Assembly: GCA_900208305.1 (NCBI GenBank)
Contig: OAPG01000011.1
Span: 558,001 to 622,000 of the forward strand
Direction: 5' to 3'
Length of the DNA: 64,000 nucleotides
From: Melanopsichium pennsylvanicum
Lineage: Eukaryota; Basidiomycota; Ustilaginomycetes; Ustilaginales
Below the pieces are notes generated by a model. The model was not told the origin of the DNA. It made no database searches and saw nothing but the letters and a program-made list of their open reading frames with translations. The position numbers and the translations under genes were made by a program. Below, in pieces: positions 1 to 64,000 of the stretch (the stretch's first letter is position 1; each line of letters starts with the position of its first letter).

Positions 1-50
1 AGCTGGAAAGCACTGACAAACAGCAAAGAAAATGTTTTTAAAAAAGTATG

Positions 51-151
51 TTCCCTGCCGGGGAATCGAACCCCGATCTCAGCTGCTTTAGAGTGATATA
101 TTAATTCACCGTCTTGAAAAAGCCGTATCTTGACCGTTAGACGAACAAGGA
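51..151 (-). tRNA. tRNA-Glu (anticodon TTC) with a 29-nt intron
   Basis: Reading the minus strand, a complete cloverleaf can be folded: a 7-bp acceptor stem (151-145 with 58-52, allowing G-T pairs), a 4-bp D stem, an anticodon stem CGGCT/AGCTG (125-121 with 84-80), and a T arm CGGGG-TTCGATT-CCCCG. The seven-base loop places TTC at 118-116, which decodes GAA (Glu). The loop is interrupted after position 37 by an AT-rich intron at 114-86, the canonical site for eukaryotic nuclear tRNA introns; the spliced tRNA is 72 nt. No CCA is encoded, as expected for a eukaryote. It lies downstream of QCR8 on the same strand. Confidence 0.93.
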
Positions 152-601
152 CGTTCTTGTTGGATGTGTACGCAACAAGAAACAATTTAAACTACACAAT
201 TTAGTCATCTTCACCGATTCTTTTTGCAGCTGCTGTCGTTAGTTCTACTAAAATCATAGGCGCAAAAACATAGATGCTGAGCGGCTTGATCTGGATGGTT
301 GCCGACGCAAATGTATCTTGACCATTCAACGAACTGGGACTCATCACGGCGAGAAGGCCTACAGCAATGTGTGTATCAGTCTGAGACAGAGTAAAAAACA
401 CTCCTCGAACACACTGCGGGCCTGCGGACGTACCAATCGCATAAAGACGAAATCTTGTGACTGCAGGTGGGGGAGAGTCTGTCTCAAAGCAAGAAATTTC
501 GGCTTTCTGACTCTCTCTCTCACACACACATATCTGTGCGTGAATTTAGATGCGATTACGACAAGATGTACAGAGACACAACGATTAGAGACGCTGCAGG
601 T
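152..601. other. QCR8 3' flank
   Basis: About 450 bases between the tRNA and the QCR8 stop codon. It holds a short mixed CT/CA run near 512-530. I see no supported gene; the small open frames here have no recognisable protein features and probably include the QCR8 3' UTR. Confidence 0.5.
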
Positions 602-1823
602 TTACTCGTCGTGACCGTGCTCGAGGTGACCGGCTTTGGAATTGTAGTAGGCATTCTTGCTCTTGGCCCAGGCAATGAGGCCATAACCTGTTGAGTGGAC
701 ATGTGCATAGCATCATCACAAGCATCACCATAGATTTGCCGTTTCACCGAATTTGTAAATGGAGCCGTGCCGGTAAGATGACCATATCACAACATAATCG
801 CATCAACGTACCAACCAAATTGTGATGAAGAGCATGGAAAAAACGAAACGTGTCAGCAAACAGAATCGATCATCGTAAAAGAGTGGAAATGCGGATCAAG
901 GTCGGTGATTAGGGCGAATAACGTACCGGCAGCGAAAGGAACAGCAAAGTAAGGAGCCTGCTGCATGATACGCTTGAAACCGTAGAAGATGTAAGAGTGG
1001 AGAGCACCCTTCATAGCATTCTGTTGGAAAGGAGAGACAGAATACTGGATGATACCCTTCTGGGCTGGGCCGCCCATGTCACCCCACCAGCCCATCTATT
1101 GTGATTTGGCGCGGTATCGCAACGACATGAGCGAAGTGCAAGTCATATTGAATGTGGTAGAGGGCCGTTAAGGTTGGTGAAGTAGTGTCGAGAGGCGTAT
1201 CATCGTTGGAAGCGACGTTGTTGAAAGTATGTGTGGTTTTCGAAGGTCGAGTAGATCAGTGAAAGGCCGTAATAAAGTATCATTGGATGATCATAATCCG
1301 TGCATGCGAGCAAGAGTAATTGCGGAGATAGCGAGAGAGAGCATGTGAAGAGATGTCCACGAGTCGCGAAGTGCGGGTTTTGCGCGAGTGCGCAAGAAGC
1401 GAGCGAGCGAGCGGTGATTCGAGCGTAGGCGGATCCGATTGAGTATTTGCGATACCGGATGTGAGTTTGATTGAGCATAGGAGTGCAGTTGTCAAGAAAT
1501 GAGAGGAACAGCGACCAGCGTGGGTTAGAGATAGAAGAAGTTGATTGTACGGATTGTCAGTGGACTGCATCTTCACCATGAACAAAGGGGCTGCCACGCA
1601 GAATCCTGGAACACCTTGCACCTTTTCTACCTTTCCATGTTTCAATCTTTTTTTTTTTTTCCCGAGCTTGCGCTATGTCGTACTTTGTCCAGTATGATAT
1701 TGACGTTTGGCGAACTCTAGCGTTATTCATCTAGCAAAGCTGCGAAACCTGCATGCTTCTGGTACGACCACGGATCCTACTGCGCTAGGTGGGAGCACTT
1801 ACGTATTTCTTGCCCGTGGGCAT
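602..1823 (-). CDS. QCR8: Cytochrome bc1 complex subunit 8 (three exons)
   Basis: Small membrane subunit of respiratory complex III (ubiquinol-cytochrome c reductase) in the mitochondrial inner membrane, where it packs against cytochrome b. I assemble three exons: 1823-1803 (a 21-nt exon encoding MPTGKKY, donor GTAAGT), 1095-927 (begins MGWWGDMGG, a family signature) and 687-602 (ends in a conserved NSKAGH block, then TAA). Introns are 1802-1096 (707 nt, acceptor TAG) and 926-688 (donor GTACGT, acceptor CAG). The product is 91 residues, close to the yeast protein, and the first exon recreates the yeast-like arrangement of a short Gly/Lys/Tyr leader directly before MGWWG. An in-frame ATG at 1853 would add ten residues. 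The middle exon alone looks like an 80-residue gene whose tail is really intron. One membrane segment is expected in the middle of the protein. Confidence 0.9.
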
Positions 1824-1853
1824 GCCTGAGAATGAGACCTGAGATGCGCGCAT

Positions 1854-2897
1854 GATTGAATAAATCAGTACGATGTGTGATGAAGGTGATGTCTTAGGTG
1901 AAAAGAGGATGTAAGGTGACAGCGACGACGACGATGGCTACGATATTGAATCCGACTCTGCGGGCGAGGTTGAGTGAGTTGCGCGATCCGAGGCTTTCTT
2001 CGAGTTGCCAATTTCTTTGGGAAGCGGAACCGAACCTCAAAGTGCCCCGCTGCGAATTCCATACCGAATTTCCGAACCAATCCGACTGACAGTCGCTACG
2101 ATTTGTAATCCACAGAGCTTGAATTTCGTATTCGTACGAAAAGTCACAAGATTACGCGCTTGTTAGCCTGTAGAGTCTCACAAAGTGGAATACGCGCGAG
2201 AATTGCAGACACGCCCCATCATGCAATGTATGTACATTACTAAGAACGACTCTCACCCGCGAGACGGTAGAAAACATATGATTGACATTAGGTTTTTTTA
2301 TGGGGAAACGATGTACTTTGTAGGTTGAGACGGTCCAAAATGTCAAAGGGAAGCAACTGCAGGGAAACGGAGCAAAGTAAGTCGTCAGTGATGGTGATTG
2401 ACAGATATCCACGCAAGAATAGGGATCTCATGGATAGAGGTTTCGTTGGTCTCTTCAGCAGCGGAAAGGGTGCCATCAAATGGTGGTCTGCAAGGATGAA
2501 GCAGAGAACCGAGCTAGAAATGATGCCGACATGATAGATCGTGAGCTTGCACAACCCTGACCAGCACATGACGATGCTGTAGAGTAGCGGAGCAGCAGGC
2601 TCTCATTACGCTGCCGAATGGCAACATGGTTGCGTTCATGTACTGACATGTCAAGAGATTACAAGTGGCGATGCCATTCTGGCTCAATGGCAACTCTCAA
2701 ACGCACGCTCAGTAGTGAATTAGCTAGCGACTCTATCACAACCACAATAATAAGCCCAATGGAAAAGAAGCAATTGCATGCGTGATGTACAAGCGAAGAC
2801 GAATGAAAAGACCGCCTTATCGCAGGATAGTGAACTGCTGAAGATAATGCGCGACCCAACTGCCAGAGCGTCAACGCACGTTGTGAAAGAGGATCAT
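1854..2897. other. Intergenic: QCR8 promoter and ROM2-like 3' flank
   Basis: About 1 kb between the QCR8 first exon and the stop of the RhoGEF gene, both on the minus strand. It should contain the QCR8 promoter and 5' UTR and the RhoGEF 3' UTR. No convincing coding region or RNA gene was found. Confidence 0.45.
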
Positions 2898-5800
2898 TCA
2901 ACCCTTGATGGACGAGCTCGAAGACGACACGGAACCACTGCTGGAATCTTTGTCGGTATGCAGCCTTACGCAGAACACGGTGGTGTCGCCAATGAAGACA
3001 ATCTGGTTTCTGCTGGCTGCCACCGACTCCCACACAGGATTGCGCTGTACCGGTGGCGGTCTTGGCGTCGAAGCCTGTCCGAACGCATATGGCATCTGAG
3101 GCCTGGGCGCCGGCGGGAAGGGAGCTGCAGGGTGAACCATCGGAGCGACGGGTGCGCCGGGGAAAGGGGGCGCGCCAGGTCTCTGCATTCGAGGCGCGCC
3201 TGGTCGGATTCCACCAAAGCCACCTGCGACAACTGGGGTACCAGGCACAATCGCGCCGTTCGGCGGAGGCGCAAACCCTGGTCTCGCAACAGGGTAAGGT
3301 GTCATCGGCGGACCCATGCCATTCTGCAGCGGCGGCATAGGCCGACCGTAAGGGCCCATCATGGCAGCGTTGAACGAGCTGGCTCGCATCGCTGCAACTG
3401 CCTGTGCGTTCTGCTGGTGCAGGCTGGGCGTGGGCGGGGGCACGTCGGCAAAGAGGCATCGAAGGTTGACACCGGTGATGACTTGGTGCAGCGCGCCTGT
3501 CTCGACGTGGCGCACTTCGACGAAGCTCGGCTCGAATGCGAGGACGTAAGGATGGTGGTAGGCAAAGGAGGACGGATTTCCTTCCCAGTGAATGATCCAG
3601 TTGCCCTTGGCACGCCAGCCATTCTTGTTGACATAGAAGGCGAACTCGTCGTAGCACAAAAGGAACTCGCCAGAGATACGGTAAATAGCGATGGGCTTGA
3701 CGTTCTCCCGACGGTGAACAAAGTCGAGCGACGTGTCGGCAGGGTCGAGCAGGCCTTGCGTATCGAGCGTCTCGAGGTCGACGATCTCGAATCCTTTGGT
3801 GCAGCCGACACAGAGCTTGGTCTTGAGGAAGTGGATCGAGCTTGACTCGGTGGGGATGTAAAACTCTTTGAACACGCGCAGCGTGTCCTGACCACCTTGA
3901 AGCAGCTTCTTGAACGTGGGCTGTTTCTTGCCTCGCACGTTCTGTTCGATCGGCTCGAGCGTCTTAATGGTGGACGAGAGCGAGCTCGACTTGACGACGC
4001 AGACCAGAGTGCGTCCCAAGCAGATACCTGCACGGAAGAAGGAGGTGTGCGACGAGATACGGCGACCACGTTTGAGCGAGCCCATTGGGTCCGAGGGGTC
4101 CAGGGCATCGAGTGTGAAGGTGTGCACCGACTTCTCCGCAAGCACGATGAGGATCTGGTATTCCTCCAACACGTCGACCTGGGTGACGCCTGGCAAAGGC
4201 AGAACTTTGGTCGGCGGTCGAGCCTTCTCGCGCAAGTCCGAAAGGTAGACACCGTCGTCGGTGCCGTAGATAATCCGTCGACCGAAATCGAACGGCACTG
4301 AGCAATTGACACGGTTAGGACCAAGGAAGAAGTTCTCCGAGAGCGTTATTGTGTCAAAGATGTTGCTGCGCTGTCGAAGGATCTCTTGTCGAGACTCGAT
4401 GCTCTCAAACCACTTCTTTCGGCTGACAAAGGTGCTAGCCCACAGCGTCATCGAGTAGCCCTTTTTGCCGAGATAGGTAAAAGTCAGAGCGTAGCCTGTC
4501 TTAGCATCCTGCTTGGGAGCTGTGCCCGGATTGCCACTGTAGCGCGTGCCTGTGGAGGTGCGAGACATGACCGATTTGGGCCGAGTCGAGCTGCCCTTAC
4601 CTGTAGGCACTTCATCGTAGACAGTGACAATGAGCAACTCAAGAGGGATGGGCTTGCGATAGACCTTGTACAGCTCGTGTTTGTTGACCACCTTGGGCTT
4701 GACCATGAGCAGCGCATGGTCGAACAGGAAGACTTGCAGCTCTGCGCTTTCGCTCTGCGTACCGCCGCGCTTCTTGAGCGGGCCTTTGAAGACCAGCTCT
4801 CGTTGCTCATCTCTCAATCGCAGATCGACGGCTTCTCCTTGCTTGAAGACCAGCTGCTGGTCGAGTTGGGCCAGTGTGAATCGGTTCTCGCTCTTTCCGG
4901 TCTCTACGTTGACCTTTGTCAGAAACTCTTTGACGATCTTGATGACTTTGGGAATCGTCTGCTTGTCCGGGTGGTCCTCCGGGGTGTATTTGACGACTTG
5001 CTCCAGGAGCAAGGGGTATCGTGCCAGTCGGGTCGTGGGCTTGGTGAGGTAGCCGTTCAACTCGAGCTTGCGTGACTGCGGCAGACGTTCGGTCTCGTCG
5101 ACAAACTTGGCAAAGGCCGAGTTGGCCGACTTCTCCTTTTCGAATTCGTACTTTCCGTACAGCTGGTGTGCACCGTACTTGACGAACGGCTGGAAGTGAG
5201 GCACCATCTCGAGCAAGATGTCTCCGATTCGGTCGACGACATCACCTTGCTTCTGACGCTTGGTGAGCAACTCGGACAGCTTGGCGTTGACGGCGTGGAT
5301 CTCGAGCACATTCCAGAAGACCTGAGTGACGAAGTCGTCTCGGTGGTCTTCGGGGATGACCTCCGAGGTGCGGAGCGGCTTGACCCACTGGTCGCGCAAA
5401 TACTCCATGTCGGCTACAAAGTCGCGCTCGGTGTAGACGACCTCGTTAATTGCCTCTTGTCTCTTACGCTCCGTGTCGTCGAGGCTGTCAAAGACCTCTT
5501 TGGAGACAGAGTCAGCCCACAGAGCACCACGCTCCTTTGTGTCGTTGATCGACTCCCTGCTGACGCTGCGCTTGAGGACCGCCTGCGGTTTCATGTTGAG
5601 CCGAGCTTGCTGCTCGAGGCGTCTGGGACAAGCGATGCTGTAGCAGAGACGATCGCGGGAACATGTCGGTGAGTAACAGTCGGTCAGAAGCGTGAAGACA
5701 CCAGTGGGCAGAGCATCGTCGTCATCTTCGTCGTCAAGGGCGGACCCCGACTGAATGCCGTTGTAGATCGAAGTTGCAGGTGTCGTGGCAGCGGGCGACC

Positions 5801-7793
5801 GTGATGTAGAGGCGGGCTGCCTGCTAGAGGTCATGGAAGACAAGGACGCGGTCGGGCCCACACTCGAAGCTGAATTGCCCCTGCTGGGCGTGGGATGACC
5901 TGGGGACCTGCGATCATCGTCAAAATCGCCTTCAACGCCAAATCCGGATGTAGGCACACGAACCTTGAACTGATAGATCTCGGAAGCGGAATCTCGCAGT
6001 CGATGATCGTAGGTGACGTCGTGGAAAAACTTTTGAGCATCGAGCGCGCGTCCGAGCAGCAGCGCGAGGTTGCGATCGGTCGTCTTGATGATGTAGGCGA
6101 TTTTATCGACCGCTTCGCGACCGTCGAATGCATCGCTATAGGTGAGGCCATCCTTTGTTCTTTCCGAGAGGATGACGCGCGCACGGAAGGCCTCCGCAAC
6201 CTTGGAGAGCATGGCTGGATACACGAGAGGTCCTCTTCGACTGGATAGCATGACTTGTGAACGACCGCCGGCGATGCTGCCGGGAGGAGAGGCTGGTCCT
6301 GCAAAGGATGGACGTGATGCATTCTGCCCAAACGAAAGCGAGCGGTAGTCACCTCGTCCGATGGTGGATGCCTCGCTGGGATCATCCCATCGTGATGAGG
6401 CGCCAGCCTGCTGATTGGCGAAGCTTGGAGCATAGGCGGCTTGAGCGGCCTGCGTCGACGATGAAGCGGTGCGAGCGCGGGGCGGACGATCCCATCCTCC
6501 GCCCGGAGCTGCGCTCGAATTGACTGCCACCGACATGTTGTAAGGAGTCATGGTGCCGAGCGCGGCACCTCCAGCAAAGTAGCCGCTGGCATTGGGCGGC
6601 AAGGTAGTGGTGGATCCGTAAAAGGCTCGCGAAGCGTTCTGAGCTCCTGGCAGCGTGTAGATCGAGTTGGCGATCGATTGACGATCCGACTCCATGGAGC
6701 CTCTTCTGCGACCGTCGCCGCCGTAGATGGACGAGGCGGGCGAGCGAGTTCCAAGCAGGTTCTCGAAGAATGCATTCGAATAGACCTCCTGATCGTGCGA
6801 CGCGGTGTGCTGCGCTTCATCCGTGCCCGGATCAGCCGACAAGCCCAAATGGCCGTTGCCACTGCCGTCGATTCGGAGTGAAGCCGCGTTCGACGAGGTG
6901 ACGGCAAGTTGAGCGGCTTGGCCTTGCGAACCGAAACTGCCGAGCTTGCGGCTGGCCACCGACATGGGGCTGGTGGGAGTGCGTGCTGCGTCTCCATCCC
7001 CGAACCAGAAAGTGCTCTGCTCGATGGTGTTGCTACTCTCGATGCTCGGTAGTCGCGGTGGACCGTCGACCGAGTTGAGCGCAACTTTGTCGAGGCCATA
7101 CGAGAGTTCAGCACCGAGGCCCTCGGCACGCGAATGCAACGAGAAATCCGAGACGATCGAGGCACGTGGAGAAGCCGCGTTGGGATTCGAGTAGCCCGAC
7201 TGGCCTTGTGGCGGGAAAGCCGTGCTGCTGTTACCGTTGATACCGTTGCTACTCGGGCCGGTACCATTGCCCTGCTGACTTAGGTAGTGGCTGGCGTAAG
7301 CGCTGGCGGGCGTTGTGGAGGCTGGAGGGCCACGGTAAGCGTCCGCTGCGCTTGATGCGAGGCCATTGTACTGCGAGTATCCGGAAATGGAGGATCTCGG
7401 ATCGGAGCTGGCGACCGAAGGTACGGTGCTGATCCTTCGATCCGCGTGAGAGTCATAGGAATGGCTGGGGTCGTGCGAAGGAGTGTAAACGGACGGATAG
7501 TAGGATGGCGTTGCGGTTTGCGTTGCCGCGTTTGGGGGTATCACCATGGAAGGATCTATATACATGTTGGGCGCAAAGGGAGCAGCGCCATATCCATTGC
7601 CGGGAGGGATACCATTCCATCGTTGGTTGACGGCATATGAGTTGGGAGGGGCACGGAAGACACCCGCTTGGCCGGGTTGACTAAAACTTTGTTGTTGTGG
7701 ACCTTTTGGCTTGGCGGTGGGACGACCAAAGATGTTTTCGTAGGCGGTAGTCCTCTTGTCAAGAGGAGCGCCAGGTCCTGCTCCTGCCGGCAT
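2898..7793 (-). CDS. ROM2: Rho1 guanine nucleotide exchange factor, ROM1/ROM2 type (DEP-DH-PH-CNH)
   Basis: Predicted GEF that activates Rho1-type GTPases at the plasma membrane in cell-wall integrity and polarised growth (family knowledge). The uninterrupted 1631-residue frame has the ROM2 domain order: a disordered Ser/Gly/Asn-rich region (1-510), DEP (about 520-612), a conserved short Cys cluster CYSPTC...CYSIAC (706-722) that precedes the DH domain in fungal ROM2 proteins, DH/RhoGEF (about 775-965, with ERDFVADMEYL and the LTKPTTRLARYPLLL helix), PH (about 995-1140) and a citron-homology (CNH) beta-propeller (about 1160-1440 and beyond). A Pro/Gly/Met-rich stretch of roughly 130 residues separates LRCLFADV from a final strand-like segment IVFIGDTTVFCVR, so the low-complexity sequence seems inserted inside the CNH domain. 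The start is the ATG at 7793-7791; no introns are needed. The assignment to the ROM2 group is strong; the specific GTPase partner is inferred. Confidence 0.92.
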   Translation of the reverse strand: MPAGAGPGAPLDKRTTAYENIFGRPTAKPKGPQQQSFSQPGQAGVFRAPPNSYAVNQRWNGIPPGNGYGAAPFAPNMYIDPSMVIPPNAATQTATPSYYPSVYTPSHDPSHSYDSHADRRISTVPSVASSDPRSSISGYSQYNGLASSAADAYRGPPASTTPASAYASHYLSQQGNGTGPSSNGINGNSSTAFPPQGQSGYSNPNAASPRASIVSDFSLHSRAEGLGAELSYGLDKVALNSVDGPPRLPSIESSNTIEQSTFWFGDGDAARTPTSPMSVASRKLGSFGSQGQAAQLAVTSSNAASLRIDGSGNGHLGLSADPGTDEAQHTASHDQEVYSNAFFENLLGTRSPASSIYGGDGRRRGSMESDRQSIANSIYTLPGAQNASRAFYGSTTTLPPNASGYFAGGAALGTMTPYNMSVAVNSSAAPGGGWDRPPRARTASSSTQAAQAAYAPSFANQQAGASSRWDDPSEASTIGRGDYRSLSFGQNASRPSFAGPASPPGSIAGGRSQVMLSSRRGPLVYPAMLSKVAEAFRARVILSERTKDGLTYSDAFDGREAVDKIAYIIKTTDRNLALLLGRALDAQKFFHDVTYDHRLRDSASEIYQFKVRVPTSGFGVEGDFDDDRRSPGHPTPSRGNSASSVGPTASLSSMTSSRQPASTSRSPAATTPATSIYNGIQSGSALDDEDDDDALPTGVFTLLTDCYSPTCSRDRLCYSIACPRRLEQQARLNMKPQAVLKRSVSRESINDTKERGALWADSVSKEVFDSLDDTERKRQEAINEVVYTERDFVADMEYLRDQWVKPLRTSEVIPEDHRDDFVTQVFWNVLEIHAVNAKLSELLTKRQKQGDVVDRIGDILLEMVPHFQPFVKYGAHQLYGKYEFEKEKSANSAFAKFVDETERLPQSRKLELNGYLTKPTTRLARYPLLLEQVVKYTPEDHPDKQTIPKVIKIVKEFLTKVNVETGKSENRFTLAQLDQQLVFKQGEAVDLRLRDEQRELVFKGPLKKRGGTQSESAELQVFLFDHALLMVKPKVVNKHELYKVYRKPIPLELLIVTVYDEVPTGKGSSTRPKSVMSRTSTGTRYSGNPGTAPKQDAKTGYALTFTYLGKKGYSMTLWASTFVSRKKWFESIESRQEILRQRSNIFDTITLSENFFLGPNRVNCSVPFDFGRRIIYGTDDGVYLSDLREKARPPTKVLPLPGVTQVDVLEEYQILIVLAEKSVHTFTLDALDPSDPMGSLKRGRRISSHTSFFRAGICLGRTLVCVVKSSSLSSTIKTLEPIEQNVRGKKQPTFKKLLQGGQDTLRVFKEFYIPTESSSIHFLKTKLCVGCTKGFEIVDLETLDTQGLLDPADTSLDFVHRRENVKPIAIYRISGEFLLCYDEFAFYVNKNGWRAKGNWIIHWEGNPSSFAYHHPYVLAFEPSFVEVRHVETGALHQVITGVNLRCLFADVPPPTPSLHQQNAQAVAAMRASSFNAAMMGPYGRPMPPLQNGMGPPMTPYPVARPGFAPPPNGAIVPGTPVVAGGFGGIRPGAPRMQRPGAPPFPGAPVAPMVHPAAPFPPAPRPQMPYAFGQASTPRPPPVQRNPVWESVAASRNQIVFIGDTTVFCVRLHTDKDSSSGSVSSSSSSIKG

Positions 7794-9577
7794 TGTGTAG
7801 CGCGGTCAAGTCGGGCGGAAGGAGCAGCCAGGATTGGATCGGATGGGCGATCGAATGGGCGTGCGCAGGCAATAGAGCAACGACAATCGAGCCTGTTGCA
7901 GCGTTTGAATTGGATCGACCACCTATTTTGGCGAGGTGGAGAATGCTCAAATAAGGCGATGGGACGGGTTTGGTGACAGTGAACCGAGCGTCAAAATCCT
8001 TTGACCATAAGTGTAGCAGGGCGTCAAGTGAGGAATGCACAAGGACGGGGCAGGCGATTTGTACAAGCTCGTAGAGGGAGGGTCGTGATGGCGGTCGTAA
8101 TGTAGCGTGAAGAAGATGCTGTAGTGGTGTAGTTTGCGGGAAGAGGGGGCTCAACGTGGACGCATCATCGAGCCAGAAGGCGAAATCGATTATGGCGCTC
8201 AAAGGCGGGATGAACCAGGACTGTGCGTATCAGAGGACCATGGGACCAGCACAAGGACGCAAGCGCTGAAGCAGAACCTTGTGTTCGATGTCCAATGAAG
8301 CCTGTCAAGTTGAAGACGGACGTCAAGACGAATGCAGGCAGCTGGAGGGGATGTGAACGTTGTGCAAATGGGGACGCTGTCTTGAATCTATAGGGCAAGC
8401 GCGAGATCAGAGGTAGCAAGAACCAGATCGGCGAGGATTCATCTGCTGAAAGTTGCTGAAAGCGAATGTGGTCAATCACGCGTGCTGTTTGGTTGCAAGA
8501 CTTTGCACGGCGATGTGTGGATTGTTCTTTCGAGGCTGACTTTCGAGGTAGAGAAGCTGCTGAGCCGGATGGAAATAGGATCGCTATGTGCTTGTGTGCG
8601 TGTGGCTAGGCGTGTATAGAGGTGTGTGTTGGTGGAGGGATGTGAAATCAGGAACCAAGGGGAGCTGATAAGATTGAGGGTGTGTGTGCGTGCAGACGAG
8701 ATAGGGAAGGAAGATGACGATGGTGAAGTGGTGCGAAGCGGGTCGTCGAGTGGTTGCGGCGCGACTTGGCGTCAGATGCATTTCTCTGGCTGTGTGTCTC
8801 TGTCTCTGCTCGCTTTGGGACTGAAACGAGTCTCGAAAGTCTCAAAGGATGCCAAAGTCGACCGACGGTGAGCAACCGGGCGGCTGACTACGTCTTCTTC
8901 GACTCTATGTAATTCCCACTTGATTTTTTTTTGATTTTTGATTTTTGATTTTTTTGAATTTGTTGGTTTTCCGTTCTTAAAATCGGCAGCAGCGCACACA
9001 AAGCTCCCGTGTCACTGTTTCAAGATCGAGAGAAATTCACCTTTTACTCGGTCTCCACGCTAGCGCTCTGCACAGTTAAGAAGCGCCTCTGTCCGCCCCG
9101 GATTTGATCGATTTCTGCAATAAAAACACACCAAACCAAAATGAGCGTTCGCACGGATCTGTTGCAGAGCTTGAGTACAGAGGGTGACTGTAGCGGATCG
9201 TGATTTGGAGCTGTCAAGCTTGCATGTGTTTCGAGACCCGATCAATCAAACCACCTTTACGATCTCATGTGGACCCTCTTTGCAACCCACACAGCAGGTG
9301 CAGTCCTCTGCCGTCCGCAAACCACCTGCCGCGTTTGGCGCCTCATGCCCTACCAAGATTGAAGAGCCCAGTCTTATAGTATATCTCACATGTTTGTCCT
9401 GCATTGTCAAACGACTCCACGGTGTGCCACTCCAGGTAGACTTCTGGAACTTATGGCGTCCAATTCGATCGGTCCCGGACAACAGAAATTTACGAACAAA
9501 GTCACCCAGAGAGATGGCTGTAGAGATTTACCGATTCCAAAGCCATGTTGCAAGGCTTAACGGGAATCGAGGAAACC

Positions 9578-9581
<4 letters not shown>

Positions 9582-9626
<45 letters not shown>
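9582..9626. repeat. (TC)n microsatellite
   Basis: About 45 nt of uninterrupted TC dinucleotide repeats followed by T-rich sequence, in a non-coding region. Confidence 0.95.
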
Positions 9627-9630
<4 letters not shown>

Positions 9631-10066
9631 CTTTAACTGATTTTTGTCTGGTGTCTGTCGACACACAATATTCGGAGAAATGACTCCGAAGAAAAGCACG
9701 CAGCAATTGTGCCACCTCGCAAATATCACACCACCAGAAGCCATGCCTCCATCCAATCACCGCATGTACTCTTCAGCATTCTACTTTACCCAGCGAATCA
9801 CAATGTACGTCAGAAGACTCGATGAAAAAGGGATCGTAGAGCCGTCGCCGAGTACGATTTACGAGAGGTAAGAGCAGGAAAGGGGTCAGGGGCCGCCCTT
9901 GGTCCATGCTGGCTCACTAGAACGTATGACAGCTGAGATCAGAGACACAATTGATTTAAAACGGCTGCCAGCCTGATCTCCCCACTAATAGGAGACATTA
10001 AGATTTGGTTTTAAAATATCGTTATTTTTTCTCTAATGGTTTTGCAGGCGTTGAGACACAAGAGAA

Positions 10067-10096
10067 AGAGAGAGAGAGAGAGAGACACACACACAT
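10067..10096. repeat. Compound (AG)n-(AC)n microsatellite
   Basis: An AG-repeat run passes directly into an AC-repeat run, in the non-coding region upstream of the carrier gene. Confidence 0.85.
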
Positions 10097-11044
10097 AAAG
10101 AGAAAAAGGGTATGCAGGACGCCTGCCGAACGACGTACTTTGGTGTGCTCCAGGCCCACTCAGCTGCACAACCCAACTGACTCCAAATCCAAGAAAGGGT
10201 TGCTACTCTAGCGCGTCACACGCTTCATCGACACTTGGGAAGATAGACACACAAATCACCATTGCACGCTCAAGAGCTCGCTATCTTGTATTCACACAAA
10301 GGCACATCATCATTGTTTACTTGGAGCGAGCATCTATGTGGGGTCGCAACAAACAGTTGTCGGTCAAGGAGCGATTTAGAATAGGTTAGAGGGTGCGTGT
10401 TGAAAAGACGCCGTGTTAACTTTGAGAAAGTGGCTCGCTTGGCCCATGCTCGAGAGTCATGTTGCAAAACAAAACTCAGGCATCTCGGATAGTGGCTGTG
10501 TGAGGGAAACCATACGATTCGGCGTTTTAAGTATCAGACGCAAGAAGAACAAGCGAAGACACCCTCGATCAACAAAGGTGCATATGAGCCAATACAAGGC
10601 AGAAGTTGGCCGTTCTTTTGTAATCCTTAGTAAGGATGAGTAATGCAGTCCAGCTGAGCTGAACCTCCACGTTTTCGCGCATTAGGATGCAACGAAGGAG
10701 AAAAAAAAAAAAAAAAAAAAGTTGGGAAATGGGAATTCTCATATTTGGACAACCTTCAAATTTTTACGGTGCCCTCTACTGCAAGCCCTTCATCATCGGT
10801 GCAACCGACAAGCTACGTCTCTTTCCCAGCAAGAGGGCACGGTGTAATCATTTGCAGAGGAGTAACATAGCTATCACACGCATAAGCTTGATTCAACACG
10901 GTTGCTCCGACATTTTCCCACGTTCTAGCAAGACGCTTTCGGATCTAGCTTGACCTTAGTTTTAGCTTTGTCTAAGCTGTATGACCTTGTTCTGCCAACA
11001 AACCTCTCAGAATTTGAGCTCATTGCTTAGCGCAAGCACTAATC

Positions 11045-12457
11045 ATGCCATACCTAGGAACAGTCTCACCCGGAGAGGGAGAGACAGAAACCACATCGGC
11101 GGTCCTTCCTTCTGCTCGCATTCAATCCTCAACGCCTCTTTCAATACCGCAACTACAAAAGCTCGCAGACTCTGGAGATGCTGGTGCGCAAGTTGACCTT
11201 GGCAGCATAGAAGCGCAACAAGCTGCCTCCTCATCTTCCTCCCAGACTCTGGTCAAGGGCGAGAAAAAGTTGATTCCACCCAAAGGATGGTTGCATTTTG
11301 TAGCAGGTGGTGCAGGTGGAATGTGCGGTGCCATCATCACCTCACCTCTCGACGTTGTTAAAACTCGTTTGCAGTCCGACCTGTACCGTCAACGTGTGGG
11401 AAACAAGCGAAACGCAGCAGCAGTAGTCGCAACAGCAGCCGCAACGCCGGACAAGGGCGGAGTTTTGCAGCACGCAAGGAGATTAGCATACCACTTTGTT
11501 GAGACGGGTTATCTGTTGAAGGAAATCAGCACGACGGAAGGGCCACGAGCGCTATTTCGCGGTCTTGGTCCTACTTTGGTGGGTGTGATACCCGCCAGGT
11601 CCATCAATTTTTACACGTATGGCAACGGTAAGAAGCTTATTGCAGACCGATTTAATGGAGGAGCGGAGACGACTCTGGTACACCTCAGTGCGGCAGCATT
11701 CGCAGGATTGGTAACGGCTACTGCGACGAATCCGATCTGGGTCGTCAAGACCAGGCTACAGCTCGATTCACGTCGTCACGAGACCACGAAACCATCCACA
11801 CTATCACAATCATGTTCAGCAAGCACAACCACAGGTCGACCATCACCACCATCACCACCGACAAGGACCGGAAAGGTACACTTTTGCACCACCGCCATCA
11901 TCTCGTCCAAAAAGACGCTGGGCGCTTTTGGCGAACCTGCATTCTTCCATGCGTCGAAAGCTACTTCTGGATCTTCGATGAGCTCTGCACAGATGACACT
12001 ACACATCATTCGTAAAGAAGGTATTAAGGGATTGTACAGGGGGATGAGTGCTAGCTATCTTGGCGTTGCTGAGGGGACGATTCAATGGGTTTTGTATGAA
12101 AGGTTGAAGAAAATGGGTGCTGACGAATCCAACTCTGTTTCGTCGAATCAGAATGGAAGTGCGGTTGGATCAAAGCTTTCCAGTATGGTTGGTGCAGCTG
12201 GAATGGCAAAATTGGTAGCTAGTTTGATCACTTATCCTCATGAAGTTGTTCGTACTAGGTTGAGACAGCAAGTTGAACCAGGTAAGAGAGCGAAATATGT
12301 AGGTTTGGTTCAGACTATCAAGTTGGTTTATAGGGAACAAGGTTTTGCCGCTTTGTATGGTGGTTTAAGTGCACATTTGTTGAGGGTGGTACCTAATGCG
12401 GTGGTGATGTTTAGTATTTATGAATTGACTTTGCGATTCGGTTCTAAGGTTGAGTAA
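11045..12457 (+). CDS. RIM2: Mitochondrial pyrimidine-nucleotide carrier (SLC25A33/36, Rim2 type)
   Basis: Inner-membrane carrier predicted to exchange pyrimidine nucleotides for mitochondrial DNA and RNA synthesis. The 470-residue frame has the three tandem repeats of the mitochondrial carrier family, each with its signature: PLDVVKTR (from P101), PIWVVKTR (from P230) and PHEVVRTR (from P398). The PNP-type second signature (TNPIWVVKTRLQLD) and the ARSINFYTYGNGK segment are typical of the Rim2 branch. The N-terminal 80 residues are disordered. A long Ser/Thr/Pro-rich matrix loop (about 242-315) separates repeat 2 signature from the following helix. No introns. The start is the ATG at 11045, preceded by AATC. 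The last 450 nt are visibly richer in A/T at third codon positions than the first part. Substrate assignment comes from family similarity only. Confidence 0.9.
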   Translation: MPYLGTVSPGEGETETTSAVLPSARIQSSTPLSIPQLQKLADSGDAGAQVDLGSIEAQQAASSSSSQTLVKGEKKLIPPKGWLHFVAGGAGGMCGAIITSPLDVVKTRLQSDLYRQRVGNKRNAAAVVATAAATPDKGGVLQHARRLAYHFVETGYLLKEISTTEGPRALFRGLGPTLVGVIPARSINFYTYGNGKKLIADRFNGGAETTLVHLSAAAFAGLVTATATNPIWVVKTRLQLDSRRHETTKPSTLSQSCSASTTTGRPSPPSPPTRTGKVHFCTTAIISSKKTLGAFGEPAFFHASKATSGSSMSSAQMTLHIIRKEGIKGLYRGMSASYLGVAEGTIQWVLYERLKKMGADESNSVSSNQNGSAVGSKLSSMVGAAGMAKLVASLITYPHEVVRTRLRQQVEPGKRAKYVGLVQTIKLVYREQGFAALYGGLSAHLLRVVPNAVVMFSIYELTLRFGSKVE

Positions 12458-12919
12458 GGAGAAAGCTTATAAACTACTTTGGCATTAAATATCTTCACTT
12501 TTCTTTTTTTCTTTTTTCATCTTGTTGTTGTTGTTGTTGTTATTGTTGTTGTTGTTGTTGGGAAAGCTTTGTTTGCGTTAGTGAATTGTTTTAAAAGCTT
12601 TCCCCCCTTAATTCATTCCAAGCCTTTTATTTTCCACACAGCAAAAACACCTCATCTAAATTACTATTCACCCGTTCATGAGTCTTGCAGTGTGGTTGCA
12701 CACCCTCACATATGCGTTGAAGGACGCATGTGAAGCTCAAATATGGAACAAGGTAATTCTGAATTCGTCATCGATTGTATGTATTTGTGTATGTGAATTT
12801 GATCAGCTTTACACACTCCACACGTCTTTCAGGCAAAGATGTGGGAGAATTGAGAATAGGTAGATTGAACGAGGTCCTTGTACATATGTGGGAAAAAGGA
12901 GCGGTGGATTGGATTTGTT
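12458..12919. other. Convergent 3' flanks of carrier and calmodulin genes
   Basis: About 460 nt holding both 3' UTRs. It includes a (TTG)n-type run at about 12522-12560 and T-rich tracts. No gene seen. Confidence 0.5.
12522..12560. repeat. (TTG)n microsatellite
   Basis: TTG trinucleotide repeat with one interruption (ATTG), just after the carrier stop codon in its likely 3' UTR. Confidence 0.85.
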
Positions 12920-15095
<2,176 letters not shown>

Positions 15096-17105
15096 CTATC
15101 TAGACCAGGTCCAAGTGACCGGAGTGGTGACACCGCTATTACTCAACGCTTCTTGGAACTTGTCATTCTCCAGTTCCACCGACCACTCGTGCGCCAACCT
15201 GTACGCTCCTCTTCCGAATTTGTCTCCACCCGTCCACCCGGCTCTGTCACTCGGCGTGGTGTTGGCCGTAGCCGAATCGCTCGATTCCTCCTCACCTGCC
15301 GGCGGAGGCGTGGATGGTCTCGATGGCATGCGTTCAGCACGCAACAATTTCGCCTGGAACGTCGCTCGAGGCGCACTAAGAATTCCAGCTCGGCTACCAC
15401 TGCCACTGCCAGTTCCACCACCACAACGAGATTTGGTGCCGTACGACGATCCCGTGCTCACACTACCACCACCTTGACGCGAGCATGCCACCGAGTTGTA
15501 GCGTGAAGCTATCATGCCAGGGGCGAGCGAGTTGGGTGCAGAAGCCGTCTGTTCGGGTGTTCGGGTGCCATCCGACTCTGTTTCTTGGTCGGTTTTGGCA
15601 GCTTCCTTGCCTTTGAGTCGGCAACTACCACTAGCAAGTAGGCAAGACGAGGGACCGCGCTGAGCTTCTTTCTCCAATGCGTTTTGCATAGCTCGGCGTC
15701 GCGGATCGGTCGAGCCCGTCATGCGCGAAGGCGGAGGGCTGGCCACTTGGAGCGGCGTTGCCCATCCAGACGCTGTTGCCGAGCCAGCGGCGGATGGGTT
15801 CAGACTCGAAAGACCAGACTTCTTTTTGCCTTTCTTGAGCTTGCGCGTGAGCTGAGCAACCACATTGCGAGCTTCGGCCGCAGCGGCGGCAGCTTCGAGC
15901 CTTCGCACAAGCTGATTGGCGCGGGCTGAACGGCGGACGAAAAACTCCATACCGAGTGACAGGTCGAGCGACATGTACTCGTGACCCTCATCGCTCCAGA
16001 TCATTTGAGCAGGCGAAACGCCTTGGTCATTATCGATCACGTCGTGCATTCTACGCTCGACGGACGAGTGCAAGCGGCTGCTTCTCATCCTACGAGTGAG
16101 AGGTGTGGATTGGAGCACAGCAGGAGAGCATGTTCCGGAAGGCGCACTCGACGGAGCAGCTGAGCTGACCGTGTCGAAGTTGGAGCAGTAGAACCGGCTC
16201 AGCCAGCCATTCTCAGGATCGGGCAGACCCCAAGATTCGGCGTCGCCCTTCTTGATCTGGTACACATCTGCGTCTTGACCGTCGTCTGGAAAGCGCCAGA
16301 CGAGGCCGAAATCGAGCTTGAGTCGAGCAGACTCGGCTCTGGCACGCGCTCGGGCGGCAGCTGCTCCAAAGTCTTGAGTTCGCTGGCGCTGGCCGTTGGC
16401 AGGAGCAGCTGCTGCGGCGTCGTCCTCATGGCTGCTGCTGCTATCAGAATCCGAATTAGAATCAGAATCAGAATCAGAATCAGAATCAGAATCGTCGTCA
16501 TTGGCAGCGGCAGCGACAACGGCATTGGCGCGGGCTGCATTGTTACCAGCCGCATCCTCTCGGTCCGACTCGGATTGCTGTACCTGAAAGAGCGAGTGCC
16601 AAGTCGAGTCGGTATCGAATCGGAGCGATACGTTGTCGGGATCGTAGCCTTTGAAAGTAAGGGGAATGACATGAGTAATAGTGCTTGGCTGAGCATTGAC
16701 ATTGAAGGGCTCTCGGGCTCCAGGACGATTGAGCACGTTGAGGCGGAACAAGTCTTGGTCTGCTTGGTGCGTTTGAGCATCAGCGACCTCTTGTTCAGGC
16801 AAAGTGCTGGGGAGCTTGCGAGTGACGCGCAGACCGACTCGCCAGTCCTTGTTGACGAAATGGGTTGCGATGAGGTCGCGTTCGACGGCGTGCTTCCAAG
16901 ATTTGTTGAGTGCGCGAACGGTGGTGTAGAGAGTGGCTGGGTCGCAATAGAGGAAGATGTGACGGAGAAGTTCGTTGGGCAGATGGGGTCTGACGTGGCT
17001 CGGGGCAGATGGTGGTTGCGAGGAGAAGAGACTTGGGACGGAGGAAGGGGCCGACGCGAAAGAGGCACCCGCGGACTCGCTGCGGGTGAGAGGTAGTGCA
17101 CTCAT
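15096..17105 (-). CDS. F-box-like protein of unknown specificity
   Basis: The 669-residue product starts at the ATG at 17105-17103 (MSALPLT); the frame is open further upstream but without an ATG. After a Ser/Pro-rich leader, residues about 40-85 contain an F-box-like helix set (LPNELLRHIFLYCDPATLYTTV, then RALNKSWKHAVE), the module that binds Skp1 in SCF ubiquitin ligases. The next 100 residues look globular (DWRVGLRVTRKLP...). An acidic Asp-Ser repeat (about 225-255) is encoded by a GAATCA hexanucleotide array at 16446-16493. A second globular patch follows (LDFGLVWRFPDDGQDADVYQIKKGD), then a low-complexity C-terminal half with basic patches. No substrate-binding domain such as WD40 or LRR is visible. 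The F-box call rests on the helix pattern and is moderate; a substrate cannot be proposed. Confidence 0.68.
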   Translation of the reverse strand: MSALPLTRSESAGASFASAPSSVPSLFSSQPPSAPSHVRPHLPNELLRHIFLYCDPATLYTTVRALNKSWKHAVERDLIATHFVNKDWRVGLRVTRKLPSTLPEQEVADAQTHQADQDLFRLNVLNRPGAREPFNVNAQPSTITHVIPLTFKGYDPDNVSLRFDTDSTWHSLFQVQQSESDREDAAGNNAARANAVVAAAANDDDSDSDSDSDSDSNSDSDSSSSHEDDAAAAAPANGQRQRTQDFGAAAARARARAESARLKLDFGLVWRFPDDGQDADVYQIKKGDAESWGLPDPENGWLSRFYCSNFDTVSSAAPSSAPSGTCSPAVLQSTPLTRRMRSSRLHSSVERRMHDVIDNDQGVSPAQMIWSDEGHEYMSLDLSLGMEFFVRRSARANQLVRRLEAAAAAAEARNVVAQLTRKLKKGKKKSGLSSLNPSAAGSATASGWATPLQVASPPPSRMTGSTDPRRRAMQNALEKEAQRGPSSCLLASGSCRLKGKEAAKTDQETESDGTRTPEQTASAPNSLAPGMIASRYNSVACSRQGGGSVSTGSSYGTKSRCGGGTGSGSGSRAGILSAPRATFQAKLLRAERMPSRPSTPPPAGEEESSDSATANTTPSDRAGWTGGDKFGRGAYRLAHEWSVELENDKFQEALSNSGVTTPVTWTWSR
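16446..16493. repeat. GAATCA hexanucleotide repeat inside the F-box-like gene
   Basis: Six to seven imperfect copies of a GAATCA unit, in frame, encoding the Asp-Ser run of the F-box-like protein on the minus strand. Confidence 0.88.
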
Positions 17106-20100
17106 TTTGACGACCGGCGGTGTCGAAGACTTTGAGATGTGGTTATGGAGCGATACGCGTACCAAGACGGCTTGAGAGGACTAGTCAAGAAGAAACGCTA
17201 ATGAATGACTGTAATCACCGCAGATGGGCTGTTGGCGGTAGAGACAGGATCGGTGATGGATGCAAGGGCGCGAGAGAAGACAAACGTAAATGTTGGAAAG
17301 GCAACCAAGCCGATGAGTAAAGATGGCCAATGTCCGGTAGGATGACAGAGATTTGATGGCTAGTGATAGGCGTTTGTCGACCTTGTCCTTGTCGTTGTCG
17401 TTGTCGTCGTCTTCTCTTTGATCTTTTGAGGGGTTGATATGCGAACCAAACGCAAGAGAGAGAAGGATGGGGTAATAAATAAAAGCTGAGCATCAAATGC
17501 GGCATGTGCAGTACTCACCTAACATTGGCCAGCCTACGCTAATCAGAGGCAAACATTTAGTCATGCCAGGTTCTGCAAATGTGCAGCCGCACAAAGCTTG
17601 CGGGCGAATAGGCAACACCTCTAGAAAGGCGGGCTCGCTGCCGTGTGATTTCGAGCAGAGCTGCGGTGCAACGCCTCTTCGCAGACGTGCAGCTGTTTTC
17701 CCCACACAAAATCGGAGGCTGCGCAACCGAAGCGAGCCAAAAGGTGCAAAGCTCAAGCAGAAAAAGGCAAATTGATACACACACACACACACACACACTG
17801 AACTCGCCCATCGAAGAGCAAATTTGAGTTTTCCCGCTGAAACCAAAAGACAGAGCAGTCATCTGAGTGCTCGACTAGACTGTGACATCCTTCGGACCTT
17901 GACAGAACAGTAAATTCACGGCTGCTGCTGCTGCTGCGGCAAATGCCTTGGATACCCATATGTCTATGTGACATTCACATTTGGAGCAAAAGTCCAGCTA
18001 CAGTATTCACAAGCTTTGTTTGGAGCAGACTTTTCACCAAACAACGTCACAAGCAGCTACTGTATTCTGCAGCTATAGAGCCGAGACGCCATGATCGGAT
18101 CAAGCCGCGCTGCCTCGCACATGTTCCCGTTTGGCTTGAAAACGGTTTTGGATCAGGCTTGAGCTTTAGAGGCGGAGAAGGAGATACCTATTTTTGTGAT
18201 CGCGCTATGATAGGGGAGCTGCAGCGTCACCTGAGCATCGCAGAGTAGACAGACGCGAGCGGATCGAGGTTTTGTGGGCTCCGCCTTATCTTTCAATATG
18301 CCTCCTTTCGTCACTCATTCATCGCATAGCCTAGCTCATGCAATCTACTGTATCTACTGCAGGGTGCCTGCAATCTACCCCACATTTTCGGAGCCTTTTC
18401 GTTTGGAAAATGTCAGACCCACACGCATAATTCATGGTGTGATTCTTTCGGCCGAAATTTTATAGTGTTGTGAAAAGAGCTCTAACACGGCAAAACAAAT
18501 GCCCGATAGCTCTTGCGCCGTCGTTTGACACGTATCGGATCCTGGCTGCTGACCTTGATATCACAGGGTGGCTTTCCGCGTCTAAGTTGTTCAGCAGGTT
18601 TATCTTCTGACCTTGTCATTCTTTCTGGCCCAATACGTTCTCGCAGGGTATCTGTACCTAGACAAGCTGTGGAGCCGATTAGGCAGCTAACAAGAATAAG
18701 GAACCACTAGTTAATTGGCATCATCGTACCTGATTATCACACGACCAAGTTCAGCACTTGGCTTGTTTTGCTTGGTGAAAGCAGCATTTCAAACCGCTGA
18801 CACGAAACTTATAGTGAAATCGATTCAGGTGAGCAAGACCTTAGAGCCGTGCGGAAAGATCAAGGAACTTCAAGTGTCAGCACCTTGATATCCGAGAGTC
18901 ATGCTTACGCCGATCGTGGTAAGTTTGAAAGGTTGGTTGCCATGACCTTGCCGAGATGCTAGAAATGCCTTGAACGGAAAGAAATCGAGAATGATCAGGG
19001 TCTTTATATTACCACGGCGTGGTTCGAGTTGCCGGGGACGATACATTTAAAACTTATTTGTATTCATGCCTATTTTCCATGCTCTGCATCTCTGGCCGAT
19101 CTTTTCAAGTAACTTGCTTGAGCAAAAACATACGAAAATTTCAGCCTGAGGGGTACATCTATTAAATCAACAATCTGATGCCAACCAAAACACTGCTAAT
19201 TTTAAAAAGTTTCACAAATACAGTAGGAGAGCTCAGCAACAAGAGCATGTGAGGTGGTTGTTTCTCGCGCCAGCAGAACCTTGAAAAATCATCAAAATCT
19301 GTTCTTTCGTCGCCTTGATGCACACCTTGAACGCATTCGGCGATGGTTGTTGCACAAATTACTGTTCTGTGCTTTGTGAGAATGCCAAATTCTTCATCAC
19401 GTCAGACCTTGTGAGGCTAAGTTCGACCGATGCAAGAATCCTCTGGCAAAATTTCGGTGCTGCTTTTAGAGAATTTGGCTACACGGTCTTCACAGCCTGG
19501 TGTCGGAAAAGCCGCCGTATCGGTCAAAAACACCAAATTCTAGTCCCTTACTACATCGAAATGCATAGACAAGAAAGAACAGCCTGGACAATGCCAAGAC
19601 AGTATACCAAGCTTGACAGACATTGACGTTGGCCATGGTAGTTACTCAAGCCTCCGCTTGGTATCAACATAAGGTGCAAACCTAGGAGGCCTTTATGGAG
19701 GTACTTGAGGTCTCGGGGGAGTCAACGTGAGCCAAATCAAGAATGCTTGGAGAACAGTTGGTCATCATACAATTTGGAAATCGTTTGGTTTGGGTTCCAA
19801 AGCCAAGATTTGCCGCCGCAGTATTGTGACGTGTTTTGCAAACCTTTCGGGCAACTTTCGGAAAATAAAAATCAAAATTCGCCGTTTTCGGAGGATTAAT
19901 TTTCAACTCCGGTCAACGGTCACCCTGAGTTGTACATACACCCTGAGTTGTACACCCTGAGATCTGCATGGTACGCTCACTGTTTTCGAACTTGGTTCAA
20001 GATCAAAAGCATGACAAGATCCGAATCTTTCATACACTCTTCATCTCGATGCTTTTTTTTTAAACAAGCTGTATCGGTATGGTGCGAGTTGCGACGTTGA

Positions 20101-20989
20101 ATAGTTCCAGCGCCTCGCAACTTGTGCTCAGTGGCAACCACCTCTCAACATGATTTCGTAACGCAGGACAACGATCGAGTCGCTTCGTTCCAGCTTAACT
20201 AAATGTTCTTCACTGATTGATAGCTCGTCCAAACAAGCCGAGGCTCCACTCCTCTTACGCAACGGCCGAACATCGGTCAAGTCATAAACAATTAAGCCGA
20301 AAAACGAGCCGTGTTTGACGTCTTTCGTAGGCCCGTCGGTCACTTTCCGCTTGCACTTTGGCGCGTCAAAATAAGCATCTCACCATATTATTGATTATTT
20401 TTTTTTTTAATTAATTCAAGAAATGTTTTGCTGACGGTCACAAAATGAAGGAACACTCGTTGGCTCAGCATCTTCTTTGGTGACAATCAGTGTTGTGCTA
20501 TACAATCTTGTGACTTGTGAGACGGCAAGACCGTCCTTTGTTCAACGATGATGAAAAGCTACCGCAATGTTGTTGTTTCGAGCAAGGTTAGCCTGCCCCG
20601 TATTGGCTCCTCAGCATGATTATCACCAACTGCCTAACCAATGACTGCTGGCTAAGACATTAGATCGTCCCCATGGGATGCCGGTCGTCTCCAACAGATA
20701 TGACTTGAACTCAGAACGGCTTGAGATCTTGAGATCTTGTAATGAACGCTGCATGCAACCACGCATACCCGACTACCTCTTACTTTGTTGTCCTTGCCTC
20801 TTGGAGCTATCCAATACAAAAGCAAGACCTTCTCATTTCAGTCCTCCTTCGTAACTTTCCTCACCATAATCACACTAGTGTACAAGTACTCTTATCTGTC
20901 CCCAGGCACTTGTTGCCAGCGCCTTCGCCGTACATCTACCCTCCTTCCACACTATTACATTCTTCCCATACCTATCACGACTTGACGCA
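17106..20989. other. 3.9-kb gene-free region upstream of two genes
   Basis: Lies between the starts of the F-box-like gene (minus) and the MFS transporter (plus). It contains an (AC)n run at 17777-17798, a cluster of CCTTG words between 18,551 and 19,412, and a small tandem repeat of CACCCTGAGTTGTA at about 19921-19963. No open frame shows a domain or convincing codon pattern. It is unusually long for this gene-dense window and may hold long regulatory sequence, a non-coding RNA or decayed repeats. Confidence 0.4.
17777..17798. repeat. (AC)n microsatellite
   Basis: Eleven AC units in non-coding sequence upstream of the F-box-like gene. Confidence 0.92.
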
Positions 20990-22792
20990 ATGGTTCTCAA
21001 GGCTACTTCCATTCACACCGGCTTCTTGTCCAATGGCGAGCAATATGCCACCAATGACGCCTCAGCTTCCACCGCACAACCACAAGTCCAAAGCTCCTCC
21101 ACTGCTTCGCCACAACCACCCACTCAGTCTCGTAAGGACAGCCTCTGGAATCGCAAAAGTAGAGAGCAGTCTCGCAACGAGGTCGACATCCCCGTAGATG
21201 CAAAGGACCACAACATCATTCTCGTCGTCTGGGATGGCGACAACGATCCCGAAAACCCCATGAACTGGTCCATCGGCCGCAAGTGGCTCACCACTGCCCT
21301 ACTCTGCTCCATGTGCCTCTTCATTGGTCTCGCCACTGCCGCTTTCTCCACAGGTATCACTCCCATGACCGAAGAGCTTGGCGTCTCGACCGAGGTTGGG
21401 CAAGTCGGTATGCTTCTCTTCAACGGCGCTTTCTCCATTGTCCCTCTCTTCCTTGGCCCTCTCTCGGAATTTGTTGGTCGAAACCCTATCTACCTCGGAT
21501 GCTACGCTCTCTTCACTGTCTGGTTCATCCCTCTTGCCCTCGCCAACAACATCCAGACCGTTCTCGTGGCTCGATTCCTTAGCGGTGCTTTCGGTGCCGC
21601 AGGCACCACCATCATCCCCGGTACCCTTGCCGATATCTGGAAGACAAAGAACCGAGGTCTTCCGGTGGCTCTCTTTTCCCTCGTTGCTGTCGCTGGTACC
21701 ATTGGTGCCCCTCTCTACTGTGGCTACATCTTGCAGGAGAAGGGTTGGCGTTGGATTCAGTGGGTACAGCTCATTGTCAACGGTGCCGTCGTCATCCTCG
21801 AGTTTACGCTCCTTCGCGAGACACGTGGTTCCGTCATCCTTGCAAAACGTGCTCACAAGCTCCGCAAGCAGACTGGAGACCAGCGTTACCGTGCTCCCTC
21901 TGAGCTCGAAGCCCCTTCGCTCAAGGCCCTTCTCCACGCTTCCACCACCCGTGCTGCACTTCTGCTCGTTTCAGAGCCCGTCGTTTTCTTCTTCTCGCTT
22001 TACATCGCCTATGCCTGGGCGCTCATCTTTGCCTTCTTCTCAGCAATCCCCATTGTTTTCCAGGAGATTCACGGCTGGGGTGTTGGTAACGGCGGCCTGG
22101 CCTACATCGGTCCCTTGATTGCCTGCTTCCTCGCCTTTGGTCTCTCGTTCCACGGCAAGTACCTCTACGATCGAGCTCAGACCCGCAACGGTGGCGTCGC
22201 TGTTCCAGAAGCGCGTCTCTACTACGCAGCTGTCGGAGGCATCCTTGCTACCATTGGTATGTTCGTGTTTGCTTTCACATCGTACAAGCACGTCCACTGG
22301 ATTGCTCCCGAGATCGCTCTGGTGCCTCTCGTCATGGGTATCTACCAAATTTTTGAAGCCATCCAGAACTACCTTGCCGACGCCTACGGATCCGAGTATG
22401 GTGCCTCTGCTATCTCGGCTCAGGGCTTTGTCCGAAATGCGCTTGCAGCCTCGTTCCCCCTCTTCTCGACGCAGCTGTTTCACAATTTGACGGTACCGTA
22501 TGCCGGTCTCTTGTTCGCATGTCTTTTGGCGCTCGCGGTCCCTTTGCCGTTCATCCTGATCAAGTACGGCGCTCAAATTCGTGCGCGATCCAAGTACGCC
22601 GCTTCAGATGACGCTGAGGATGGTGGCCCTGTGATTGGAGCCAGGCGTGGCGATGTCGAACACAGGGGCTCGTCCACGAACTTGACTGCTTCCATCAACA
22701 GCACCAGAGTGCCCACCCCTACCCAGGGCTTGGAGAATGAAAAGCTTAAACAGCCAGCCACTGCCGAGGCTTCCGTTCAGGACTCTGCTTAA
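20990..22792 (+). CDS. MFS transporter, drug:H+ antiporter-1 (DHA1) type
   Basis: Predicted plasma-membrane proton antiporter of the fungal DHA1 group (polyamine or multidrug exporters such as Tpo1/Flu1 are the best-known relatives). The 600-residue frame has a hydrophilic N terminus with a DGDNDPENPMNWS block (the NPxNWS signature before TM1 in this family), then about 12 hydrophobic segments from 95 to 535. A loop motif GPLSEFVGRNPIY between TM2 and TM3 corresponds to MFS motif A. The central cytosolic loop (about 278-325) carries the RETRG and LRKQTGD sequence. The C-terminal tail is hydrophilic. There are no introns, and codon choice is strongly C-ending, unlike the neighbouring MFS gene, which suggests high expression. 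Substrate cannot be read from sequence. No biosynthetic cluster is visible next to it. Confidence 0.88.
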   Translation: MVLKATSIHTGFLSNGEQYATNDASASTAQPQVQSSSTASPQPPTQSRKDSLWNRKSREQSRNEVDIPVDAKDHNIILVVWDGDNDPENPMNWSIGRKWLTTALLCSMCLFIGLATAAFSTGITPMTEELGVSTEVGQVGMLLFNGAFSIVPLFLGPLSEFVGRNPIYLGCYALFTVWFIPLALANNIQTVLVARFLSGAFGAAGTTIIPGTLADIWKTKNRGLPVALFSLVAVAGTIGAPLYCGYILQEKGWRWIQWVQLIVNGAVVILEFTLLRETRGSVILAKRAHKLRKQTGDQRYRAPSELEAPSLKALLHASTTRAALLLVSEPVVFFFSLYIAYAWALIFAFFSAIPIVFQEIHGWGVGNGGLAYIGPLIACFLAFGLSFHGKYLYDRAQTRNGGVAVPEARLYYAAVGGILATIGMFVFAFTSYKHVHWIAPEIALVPLVMGIYQIFEAIQNYLADAYGSEYGASAISAQGFVRNALAASFPLFSTQLFHNLTVPYAGLLFACLLALAVPLPFILIKYGAQIRARSKYAASDDAEDGGPVIGARRGDVEHRGSSTNLTASINSTRVPTPTQGLENEKLKQPATAEASVQDSA

Positions 22793-23191
22793 TCTTCGAA
22801 GCAAGTCGGTAGATAGCAGAGAACACGCTTTTGAACAGATGAAATAGAATATTCATAAGATACGTGACCCACAATTGGCTCTGCTTTTCCCTCATTCCAT
22901 ACAGTCTGTTGTAACGTTGTAATCAGTTTCTTCACCTCTACTGCTATCCACGTGTGGGCGCAAAAGTTGCTATTCAAAAACAGGCTTGAGGAGGATTGCG
23001 ATGTGTGCATGCGATGCCATCACCAACGATTGTAGAGCAAAGCAGTTTATGAATATCTTGAATATATATCGCTACTGAAACTTGTGAACCAAGAAATATT
23101 TAAATCGGAAGAATTTTGAAAGCGTCATCAGAGTGGGTGAAATGGGTCGCAGTTTCTCTACTTGCAACAATGGCTGTGAGTGGATTCATCA
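22793..23191. other. Convergent 3' flanks of two MFS genes
   Basis: About 400 nt between the stops of the two convergent transporter genes; AT-rich near 23040-23110. No gene seen. Confidence 0.5.
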
Positions 23192-26100
23192 TTACTTGAT
23201 CTTCCAAGTGAAGAGGAAACCTGTAAAAGCTGCCAAACCAACAAACCAGAAACCCAAATGATAATTCCATGGCCAAGAATTTTTATCAGGACCTCCCTCA
23301 ATCCCCTTGGCCCACACCATACCTCCTATAATCGGACCAACAAATCTCGCAGCGCTACTAGTGGTTTGAGCCAACCCATTCGCCAAAGGAGTCAAATGCG
23401 GTGGAGTCATCGCATTTATCAAAACACTCACCGCCGTAAAAGCACATACATTAGCTAACCACCTCAAAGATGCGAAAAATATCATACCACCCATAACAAA
23501 CCCATCCGTCTGTGGATGCAACATACCCCTCAACAATGGAAAAAGCGTATAACACGGCAAATAAATCGCCGTACCCAACCTCAACATGGCCAAATGCGAC
23601 AATTTCCCCTGAGGCGGTCCTATCTTGGGATAAAACACGAATTGGAAAATGAGCTGACAAAACGCCATCGCACTAATCAACTGAGCATAATGCGATGCAG
23701 TCAGTCCCAACCCACCCGAAGGTTCAGGTGTCACCAAGAATGCCATAAACACTTGATCAAATGTGGAAGAGTGGAAAGCCATGAGTCCGTAATGCGCAAT
23801 GATGGCGGCTGGGAGCAAGGTCAACAGCGACGGCGCTTTCGTTTGTGGTGGTTGCTGATTCGGATTGAAACCCATCGAGTTGCGTTGGGACAAGGAGGGA
23901 GAGTTGCCTCCGCTCCTCCTTACGTTCCGCACACTCAGCGAGTTGCGGTTCGACTGAGATTCCGGAATTCCAGCCAGTGTCGGATCCCAAGCACTACCAT
24001 TCTGCCCAATAATCGCACCTTCCCCACCACCTGGCGAAAGCGGACTGTACACACTCTCCCTCATAGGACTCACCCCATTCTCCATCCCCGTGTTCGCATA
24101 CAAGCTAGGAACTCTGTTGCCACTACTCCTCCTCACCATACTCCTCGGCCTACCACTACCATCCGCTGTACTTCGACCTGCATCGCTCCACCCGGCCCTG
24201 CTGAGTTTCCTCTGTGCAAAGTTCAACGGTGCAAGATGCCTAGGCGCCAAAAGACTCGATCCTTCGTGCAGTTCCTCTTGCTCTTGCTCTTCCTCGTCCT
24301 CTTCATCAATCGAATTCTCAGCAAGAGAATCCGATGCTTCGACAACACTACCTCCATCAATATACGAGCCGTCGAGATCTTCATCTTCCTCATCATCTTC
24401 AAACACCTCCTCGTACGCTTCGTCCCCATTGATAGCAGCGGCAACCCACAGGTCCGATATCGTAAACACTGAATCATCCTGTGCGAGCAAGAACCTCTGT
24501 GCGAAACTGAGCCCAGGACGCTGACCGATCTCTTCGAAATCGGGGGCGTATTGAGTGGTGGACGAGAATGAATTCCTGCCTGCAGTTCGAGAGTGTGCTG
24601 CAAAGCTCTCGGTCCTTCCACCCACTCCCGTTGCTGCCGCTGCTGTGGTCCCTGCAGCACCGGATGAGCGAGACATGTGTCGATCATACCCATACGCAGA
24701 ACCTCCCCCAAGAATCGCACGTTGACGTTCCTCGGTACGCGAGAACAATCTGTGTCTGCGAGGTTGGTGGAGATCAGCGCGGGAGAAGCCAGAATCGTCA
24801 TTGGTGTTGTTGTTGTTGTGAGTGATGAACGTGCCTTGGCTAGGCACGGGTGAAGGTGGACCGCCCGTCTCGTAATCGACCTGTTGCGTAAAAGTGCGTG
24901 GAAGCAATTTGGTCGGACCGTGAGCAGCACCATCAGGCGTAGACGAACCGCTAGTTTGGTCATCATGCGTAAAGTGACGCGAGAGGGAAAGATCGCTTTC
25001 AGCAGCACTTCTCGCTCCACCAAAGTAACCACTGATGCGTTGCCCAGCAGTGCGACCAAAGCTGCCCACTTGATTCGCTGCTCGCTCAATGTCGACCTTC
25101 TCTGGCAACTGAATCGCGCCTGTTCGAGGTCCACCATCGTGACCGATGAAAAGCGTGAGGAAGGATCCGACAAGCGTAAACGTGGCAGCGACCAAACAAG
25201 GAAGCAAGTACGGATAATCTGACAAGAGCTGATTGCCTGCAAACAATCCAGGGAACTTTTGCACTGGATGCTCCAACAAACCACCGAGAATAGGACCGAT
25301 GATACCACCCATACCCCAGCAGAAACCCATCTGAGCATACGCCCTTCCTTCGTTGGTTTCATCGGTGATATCTCTGATCGCACCTTTAGCCACACCTACT
25401 GCACCATTGAAGAAGCCCTGAGCGAGACGAATAAGAATGGCCGTACCGAGGTTCTGGCTGGTACCGAATAGCATCATTGTGAGCGCATTTCCCAACAGCG
25501 AGATGGCGAGCACGAAACGCCTGCCCCTCTTGTCCGCCACTGACGCCCACATGAGCGAAGTGAGGAACTGAGCAAAGAAGAAGCTGGCCGAGACGATACC
25601 TGCCCAAAACCCAACGTCGCTCTCTCCACCCACGCCAAAGTCTTCGATCATGAAGAAAACGAAAGGACCGGCGACACCGGCCGAGCTGAACTCGCCAAAG
25701 CAGACGAGGCACAAGACGAGGAAGGGAAGCGCTGGGATAGGGGTCGAGTAAGGATGCGACTTTGCTGTCGGCAACATGCGTGGGATGGAGGGGGTCTCGG
25801 CAGAAGCAATGAGAGCGTCAAGATCGATGGTGGCATCGTCAGCGTCTGCGCCACCAATCCCGTTGGGCGGAACACCTGTAGTATGAACTCGTCGAAGGTT
25901 CCTTGCGTTAAGACCAGCATCACTGCCCGCGATCGAGAGCTTCCGACTAGGAAAAACGCCCATGGATGCGCGCTGTAGGAAGTTCTGACGTTGTTGTACA
26001 CCGGGAGCACGACGCTTAAACGACATTCTACGAGGATTGGCAGAGCGTTGGGAAGGTGCAACGCTGGGGCTCAAACTCGGCGCCTTTGGTCTGTTGGCGT

Positions 26101-26563
26101 TGACATCTGCATTCTCGTCGCCACTTGGAGTGAGCAATTCTGCGTTGGTACCGAGGTACGGGCTGGGTGGCAAATTGATACGACCGGGACCACCTGCACG
26201 ATATCCGGTCCTTGGTGCTTCATCGGTAGTTTCCGTAGTAGAAGATGGATCGCACGGCATGGAGCCGTAAGTTTTGACGACCATATCGGTAGCAGCCGAC
26301 GCAGGTCGGAAAAGCGGGTCTGGTGATGGCTGTCGATCAATATGGGCGGAACTTGAGCCTGAGGCCGAGGCCGAGGCGTTGCTGTGGGTGTATTGGTGGT
26401 GATGTGTGCCTAATTTTGTTGGTGAAGCGTCGCGAGATGGATGAGGAGACGGTTGCTGTTGTGAACGAACGAGATGGTCTGCGAATTGGATAGCACGGGG
26501 ACTGAGCGGCTGATCCGATGGTGTCAAAGGGGAACGAAGAGGTTGGTTGCTGTAGTTTGCCAT
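23192..26563 (-). CDS. Large MFS transporter, YCR023C/zinc-induced-facilitator-like
   Basis: Membrane carrier of the major facilitator superfamily, similar in its N half to yeast YCR023C and plant ZIF-like proteins. From the ATG at 26563 (MANYSNQPL) the product is 1123 residues, about twice the usual length. A disordered N tail of about 265 residues precedes TM1 (LPFLVLCLVCFGEFSS). The TM2-TM3 loop has motif A (SVADKRGRRFVLAI), and TM4-TM6 include GVAKGAIRDITDETNEGRAYAQ, characteristic of this branch. The linker between TM6 and TM7 is about 430 residues long, Ser-rich, with a strongly acidic patch (EEVFEDDEEDEDLD and EEDEEEQEQEE). TM7-TM12 follow, ending FLFTWKIK. The frame is open upstream to 26701 but that extension lacks an ATG-anchored family match. 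Substrate unknown; vacuolar or plasma membrane location is a guess. Confidence 0.85.
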   Translation of the reverse strand: MANYSNQPLRSPLTPSDQPLSPRAIQFADHLVRSQQQPSPHPSRDASPTKLGTHHHQYTHSNASASASGSSSAHIDRQPSPDPLFRPASAATDMVVKTYGSMPCDPSSTTETTDEAPRTGYRAGGPGRINLPPSPYLGTNAELLTPSGDENADVNANRPKAPSLSPSVAPSQRSANPRRMSFKRRAPGVQQRQNFLQRASMGVFPSRKLSIAGSDAGLNARNLRRVHTTGVPPNGIGGADADDATIDLDALIASAETPSIPRMLPTAKSHPYSTPIPALPFLVLCLVCFGEFSSAGVAGPFVFFMIEDFGVGGESDVGFWAGIVSASFFFAQFLTSLMWASVADKRGRRFVLAISLLGNALTMMLFGTSQNLGTAILIRLAQGFFNGAVGVAKGAIRDITDETNEGRAYAQMGFCWGMGGIIGPILGGLLEHPVQKFPGLFAGNQLLSDYPYLLPCLVAATFTLVGSFLTLFIGHDGGPRTGAIQLPEKVDIERAANQVGSFGRTAGQRISGYFGGARSAAESDLSLSRHFTHDDQTSGSSTPDGAAHGPTKLLPRTFTQQVDYETGGPPSPVPSQGTFITHNNNNTNDDSGFSRADLHQPRRHRLFSRTEERQRAILGGGSAYGYDRHMSRSSGAAGTTAAAATGVGGRTESFAAHSRTAGRNSFSSTTQYAPDFEEIGQRPGLSFAQRFLLAQDDSVFTISDLWVAAAINGDEAYEEVFEDDEEDEDLDGSYIDGGSVVEASDSLAENSIDEEDEEEQEQEELHEGSSLLAPRHLAPLNFAQRKLSRAGWSDAGRSTADGSGRPRSMVRRSSGNRVPSLYANTGMENGVSPMRESVYSPLSPGGGEGAIIGQNGSAWDPTLAGIPESQSNRNSLSVRNVRRSGGNSPSLSQRNSMGFNPNQQPPQTKAPSLLTLLPAAIIAHYGLMAFHSSTFDQVFMAFLVTPEPSGGLGLTASHYAQLISAMAFCQLIFQFVFYPKIGPPQGKLSHLAMLRLGTAIYLPCYTLFPLLRGMLHPQTDGFVMGGMIFFASLRWLANVCAFTAVSVLINAMTPPHLTPLANGLAQTTSSAARFVGPIIGGMVWAKGIEGGPDKNSWPWNYHLGFWFVGLAAFTGFLFTWKIK

Positions 26564-26872
26564 GGTGGGCCAGCCAAGCGTGGGAAAGGACAAGCTTCCC
26601 AGCTGAACGGTGATTTGAGTTTGAATGTGACGCCAGGAAGAGATGCAGACGAGCGGTGGGAGCTCGCTGCGATTTGACGGAGATGTGCCAGAGAGGCACA
26701 AGAAGATGCGAGTTGATGAAACAAGGGAGAAAATGGAGAGAGTGTTGGGTCAAGTTAGTTGTGTTGTTTCGAAAAGCAGCCACAGGGTTGTTCGAGACGG
26801 CTGCACCGAAAGTGTTGTGCAGCTTCAAAAAGCGTAACATGCATCGTTTTGACTTGGATGGGATCGCCCTTG

Positions 26873-26900
<28 letters not shown>
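26873..26900. repeat. (CTG)n microsatellite
   Basis: About nine CTG units in the divergent promoter region. Confidence 0.9.
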
Positions 26901-26903
<3 letters not shown>

Positions 26904-27664
26904 AGGGGCTGCCGATGCTGTCATTCGCTCACAGCTTACTTGCGGTAAATTTCTATTACCAGAGAAAATAATGCAAGCTCCCTCTCCCTGCGTGTGTCGT
27001 CTGTACGCGCGCTTTCGAAACAATCACCGCCAAAAAAGACCTTTTACTGGACCTCACTTTGACGATGTTGCAGGGGCGCTGCTTTGACTTGATACCGTTA
27101 AGTCTGGCATCAGCTGAGCCTCGCAACAAGAGAATCGAGAGAGAAGTGAGATTTTGGCCTGGCGACAAAAGAGAGGCGCAATCTAGCCGCCCTCACTCAA
27201 CGCTTAGAAGAGTAGGTTGCCCTCAACCCTGCATTGAAACTCTGTCGGAATCAACCGAATGTGCGAGCAGCATCAACTCTGAATTGGTCTATGGCTCAGG
27301 GGTGGAAAGGGAACGAGCGATGCTTCTTTAGTTCAAGACTTCCGCCACGGCCTGAGCGAAAGTTGAGGGTCAAGGGCAGGGCAAGGCAAGCCAAAGCAAG
27401 TTATCACCTAGGCAGGTGCTGCAGGTACTGCAGATGCTTCTTTGCTCGATCTGCTTTGGCTAGCCTGATAAATGTTACATCGTTAGTTTTGCACAGGATT
27501 AGGTTTTGCGGCGCGTATCTTAGAAGTTTGCGAGCCATACACCGACACACGCCAAAAAATGAGCATAGCATGTGGAGCAAGAATGTCTAAACGCGATTTG
27601 CAGCCACGCTCCTATACGCGCTCAATTGTACGACAGCGTGATTGGAATTTTGATAGATTGAGAC

Positions 27665-27690
27665 GTGTGTGTGTGTGTGTGTGTGTGTGT
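27665..27690. repeat. (GT)n microsatellite
   Basis: Thirteen GT units followed by an interrupted GT tail, in the divergent promoter region. Confidence 0.92.
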
Positions 27691-28484
27691 ACGTGTGTGA
27701 TGTTCTGGAAGTACTTTCTACAGTGCAGTGCAGTGCAGTATATTGTCGTACTGTGTGGTCCACCTCATCTGGCTAGTCGCACGTCTGCGTGTCTCTTGTG
27801 CTCAAAAGTCACGTCGTGACGCTTTGCTCAGAGTAGTCGTGTTTATCCAGTTGACATTAACGCTTTTGCATCGATCCACACGCTCATCAACCAATCCATC
27901 ATCATCATCATCATCATTTCTACACATTTTCATCCTCACCATCTATGAGCATACCATCCAAACCTCTAGCCACCATCTTCAACACCGCCAACTCACAACA
28001 ACGTCCATTTGCATCCGAGCGACTCGGCCTCGCCTTCCCTGCTGCAGTACCACCCTCTCAATCATCGGTCACCTCTTCCACATCGCTCCCGCCTCTGCGC
28101 TCACGTTCACTCTCGCTGTATTTATTCAATCTAGCCTATTCAATCTAGCCAAACGCCGCATCAGCCACCTTGACATTGTCACAGCATATCGATCACGACC
28201 ACTGACTCGCTCACCATCTCGCTCGCTCCATTCGCGCCATACATTCTCTCCTACCATATACTCTTGATTTCTACGCGACACGCATCCAGGCCCCATCACA
28301 GTATTGAGTTGTTTTGCGCTCATTCATCACACTCCTCATCAGCACCTTGAAACCCTCGCCAATGCCATTCGATTCGCTGTGCTTCCGGACGTGATCTGTT
28401 TCAGCTTTGACCTTGGCATATACACGACATTCAACATTTCACAACACGGACACAACAGCAAGCCATCGGCCCATACGACTCACC

Positions 28485-31400
28485 ATGTCTGCTCAAGCAC
28501 CCAGGATGGATGGTAAGCATCCACACTCCACCGCCGCGTCTGTTTCTCATTGCGAAGGGTAAACATTAACATGCTTTCCTTTCCATATTCTTTGTGCAAT
28601 CTTGCAGTCAAGGTCCTGTATACCTTGGACTCGAGTCCAACCCACACTATGGTGGCCAGACTAGGACGTCCCGTCCCCGTGGAGGTCATCATCCCCAACA
28701 TGACTCCACCCTCACCGCTCACACCCTCTGGTAGCAATTACCATCAAATACCACCGCAGCGTCAGGTCCGCTTCGGTCGCATCCCACTCAAAACTTGCCT
28801 TGGTGCGGTCTGCATGGCCAGTCCAGAACTGCTTCCCGACGACAAGAAAGACTACATCATCTACGCAGTCGATCCAGAAGAGACGTTGCGCGCCAACCAG
28901 CTCCGATCTCCAGGTTCACGCGGTCACGCGTCTCCCTCTCGCCCTTCATCTTCCACTTCATCTCGCGACCGCAGCGATGCCATCACGAGCAAGCTCAACT
29001 CCAGCCCACCTCGTCCCAAGGACGCCGCCACATCCATCCTCGTAGGCAAAGGCTTCTTCAATTGGGCCTTGGAAGAGGAGGGCGAAGGAGATACCACAGT
29101 CACCGGTCGCGTCCGTTCCGACGGCAGACGTCTCAGATACGAAAACGGACGCGAGTATGAGGAGGATCTCAACGTGCTTGAGGTGGTCATCAAGCTCAAG
29201 GAATCGCAAGCCAGGAGCAAGGACAAATACTTCAACCTGGTTCGTGGGCTCTCTTCGGGATCGAGCTTCAGTGCAGGTGCCAGCTCCAGCTCCTCATCGC
29301 GAACAGCCCTTCGCCACGCAACAGACGTCGAAGTCGTCCCTACACCACAACGCTTCCGAGCTTCGCGACACACTGAGGACGACTCTCAACTCTCTTTGCA
29401 TTCCGAACCCGACTATCCGACCTCCTCTACTTCTTCGTACGGACTGATGGAACGTCAGATTCGCAGACCAGCCGCGCGTCTGCGTTCGGCCGACACGTCC
29501 GGAGGACGCACCATTTCCCCCAAAACCACGCTATACCCCCTTCCGTCTACCTCTGCAGCATCCTCTCCATCCGCTCCCTCAGCTCCGTCACCCGCCTCTG
29601 CACTCACATCAGCTGCCTCGAACCCATCCACACTGCAGATTCTCACCATCTTGCACAGCCTCCAGCAGCGCTCATCCAAGTCGGCTCCAGAACCTGCGCA
29701 GCAGGCACAACTCGAGAATCTCTTGCAACAGGTCGCACAGGTGTTTGGCAGCTCGTCCTCATCCACGCCCGCAGGCGACGCTGAAGAGGCAACCACGGCG
29801 GGACCCTCGTCTACCTCGCCCACCCTTTCAAAGCGTCCACTGGATGCTGTGCCTGTACCAAACGCTCGCTCGCCCAACCCGCAACACGATTGCGCTTTTC
29901 CAGGCAAGGAGAACCGCGACCTCAGCCAATCCGGCTATTCCAAAGATACTCCCCAATCCACCTCCGATTCTCGTCGGGCGTCAGCTGCCTCTCCTCTCTA
30001 TGACGGAGACGACTTGAACAGTCCCTCTCTTTCGCGCAGAGAAGACACGTCCAACCGCATCTGCTACAACTGCGGCACAGACGTCCCCACAACCTGGCGC
30101 ATCTTGAAGCTTCCTACGGGAAGCGTCATCAACAATCCTGCTGCCGAAAAAGCGGCTGGGTCGGATGGAAACATCGACGAAGCGGAGCCGGGATGGAAAC
30201 CTCGCTACGCCGGAAAGGATTCGCCTGTAGAGACGGATGGCGAGACCAAGTGGTCTGCCTGCAATCCGTGCGGTCTGTATTATCTCAAGTGGAACAACTC
30301 GCGTCCCGAGTACGTCTGGAGAAAGGAGCATGCCACGAAAGCGTACAGGGAGCGTAAGGCGCTGGCAGAAGCGGCAAAGCGAAGACGCGAACACAACGAC
30401 ATGTCCGGGCCGAGCAAGCGTGCGAGGACTGCCAACTCGGATATTGATGGAGCGTCGCCGTACGCTGTTGGTACTCCCAGAGATGCCCAATCCAAGGCCA
30501 CCTTCGGTGTTGACTCGAGTGAGTCCATGACTTCGCCCAACCTCGACGCGGCCACACCCGTCAGCAGCTCAGGACGCAAGGACAGTATGCCTAGGACGCT
30601 CAGCGAGGCATGCCACCGCGATGCTGAGAAGATTGAGAGTCAGAGGAGCGGAAAGAAGAAAGGCGAAAAGGAGAAGGTCTGCAAGAAGCAGGCGGATAGG
30701 GAGTATGTCCTGGATCCTAGCACGGGCAAATGGAGGAGTAGGAGGAGCATGAGGGAAAATCCTGAGGGAAAGCGACCAGGAAGGCCAAAGGGAAGCGTCA
30801 AGGTGAGCCACAATGGGAAGCCCGCTGCTAAACCCTGTCCAGCAACGAAGGAGAGTAGTTCGACGCCTGCTGCGCAGCCACTCAAGGATGAGTCAAGCTC
30901 ATGCAAGCAGCCCGAGCGCAGCGCCGACAGCAGTGGCACTTCCTCGGAACCACAGGCGGCGTCGCACTCGTCTTCCAACAACCAACAGCCTCGAGCAGGA
31001 CAGCAGGACAGCACCGTCCAAGCGCCTATGCCCTCTCAGGTCGGTCGCCAGATTCCTGCATCGAGAATGGTAAACTTTGCCCAGTCGTCTCCGGTCCGCC
31101 CCTCGATGAACGCCTCCCTCATGCAGGCGGACGCGATCAACTCCACTTTGCCCACTTTTGGCTCTGAAATGCTGGAATCGCCTTCGCGCGATGTGCGTTT
31201 CCGCGTGCCGAGCTATCTCATGAACTCAAGCCCTGGTACTATGCTCGACACCCTCATGAGCGAAGCCGACTTCGATTTCGAGGAGCTCGGACCCTTGAGA
31301 CCTCTACAGACCCCTGGCACGCTGCTTGGGAATATGACCAAGAATGGCAATACTCCGCAGAGGTTGAGGAGAAGCCCCAGGAAGAATCCTCACGGAACCA

Positions 31401-33187
31401 TCTCTGGCTCGAATCCGTACGCGTCGCCGAGTGCCAAACGAGATGGTAGCCCGAGTTTTTTGCGCGATATCGGAAAGCAGCAGTCTGCCCGGGCACGAAT
31501 GAATGCGGATGGTTCACCAAGCAGGAGATCCAACTTGCCGTCCAGCAATGATAGTCCCGTGACGCGTAGTCGCACTCGTTCAGGACAAAACATCCTCCAC
31601 CCGGCTCTCTACTCTTCGTCCGACAACTTGCACGATAAGAGCTCGAGCAATGTGACCTCTCCCGCCTCTCCTTCCGAGAAGCGCACCAAGACCGCCTCGT
31701 CTCTGCACACTGCTTCCAAAGCTCAGCTGCCCGCCTCCAAATGCAATGCAGTACAAACCGCTGCTCGCCGCCGAGGCGGTTCCCCGGATGCTGAGCTCGA
31801 CGAAGATGGCGAGGACCAACAATTCATCAAAGGCCCCTACCAAAGCCATCCGCGCGCCACCGCAAGTCGAGAAAACTCAGCCGGCCTCCCAAGCTGCCCC
31901 GCTAGTCCCAGTCTGGGTCGCGCCACTCGGAAGCGTGCACGGAATCTCAGCCCTGCCAGTGTCGCGAGCGGACCGGCCAAGTTGGCTCAATTCGATTTGC
32001 CTCCGAGCAGCCCAGTTTTCGACCATCCTACCGGGAGTGAGATCGAAGTGGACGGATGGGGAAGGACACCGTCGATGCGAGAGATCTTCCCAACGCCCTC
32101 GGATCTCGATTGGCCCAGCGATGCGTCTCCCGGCAACACGCAGTCCCCAAGCAAGCCTGCTGAGGAAGCCGAAGCTGAAGCCGAAGCTGAGGTTGACAAT
32201 AGTAGTGCCAAGGGGGAGGTCAAGGATTCCACCAATAATGCGCCCGAGACAAGGATTGTCCGGCGTCGTCCACTCCCAGCGACAGTGGAAGACGCTTCAT
32301 CCTCTGTCTCTTCGGGATCCTCACCCGCTCTGACGGAAGACTCGCCCGAAGGCAATGCAAATTTGTTCGACCTGCTCGAGGATCCGTACGGCATCTTGGC
32401 AGCGTCTGGATTTGGTATCGATGCAGAGGGTGGATTGACTTCGATTGAAATTCCAATCCACCCATCTGCATCTGGTGCTGCTGCTGCCACCACCAGTACC
32501 TCGACATCTATGACGCCAAGCAGCTCCACGCCTGTCGCAACGATGACACAGCCGAGTATCAGTGCGGACAACTTTACGCAGATCTCGTTGCATCCCAAGG
32601 AACAATTTGGCGAGCACTTGACCGAGTTCAACTCGTCGGGTGGAGTGGGAGTGGCTGCGCACGTTACGGAAGATTCGGTAGCCGCAGCCATAGCGATTGC
32701 GAATGCTGCTCCTGGATCATCCGCTATTGCCACTTCCAGTGCAGGTACAGGTGCAGGGGGGAAAACAGCAGTGGCGTTTGATACGAGTTTTTTGGCAAAC
32801 CTTCCACCCGAATTGTCCAACATCTTCACGAGCCCGAGCAAACCTTTGCCTCCTCAGATTATCGAGATTCTGGCGAGTCCCAGGAAGAATCGTTCCACTC
32901 GCACAGCTAGTGTCACTTCAAACGGTAGGAGCAGCAGCAGTGGCAGCGGCGGCGGCGGTGATTCACCGATGAAAGGAGGGGCACGCGGGGGGGAAATGGT
33001 TGTTTCTCCACATCATCATCATCATTATCGTACTACGCTTGGTGGTGGTGGCGGTGGTGAGTACGGTTCAGTCGGCAATGATGATGGTGGTGAGGAGGCT
33101 CAGCAGGAGCAGGATCTTTCGGCACTGTTCAGCAATCCTGACATTCAAGCTTTGTTGGCTGAATTTGAGGCACAGGCTCAGGCTTAG
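28485..33187 (+). CDS. GATA-like zinc finger and AT-hook nuclear protein (two exons)
   Basis: Predicted DNA-binding regulator. Exon 1 is 28485-28512 (MSAQAPRMD), then a 95-nt intron (donor GTAAGC, acceptor GCAG) splitting a Val codon, then exon 2, 28608-33187; the product is 1535 residues. The N-terminal 220 residues look folded (VKVLYTLDSSPTHTMVARL; GKGFFNWALEEEGEG). A GATA-type finger begins CYNCGTDVPTTWR (Cys495, Cys498) and closes SACNPCGLYYLKWN (Cys561, Cys564), with 62 residues between the Cys pairs instead of about 17-18. A basic region follows, then an AT-hook core RPGRPKG near residue 730. The rest is Ser/Pro-rich and disordered, with poly-Gly and His runs near the C terminus (HHHHHH). 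S. pombe Ams2, a GATA-like centromere and histone-gene factor, is a possible relative, but I infer this only from the architecture. Confidence 0.82.
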
Positions 33188-33672
33188 GCGGAAGGCGCAA
33201 GGCTGACTGAGGATTTATACTCATCATCATCATAGTGTTTCTCTCAACACCAAAATTTGTGACTTCAATGTCAGGCTTCAAATTGACGACTGTTCCCTCC
33301 TCCTCCTCCTTCTTCTTCTTCGTGGTTAACCTGTCAGGGATTCTCTCGAATGATACAGTAAAATTTAATGATGAGAAGCCTCTCGATCTATTAAACAAGA
33401 GCCTTTTTGGGAATCTCTCCCTCTCTCGGCGTATGTGTGTGTGCGTGTGTGTGGATAGCGCGTTGGCCAAGAATGCAATTCAAGCAGACGCTTTTTGGAC
33501 AGCTCGACCGAAGTAAATTTAATCTATGGCCGCATCCACCCCGAAATGTGGAGAGTATATAATTTAGAAAAAAAAACAAACAAACAAATCCAGATCTTTG
33601 AGGTTGAAGGGAGCAGCCGGCGTTGTGGGTCAAACAAACTCTATAAACCTTGAGCTTGTATTTCGGCAAATG

Positions 33673-33706
<34 letters not shown>

Positions 33707-33788
33707 AATAATTATAAGGCTGCTTTGTCAATCACTTGTACTACCTACCTCATTGACATGATCATTCACGCTCTCTGATGCATCCATC
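33188..33788. other. Intergenic between GATA-like and Rieske-DUF455 genes
   Basis: About 600 nt with a short (CTT/CCT)-rich stretch near 33299-33320, a GT-rich stretch near 33432-33452 and a poly-T run at 33674-33702 about 85 nt before the next start codon. No gene seen. Confidence 0.5.
33674..33702. repeat. Poly-T tract
   Basis: About 29 uninterrupted T residues upstream of the Rieske-DUF455 gene. Such dA:dT tracts disfavour nucleosomes, so a promoter role is possible. Confidence 0.9.
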
Positions 33789-35492
33789 ATGGCTCAGGAC
33801 CAAAACCCTGACGAAGACGGCGCTTCTTCTGATGTTTCCAAAATGTGGCTTCAGATCGCATCAGTCGAGCAACTCACATCTTCATCGCGACACCACCTCA
33901 CACTTCGTCACAAGCATTCCCAAGAGTACCACTCGCTTTTGATTTTCTCTTTCCCAGCTCCCACAATCAAAGCATTACAACAAGATCAAGTCACTACAGC
34001 CACATGTTCATCGATTCTTAATCATGACACTTACTACTGCATGGAATCCACGTGCCCACACCTGGGTGCACCTCTCGAGAATGCTACGCTCGAAGCCAAC
34101 GACGCAGATTTCGACGACGATATCGAGGACTTGGTGGTCGTATGTCCCTGGCACGAATACGATTTCAGTCTGAGTACAGGCGAATCATCTCACGGCATTT
34201 CGGCGTGCGTCTACGAGTGCTCTGTCCGCAATCAAATCCTCTTCATCCAACCACCCAAACCTGCAAACCTCGCAGCGCTTCCTAACAACGACGATACTTG
34301 TTGTTATGAATGGGAATTGATCGAGCTGCGACCTGTCAGCGAGTTTTCACCCGCTTTAGCATCACGTCAAGATGCTGCTCAATCACTACACTTGCAAACT
34401 TCGCAAATGTCCATCTTTTCCGACCCATCGCCAGCCTGTCAATCGATAGACTCAGAAGCGCGCTTGAGCAAAGAGGCTAGTTGGAGCGAGGGTGATACCG
34501 ACTCGGTTGCACCACCATCCCCGCTACCAAAGACGCTGGTGGAATGGGCCGTGCTCGTGCTCAATACGCCAGATCCTGTCCAAAAAGTGGGCTATACTCG
34601 TTTGGCAGCCAAAGCCTTTCGATCGGGTGAATGCAAGCAGATCGGTGGAGGTCGATGGAATACGAGCAATGCTGCGGAACGACGCAGAGAATGGATCACT
34701 AAGCCACAAGAGACTGCACCGGATCGACCGCCGCGTCAGAAAGAAGAAGTGCGAGTGCGACCAGGTCAAGAAGGCAAACGTGGACGTGGTGGCACTGAAA
34801 AGAGTCGCATCGCTATCCTACACTCGCTCGCCAATATCGAACAGTGGGCGATTGATCTGGCATGGGACATTATCGCACGTGCACCCAAACTGTGCGCTGA
34901 ATTCTTTTCAAGTGACAATGATCAAGATGCACCTCGTACGCAAAACATGTCTGTGCAATTTTTCAGCGATTTCGTCAAGGTAGCTGAGGACGAAGCCAAA
35001 CATTTTTCTTTGCTTACCAAGCGATTGGAAGAGATGGGAAGCTACTTTGGAGCCTTGGCGGTTCATCATGGTTTGTGGGATTCTGCCATGGAAACTGCAC
35101 ACTCTCTCACAGCCAGACTTTCGATCATTCATCTGGTTCACGAAGCGCGTGGTCTCGACGTTAATCCTACCACGATCAAAAAGTTTGAGAACGCGGGAGA
35201 TAAAGAGAGCGTCGAGACGTTGACGGTGATTCACCTTGATGAGATCACGCATGTTTCGGCGGGTCATCGATGGTTGACTTGGCTATGCAACAATGCGAGT
35301 CCCGTGCTAAATCCGGTCCAAGTGTTCCGACAGGAGGTTCGCAAAAACTTTATTGGACGACTCAAAGGACCGTTCAACGCAGAGGATCGACGCAAGGCTG
35401 GATTGAACAAGGAGTGGTATGATGATCTGGTAGGTGAGAAGCAGAGCACTTTTAGTAAAGGTGTGCGTCGTTACGAGGTGCCTGGCGGTTGA
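33789..35492 (+). CDS. Rieske [2Fe-2S] domain fused to a DUF455 ferritin-like domain
   Basis: Two metal-binding modules in one 567-residue chain. Residues about 20-175 form a Rieske-type domain: Cys-Pro-His-Leu-Gly-Ala-Pro near residue 96 and Cys-Pro-Trp-His near residue 126 supply the two Cys and two His ligands of a [2Fe-2S] cluster. The spacing between the half-motifs is 27 residues, about ten more than usual, because of an acidic insertion (NDADFDDDIED). After a disordered linker, residues about 240-555 match the DUF455 family: helices carrying NIEQWAIDLAWD, EDEAKHF and DEITH, that is ExxH-type motifs expected to bind a di-iron centre. The enzymatic reaction is not established for the family, so I give none; an electron-transfer-coupled oxygenase is a reasonable guess. 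No targeting signal is evident. No introns. Confidence 0.87.
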   Translation: MAQDQNPDEDGASSDVSKMWLQIASVEQLTSSSRHHLTLRHKHSQEYHSLLIFSFPAPTIKALQQDQVTTATCSSILNHDTYYCMESTCPHLGAPLENATLEANDADFDDDIEDLVVVCPWHEYDFSLSTGESSHGISACVYECSVRNQILFIQPPKPANLAALPNNDDTCCYEWELIELRPVSEFSPALASRQDAAQSLHLQTSQMSIFSDPSPACQSIDSEARLSKEASWSEGDTDSVAPPSPLPKTLVEWAVLVLNTPDPVQKVGYTRLAAKAFRSGECKQIGGGRWNTSNAAERRREWITKPQETAPDRPPRQKEEVRVRPGQEGKRGRGGTEKSRIAILHSLANIEQWAIDLAWDIIARAPKLCAEFFSSDNDQDAPRTQNMSVQFFSDFVKVAEDEAKHFSLLTKRLEEMGSYFGALAVHHGLWDSAMETAHSLTARLSIIHLVHEARGLDVNPTTIKKFENAGDKESVETLTVIHLDEITHVSAGHRWLTWLCNNASPVLNPVQVFRQEVRKNFIGRLKGPFNAEDRRKAGLNKEWYDDLVGEKQSTFSKGVRRYEVPGG

Positions 35493-36677
35493 AATAGTAG
35501 ACGAGGCGAGGCAGGTGTTGGTTTGGGAGAAATTTTTGCATAGAATGGTTCGCACCACCTAGATTGGAAAGTTAGCAATGTCATCGTATGATTACCAAGT
35601 ATACAGTATTACAGAGGCCTCTTGCGCGCGTGCATGGTCATTGTCGATGCACGATAGCGACTTGCAAGTTGTCTTGAAGACGACGCAAGGCGATGTTGGG
35701 TACATGCGATACAAGTAAGACTCTGAAACCCGTGCTTCGCCCACCCCTGCATTCCCCCTGGTATTCTCGTCCAGTCGCAAAAACAGAGTGCGGCTAATGC
35801 CCGACAGAAATCCGAAATTCTTTCTTCTCTCTGTATGCTGTACTGAGCTGTACTGTACTGTGATTAGAATCCGAAAACCTCGTCTGCATCTCGGGTAGGT
35901 GGAACGCGGAATCCGGCTTGACGAGATTCGATTAGGGTTCATGATTTGAATTTGTATTGCCGTGCTAGATTTTGAGATAATAAGATGTCGAGTTGGATTA
36001 GAAAATTGAATTAGTTGAACGCGGGTTTGGCTGACGAAAGCCTGCTTCGAATTATACTGTATCTGAATTGGTATCAGCACCACTTTTGCCGTGGACTGAG
36101 CACACACAACATACACATTTACAGCCAAAGTGCCCAAGAATGGATTTGTACTGTTTTGTTTCAAAGGCTATTTAGTATAAGCTAGGTAAGCGGCGACGGG
36201 CGGACCGCAACGGAAAAAGGAAATAATGAGCTGATCCTGTGCCTCTCGTCATGATGCCATTTGACAGCTTCTGAGGGTGCACTAACACAGCGCGGGGTAC
36301 TGTGCAGACAGCCCACACACGCTACAGTCGCACCCTTCCACGCCGTACCCTCTCAATTCCATAATCCATCTCCATTCCATCTTTCGTGACCATAACCATC
36401 TCTTCTTATTGACATTCCCACCAGCAACACCATCATCCACATTTCTGCATGACCTCACTTCACCAGTCAATTCCTCAACTTCGTAAAACAACTCCATTGC
36501 AACTGTACCCTTCTCTCACTCATCGTCTCAGAAATTCTTGCACCACCACGAATCTATTGCATTGACAGAATCAGCTCTTCATCAGCAGCTCAACTGTTCA
36601 GCATCTTTAAGTAACCTTCAAATCTTTTCAACAGCTATAGCGCTCAAATACGCCCGTTCGAGCTGCTCTCGTCAACC
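35493..36677. other. Intergenic between Rieske-DUF455 and RING genes
   Basis: About 1.2 kb. The last 350 nt are C/T-rich, as in other 5' UTRs of the window. Imperfect palindromic or repeated GTACTG words occur near 35840-35865. No gene seen. Confidence 0.45.
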
Positions 36678-39482
36678 ATGTCCAGTCTGCTTTCCTTCGC
36701 AAGGGCGGGTCCCACTCATCGTACACCTCATGACGAAGAAGCTGCCATCGCTTCCTCACAATCCCCAAATTCAAGTCGCTGGTATCGCCCTTTCGTTAAC
36801 ACCACCAACTCAACCAACCAACATGCCTCTGCAGTTGAGATGAGTCCTCAACTGGCACCTCCTACCACTGGCGCTGGCGCATTTGCCAACAATGACAATA
36901 TCGATGTCGAACAAGCCCAAGCTCATCATGAGCGTGGTGCCTCAGGCAGATCTTTTCTCTCGGCTGTCTCCATTCCATCTCTATCCAACCTTCGTCAACG
37001 TGATCGCGACCAGGAGAGGCGCAGGCAGAATGCTCGCGTACAAGCACAGCAAGCTTCCACTTCCGATGGTCCCAGTAGCATGTTGACCACCCTTGGCGAT
37101 GATGGACGCAATCCATCCGTTTCAGCTGGGCTAGCTCCCACCACCGATTCGCGAAGTGCACCCAAAAAGTCCAGGAGCAGTCGACGCGAAAGGGAAGAAG
37201 CTGCTACTCTGTTTGGCCCAAATCTCGCAAATTACTTTGGAAGCGGAATCAGTAGCTCTGGTGCCGTCTCTAGTCACGGTGCCGGAGTTCCCCAGCCTCC
37301 TGCACTCACAAGCCCCATATCCCCCGCTGATCCGTCTTCTACTCTCCAGACCAACGATACCACCACTTCTGGCGCCGATTCCGTCTCTGGCACAAACACC
37401 ACCGACGGCCCCTACGCTCAAGCCTCTCTTTCTGCTCGCCGCGCTCGTCTCGGATCGCGCGGTCGAGCCCGAGGCGCGTCGCTGTCTGGCCTCAGCATGA
37501 TGTCCCTTGGTGCCGAATCCGTCACTTCACTTGGAGGAATCAACACCGAACGCGCAAACGCCACTATGGCTCCAGCAACAGGCATGATGCAAGGCTCCAC
37601 AGCCGACCTCATCGACCAACTCAACCGCGATGGCGCCTCCGCCGATGGCCACATTGCCATGAGCGAAGGTATCGATATCACGACTCTCCAACGCTGGATC
37701 CAGCGCAGCACCGGCTTGTCCGACGGTCCCACGATCGCACCTGCCGCGCCAACCACCTTTGGCCCACCTGTTTGCACCACCCTCCAGTCGTTTGTAAATC
37801 TAAAACGAAATACTCTGAAACTCTCGACAAAGACCGATGCCGCTAACATCATCACCACCACCACCACCACCACCATCGACAACAACAACAACAACAACAA
37901 CAGCAGCAACAGCAACAACAACAACAACAACAACAACATTGCTAATTCCGCAAAGGATACAGATGTCAACATCCTCCGCACCCGCTCCTCTCTATCGGTC
38001 CTCCCTGCTCTTTCGTATGGCACTCCTGCAGCCACACCAGTAGCACGCGCTTATCTACCAGAATCCACCCACTCGCTCTACTTTGAATACGATTGCGCCG
38101 CGCCCTTCGCCAGCGTACAGATCTTTATCCGGGCAAGCAGAAAGCATGGTAGTTGGATCAACTGGCAGCCGTCCTCGGCGGACGAAGCTGATCCGCTGGT
38201 GGCGAAAACAAATGTCGACGGTTCCACAGCGTGGTTAGCTCAGAGTGGTCCACCGCCTCATGTGCTAGGTTGGCCTGTGCACGTTGCCAAGTTGAAGAAA
38301 GGGTTCGGTGTAGCGCATACGGCCAACATTCCGCTTCAACTTCGGTACTTTGCCCCGCCAAAGGCGAGTGCGGGTGGTAAAAGGGCGGTGAATGCTGGCA
38401 ACGACAAAGAGACAACCTCGAAACGCGAGACGGCGATGAAGGAGTCAGCTACGCCCGCAGCCATCCCGGAAACCCCGGGCATTTTCGAGCACAACCGTCG
38501 TCTGGAATTCCAGGTCGATGCGGATGACGACGAAGACAATGCTACTGCAGCCAATACTCGACGCAACGCTACCATCTCGGCTTCTCAACCTGGCCACAAC
38601 ATCAGGGAGAACAGGAATCTGGCCACGGCGACGGAAGGCATGACGACGCAGCCTGTGATTGAGGAGGAAGAAACAAAGGAACGGCGTCTAGCGAGAGAAA
38701 AGGCGGAGAGGGAGACGCTCAAAGTGGCCATTGTGGTGGAAGCACTTGATGAGAATGCTAGGCCTTTGCGCGAACCCAATCTTCAAACAACGTATCTTCG
38801 ATTGACGTCTCTTCCGGTCAAGAAGAGTGTCACAGAGCGTGTTGCTGATTCGGCCACTTCTACTGGGGTCAACGTTGTTGATTCTTGCGCGCCTGTCGCT
38901 GCTGCTGGAGGTGGGATGATGCAAGTTGCTCGCACTTGGTCGTCTCAGGTGGAAGGACAGGAGGCCGAGATTGGACCGCATCGATTTCAAATGCAGGAAT
39001 TGTATGGATTGTCGTCCAAGCCTCCGGCGGTTGCACCTGCGGCTGTGGATGGTGAGGACGGGGAAGAAGCGGGAGCAGGAGTGGGGGGTGGGATGGTACC
39101 GATGGATATGGAAGCTAGTAATGGTTCCGAATGTTTGATCTGTCTGTCTTCGCCTCCGACCACATTGCTCTTGCCGTGTACGCATGGGTTGTGTTTGGAG
39201 TGCGCAGTTCAGTTGAGAGATAGCGTGGTGGGGATTAGGCAAAGTGAAAGGAGAAGAGGCAAGACTCCAAGGAGAAAGTATGCTTGTCCCGTTTGTAGGA
39301 GAGCGTACACTTCCATGTTGCATTTAAGCAAGGCGGATGAGAAATCTTTGGCTCAACAAAATGCTGCTATCACTTCCACTGCCACTGTCACTGCTGATGG
39401 TGTTGGTCAACAACAGCAGGCTCAGGGTGATAATGTACCTTTGGCAACCGCAGCAACAGCAAGTCTTGGTGGTGGACGGTAA
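36678..39482 (+). CDS. RING-finger E3 ubiquitin ligase, Mahogunin (MGRN1/RNF157)-like
   Basis: Predicted E3 ligase of 934 residues. The C-terminal RING (about 817-875) reads CLIC...PCTHGLCLEC...CPVC, with a long basic insert (RQSERRRGKTPRRK) before the last Cys pair. Upstream is a split version of the domain found before the RING in MGRN1, RNF157 and plant LUL proteins: TTLQSFVNLKRNTLKL (about 370), HSLYFEYDCAAPFASVQIFIRA (about 462), LKVAIVVEALDENARP (about 680) and HRFQMQELYGL just ahead of the RING. Low-complexity blocks interrupt it: a poly-Thr run encoded by ACC repeats and a poly-Asn run encoded by AAC repeats (37848-37937). The N-terminal 350 residues are disordered. I see no introns. 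Membership of the Mahogunin group is inferred from motif order; substrates are unknown. Confidence 0.83.
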   Translation: MSSLLSFARAGPTHRTPHDEEAAIASSQSPNSSRWYRPFVNTTNSTNQHASAVEMSPQLAPPTTGAGAFANNDNIDVEQAQAHHERGASGRSFLSAVSIPSLSNLRQRDRDQERRRQNARVQAQQASTSDGPSSMLTTLGDDGRNPSVSAGLAPTTDSRSAPKKSRSSRREREEAATLFGPNLANYFGSGISSSGAVSSHGAGVPQPPALTSPISPADPSSTLQTNDTTTSGADSVSGTNTTDGPYAQASLSARRARLGSRGRARGASLSGLSMMSLGAESVTSLGGINTERANATMAPATGMMQGSTADLIDQLNRDGASADGHIAMSEGIDITTLQRWIQRSTGLSDGPTIAPAAPTTFGPPVCTTLQSFVNLKRNTLKLSTKTDAANIITTTTTTTIDNNNNNNNSSNSNNNNNNNNIANSAKDTDVNILRTRSSLSVLPALSYGTPAATPVARAYLPESTHSLYFEYDCAAPFASVQIFIRASRKHGSWINWQPSSADEADPLVAKTNVDGSTAWLAQSGPPPHVLGWPVHVAKLKKGFGVAHTANIPLQLRYFAPPKASAGGKRAVNAGNDKETTSKRETAMKESATPAAIPETPGIFEHNRRLEFQVDADDDEDNATAANTRRNATISASQPGHNIRENRNLATATEGMTTQPVIEEEETKERRLAREKAERETLKVAIVVEALDENARPLREPNLQTTYLRLTSLPVKKSVTERVADSATSTGVNVVDSCAPVAAAGGGMMQVARTWSSQVEGQEAEIGPHRFQMQELYGLSSKPPAVAPAAVDGEDGEEAGAGVGGGMVPMDMEASNGSECLICLSSPPTTLLLPCTHGLCLECAVQLRDSVVGIRQSERRRGKTPRRKYACPVCRRAYTSMLHLSKADEKSLAQQNAAITSTATVTADGVGQQQQAQGDNVPLATAATASLGGGR
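37848..37937. repeat. In-frame ACC and AAC trinucleotide repeats in the RING gene
   Basis: An (ACC)n tract followed by interrupted (AAC)n tracts, encoding poly-Thr and poly-Asn/Ser in the middle of the Mahogunin-like protein. Confidence 0.92.
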
Positions 39483-39686
39483 ACATTGTCAGAATGAGCT
39501 TTTTTTTTTTTTTTTCGTTTAAAAAATCAAGTTTGATGTCGTTACTGTACCGTATAACCTTCTTTTTTTAGCAATCGAGATTGTGTCTTGCGAATTCAGA
39601 ATTTGGGAATAGAACCGTTACATTACTATGTGACAAATTGAAATAATCAAACGTTGAATTACTGTCTTTCTGGAGATCGAGTTGTG

Positions 39687-39737
<51 letters not shown>

Positions 39738-40992
39738 ATTTCGTACAGTAATTTACATTTAAAATGAGACTGTTGAAGGTTTGGGGAGAATAATGGGCTG
39801 AGAGTTGAATGTGTGCAGCATGGAAGGAGGTTAGTAATTGGTTTAGGCTTTTCAGAGTGACATTTGATCAAGCGAATGAAATTGAGGAGAGAGCGAAGCT
39901 AAAATTTACCGATTTTGAAAGACATATATGGGGAGTAAGGTTTGTTGGGGGTTTTTTTTTTTACTCAACAAGGTAGGAAGACAGATTTACTGGCGGTCTA
40001 CTGCTCATTATGATAAAGCTATTGGTGATGATGATCAAGGGTTTTTAATTTCAATTTTGTGTGGATGTGTGGATGCATTTTCTGCGTGTGTGTATGGGTA
40101 ATGTAGAGAAGTAACGATGCGTTTTAAGAGAAGCCCCAAGTTTGGTGTGAAAAACAAACGATTTCAGTCATCGAAAATGGTAATGGTAATGGTGATGGTG
40201 AAAGGAAGGGAGAGGGGAAGCATCCGTGGTGAGATTCAGGGTCGGTGTAGATAAGATCCATCGGAGAGAATTAGCATTCCAGTTGCACGTTTGACATTGG
40301 CAACGCTGACAATGGTGTTGGATCGGTTCTTTGGAAAAGGTCGATCGCTAACAATGACACCTTTAAGGAATCATCCAAGTAATTCAAGTGATGGAAAATG
40401 ATGGTGGCAGCAGCAACAACGACCGAGAAGAAGAGCTTCGAATTTTCTTCTTTCGCAAACCATTATCACCACCATCAGCAACCAAACTATTAACTGTTAC
40501 TGTTAACCCAGAGAAGAAAGGTGAGAGAAAATCGTAGATATCAGTAAAGGAAACAAGGGGAGAGATAAAGGCGAAGACGCTCAGTATCTGCTAAAACCCC
40601 TCCTTGATCAAGCAAGGACACAGAGAGAAATCCAGAATAGAGTGGGAACACTACTCGCGAAGATGAAAACATGTGTGTGAATGTGCATTTTGACCCCCCT
40701 GGATACAGTACATACGTAGATGATGAAAGTGAGATCACGTCAAGACAGGACAAAGGAGTCGTCGTTTTGGAATTGTCCGACCCTTGCTCTGGCCCACCGT
40801 TTGCATCGATAACCTCCTGACCCTCATCACCAGTCAACGCACACGCACATACCTCCTGCAACTACACATATAGTACTGTTAGAGTGGTACAGGTGGCAAT
40901 TTCGTACAACATCCTGCTACTTTGGTTTGAAAACTGAAAACAGGATACTGTGCTGCACCTTACCCCTGCTCGCTCTGTCTCTTCCGCTTTCG
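39483..40992. other. Convergent 3' flanks of RING and MKT1 genes
   Basis: About 1.5 kb of AT-rich sequence with a 46-nt poly-A tract at 39689-39734 and several shorter T runs. A 45-codon minus-strand open stretch ending at 40236 looks mildly protein-like, but it is short enough to occur by chance. No supported gene. Confidence 0.45.
39689..39734. repeat. Poly-A tract (46 nt)
   Basis: Uninterrupted A run about 200 nt past the RING gene stop. It is not flanked by an obvious retroposed gene or target duplication. Confidence 0.92.
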
Positions 40993-43386
40993 TCATGCGG
41001 GCAACTTGGCGAGTGGACCCAACCACGTGTCTGCAGCCCTGAACTGACCAGCCACATCGCCACTGATGGCATTTTCTTTCTCCAACCAACCCACCGCCTC
41101 CATGACCGCACTCCAAAACCTGAAACTCCTACCCAATTCGGCCCTTACATCCCTCACATTGGCAAACGTCTCGTCCAATGCATGCAGCACGCCGTGTTTC
41201 GCCTCAACCACCTCGTCATCATCCACCTGCTCCACCGTCACCGGACCTCCGCGGAAGGTGAGCAATCCGTCCAGATAACACTTGACCACAATGCCCATTC
41301 CGGTATTCACATCTGTTTGGAAAGGCAACGAGAGCGAAATGTCCAAATAATCATCCCTCGAACGACGAGCATCTCCCCGTACCAATAAACTCATAGATAG
41401 CATCTCGACCAGATTCCTCATCGCACGTGAAGTTGCTTTTACAAACGAATTGAAGACTAGCAGTTCGCGGCTGAGAGGAGCTGTCCACGACTCAGGTTTG
41501 AACGTCATGTGAAGCAATGAAACTGTTCGCATCACCAACAGCATATGTCGTTTCTCCACTCCATCTCCCCAACTCGGTCCTCCACTATACACCCTCCCAC
41601 CAAAATAACCTGCATGCAATACTCCGCCTCGAATCATCTCCAAAGCAAGGTACAGCGGTTCTTGCAATTTGTCGTTCAATCTCGAGTTTTTGAGCGCCAA
41701 GTACAGCGCGCGTGCGTACGCCGTGTGTGTGTGAGCATGATTGAGAAAACCTCGAAGCTCCAACATGCGCCAGATTGTGTTTGCCACGATCTCGTCCTTC
41801 TTTTCCAGAGCGGATAGCGCACCATCGCCAAGCTTGATACGAGGCGTCTTTGTTCGAGAGGCCAGCTGATCCGAAGTGGTTGCGCCCAGACAGAGCGCAA
41901 TGTCGATGGTTGACGAGTTTTGACGCCGAAGCTCTTCTTCGATGAACCGATTACTAACATTCCACTGACTGGTTCGGTTGATGAGCTGCAACGTTGCAGC
42001 CGAGTCGTGTGCGATGGCATGATCGACAGTGGGCGAGAAAAAATAGATGGCCGAGATCTTTCGACTTGACCAGAATCCGTTGAGAACGCTCGAAGCTAGA
42101 GCGACGGCTACGCAACGAGGCGAAGTGGGTGTTTCTGTCAACGTTTCTCGGATGTATCGACGATACTCTTCAGATTCGCCATTGTCGAGTGGTGGTGCCT
42201 CGATGATGTGGCCCGATGTGAGGAAGGAGAGGACGGAAGGGCCGACAAGACCTCTGGATAGATGGAGAAAAACTTCGTCGGGAAGACGGTGAGAAAAAAC
42301 TTCGTGGATGTCGACGGGTACGTCGGCTGCGGTCAAGATGGGTGTTGCGCTGTTGGTTGCGCCCCCGGCTGCTGCTCCTGCGCCGTTGATAGGCAGATGA
42401 GGTGGTGCTGTTCCGATGTGCACGGGTGGTGGTGGAGTGGCGAGTGGCAAGGGCAGCACTCGACCTTCCTCTGCGGAGAGAACCAGACAGAATTTGACGA
42501 TGGTTCTGGCCCTGCAGAATTGATCCGCGTAGTTGATCTTTGCGGAGTGTGGATGCGCCTCGAAAGCAGCCACAAGAGGATAGCCGCCTTTGTACTGTTT
42601 GACGAGCTGGTTGATGTGCCGAAGGTTTGGTGGTGCGCCTGCATGGGGTGGTGGTGCGCCGAGAGAGGCGTCTTGTAAGGCGGGGAAAGTAGCACATAGA
42701 TCGGAGCCGGCGAGGAGGCCAATGTCGAGAAAGTGTTCCTCGTTGCAGCGCAATTCATTCAAGATGGAGGACTTTGAGACAAAGTGGAACGAATTTTCTG
42801 AGAGGTTAAGTGAGGTGATTAGCTTGTCGACACGATCGTATAGTAGGATTTCTGTGGCGCCGTAGATGCTGTGAATATAGCTTTTCGAGTGACGTTCCAA
42901 GGATACGAGCTGGGCTGAGGCTAGATATGGGGCGACGAGGAACTCGACATTCCTATGCCTGAAAACTCTGAGGATGGCGCGGTAGAGATCTGGATGGTGT
43001 AGCGAGGTACTGGAGCTAAGCAAGGAGTGTGCGAGATCGACTTGACCGTTCTCATAGGCGTCCCAAGCGCGATGACGTTGTTTAACGCGCGGATCTTCGT
43101 AGGAGAAGGGTCTGGAGCGTTTGTTGGGAGGTAAACCATTGAGGATGAAGACGGGTTTGATGCGAGCCTTTTCGAGAGCGCGTAGATCGTTTTCGATGTG
43201 AGAGATGAGGGCTATGGGTGCACCTCCGAGGGCTGCGACAAGAGGTTCGGATGTGGATGGAGAAGAGAGAAGCTGTTTAAGATAGTGAGACAAGTCGATG
43301 CCTAGTCGAGTATCTTTTAAGGCGGATAGAGGGGAGGTTTGAATGAAGCCTCGATCGTGAAGTAATGCTTGAAGTCCTCGAATCAT
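40993..43386 (-). CDS. MKT1: Mkt1-type XPG-like post-transcriptional regulator
   Basis: Orthologue of yeast Mkt1, a protein related to XPG/FEN1 nucleases that works with Pbp1 on mRNA stability and translation rather than in DNA repair. From the ATG at 43386 (MIRGLQALLHDRGF) the product is 797 residues, close to the roughly 830 of yeast. The XPG-N-like region carries LGIDLSHYLKQLL, IKPVFILNGLPPNKR and the XPG-I-like region VEFLVAPYLASAQLVSLER with GATEILLYDRVDKLI; GLLAGSDLC follows. The C-terminal half matches the Mkt1-specific domains (KLGDGALSALEKKDEIVANTIWRMLELRGFLNHAHTHT split into shorter blocks in the alignment sense). Several acidic catalytic positions of active XPG enzymes are replaced, as in yeast. 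The frame continues 39 codons upstream with a hydrophobic leader; because Mkt1 is cytoplasmic and orthologues begin near this Met, I reject that leader. Confidence 0.9.
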   Translation of the reverse strand: MIRGLQALLHDRGFIQTSPLSALKDTRLGIDLSHYLKQLLSSPSTSEPLVAALGGAPIALISHIENDLRALEKARIKPVFILNGLPPNKRSRPFSYEDPRVKQRHRAWDAYENGQVDLAHSLLSSSTSLHHPDLYRAILRVFRHRNVEFLVAPYLASAQLVSLERHSKSYIHSIYGATEILLYDRVDKLITSLNLSENSFHFVSKSSILNELRCNEEHFLDIGLLAGSDLCATFPALQDASLGAPPPHAGAPPNLRHINQLVKQYKGGYPLVAAFEAHPHSAKINYADQFCRARTIVKFCLVLSAEEGRVLPLPLATPPPPVHIGTAPPHLPINGAGAAAGGATNSATPILTAADVPVDIHEVFSHRLPDEVFLHLSRGLVGPSVLSFLTSGHIIEAPPLDNGESEEYRRYIRETLTETPTSPRCVAVALASSVLNGFWSSRKISAIYFFSPTVDHAIAHDSAATLQLINRTSQWNVSNRFIEEELRRQNSSTIDIALCLGATTSDQLASRTKTPRIKLGDGALSALEKKDEIVANTIWRMLELRGFLNHAHTHTAYARALYLALKNSRLNDKLQEPLYLALEMIRGGVLHAGYFGGRVYSGGPSWGDGVEKRHMLLVMRTVSLLHMTFKPESWTAPLSRELLVFNSFVKATSRAMRNLVEMLSMSLLVRGDARRSRDDYLDISLSLPFQTDVNTGMGIVVKCYLDGLLTFRGGPVTVEQVDDDEVVEAKHGVLHALDETFANVRDVRAELGRSFRFWSAVMEAVGWLEKENAISGDVAGQFRAADTWLGPLAKLPA

Positions 43387-44098
43387 GTTGTTGATTGATT
43401 TTGGAAAGGAGAGTGAGCAGGATGGGAGCGCAAAGCTGACGAGTACGAGTAGAATAGCAAGAGTGTGCTGAGCAAGAAGCCGAGGTATTCGAGTAAGTGG
43501 CACCGTATGCGCACAGAATAGATCTTGTATGAATTATGTTAACGTTGTAGCTAGATATAGCTCAATGTTGATAGGCTCAAGAGGGATAGCATTGATGAAG
43601 AAGGAATGAAAGATTGAAACAAGCATAAAGTCATCAACTACAGTAGTCGGCGAGTTAGTATAGTGTGTATGTCTGTGCGTGTCTGAGTGCTTTGAAGAGT
43701 TTACCCAAAGCTGAGCCGACCAACACTCGGCCTGTATGACTCTCTTTCTCTCTTTCTCTCTTTCTCCCTTTCTCTCTCTTTCTCTCTTTCTCTCTTTCTC
43801 TCTTTCTCCCTTTCTCCCTTTCTCTCTCGCTTTAACTCACATATCGGTTGTGCTGTGAGAGTCAAAATTGTATTTTACTGGTGCGATTTTTGGGGATCGA
43901 TCTTTTTTCAATTGTGTTAGATTTAACTTTATTACATATACATAAGGAAAAGTGCACGAAATCCACAATCGGCTATTTGGACGGCGTTTTTGGCTTATTA
44001 TCTGTTTCCACTTGCATTCTTATCATCACACCAACATCATCTACTCTACTAGCCTGTCTTACAAAAACGTCGCATACAACTTGAAACGGTTCACAACA
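43387..44098. other. Divergent promoter region between MKT1 and HyuA-like gene
   Basis: About 700 nt, dominated by a 90-nt polypyrimidine microsatellite at 43740-43829. No gene seen. Confidence 0.5.
43740..43829. repeat. CTTT/CTCT/CCCT polypyrimidine array
   Basis: About 90 nt made only of C and T on the plus strand, built from CTCTTT and CCCTTT units. It lies in the shared promoter of two divergent genes and could form a triplex (H-DNA) structure. Confidence 0.93.
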
Positions 44099-46492
44099 AT
44101 GTCCAACAGAATTCAAATAGCCATAGACCGTGGTGGTACTTTTACTGATTGCCTCGGTCGCATACCCGGTGAACCTCCTCGCGACATTGTCATCAAACTT
44201 CTCTCCCACGATCCCCAAAACTATCCCGACGCGCCCACCGAAGGGGTACGTCGAATTCTCGAGCATGCCTTTGATATCTCCATCCCCAGAGCCACCAAAA
44301 TTGATACTAGCCGCATCGATTACATTCGCCTCAGCACCACTGTAGCAACCAATGCACTCTTGGAGCGAACCGGAGAGAGGCACGCACTGGTCATCACAAA
44401 AGGCTTCAAGGATTTGATTCAGATTGGCAATCAGAGCAGACCAAAAATCTTCGATCTGGCTATCCAAAAACCCGAGGTGCTCTACCAGGGAGTTCTTGAA
44501 GTCGATGAGAGGGTCACATTGGTTGGTTACACCAGCGATCCCAATGCAAGCCACAATGCTGTGCAGTTCGACCTCGAATCCCACAAGGGCGATTACGCTA
44601 CAAACATAGCAAAGCAGTATAGCGGAACAGACCACCCACCCAGTGCCTACAACGAACAAGCACATCCCATAGGTCCGCCTGAGATCGTTCGAGGAATATC
44701 AGGAGAAGCTGTCGCCATTCTCAAGAAACCAAATCAAGAGCTCTTGAAAAAACAGCTTTCTGCGCTCTACCACGAACACGGATACCGATCATTGGCTATC
44801 GTCCTCATGCACTCCTACACATATCCAGCACATGAAAACCTCATAGCTTCCATCGCAAAGGACGTCGGCTTCCCAACTGTCAGCTGTTCCTCCTCTCTGA
44901 TGCCCATGATCAAGATCGTCCCTCGTGCCACCTCGTCCACTGCAGATGCCTACTTGACCCCCGTACTCCAGACTTACATCGACGGCTTCTTCTCTGGCTT
45001 TCAAGACAGCCTTCGCGACGGAAGCGCGGGCACAAAGGTGGAATTCATGATGTCAGATGGAGGTCTCACCTCGGTTGACCATTTCTCTGGTCTCAAATCC
45101 ATCATCTCGGGTCCTGCAGGCGGTGTAGTCGGTATGGCCCTAACCTCCTATGACAAGCAGGATAAGCGACCCATCATTGGGTTCGATATGGGTGGTACCA
45201 GTACTGATGTCAGTCGGTATGCTGGAAGCTATGAACACGTGTTCGAAACCACTCTTGATGGGATTACCATCCAATCCCCCCAACTTGACGTGAACACGGT
45301 GGCCAGTGGTGGTAGTTCAAGGCTGTTTTTCAGAAATGGACTGTTTGCAGTCGGACCCGAAAGCGCTTCCGCTCATCCTGGACCCAGATGCTACCGTAAA
45401 GGAGGTCCATTAGCTATAACTGATGCTAACCTCGTCACGGGTCGTCTTGCTATCGAGATGTTCCCACGCATCTTTGGTCCCAATGAAAATCAAGGTCTCG
45501 ATTCGCACGCATCCCAACAGGCGTTTGACGAGTTGACCAAGCAGATCAACAAAGACTCGACCGGTGATAAACAGCTCAGTGTGGATGAGGTCGCACAAGG
45601 ATTCATCAAGGTGGCCAACGAAATCATGTGTAGACCTATTCGCGCGTTGACAGAGGCAAGGGGGTACAGTGCCAGCAAGCATATCTTGGCATGTTTCGGT
45701 GGAGCAGGTGGTCAACATGCTTGTTCCCTAGCGAGGAGTTTGGGGATTAGGACGGTGATTATTCACAAGTACTCGTCTATTTTGAGTGCTTACGGTATGG
45801 CGTTGGCAGATCGCGTGTTTGAACATCAGGAACCAGCGTCTTACACATGGGACGGTCCTGATGGAGATGCGAGGAAAGCGGTTGAGAAGAGAGTGGAAAG
45901 TTTGAAGCAAAAAGTGAGTGCAGAACTCGAAGCTCAAGGATTTAAAGGCGATCGGGTCAAGTTGGAAGTGTTGTTGAATTTGAGGTACCAAGGTACGGAT
46001 ACAGCACTGATGACCAGTCAGCCAAGGAACGAGGTTGGAAGTGATGATGATGATGATGGTGGTGTTGGTGGTTACAACTGGGATTTTGAAAAGGTGTTTG
46101 TTGAAAATTACAAGCAAGAATTTGGGTTTGTGCTTCAAGAAAAGAACATTATTGTGGATGATATTAGGGTAAGAGGCGTTGGAAAATCCTTTGACTCACT
46201 CGGAAAAACTGTACTACAGGAGTATCGAGACTTGTTTCAAGATCAACCCCAACACAACCATAAGTCAAATACTGATGTGAGCAAGGTGGAAAAGTTGGCC
46301 ACAAGAGATGTTTACTTTGACGCTCAAGGAAGGTTACAGACTCCAATCATTCATCTGAACAATTTGAAGCCCGGTAGCAACGTTGAAGGTCCAATCATCT
46401 TGGTTGATGAAACTCAGACCATTCTGATCGAACCAAATTGTACTGCTGCGCTCACCAGTCAAGCAGTGGTGATCGACATTCTTTATGAATGA
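44099..46492 (+). CDS. 5-oxoprolinase/hydantoinase A (HyuA)-like protein lacking the HyuB half
   Basis: Closest in family terms to the N-terminal half of eukaryotic ATP-dependent 5-oxoprolinase (yeast Oxp1, glutathione cycle, cytosol). The 797-residue product starts MSNRIQIAIDRGGTFTDC, the ATP-binding glycine-rich entry of the hydantoinase_A N domain, and continues with STTVATNALLERTGERHA, SDGGLTSVDHFSGLKSIISG split by family landmarks, GFDMGGTSTDVSRY, and EIMCRPIRALTEARGY. It ends at VDETQTILIEPN...VVIDILYE, right where the HyuB half begins in Oxp1. Full-length eukaryotic enzymes are about 1,280 residues, so some 500 residues are absent; nothing resembling HyuB is present in the 390 nt before the next gene. 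The coding frame is clean, with no frameshift. It may be a stand-alone HyuA partner of a HyuB encoded elsewhere, or a truncated paralogue. The frame extends upstream of this ATG, but family alignment favours MSNRIQ. Confidence 0.86.
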   Translation: MSNRIQIAIDRGGTFTDCLGRIPGEPPRDIVIKLLSHDPQNYPDAPTEGVRRILEHAFDISIPRATKIDTSRIDYIRLSTTVATNALLERTGERHALVITKGFKDLIQIGNQSRPKIFDLAIQKPEVLYQGVLEVDERVTLVGYTSDPNASHNAVQFDLESHKGDYATNIAKQYSGTDHPPSAYNEQAHPIGPPEIVRGISGEAVAILKKPNQELLKKQLSALYHEHGYRSLAIVLMHSYTYPAHENLIASIAKDVGFPTVSCSSSLMPMIKIVPRATSSTADAYLTPVLQTYIDGFFSGFQDSLRDGSAGTKVEFMMSDGGLTSVDHFSGLKSIISGPAGGVVGMALTSYDKQDKRPIIGFDMGGTSTDVSRYAGSYEHVFETTLDGITIQSPQLDVNTVASGGSSRLFFRNGLFAVGPESASAHPGPRCYRKGGPLAITDANLVTGRLAIEMFPRIFGPNENQGLDSHASQQAFDELTKQINKDSTGDKQLSVDEVAQGFIKVANEIMCRPIRALTEARGYSASKHILACFGGAGGQHACSLARSLGIRTVIIHKYSSILSAYGMALADRVFEHQEPASYTWDGPDGDARKAVEKRVESLKQKVSAELEAQGFKGDRVKLEVLLNLRYQGTDTALMTSQPRNEVGSDDDDDGGVGGYNWDFEKVFVENYKQEFGFVLQEKNIIVDDIRVRGVGKSFDSLGKTVLQEYRDLFQDQPQHNHKSNTDVSKVEKLATRDVYFDAQGRLQTPIIHLNNLKPGSNVEGPIILVDETQTILIEPNCTAALTSQAVVIDILYE

Positions 46493-46885
46493 TGGATATT
46501 CTTCTAGCCCAAATTTTCATCCGCTCGCCAATCAATCCCAAATGCTGACGTTCACTTTTTTTGCAAGCATCACCTTCGAGCAGCACTTGTACAGTTGTTA
46601 CAGGCTTGCATCAGAAATGCTTAGAGTTGGAATGCAATGGAGAAACGATGGTTGAAAATTGCGGATACGTGAGCTTTGTGCAATCAAGATGGAAAAAAAA
46701 ATAAAAAAAATGCTATTTGTTTGGGATGTCGATCTTGTCCAACACCCTTAACTCGAACAGCCGTGTCCGATTCTCATGTGGAAAAAAAAACCTCCTCCCC
46801 AATTCATGGATCATCATCGCGAAAGAAGCTGACAGCAAAAGGTAACGTCTCGTACTATCGTCTTTCCTTTTCGCTTTCGCTTCCC
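46493..46885. other. Convergent 3' flanks of HyuA-like and kinase genes
   Basis: About 390 nt, AT-rich with short A and T runs. I looked for the missing HyuB half here and see none. Confidence 0.55.
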
Positions 46886-49800
46886 TTAATCCTCCAATCG
46901 AGCTTTAAGTCGAGCAAGTCGAGCTTCTAGACCCAACAATGACCCCTGCAGAGCACTGTGACGTTGATTGAGACCCGTCATCAAGCTCACATCAGCCTTA
47001 GCCGGCGACGAGGCGGAGAAGGAGGAGGAGGAGTCGACGTTTGGGGTATTGTCCAAAGTCGCTACCAATCCCGACTTTTTCAAACCGGCGGAGGATGAGG
47101 CGGAAGGATTGCCGCCGCGGACGACAAAAGATCGGGGAAAAGTATCTCCCGTCTTGCGACCCAGCCTCGAAGCAGTTGTTGTTTGCCTGGAAGTTTGTTG
47201 GTCTTCTGTGGATGCGCTGCTGCTTTTCCTGGCTCTTGACAAACCAAGCCTTTCTGTTTTTGATTTTGCTTCGCCAGTGGCAAGCTCTTCGTTCGGTTCT
47301 TCGCACAAGGTGGAAGAGGCGATGCGGCTTCTAAAGCGACCAAAGCCGCGATTTGTTTTAGCAGCTGAACCGTCCTGACTAGCTGGTCGCTCAATCGTGA
47401 CTCGCTCCCTCTCTTTGAAGGAGAGCACGCTCGAGAAGCGTCGAATGGTTCGACCTGGAAGACTGCCGCCTGGAGCCATGCCGGAGATGCAGCTCGCCAC
47501 ATGACCGAGGATGAAGTCGTCCTCGCCGTCACCACTTGCTGGTGGGGATGAGGACATAGCGATTCCAGGTCGCGAAGAGGGTGCCTCTGCATCAGCTTTG
47601 GCACGTTCGCTGAGCGAAAGCATGCTCGTTGCTCGACCCATACCTTTTGCTCTGCGGTACTGCGAAAGCATCTCGCCGCTATCCTTTCGTCTGATCGTTT
47701 TCGCTGAACGGCCGGAATCGCGTGATGGTCCGAGCGAGTCACTGTGTCCGTCCAAGCTGCCAGGTGCCTCCCTGGCATCACGGTGGGGTGGCATGGCTCC
47801 AAGAACGGGAACACATGCCATCGGCGCAAATGTTATCGAAGCCTTGCCCAGGCTCGTTGACAGCGCCTCGTTGCTCACATCCGCTAATACTTTGTCGGAT
47901 CGCTGTATGGACATGGCTCTGACGCGAGCCGGAGCCGAGATATACTCGGAGGCGTGCTCATACGAGACATCACGCGAAGAGCTGCAGGAGCGAGCAGAGT
48001 GGTCGCTCAACAAGATCGGCGGAGAGCTTCGGGCGCCTGCTGCTTCTAGCACCGCTGCGACTGAGGGTGCAGATGCAAAAGCTTCGGTCAAAGGTGGGCT
48101 TTGAGCTCGTTTTGGCTTGGTGGGTGTACCTCGCTCTTGGGCACGAATGAGCAACTGTCGAGCGCTCTTCTTGTGCCTCAAATTGCGTCGTCCGGCAGTC
48201 GAGTCGTCCGAGCAGTCAGAATCGTACATGTCGATTTCGAGCGCGTACTGGCCCTGTGGGAATACACCAGGACGAGGCGACTCGTTGAGAAAGGCCAAGG
48301 GTCCTGCATCTTGAGGCGAGTCTGGCGGCATGGTGTTGACTGTGGCGCGGGGAGCGATGAGATTGGCCCTCGATCGGCGTTGTCGAAGCACAGCAGATGG
48401 ATGTTTTGTTGACTCTGGATTTTCTTCTTGCGCCGCATCAGCTGCTTTCGCTCGGTCTATGAACTGACGAGGGGCGCCGAGTGGCTGTAATACTTTGCGT
48501 GAAGATGCAAGCCGTGACGCTAAGCCATCAACGGGACCTTGCACAGGTGCTCGCCGTGATGGCTGGGTGGAGTTCGGCTTCAAAGCCGACAGCTCGGGAT
48601 CGGTGGAAGAGCGCGGCAAGCCTGTTTTACGCGCACTCGAGGCGGTGATCGGTGTCGGAGGCACAGGAGCGACCGGCTGCTTCTTTCGCACACTCTTCTG
48701 CACCGCCGCCATCATCTCGTCCCAAGCCTCGCGCTCCGACATTTCACGCACAGCATTACTGCCTCCTGATTGTCGGCTGTCGGATCCTACGCTGCCACCT
48801 CCAGGTGTCGACGATCGAGCTCGGTCTAGATTCCGATGCTGCAACACCGTCTTCTTTCCACCTGTGAACTTGGACGTGCGAGCGACCGAGGCCATTGGGA
48901 AAGGATAGGGCGAGGCTGGGACCGTGGGCGTGTAATTTGCCAGCGCATCTTCCGGGATCGGAGCCTCTTGTCCCTGTAGTTGACGGAAGCGTTCGTGCAT
49001 AGCCATATAGGAAGGCTTTCGGGCGGGAGTGACAAAGTTTTGGTGCTGGGAGAATGGCACAACAGAGGGTCTGACGAAATGCGGCTGCAGAGCTGTTTCG
49101 GCTCCTTCCAGATCTGCATCGGCTGCCAAAATGCCGACCGGGCTTGGAGCGAACGAAGGAGGGGTCGGAAGTAGGCTGAGCGTCTGGGAGCCTCCGCGAT
49201 GAAACGGCGTGGAAGCAACAGGCGTGCTTGCGGGCCAGTCACCCGGCGACGTTTTCGTGTTGAGTGCGATATCGTCCAAGCTTGCGGCGGTCGACATTTG
49301 TCCCGGCGAACAGCCTCCCGGCTGGTCTGCTGCAGATGTAAACGCGTCGCGATGCGGAAGATAGCTGAATCCAACGAAGGTAGCATCGCAGTCTGACCAT
49401 CGTGGTGCTGAACGAGATACGAAGGGCGAGGCTGCAGCTGTCATCTGTGAGCTGATGTCCCGTAAACTTTCTGATTGCGAGCCTGAACTGAGAACCACGG
49501 CTGGAGAGGAAGACGATCTCGGCATGCTTGGCAGCTTATCCTCGACCGGTAGATCAACTGCTTCGGCTGCTTGTGCTTGACTGATATCGTGGTTTGAGGT
49601 GGTGTCGATGCTATGATTGTGCATGGGGCTTCTTTCGTCTTCGCACCAGCTCCGTTGTTGATGAATTGACTCTGACTCGAGCTCGCGCGAATCGGCAAAG
49701 GCGGGAAAGTCGTCCGGATCGCCGGTGTATAATGCGGAGAACGAAGGAAGGCTCGACATCACTGACAACGAGTTGTCTTGGAAGCGTGTGGCAATGCAGT

Positions 49801-51301
49801 GGGTGGGACCGCCTTGCTGGGCGCTGACGTGGTCGGATGTTGAATCGCTTACGTTGGCATTGGGTGTGAAGGGAGGCTTCAACGGCCACTGTTTCGACCA
49901 GTCGATCTTCTCCGTGCGGTAGAAGCCATGCTTTTGAATCTCTTCGGAAGACTGCCGGCCTAGACGGTGTTCCGGCTTGGTCAGCAAGCACTGGATGAGA
50001 TTTTTGAGTTGACCGGAACAAATCACTGAGGAGTCAAAATGAAGCGATGATCTGTGATTCTTGATCTTTTCGTAGGTGTCCTCCATCCTGCTTGCGAAGA
50101 AGGGCAATACACCGAAGCGCATCTCGTACAGCATCACGCCAAAGCTCCACCAGTCGACTTCGGGACCGTACATGCCAGGTGATTTTTCCAATTTTGTGCT
50201 GGCATCCGTCGAAACGGGCAAGCCCATCGGACGCTTGAAGCCCAGAATGTCATCGAGATTGGACATGTCCATTTGTTGCTGTTGCTCAAGGACGCGCTTT
50301 TCTTCCGCCTCGAGCACTTCGGGTGAAAGATAGTCGCATGTTCCTGTTGGCTGCGAGCAGTAAAAGGCCCACACCTTGCGCTGTGTTGATGAGGAGGGAA
50401 GCCCAGATGTATTTGTTGCGTTGGAATTGAATTCGTCGCCAAAGTTGCTGAAGGGAGCAGCGCTTGAGAAGTCGCATAATTTGAGATGCCCGCCCTGATC
50501 GAGTAGAAAGTTGCCTGGCTTGATATCTCTGTGAGCAAAGCCCTGGTCGTGAACCCATGCGACGGCCTGGATCATGTCGATGCTATATCTCAAGATCCAG
50601 TCTTCGGTGAGCAAACCTGTCGACGCACGCCCAGGATACTCGGCTCCACAGCTACTCGCGGCCATGAGAAGCTCGCTAAAGTCGCCACTTGGCACGTACT
50701 CCATCAGCACGTGGACTGAACTCTGAGTTTGGAAAGCTGCCAGCAGCTGTGGTGTGAGTAGCTGAAGCGCTTGGGTGTGTGACGCGGCGAAGGCGTTGTT
50801 TGGTTGGCGTTGGAGGAGTCTTGTCTCATTGATGGGGGTCTGAACGGCAGCATTGCGTCTGGCGAAACCCTTGATGAGCGATTTGAGCACGTACACCTTT
50901 CCATCGAGACGATTCTTGACCACTTCGACAAGACTCCCCGCACTCTTTTGCAGCACTTTGACGGTCTTGAAGTCTTGCACTTGCAAGCTTGCGTGCCGCA
51001 AGTAGGACAATGACGGAACCGCGGCCGCTCTGAATGAGTTTGGGTCTTTGCTGGGTACCAGGCCATCAGCTGACCATGCAATGATCAAGCTGATGTCAAG
51101 CAGCTTACCGAGCAAGGGTGATGAGATGTGGCTGACATGGTCGTTGCTGCTATCCGACTCGTCTGTGGAAAGAGCACAGAGACTTGTCACGCTGCTGTGG
51201 CTGATCTCAAAGTCGCGAAGAGCGGCTCGAACGCTCCTCGTTTGAAGCGCTTCTCGTATTGTGTCGTATCGGTGCTGCCACGACGGCGAATCTGTGGACA
51301 T
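46886..51301 (-). CDS. Divergent AGC-family protein kinase with a long disordered tail
   Basis: A 1471-residue protein whose kinase domain spans about 110-465. Recognisable elements: VYVLKSL with the probable ATP-binding Lys140; FAHRDIKPGNFLL with catalytic Asp259 and Asn264; the metal-binding motif as Asp-Phe-Ser (277-279) instead of Asp-Phe-Gly; GTCDYLSPEVL (activation-loop end, as in DMPK/ROCK relatives); VDWWSFGVMLYEM; HRLG. A C-terminal PPFTP segment is typical of AGC kinases. The glycine loop is degenerate (QKSAGSLVEVVK). An insertion of about 50 residues sits between the SPE motif and the F helix. The remaining 1,000 residues are Ser/Pro-rich, ending in a short coiled-coil (LEARLARLKARLED). 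Retained Lys, Asp and Asn suggest catalysis is possible, but the loop changes mean a weak kinase or pseudokinase cannot be excluded. The biological role is unknown. Confidence 0.84.
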   Translation of the reverse strand: MSTDSPSWQHRYDTIREALQTRSVRAALRDFEISHSSVTSLCALSTDESDSSNDHVSHISSPLLGKLLDISLIIAWSADGLVPSKDPNSFRAAAVPSLSYLRHASLQVQDFKTVKVLQKSAGSLVEVVKNRLDGKVYVLKSLIKGFARRNAAVQTPINETRLLQRQPNNAFAASHTQALQLLTPQLLAAFQTQSSVHVLMEYVPSGDFSELLMAASSCGAEYPGRASTGLLTEDWILRYSIDMIQAVAWVHDQGFAHRDIKPGNFLLDQGGHLKLCDFSSAAPFSNFGDEFNSNATNTSGLPSSSTQRKVWAFYCSQPTGTCDYLSPEVLEAEEKRVLEQQQQMDMSNLDDILGFKRPMGLPVSTDASTKLEKSPGMYGPEVDWWSFGVMLYEMRFGVLPFFASRMEDTYEKIKNHRSSLHFDSSVICSGQLKNLIQCLLTKPEHRLGRQSSEEIQKHGFYRTEKIDWSKQWPLKPPFTPNANVSDSTSDHVSAQQGGPTHCIATRFQDNSLSVMSSLPSFSALYTGDPDDFPAFADSRELESESIHQQRSWCEDERSPMHNHSIDTTSNHDISQAQAAEAVDLPVEDKLPSMPRSSSSPAVVLSSGSQSESLRDISSQMTAAASPFVSRSAPRWSDCDATFVGFSYLPHRDAFTSAADQPGGCSPGQMSTAASLDDIALNTKTSPGDWPASTPVASTPFHRGGSQTLSLLPTPPSFAPSPVGILAADADLEGAETALQPHFVRPSVVPFSQHQNFVTPARKPSYMAMHERFRQLQGQEAPIPEDALANYTPTVPASPYPFPMASVARTSKFTGGKKTVLQHRNLDRARSSTPGGGSVGSDSRQSGGSNAVREMSEREAWDEMMAAVQKSVRKKQPVAPVPPTPITASSARKTGLPRSSTDPELSALKPNSTQPSRRAPVQGPVDGLASRLASSRKVLQPLGAPRQFIDRAKAADAAQEENPESTKHPSAVLRQRRSRANLIAPRATVNTMPPDSPQDAGPLAFLNESPRPGVFPQGQYALEIDMYDSDCSDDSTAGRRNLRHKKSARQLLIRAQERGTPTKPKRAQSPPLTEAFASAPSVAAVLEAAGARSSPPILLSDHSARSCSSSRDVSYEHASEYISAPARVRAMSIQRSDKVLADVSNEALSTSLGKASITFAPMACVPVLGAMPPHRDAREAPGSLDGHSDSLGPSRDSGRSAKTIRRKDSGEMLSQYRRAKGMGRATSMLSLSERAKADAEAPSSRPGIAMSSSPPASGDGEDDFILGHVASCISGMAPGGSLPGRTIRRFSSVLSFKERERVTIERPASQDGSAAKTNRGFGRFRSRIASSTLCEEPNEELATGEAKSKTERLGLSRARKSSSASTEDQQTSRQTTTASRLGRKTGDTFPRSFVVRGGNPSASSSAGLKKSGLVATLDNTPNVDSSSSFSASSPAKADVSLMTGLNQRHSALQGSLLGLEARLARLKARLED

Positions 51302-52770
51302 GATGCGCGATACGTAGTAAGGTGCGCCTTTGCGTTCTATTCGGAGCGAATGTTTGGTTGAACGTAACTGTTTGTCGCAAACATTTGCCGGATAGGATAG
51401 TCGCCACAGTAGTGGTTGTTAGAAGAGACTTTGAATTCGACTTGAGCAGCGCTGATTCTTAACCGTTCCCGCCAAAATTGTTTATCGGAGATGAGAGGGT
51501 GTTGAGGAGGTAGAATGCTACAAAGACATGGCGAATCTAGCCTGAAAAGCGAGGGCCAGCAACGTCGACGACGAGCAGATGCGATGGATGAGATGCCCGG
51601 ACAGAAACGAAGCGTGGCCCCGCAAATTGGGATAGCTCCCGTCGTATGTACTCAATGCGACTGTTGAGAGAGAGCGAGGTTCGGGGCGAACAAAGTATGA
51701 TGTAGGTGCGAGCGACCCCGCAAACGGCTGTCGTGCAGACTCGATGATGAAGGTTGTGACGACTGGAGAGATTGATATAGGTGGAGAGGTAGTGATGAAG
51801 CGTTGAAACGGAATAGCTGATGCGGATATTGAAGATATGATGAGGGCAATGGCGACGGAGGCCAAATAATGAATGCTTTAGTGAATGTGGAAGGTCAAGG
51901 GTGACTTGTATCGACTGTCAGCTGTGAGCATCAAGACCGATGTGATGGATAGGATCAGCAGAATGACCTAACACTTTCCAGCATCAGTGCAGAGTGATAT
52001 TGTAGTTGCAGTTGATGACCGGGATTGAGGAGTTCGGGTGTATTGTTCACTGCTAGCTAAGTGAGCCGCTTGCAGTCATGATCGTGACTGCTTGACAGTT
52101 GCTCTCCTTTCTGTCTCGTCTTTGAGGCCTCTGTTTTGTGAGAGGCATTCTTTGGTGTTGTTGTGTTGCTCCACCGGTGTCTCTGAGCCGACTACAGTAT
52201 TTTTAATGATAATAATAATGATGATAATAATAATAATAATAATAATACAGGCGCCTGTAAACATTGGCGCCAAATGCAAACCAAAAAGTTGAAAGCTCTT
52301 CCAAGTTGAATTTGATTCCTTTAGGATTTTGATTATTATTTATTATTGTTTTCATTAGCCAAAGACCGAGGGACGCGTCCTGCTGTCTCTGTTGCTTTCG
52401 TTTGTTTCGAGACGAATCAGCTGCGTCATGTGTGTTGTTCTCCTCCAAGTCAAACCAGAATCGCCAATTCAGGGTCCTCATTTTAATTGGTGTTGTAATT
52501 GCCTTAACTGTATGAGTACTTGATCCTTTTCAATTCAAGAGCTTCAAGGCAACATCAAAGACCACTTTCACCTATATCATGCTCAGACCTGACTGTATTT
52601 TGTATATTTGAATGTTTGTAATACAGTGATTAAAGTCTTAAGGAGGAAGCATTTATTGTAAATCTGACTTGAATGCAAGTGACAGTGCAGTTGGTTCTTG
52701 CTAGAGAAGCACCAGCATTTTATGATTTTGGTTTGTTTTTCATCCTTGTCTTGGATCCTCTTGTGGCTTG
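51302..52770. other. Kinase promoter region and left flank of the retrotransposon island
   Basis: About 1.5 kb between the kinase start and the outer LTR. It contains an AAT/GAT trinucleotide run at 52206-52247. From about 52,480 the sequence becomes AT-rich up to the LTR start. No gene seen. Confidence 0.45.
52206..52247. repeat. (AAT/GAT)n microsatellite
   Basis: ATA/ATG-type trinucleotide repeat of about 42 nt in non-coding DNA. Confidence 0.9.
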
Positions 52771-53780
52771 TGTCACGGGAGTGGGTCCCAAGGAAGAGGT
52801 CTGCGCAGACCAGAGATGTTGAATCGGCTGAGATCCGGTGGGAGAGCATGTCTCGACGGATCTCAGGGAGATCTGGTGGATATTGGTGGGCTCATGGGAT
52901 TTAAGGTTAGCGCAGGACCGAGAAGTTGAATCGGACGAAATCCGGTGAGAGAGCAGGTCTCCACGGATCTCACGGAAATTCGGCAAGTGGCAGTGACTCG
53001 CCGGATATCGAAGGTATCGACGGCAAGGGGAGCATCTGCGACGGCGGTGACCAACACCACGCCGGAACGACACGTGGGCCAATCGACGCCCAGGGGGCAA
53101 TGGAGAGGGAGCACGCGGGCGTGCTCGGAAGCACCCTGCCGAAGGACTAGGGGGCAGTCTTATTGTGCGGGGGCCCAAGCTCGACGCACGCAGGTCGTAC
53201 AGTACCGATGGACCTCGCACACGATACATATATATAAATACTCTGTTCCCCGCTATTGGATGAGCGGAAGCTCATCCACTCTATCTTATATCTCAGTCAC
53301 ACATAGTTATCAGTACGTCGTACTTATCATACTCTTCACACGTTGCACATCGCAATACCATTCATTGCGATCCATATAGTCTGTGTCCCCGTCGGTGAAC
53401 GGAGAACAACATATAGACGTCGTCGACACCCCAATCGACGCTGTAGCACTTCAACTACAGGCGGAACCTCAACCGCGGGCCTGGCACCACAACCAGTCCC
53501 TCATATCCCCACCAGCAACGACGGCTGAGATCTAACCAGCCCCCAGCAGTATCCCGTCGACGTCGTGACACTCGCGTCGACCGAGTACCCCGTCCGAGCT
53601 TGCCGCGTTACCTCTGTACGGAGTGTCACCAGCGGTCAGCCGATATCCGTCAAGAGATCGCCACTCGCGGGATTCTCTTCGATATCCGTTGAGGCCACGC
53701 TTAACCGCCGGAACTCACTGAAATCCGGCGAGTCGCGTTTTCTCACGGGAATTCGGATCTCTGGCATGCGACCGCTGACA
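52771..53780 (+). repeat. 5' LTR of the outer element
   Basis: Begins TGTCACGGGAG, matching in pattern the inner LTR start TGTTACCGGAGG, and ends GCTGACA, matching the inner LTR end CCTGACA. The length is 1010 nt. The right end is secure because the following bases TTAGAGTGGATCG are shared with the inner element; the left end is inferred from the resemblance alone. It contains hairpins at 52830-52864 and 52940-52968, one GGGCCCAAGCTC motif as in the inner LTR array, and a TATA box at 53231. Confidence 0.78.
53231..53283 (+). promoter_or_regulatory. LTR core promoter, cap-proximal hairpin and putative self-primer (outer element)
   Basis: TATATAAA at 53231-53238 is followed 27 nt from its first base by a perfect 8-bp hairpin (53258-53265 with 53270-53277) closed by a GGAA tetraloop of the GNRA type. 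The sequence ATCCACTCTA at 53274-53283 is the exact complement of TAGAGTGGAT at 53782-53791, just after the LTR. Spacing and pairing are shared with the inner element. Confidence 0.7.
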
Positions 53781-53795
53781 TTAGAGTGGATCGTA
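53781..53795 (+). promoter_or_regulatory. Putative primer-binding site of the outer element
   Basis: TTAGAGTGGATCG directly follows the LTR end. Ten bases (53782-53791) pair with the LTR sequence at 53274-53283. No good match to the 3' end of a common priming tRNA was recognised, favouring self-priming. Confidence 0.65.
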
Positions 53796-53820
53796 CAAGC
53801 GACGCCCCAAGTTCACCAAG

Positions 53821-55191
53821 ATGGCCGACTCTGCACTACATGACAGACTTGACCGCCTCATCGCCCTCCTTGAGCAGCAGCAGGTAGACAATGCCGCACT
53901 CAAGGCTCGGCTCAACCAACAGGAGACTCCATCCCCTGGTCGACGAGCCAGGGAGCATGATCTAAGCTCCCCGACCCGTCGAGCCTCGCAGCAGGCGGAT
54001 GAGTCCTACCTCGGTGGTCTCAAGACACCCACGCCTGCAACTAGACCACACCCTCGGTCCGTCACCTTCGACATTCTCGACCGACGAGCGTACACCGACC
54101 AAGAGAAGTACGCTACACCTACTGGACCTCGGTATGTCAAACCGGTGACCCCGGAGGCATGGACCGGCACTGGCAGTGAACAGGACACTCAGCCCCACGC
54201 TGCCCTCAAGACTCCATTCCCCAAGCTTGACACTCGCGACATCGATATCTTCATTCTCGAGGCCGACGCTTGGTTCAAGGCTAATGGTGTGTACGACCAT
54301 ACTTCGATGATCCTACACACGGCAGCTCAGCTCAAGGGCACCGCTTGAGAGTGGTGGAAGGGTAAGCTCCGCGTCGACCGGCATCGTCAAGGGATGCTCT
54401 TCCATGATTGGAGCCACTTCACCACTCGACTCAGGGAGCTGTACAATCAGCGCAGCGACAGGGTCGATGCCTACAACAAACTCCTAGCATTGAGGCTTAT
54501 TACCGACACACCAGGAGCAGCAACGCGACATGTCGAGCAATTCCGAGACCTGGCAGCTCAGTGCCACATGGAGGACCCTGAGTTCGTCATCGACCTCTTC
54601 CGAGGGAGCCTTACTCGCTCACTTCAGGAGAAGTTTGAGCGTAACCCACCTGAAGACCAGTGGGCCTGGTACCGGGAGGTCGAGGACATTGATCGCCAGC
54701 GTATGCGGCATCAGCAGAATGCTGTCCGTTTTGCCCCAACCCCAGCAATCAGGACTGCTCATACCAAACCGGGCATTCCCCAGAGAACTGGCTCTTGACC
54801 GTTGCCCCCTCATCTGGCACAGAAGCTGCCGGTACGGGAAGCACCACCGAGACCTCGCGACGACCGAAGGGTCGTCCCCGGCCCGACGACATTTAACAGC
54901 GACGCTTGTAGGGTCTGCGGCAAGACCGGGCATTGGCAGCGGAACTGTCCAGACGCCAAGCCAACGGTTTACCCGGCTAGACCATCAGGACCACAGATGC
55001 GAGCGCACGTGGTGTTGGAGTCGGAGAAACCACAGGACGGCTCACCAGAGGAAGGAGACGGAGCTGAAGACCATCGCGAAGACGATGGCGGTCTTGAAGA
55101 CCACTTTGACCCCAACCTCTTCGCCGACAATCACGACGCAGGCAAGCCCTACCCCGAGGACGAGGGAAACGACCTTGGAGCGATGCAATGA
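53821..55191 (+). pseudogene. gag of the outer element with two in-frame TGA codons
   Basis: Structural capsid/nucleocapsid polyprotein. A single frame of 457 codons runs from MADSALHD to a CCHC zinc knuckle (CRVCGKTGHWQRNC) and an acidic C terminus, interrupted by TGA at 54346-54348 and 54796-54798. The inner element has Arg at the matching places (AREWW; ANRVPPPHL), so both stops look like CGA to TGA changes. The capsid region is recognisable by PFPKLDTRDIDIFILEAD and RSLQEKFERNPP. The stop TGA overlaps the pol start in a TGATG arrangement inside a hairpin. Confidence 0.87.
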
Positions 55192-55210
55192 TGGCATGCA
55201 TCGCTCTAAG
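55174..55210 (+). promoter_or_regulatory. gag-pol junction hairpin with TGATG in its loop (outer element)
   Basis: Arms 55174-55187 and 55197-55210 form 14 continuous pairs with one G-U wobble. The nine-base loop ATGATGGCA contains the gag stop TGA (55189-55191) and pol start ATG (55191-55193; another ATG overlaps at 55188). The equivalent site in the inner element folds the same way with different stem bases. Confidence 0.7.
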
Positions 55211-55680
55211 ACCGCCTTCGCCATCACCTTGTATATGTCAAGATTGTTCATTATGTTTCTCTGCAGCTTCCGGTGCCTCAGTACTCGAGCTAGCAGGTAC
55301 GGTCAACCACCATCCTGCTAGCATTCTCGCCGACACCGGCGCTGCATTGTCTATAGTTTCAGCTCCGTTTGTTCGCAAGTACTCGATAACCACAAAACCC
55401 ATAAAAAACAGAACCGTACACGGAGTGACCGGACATTCCCTCACGATCACGAGCGCTGCTGACGTCGACGTAGTCATAGGAGGACAACACCTAGGGATGC
55501 TCAAGGTCGCCGTCGCTGACGCTAGCGACTACAATTTCATCCTGGGGTACGATGAACTACGACGCCTACAGCCAAGGGTCCATTGGGATACTGGACAGCT
55601 CGATTTCGGAAAACCCAACGAGATCCGGTCAGACGCGGTTGTTCAAGGGATTTCACCGAAATCCGCCGAGACCGGCCGAT
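55191..55680 (+). pseudogene. pol of the outer element, protease part (5' of the insertion)
   Basis: Starts MACIALRPP, homologous to the inner MACLALQPP, overlapping the gag stop by one base. It encodes a retropepsin-like domain with the catalytic ILADTGAALSIV motif and later FILGYDELRRL. The reading frame is cut at 55680 by the inner element, inserted with duplication of CCGAT, and continues in frame from 63640. It is therefore disrupted at DNA level. Confidence 0.85.
55676..55680. repeat. Target-site duplication, left copy (CCGAT)
   Basis: CCGAT immediately before the inner 5' LTR, repeated exactly at 63635-63639 after the 3' LTR. A 5-bp duplication is typical of Ty3/gypsy integrase. Confidence 0.92.
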
Positions 55681-55843
55681 TGTTACCGGAGGTGGATTTC
55701 AAACCCGGTGAAACACTGTGTTCTATCGGGTTTCAGGTTGACATCCGCTAGAACACGTGGTTTCACCCGATATCAGTGCAACGCCCTCTGACAGCCTCCG
55801 TCTGGTACAGGAGGCCTGATGGAAGGGTGCAACATGATGTAGG

Positions 55844-56126
55844 ACCGTCCGCTGTGTGTGTCATGGTTGCTGACAGCCAGCACTGGTTAGCACGGGGCCC
55901 AAGCTACCGTCCGCTGTGTGTGTCATGGTTGCTGACAGCCAGCACTGGTTAGCACGGGGCCCAAGCTCAAGGGCGACATGGTTGCTGGCAGCTGGTATTG
56001 TTTAACACGGGGCCCAAGCTCGTGGTTGTCATAGTTGAGGGCAGTCGGCATTGTTTAACACAGGGCCCAAGCTCGTGGTTGTCATAGTTGATGACAGTCG
56101 GCATTGACTAGCACGGGGCCCAAGCT
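55844..56126 (+). repeat. Tandem array of 62- and 53-bp units ending in GGGCCCAAGCT (5' LTR)
   Basis: Two identical 62-bp units (55844-55905, 55906-55967) are followed by three related 53-bp units (55968-56020, 56021-56073, 56074-56126). Each ends ACGGGGCCCAAGCT or ACAGGGCCCAAGCT. The array lies upstream of the TATA box, where enhancer repeats occur in many LTRs. The 3' LTR has only one 62-bp unit. Confidence 0.93.
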
Positions 56127-56214
56127 CGCGGACACGTCGAAACTCTGGTGGCCATTGATACTCTGGTGTACCAGGGTCATAGCGGACAAAGGGGAGCCCC
56201 TGGAGGGCCATAGG

Positions 56215-56267
56215 TATATAAGAACACAGTCTTTACAGTCGTGGAGGAGCGGGACTCATCCACTCTA
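56215..56267 (+). promoter_or_regulatory. LTR core promoter, hairpin and putative self-primer (inner element)
   Basis: TATATAAG at 56215-56222, then a hairpin GGAGGAG/CTCATCC with one mismatch starting 28 nt downstream (56243), then ATCCACTCTA at 56258-56267, which is exactly complementary to TAGAGTGGAT at 56785-56794. TATA-to-primer spacing is 43 nt, identical to the outer element. Confidence 0.72.
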
Positions 56268-56783
56268 CTTTATATTAACCCAGTCTTTACTTTACAAGTC
56301 GTTATCAGTTACTCAGTATATAGTTCTCGTCAGCAGCTGCAATCATACGGTATTGCAGCTATCCAGTGTCTGTGTTCTCCTCAGTATAAGGAGACAAGCT
56401 TCATCGACGATTGTCAGCACCATCACTGACACTACAGCACCTCAACTGTAGGCGGAACCTCAACCGCGGTCACGGAACCTCCACCGTAGCCAATTCATTA
56501 TCACGACAGCTTCAAGACCATCCGAAGCAGTCCCTGACGGTGACCAACACTTGCATCAAGAGCACTCGTGCATCGTGAAGGTCTTACAACACACAGACGA
56601 GCCGCATTACCTCTGAACGGAGTGTTCACAGTGGTCAGTCAGCTCAAGAGTCGCGCAGCAGGTCTCATAGCGAAACACGATAGAACCGGCCTGCTTATCA
56701 GGTCTCAATCTCAAACACGCTAAAACAGACGGTTTCAGCGGATCTCGGTGCGAAGCTTGAGTTTGGCACAACGCCCCCTGACA

Positions 56784-56798
56784 TTAGAGTGGATCGTT
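56784..56798 (+). promoter_or_regulatory. Putative primer-binding site of the inner element
   Basis: TTAGAGTGGATCGTTC follows the LTR end. The bases 56785-56794 pair perfectly with 56258-56267 of the LTR. This is one of the few non-coding stretches strictly conserved between the two elements. Confidence 0.68.
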
Positions 56799-56819
56799 CA
56801 AGTAGTGCCCCTCGCCAAT

Positions 56820-58298
56820 ATGACAGACGAATCCCAACCCCGGACTCCGGAGCAGACGGGACGACCCCTGTTCCAGACGCTCTATGACACCACGGGTCAA
56901 TTACTGACAAAGATGAAAGACTTCAAGAATCACATCGAGGAAGTTGAAGCCCGACAGAAGAGGACGGACCAGAGCATCGACAGACTCCAGTCGTTGGTGG
57001 AACATGTGCTCGTCCGCCTGGAGGTATCAGACCGCCCAGAGCCGGAGACACCGACGCCTACGGCCCGAAACCGGCCAGACGACGACAAGGGCAACAGAGC
57101 TCGCTTGTACGAGCTCTACTCTACCCCAACCGGGGCTAGACAACAGGTCGCGCCCACGGAACTCCCCCCGGCCTTAGGATTGGCCACCAAAGCAGTGGTA
57201 AGTAGGCCGCCTGGAGAGTCAGCCCCGCAGTCGAAAGACAACGAGGAGGCCAAGTGGCCAACGGAACTCAAGACCCCGTTCCCGAAGATGGACCTCAAGG
57301 ATATGGACATGTTCTTCATCGAGGCTGAGTGGTGGTTTAGAATGAAGGGTATCCGGGACCATGGTAAGATGGTCGCTTACACCAGTCAGTTCCTCGAGGG
57401 CAGTGCTCGAGAATGGTGGAAGTCTAAGCTAAGGGCCGACCGCCAACAGCAAGGCATCCTCTTCAACGACTGGAATATGTTCACACAGAGACTCAAGGAA
57501 CAATATGGACAGCGAGACCTGAGGCTTGAGGCCATCACGGAGCTTCAGAAGCTGCGTATGCAGGACGACCGTCCCGGCACGGCCACCAGGTACCTTGAAC
57601 GGTTTAGGGACCTTGAAGGCCGAGCCAACATTGGCGACCAGGAGCTCGCAAAGTACTACTTCCGCTCGGGACTCTCTCGCAGCCTGCAGGAGAAGTTCGA
57701 GCGAAGCCCACCCCCATTGCTTTGGGAGTGGTACGCCGAGGTTGAAGCCATCGACCGGCAGCGGGTGGTAAACCAGCAAGCCCAACGATGGCACTCGATT
57801 CCACCAACGGAGTCGTCCAGGCCGGCGTACATGCCATCTGGCCCACCGATGGCCGTTAACAGACCCGTTGGAGGACTCCAGGCCACGCCCAAGCCAGTCC
57901 AGCAAGCTCCAAGGGCCAGCTATACCCCTCAGGGTATACCAATTGCCAATCGGGTGCCGCCTCCCCACCTGGCTCCACGCACCCCTGCTCGAGCTGGACC
58001 CACAACCGTGGGGAGTGACACTTGCTACATCTGCAAGAAGCCAGGCCACTGGGCCAACAACTGTCCTCAAAAGACAACTCATGCGGTCGTCAGGCCATCA
58101 GGACCCCGTGTGGGAGCGAACGTTGTCATCGCAGATGAGGAAGGCAGGGAGGATATACAGCAGGAACCTGAGGAGGCCAATTACGAGGGCGAGCCCCAGC
58201 TGGACCTAGAAGCCGCAGTCTATGACGACGAAGGCACGAGTAACCCCAAAGGAGAGCCTGACGACAGGCAGGGAAACAAGCGTGGGGCAGCACACTGA
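56820..58298 (+). CDS. gag polyprotein of the inner element
   Basis: Capsid and nucleocapsid precursor of 492 residues, intact. The start MTDESQPRTPEQ is the first ATG after the PBS in this frame. A coiled-coil-like stretch (LLTKMKDFKNHIEEVEA) is followed by the retrotransposon gag core (PFPKMDLKDMDMFFIEAEWWF; AREWWKSKLRAD; SLQEKFERSPP) and a CCHC knuckle CYICKKPGHWANNC near residue 401. The C terminus is acidic. The stop TGA (58296-58298) overlaps the pol ATG by one base. The outer element's gag aligns throughout. Confidence 0.93.
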   Translation: MTDESQPRTPEQTGRPLFQTLYDTTGQLLTKMKDFKNHIEEVEARQKRTDQSIDRLQSLVEHVLVRLEVSDRPEPETPTPTARNRPDDDKGNRARLYELYSTPTGARQQVAPTELPPALGLATKAVVSRPPGESAPQSKDNEEAKWPTELKTPFPKMDLKDMDMFFIEAEWWFRMKGIRDHGKMVAYTSQFLEGSAREWWKSKLRADRQQQGILFNDWNMFTQRLKEQYGQRDLRLEAITELQKLRMQDDRPGTATRYLERFRDLEGRANIGDQELAKYYFRSGLSRSLQEKFERSPPPLLWEWYAEVEAIDRQRVVNQQAQRWHSIPPTESSRPAYMPSGPPMAVNRPVGGLQATPKPVQQAPRASYTPQGIPIANRVPPPHLAPRTPARAGPTTVGSDTCYICKKPGHWANNCPQKTTHAVVRPSGPRVGANVVIADEEGREDIQQEPEEANYEGEPQLDLEAAVYDDEGTSNPKGEPDDRQGNKRGAAH

Positions 58299-58316
58299 TG
58301 GCGTGTCTTGCCCTAC
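58282..58316 (+). promoter_or_regulatory. gag-pol junction hairpin with TGATG in its loop (inner element)
   Basis: Arms 58282-58295 and 58303-58316 give 14 stem positions with two G-U pairs and one C-C mismatch. The seven-base loop TGATGGC holds the gag stop and pol start. Stem sequence is different from the outer element at nearly every position while pairing is kept. Confidence 0.7.
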
Positions 58317-61300
58317 AACCACCTATGCCATCGCAATGCATTGCTCAAGACTGCCAATTCTGTTTCACAGCCACATCGGGTTCCTCGGTACTCGAACTCA
58401 AGGGCACCGTTGAGGGCCATGGAGCTCGCATACTCGCGGATACCGGTGCTGGCTTGTCTATACTTTCACAAGCATTTGTTTCGGACCACAAGATAACCAC
58501 AAAACCTACAAAAACAAGATCGATTCACGGCGTAACGGGTCACAAGATGTACATAGACCATACCGCCGTTGTACAGGTAAGTATCGACCACTATTCACTG
58601 GGACAGGTGGAAGTAGCGGTCGCCAAGGCGGCGGATTATGACCTTATCATAGGCTATGATCAGTTGCGTAAGCTCCGACCCTCAATCAATTGGGAGGAAG
58701 GTCGAGTGGAGTTTGGGATGACAACAAACGCCGAACCCTGCGAATTTACTCCACAAACCGGGGCCCCACACAAAACCCGATTAAACAACGCGTTTTATCG
58801 GATTTCAAACGAGACCCGACAGGACGGGTCAGTTCAGCGGATTTCAACCAAAACCCGCCAGAACAGGGTGCCGGTTCTGGACTTCAAACTCCACGGTCAC
58901 GAGTTTGTATCGGCCAAGCAGCTTCTAAGGGCTGCCGTTGAAGATGGACCCATTGGGTTCATGCTTCTCGACGTTCCGGCAACGTCGTTGCCAGCCTTTG
59001 GGTTTGTCCCTACCGGGGCAGACAAAGGGGTTGACATGGAAGTTGAGAAGGACAAGCCCCCGGAGCAGGTACCGGAGCCTTACCAGGACCTTGCCGAGGT
59101 CTTTAACGAGGTCGAAGCAGACAAGCTACCCCACCGGACCGAACACGACCTCAAGATAGAGCTCAAATCGGGAGCAAAACCTCCTCAAGGCCCGCTCTAT
59201 CTGAAGGGTCCTAAGGAGATGGAGGAACTACGCAAGTACCTTGACGAGAACCTCGCAAAGGGATTCATTTGACCGTCGAAGAGCCCTGCACGCTCGCCAG
59301 TCCTGTTTGTGCCCAAGAAGGACGGGAGCCTACGTCTCTGCGTCGATTACCGTGGTCTCAATGAGATCACAATTAAGAATAGAGCGCCGCTGCCCCTCAT
59401 TGAGGAGCAACTATTCTTACTCCGTAATGCAAAGGTATATACTAAGCTGGACCTTAAGGCTGCATATAACCTGGTTCGCATCGCAGACGGCGATGAATGG
59501 AAAACAGCTTTTGGTACTCAGCTCGGATTGTACGAGTACTTGGTGATGCCGTTCGGGTTGGCCAACGCACCATCGCATTTCCAGTCTCTGATCAACAGTA
59601 TCTATAGAGACATCATTGGCGTGTTTGTTGTCGTATATCTGGATGACTTCCTCATCTTCAGCAACAATGAGGAGGAGCACATCGATCACGTCCGGGAGGT
59701 CTTGGAGAGGCTTCGAGCCAACCGGCTCTTTGCCAAGCTCTCAAAATGCACTTTCCATACAGATCAGGTCGAGTTCCTGGGGTACATCATTAAGCCAGGA
59801 GGGATTGAAATGGACCCCGAGAAGGTACAAACCATTCAGGAGTGGCCGATGCCAGCCTCTATACACGATATCCAGCGATTCCTAGGGTTTGCCAACTTCT
59901 ATAGGAGGTTCATTGCTCATTTTGCACAAATTGCAAGGCCTCTCACCTCGTTGGTCAAGCCGACGGAGAGGTTCAAGAAGTTTGAGCTGCCAGAGGATGC
60001 CCAACACGCTTTCCACAAGCTCATTGAGGCCTTCACAACGGCCGGAGTACTCAAGCATTTCGATTACCATCTGCCGACTCGCCTAGAGACTGACGCTAGC
60101 GATTTTGCCATAGCAGGAGTCTTGAAGCAGGAGCACAAGAAACGTTGGCACCCTGTGGCCTATTACTCAAGAAAGATGCAACCAGCCGAAAGGAACTATG
60201 AGATCCATGATAAGGAACTCCTCGCCGTCGTGGCGTGCCTGCAGCAATGGCGACATATGCTGGCAGGATTGCCAAGTCAGCTGGTCATCTACACGGATCA
60301 TGAAGCCCTCAAATACTTCAAGTCACAGAGGCGTATAAACGGGCGACAAGCTCGCTGGGCGGTAGTGCTCGCCGACTACGACTTCGTGCTCCATTACAGG
60401 CCTGGCAACAAAGGCGGAGAGCCTGATGCACTCACTCGGCGATCGGACATGCAACCGGCAGGAATGGAGAAAGAGCACAACATGCAGCAGTTGCTGCCGG
60501 CAAGCGTGTTTGAATCGCCGGAAGGAAATCCAAATCAGCATGAAAGCGTGGTAGCTTACCCGATTTTGACGCGAAATTGGATAAAACATGGTACAACCAC
60601 CGGATCTCAACTTGAGACCCGGTTAAGGACGACGATACCAACCATGGAGGAGATAGCCACGGGAGGCTTGATGAGTCTCATCCGGACATTCCAACCACTG
60701 GACGAGCAGCTTAAGGAGATACACCAACACACCCCGTTTGAAATTAAGGATGGGTTATGGTATAAGAATGGGCGCATCGTGGTACCAAGAGTCACCCTCG
60801 GCGGCCGTAAGGGCAAAGCAAGGCCACAGGTAGCCAAACAATCGCTATCTGTGGAACATTTAAGGTACATGGTAATGACACAGTGCCACGATGGGATCAA
60901 TGCGGGCCACGTTGGGCGAGACGCTACCTTAGACCTTGCCCGCAGACACTACTGGTGGCCAGGCATGGCCGCTTGGGTGGCAGACTATGTGGCAAGCTGC
61001 CCTGTGTGTGCGAGATACAAGACGCCGCGCCACAAACCATATGGCTTGTTGCAGCCGCTATCGACACCAGAGAGACCTTGGGGGTCAATATCCCTCGATT
61101 TCATCGAAGGCTTGCCGAGCTCAAGTGGTTTTGATTCCATACTGGTTGTGGTTGACCGGCTTTCAAAACTTGCAGTCGTAATGCCAACGCATAAGACAGC
61201 AACGTCGAAGGACACGGTCGAGCTACTGCAGGCACATGTATTTAAGAGGTTTGGGGTGCCTGAACATATCGTATCGGACCGAGGACGACAATTCATCTCT

Positions 61301-62137
61301 GCGATCTGGAAGGATTTTGCTCAACAGCACAACATCAAACACTCTTTGAGCACCGCATATCATCCTCAGACAGACGGTCAAACGGAACGGGTGAATCAAG
61401 TTGTCGAGCAGTACTTGCGTATCTATTGCAACTACGAGCAAGATAACTGGGCAAGCTTGTTGCCAATGGCGGAGTTTGTGTATAACAACACCGTCCATAG
61501 CAGCATTGGGGTGTCCCCGTTCTTTGCATGCTATGGGTGGAACCCTAAAATGCACCCAGAGCTACCAGAACAAGTGGGAATACTGGACCCCAAGCGCCAA
61601 GAATTTGCCAAAACCAACAAAGAGCTAGTACGATACCTTCAAGAACAAGCCAGGCAAGCACAGTCGCGGGCAGTCGAACAATACAACCGGAAACGAAAGG
61701 ACATAGAGTTCAAGGTCGGTGACAGGGTTTACGTCAGTACCAAGAACTGGGCCACTCGGCGACCTACAGCGAAGCTCAACACTAGGTTTGCTGGACCATT
61801 CCCGGTGATTGAGCGAATTGGCCGCAGGGCGTACCGAATTCAATTACCAAGTTCAGTCAGGGTTCACAACGTCTTCCATGTCTCAATGCTCGAGCGTACA
61901 AAGGATAGCAAACTAGAAGGACGCTCAACGATACAACCATATCCGACATTGCATGATGAGGACTTGGAATTCGAAGTGGAAGCCATTGTTGACATACGTT
62001 GGCGACAAGGCCAGGTGGAAAACTTGGTCCAGTGGAAAGGGTATCCCGAGGAAGCAGCTTCATGGGAACCAGCAGAGGCGGTCAACGCCCCCCAACTCAT
62101 CCAGGAGTATGAGCGATTGGAGGGGGGGACGGCGTAG
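58298..62137 (+). pseudogene. pol polyprotein of the inner element (one in-frame TGA)
   Basis: A 1,279-residue frame with domains in Ty3/gypsy order. Protease: ILADTGAGLSIL with Asp48. Reverse transcriptase: VLFVPKKDGSLRLCVDYRG-type entry, FGLANAPSHF, and the catalytic YLDD at 59636-59647. RNase H: ETDASDF and IHDKELLAVV. Integrase: zinc-binding H-H-C-C region around 60,870-61,020 (CPVC), then the catalytic Asp-Asp-Glu set (SLDFIEG, VSDRGRQF, TDGQTERVNQ), and a GPF-type module (TRFAGPFPVIERIG). Chromodomain: VDIRWRQGQVENLVQWKGY and SWEPAEAV near the end. A TGA at 59270-59272 lies where relatives have Arg in the GFIRPS motif at the start of RT; apart from it the frame is open. Without readthrough, RT and integrase would not be made by this copy. 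Confidence 0.92.
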
Positions 62138-62580
62138 AAGTACCATAAAACTGCCCCGGATTGCCTTGGGACAAAGCATCGCGAAAGCTAGGTTTGAATC
62201 TCAGACCCGGTAAAACGCGCTGTTTTATCCGAATTCAGTTGAAATCCGATAAAACAACCCTCTGCAGCCGATCTCAGTTGAAACCCACTTAAAGTGGTAA
62301 TTCTATCGGATCTCATACACCGGGGCTGAAAGTGGAAGGCGACGGTTGGCGACGTCACAGGCTTTTCAACACAAACATGGTAAGAAGGAACAAGACATTG
62401 CAATTACAACATGATACAGGCGAGTCTGTTGCATTAAGATTGCACAGGAGGATCGTGGTGATATAGGAATAGATGATGAAGACCATTGCAAAAGAAGAGT
62501 TGTACACCGAGGATAAGGGCTGGTAGGAGCTAAGTTCTCTGCGCCGCCGGACTTCATTACCTCGCAGGAGCTCGGTTCTT
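62138..62580 (+). other. 3' non-coding region of the inner element
   Basis: About 440 nt between the pol stop and the polypurine tract. The first 170 nt hold ATCCG/CGGAT-type hairpins (arms 62207-62216 with 62222-62231) similar to those in the LTR and in linker coding regions. No open frame of note. Confidence 0.7.
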
Positions 62581-62593
62581 GGAAGGGGGGTAG
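62581..62593 (+). promoter_or_regulatory. Polypurine tract
   Basis: GGAAGGGGGGTAG directly precedes the 3' LTR and is the expected primer site for plus-strand DNA synthesis. Confidence 0.88.
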
Positions 62594-63634
62594 TGTTACC
62601 GGAGGTGGATTTCAAACCCGGTGAAACACTGTGTTCTATCGGGTTTCAGGTTGACATCCGCTAGAACACGTGGTTTCACCCAATATCAGTGCAACGCCCT
62701 CTGACAGCCTCCGTCTGGTACAGGAGGCCTGATGGAAGGGTGCAACATGATGTAGGACCGTCCGCTGTGTGTGTCATGGTTGCTGACAGCCAGCACTGGT
62801 TAGCACGGGGCCCAAGCTCAAGGGCGACATGGTTGCTGGCAGCTGGTATTGTTTAACACGGGGCCCAAGCTCGTGGTTGTCATAGTTGAGGGCAGTCGGC
62901 ATTGTTTAACACAGGGCCCAAGCTCGTGGTTGTCATAGTTGATGACAGTCGGCATTGACTAGCACGGGGCCCAAGCTCGCGGACACGTCGAAACTCTGGT
63001 GGCCATTGATACTCTGGTGTACCAGGGTCATAGCGGACAAAGGGGAGCCCCTGGAGGGCCATAGGTATATAAGAACACAGTCTTTACAGTCGTGGAGGAG
63101 CGGGACTCATCCACTCTACTTTATATTAACCCAGTCTTTACTTTACAAGTCGTTATCAGTTACTCAGTATATAGTTCTCGTCAGCAGCTGCAATCATACG
63201 GTATTGCAGCTATCCAGTGTCTGTGTTCTCCTCAGTATAAGGAGACAAGCTTCATCGACGATTGTCAGCACCATCACTGACACTACAGCACCTCAACTGT
63301 AGGCGGAACCTCAACCGCGGTCACGGAACCTCCACCGTAGCCAATTCATTATCACGACAGCTTCAAGACCATCCGAAGCAGTCCCTGACGGTGACCAACA
63401 CTTGCATCAAGAGCACTCGTGCATCGTGAAGGTCTTACAACACACAGACGAGCCGCATTACCTCTGAACGGAGTGTTCACAGTGGTCAGTCAGCTCAAGA
63501 GTCGCGCAGCAGGTCTCATAGCGAAACACGATAGAACCGGCCTGCTTATCAGGTCTCAATCTCAAACACGCTAAAACAGACGGTTTCAGCGGATCTCGGT
63601 GCGAAGCTTGAGTTTGGCACAACGCCCCCTGACA
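62594..63634 (+). repeat. 3' LTR of the inner element (1041 bp)
   Basis: Same TG...CA ends as the 5' LTR. It has one 62-bp unit instead of two (array at 62757-62977) and A instead of G at 62682. The remainder read the same by eye. Confidence 0.96.
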
Positions 63635-63639
63635 CCGAT
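63635..63639. repeat. Target-site duplication, right copy (CCGAT)
   Basis: Matches 55676-55680. After removal of the inner element and one copy, the outer pol frame is continuous. Confidence 0.92.
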
Positions 63640-64000
63640 CTGCCGAATCTTGAGCAAACTTAGTAGTACATGGCTACGAGTTTGTCGACGCCAACGAGCT
63701 CGTTCAGGCGGCACTACGGGATGGCCCCATAGGGGTCATGCTAATCAGCGCTCCTCCAACGTCGCTCCCGTCGTTTGGCTTTGTCCCCACGGGAGGCGAC
63801 AAAGGCATAGAGATGGAAACGACACTAGAAGAGCCTCCCACTGCCGTCGAAATCCCAGCCCCGTACTACCCCCTCAAGGATGTATTCGACGAGGTCGAAG
63901 CGGACAAGCTTCCCCCTCACACGAAGCACGACTTGCACATCGAGCTACTACCCAGTTCGACGCCACCTCAAGGTCCGCTATATCTCAAGGGACCTAAGGA
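63640..64000 (+). pseudogene. pol of the outer element, resumed 3' of the insertion (partial)
   Basis: Aligns with the inner protease-RT linker up to GPLYLKGPKE, in the phase expected from the 55,680 breakpoint. TGA at 63651-63653 interrupts it only four codons after the junction, in the sequence TCTTGAGCA, again consistent with an ancestral CGA. The RT core is beyond the window edge. Confidence 0.85.

What the first reader, a model, noticed from the sequence alone, without database searches (positions are those of the whole stretch)
55174..58316. Stop-restart TGATG at the gag-pol junction is held in the loop of a covarying 14-position hairpin in both elements
Seen directly: in the outer element arms 55174-55187/55197-55210 pair over 14 bp (one G-U) around a 9-nt loop; in the inner element arms 58282-58295/58303-58316 pair over 14 positions (two G-U, one mismatch) around a 7-nt loop. 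Both loops contain TGATGGC, with gag TGA overlapping pol ATG by one base. The stem bases differ at most positions, yet pairing survives, which is compensatory covariation. Known Ty3/gypsy elements mostly use a frameshift or a single frame; coupled termination-reinitiation at TAATG/TGATG is known for some LINEs and viruses. A hairpin that exposes the stop/start in its loop, acting as a gag:pol ratio switch, appears undescribed to me. The function is inference.
Basis: partly seen in the sequence, partly recalled or inferred. Interest (0 to 1): 0.82.

Follow-up and report, generated by a model that had tools for sequence, protein, structure and literature searches.

The report
Frameshift signal in smut retrotransposons
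The hairpin at the gag-pol junction of two nested fungal retrotransposons is real, but it sits directly behind a classic slippery sequence, so it most likely makes some ribosomes slip back one base to produce a Gag-Pol fusion, a known kind of signal, rather than restarting translation at an exposed stop/start.

Summary
It is the only in-phase X_XXY_YYZ site in gag (1 in 457 and 1 in 493 codons). Pol is in the -1 frame, open from the heptamer. This is the textbook layout of -1 programmed frameshifting, which makes Gag-Pol. The heptamer is kept in 37 of 37 outer-family and 30 of 30 inner-family copies; one relic of a sister family has lost it. A third Ty3 family (RT 61-62% identical) has the heptamer in 19 of 20 copies and a 12-bp hairpin, but its gag stop precedes the stem and its loop holds no ATG. 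In 16 of 18 of its copies the first pol ATG lies past the protease DTG. Of 63 gag homologues, 19 end in (E/Q/M)GN plus exactly six residues. The loop TGATGGC can pair with GCCATC(A/G) downstream (pseudoknot); this is not statistically secure. Covariation exists (4 double changes) but is weaker than claimed. Termination-reinitiation is unsupported as the main route, not excluded as a minor one. New member of a known kind.

The parts
55164..55170 (+). Outer element: slippery heptamer G GGA AAC in gag frame
   Evidence: Only in-phase X_XXY_YYZ in 457 gag codons; kept in 37 of 37 copies
55174..55187 (+). Outer element: 5' arm of stem S1
   Evidence: 14 of 14 pairs, one G-U; strongest 37-nt fold of 1892 windows
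55189..55195 (+). Outer element: loop TGATGGC, gag stop TGA (55189-55191) overlapping pol ATG (55191-55193); candidate S2 5' strand
   Evidence: Kept in 37 of 37 copies
55197..55210 (+). Outer element: 3' arm of stem S1 (pol codons after MA)
55220..55226 (+). Outer element: GCCATCA, candidate S2 3' strand (pseudoknot; tentative)
   Evidence: Exact complement of the loop, 37 of 37 copies; not secure statistically
58271..58277 (+). Inner element: slippery heptamer G GGA AAC in gag frame
   Evidence: Only in-phase X_XXY_YYZ in 493 gag codons; kept in 30 of 30 copies
58282..58295 (+). Inner element: 5' arm of stem S1
   Evidence: 13 of 14 pairs; 3 of 5282 windows fold as well
58296..58302 (+). Inner element: loop TGATGGC, gag stop TGA (58296-58298) overlapping pol ATG (58298-58300); candidate S2 5' strand
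   Evidence: Kept in 29 of 30 copies; L035 lacks one base
58303..58316 (+). Inner element: 3' arm of stem S1
58327..58333 (+). Inner element: GCCATCG, candidate S2 3' strand (pseudoknot; tentative)
   Evidence: 29 of 30 copies; GCCATTG in the other, still pairing by G-U
53821..55191 (+). Outer element gag frame, broken in this copy by in-frame stops at 54346 and 54796
55191..55680 (+). Outer element start of pol (aspartyl protease), cut by insertion of the inner element
   Evidence: Pfam gag-asp_proteas; outer element resumes at 63635
55681..63634 (+). Inner Ty3/gypsy chromovirus, nested in the outer pol, with CCGAT on both sides
56820..58298 (+). Inner element gag (Retrotrans_gag, zinc knuckle)
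   Evidence: Pfam
58298..62137 (+). Inner element pol (protease, RT, RNase H, integrase, chromodomain), in -1 frame of gag; this copy has an in-frame TGA at 59270

Best explanation
Both elements carry a -1 programmed ribosomal frameshift signal. Most ribosomes read gag through G GGA AAC and six more codons and stop at the TGA, giving Gag. The strong stem that begins 3-4 nt after the heptamer resists unwinding while the ribosome is on the slippery site. A minority slip back one base (G GGA AAC to GGG AAA) and continue in the -1 frame, reading the overlapping ATG as an ordinary Met codon, to make a Gag-Pol fusion. The stem may be part of an H-type pseudoknot in which the loop TGATGGC pairs with GCCATC(A/G) 9-10 nt beyond the stem; that would explain why the loop is nearly invariant, and the TGATG overlap would then be largely incidental. 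Shown by sequence: heptamer, phase, frames, stem, conservation. Inferred: that slippage occurs, its rate, and the pseudoknot (about even odds).
For: GGGAAAC is the only in-phase X_XXY_YYZ in each gag (1 of 457 and 1 of 493 codons), 3-4 nt before the strongest local fold of each junction. Kept in 37 of 37 A and 30 of 30 B copies. Pol open in -1 for 40 codons from the heptamer in 37 of 37 A and 29 of 30 B; gag stop at the same codon in 67 of 67. Family D, RT 61-62% identical: same heptamer in 19 of 20 loci, 5-nt spacer, 12-bp stem, stop before the stem; first pol Met after the protease DTG in 16 of 18 loci. 19 of 63 gag homologues end (E/Q/M)GN plus exactly six residues, in 14 distinct tails. 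G_GGA_AAC is named among the shiftiest -1 sites (PMC5009743 passage).
Against: No translation data. The spacer (3-5 nt) is shorter than the 6-9 nt called typical in PMC3835772, though that paper's table has rows with 4 or fewer and it argues that bottom pairs can open. Relic C has GGGGAAC, and one D copy has GGGAGAC. Nucleotide data cover only A, B, one relic C and D; homologues elsewhere were seen as protein only. Seven S2 pairs with G-U arise in 14% (A) and 29% (B) of codon-resampled sequences, and D has no good S2. The shuffle control for the number of double-changed pairs was reached in 191 of 500.
Confidence: 0.88

Rival explanations
1. One reading: the hairpin presents a TGATG stop-restart in its loop and pol is made as a separate protein by coupled termination-reinitiation.
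For: Stop and start overlap in all 68 A, B and C junctions. Overlapping stop-start sites are used by victoriviruses, hypoviruses and the LINE SART1 (PMC5972666 passages and reference entry).
Against: Leaves the unique in-phase heptamer and the open -1 frame upstream of the ATG unexplained. Family D keeps heptamer and hairpin without any stop/start in the loop. No UGGGA (motif 1 core) within 100 nt upstream in either element, though victoriviruses and hypoviruses lack it too.
Confidence: 0.04
2. Frameshifting stimulated by a simple hairpin; the downstream match to the loop is chance plus conserved protein sequence. A variant of the best explanation, not in conflict with it.
For: S2 is not significant under codon resampling (14% and 29%); its variable pairs change on one side only; D has no good S2.
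Against: Exact 7-nt complement in 37 of 37 A copies, expected in 0.34% of random 25-nt stretches; pairing survives in B and C by G-U.
Confidence: 0.45
3. The pairing is a by-product of coding: both arms encode conserved Gag and Pol ends that happen to be complementary, with no RNA function.
For: With proteins fixed, random codons already pair 11.3 of 14 (A) and 9.5 of 14 (B) on average; facing wobble positions make coincident synonymous changes likely.
Against: Observed pairing exceeds that null in A, B, C and D (212, 37, 17 and 214 of 20000), and the stem follows the only slippery site in A, B and D.
Confidence: 0.04

Closest known systems
Retroviral -1 frameshift signals with GGGAAAC and a pseudoknot (SRV-1, MPMV, visna, CAEV, FIV rows of PMC3835772 Table 1)
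   Same: Same heptamer, pol or pro in -1 frame, strong downstream structure. By my reading of the table columns (header not seen) CAEV has spacer 4, S1 10, S2 7, L1 1, L2 15 and JDV, with another heptamer, S1 12, S2 6, L1 1, L2 8.
   Different: Here S1 is 13-14 bp, the spacer 3-4 nt, the pseudoknot is unproven, and the gag stop and an in-frame pol ATG lie in the loop.
PEG10 and PNMA genes, derived from Ty3/gypsy elements
   Same: Ty3/gypsy origin, -1 frameshifting with an H-type pseudoknot (PMC5009743 passages).
   Different: Mammalian domesticated genes; no kinship beyond the superfamily was tested.
Fungal gypsy elements with pol in the -1 frame (Verticillium VdLTRE2/3/4, Paracoccidioides RtPc1)
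   Same: Two frames, pol -1 to gag (passages of PMC3441728 and PMC4427930).
   Different: The passages seen name no heptamer or stimulator; the sequences were not compared here.
Coupled termination-reinitiation (caliciviruses, victoriviruses, hypoviruses, LINE SART1)
   Same: Overlapping stop and start; RNA elements near the junction (PMC5972666 passages; SART1 from its reference entry).
   Different: No slippery heptamer is part of that mechanism as described in those passages; its determinants lie upstream of the stop in the cases read.

Membership tests
-1 programmed ribosomal frameshift signal | X_XXY_YYZ heptamer in the upstream frame at the end of the first ORF | tested here: met
   G GGA AAC, only in-phase site in each gag; 37 of 37 A, 30 of 30 B, 19 of 20 D, 0 of 1 relic C
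-1 programmed ribosomal frameshift signal | Second ORF in the -1 frame, open from the heptamer | tested here: met
   40 codons open in 37 of 37 A and 29 of 30 B
-1 programmed ribosomal frameshift signal | Stable stem or pseudoknot a few nt downstream | tested here: met
   Stem after 3-5 nt, strongest or near-strongest local fold; spacer shorter than the typical 6-9 nt
-1 programmed ribosomal frameshift signal | Gag-Pol fusion actually made | not testable with these tools
   No expression or peptide data held
H-type frameshift pseudoknot | Loop of S1 pairs with a downstream strand | tested here: inconclusive
   7 of 7 pairs possible in A and B, but 14% and 29% under codon resampling
Coupled termination-reinitiation | Stop and start codons overlap or nearly touch | tested here: met
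   TGATG in 68 of 68 A, B and C junctions
Coupled termination-reinitiation | Upstream determinant such as UGGGA motif 1 pairing to 18S rRNA | tested here: inconclusive
   No TGGGA in 100 nt upstream of either stop; not all known cases have it
Coupled termination-reinitiation | Second protein made separately, starting at the overlapping ATG | not testable with these tools
   No expression data held
Ty3/gypsy chromovirus | PR-RT-RNase H-IN order with chromodomain, between LTRs | tested here: met
   Pfam hits in the inner element; direct terminal repeats

The most novel reading that the evidence does not exclude
A dual-output signal: the same RNA structure drives -1 slippage to Gag-Pol and, because its loop strand is itself a TGATG stop-restart, lets some ribosomes that did not slip terminate inside the opened structure and reinitiate to make free Pol. 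One element would set the ratio of three products.
Probability: 0.08. Interest if true: 0.6.

Novelty: new member of a known kind. Interest (0 to 1): 0.3.

Why it matters
It turns an apparent exception (stop-restart in an LTR element) into the ordinary retroviral mechanism. It shows one heptamer-plus-hairpin layout in two separate Ty3 lineages of one smut genome, a compact test case for -1 frameshifting in fungi. It also offers a reason why automated gene models of smut retrotransposons break here: 11 homologous models seen run from (E/K)GN straight into pol sequence.

Tried and rejected
Rejected as main mechanism: coupled termination-reinitiation (heptamer and open -1 frame unexplained; family D). 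Rejected: chance hairpin. Stop-codon readthrough was not pursued, because pol is in the -1 frame and not the gag frame.

Led nowhere: a viral-contig scan for relatives (2 stretches matched a pattern, none was a relative). Of eight stretches near other RT hits, two (L112, L114) gave family D junctions; in the other six I recognised no A/B-type junction. DNA of other smut species could not be reached, so no multi-species covariation test was possible. For the count of structure pairs I gave 7 of the 68 A/B/C junctions held, chosen as variants; L035, which lacks a loop base, and the B copy with GCCATTG were not among them. Of the 38 places, one (47 nt, not reaching the junction) was left out of the A count; of the 32, one was an A copy and one is relic C. 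The D counts use the 20 loci that matched, and 18 of those 20 for the Met/DTG test (L112 and L114 are too short). One search used a wrong gag frame for codon usage and is superseded; one search crashed in its last test, redone.

Literature: ten searches answered. I saw no title or abstract in those listings that describes this junction in smut elements; the library lacks most subscription journals. Gao et al. 2003 is not held and was seen only through the review PMC5009743.
Full report
WHAT WAS CLAIMED AND WHAT IS THERE. The stems, loops and TGA/ATG overlap are at the coordinates given. The window lies in a genome of 21.1 Mb in 61 contigs. A homologue annotated MEPE_06845 of Melanopsichium pennsylvanicum sits on a contig of 312,315 bp, the length of contig C23 here, so that smut is the probable source; this is inference. 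The inner element (55681-63634) is inserted in the outer element's pol between two copies of CCGAT and has the domains of a Ty3/gypsy chromovirus. Both window copies are broken: outer gag has stops at 54346 and 54796, inner pol a TGA at 59270.

COPIES. The genome holds 37 junctions of the outer family (A), 30 of the inner family (B) and one relic, C, 81% identical to B over 160 nt. One search lists stop-to-stop pol frames of 1280 aa in 14 A copies and 1291 aa in 9 B copies, so the pol frame is long and open in many copies.

THE MISSED FEATURE. GGGAAAC lies at 55164-55170 and 58271-58277, in gag phase G GGA AAC. It is the only in-phase X_XXY_YYZ site (YYY AAA or TTT, Z not G) in 457 gag codons of A (scanned through this copy's stops) and 493 of B. 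The stem follows after 3 nt (outer) or 4 nt (inner). The heptamer is present in 37 of 37 A and 30 of 30 B junctions; relic C reads GGGGAAC. Pol is in the -1 frame and open for 40 codons from the heptamer in 37 of 37 A and 29 of 30 B copies (L038 has a stop further on). Gag ends at the same TGA in 67 of 67.

IS THE HAIRPIN REAL? Sliding 37-nt windows: the junction is the most stable of 1892 in A. In B, 3 of 5282 windows fold as well as the junction window tested; the best non-overlapping one starts at 58282 and ties with 58995. In D the best starts at the junction stem, with 4 of 3441 windows at least as stable as the one tested. Isolated hairpins: A -22.6 kcal/mol, z -5.98; B -18.0, z -3.29. 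At 66 nt, A z -6.34 and B z -0.98. At 201 nt, A z -3.53 and B z -0.43, so B stands out only locally. With proteins fixed and codons drawn from the inner element's usage, as many pairs arise in 212 (A), 37 (B), 17 (C) and 214 (D) of 20000 draws, and MFE as low in 21, 55, 104 and 6 of 4000.

COVARIATION. In a gap-free alignment of 7 rows (4 A, 2 B, 1 C), S1 has 14 columns of pairs: 6 never vary, 2 vary on one side, 4 have changes on both sides, 2 depart only by unpaired cells; 91.8% of cells pair. Slid structures pair 27-48% of cells. Shuffles reached the covariation score in 0 of 500, but the number of double-changed pairs in 191 of 500 and the number of pair types in 486 of 500. Relic C differs from B in the stem by one double change only. 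Three of the four double-changed columns set third codon positions of gag and pol opposite each other (read), and two facing transitions always restore pairing, so this is weaker evidence than it looks. Among single copies, three A copies keep pairing through G-U, one A copy (L104) breaks one pair, and one B copy (L035) lacks one loop base.

A MORE DISTANT FAMILY. Family D has an RT 62% and 61% identical to A and B, which are 88% identical to each other. It has G GGA AAC, TAA, a 5-nt spacer (TAAGG) and a 12-bp stem with a 9-nt loop. The heptamer is intact in 19 of 20 loci and is the only in-phase one in the 200 gag codons held of L047. The loop holds no stop/start. In 16 of 18 loci the first in-frame Met of pol comes after the protease DTG, so restarting there would lose the catalytic motif.

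HOMOLOGUES. A gag search returned 63 proteins; those with names are from Ustilago. 19 of 63 end in (E/Q/M)GN and exactly six residues, in 14 distinct tails. A and B gag end likewise, GN plus six residues before the stop. The other 44 of 63 end elsewhere. Eleven gene models shown run from (E/K)GN into pol sequence, which looks like annotation bridging the frameshift. Three pol homologues that reach the junction begin MAC(I/M)AL, one of them with MMAC like the outer element.

PSEUDOKNOT. TGATGGC can pair with GCCATCA (55220-55226) or GCCATCG (58327-58333), 9 and 10 nt after the stem; C and one B copy keep pairing by G-U. Duplex energies are -9.8, -9.7 and -7.4 kcal/mol for A, B and C. Dimensions resemble CAEV and JDV rows of PMC3835772 (column order is my reading). 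Against: 7 pairs with G-U occur in 4.6% of random 25-nt stretches and in 14% (A) and 29% (B) of codon-resampled sequences; the exact complement occurs in 0.34%. D shows only weak options. I hold this at about even odds.

MECHANISM AND LITERATURE. Best reading: -1 frameshifting with a hairpin or pseudoknot stimulator, giving Gag and Gag-Pol. PMC5009743 (passages) lists G_GGA_AAC among the shiftiest sites, and says many animal LTR elements have pol in -1 with such sites while in fungi +1 and -1 were less skewed. Fungal gypsy elements with pol in -1 are in print (passages of PMC3441728 and PMC4427930). A search inside PMC9603552, on smut LTR elements, found 'frameshift', 'gag' and 'reinitiation' zero times; one inside PMC2864245, on fungal chromoviruses, found 'frameshift' zero times. 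Termination-reinitiation does not explain the heptamer or D, but could add a minor free Pol, since TGATG is kept in 68 of 68 A, B and C junctions.

VERDICT. Real feature, misread mechanism: a new member of a known kind. The stop/start inside the structure is a modest twist that deserves one reporter experiment.

Noticed in passing
55676-55680 and 63635-63639: CCGAT on both sides of the inner element: a 5-bp target repeat showing it is nested in the outer element's pol.
   Followed up: yes
55681-56205 and 62594-63056: The inner element's terminal repeats are identical in the matched blocks but out of register by 62 nt, as if a 62-nt unit is present twice in the 5' repeat and once in the 3' one.
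   Followed up: no
L047 and other family D loci: Third Ty3 family with GGGAAAC TAA and a 12-bp hairpin: a second frameshift signal in the same genome.
   Followed up: yes
P0014, P0015, P0024, P0056, P0058, P0067, P0070, P0107, P0143, P0149, P0157: Ustilago gene models that run from (E/K)GN straight into pol sequence at this junction; probably annotation artefacts over the frameshift site.
   Followed up: partly
L106 (G000:C23:293700-295200): Single relic of a sister family of the inner element: stem kept with one double change, heptamer altered to GGGGAAC.
   Followed up: partly
55087-55095 and 55208-55216: GGCGGTCTT upstream in gag is an exact reverse complement of AAGACCGCC at the foot of the outer stem (read); a possible competing fold.
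   Followed up: no
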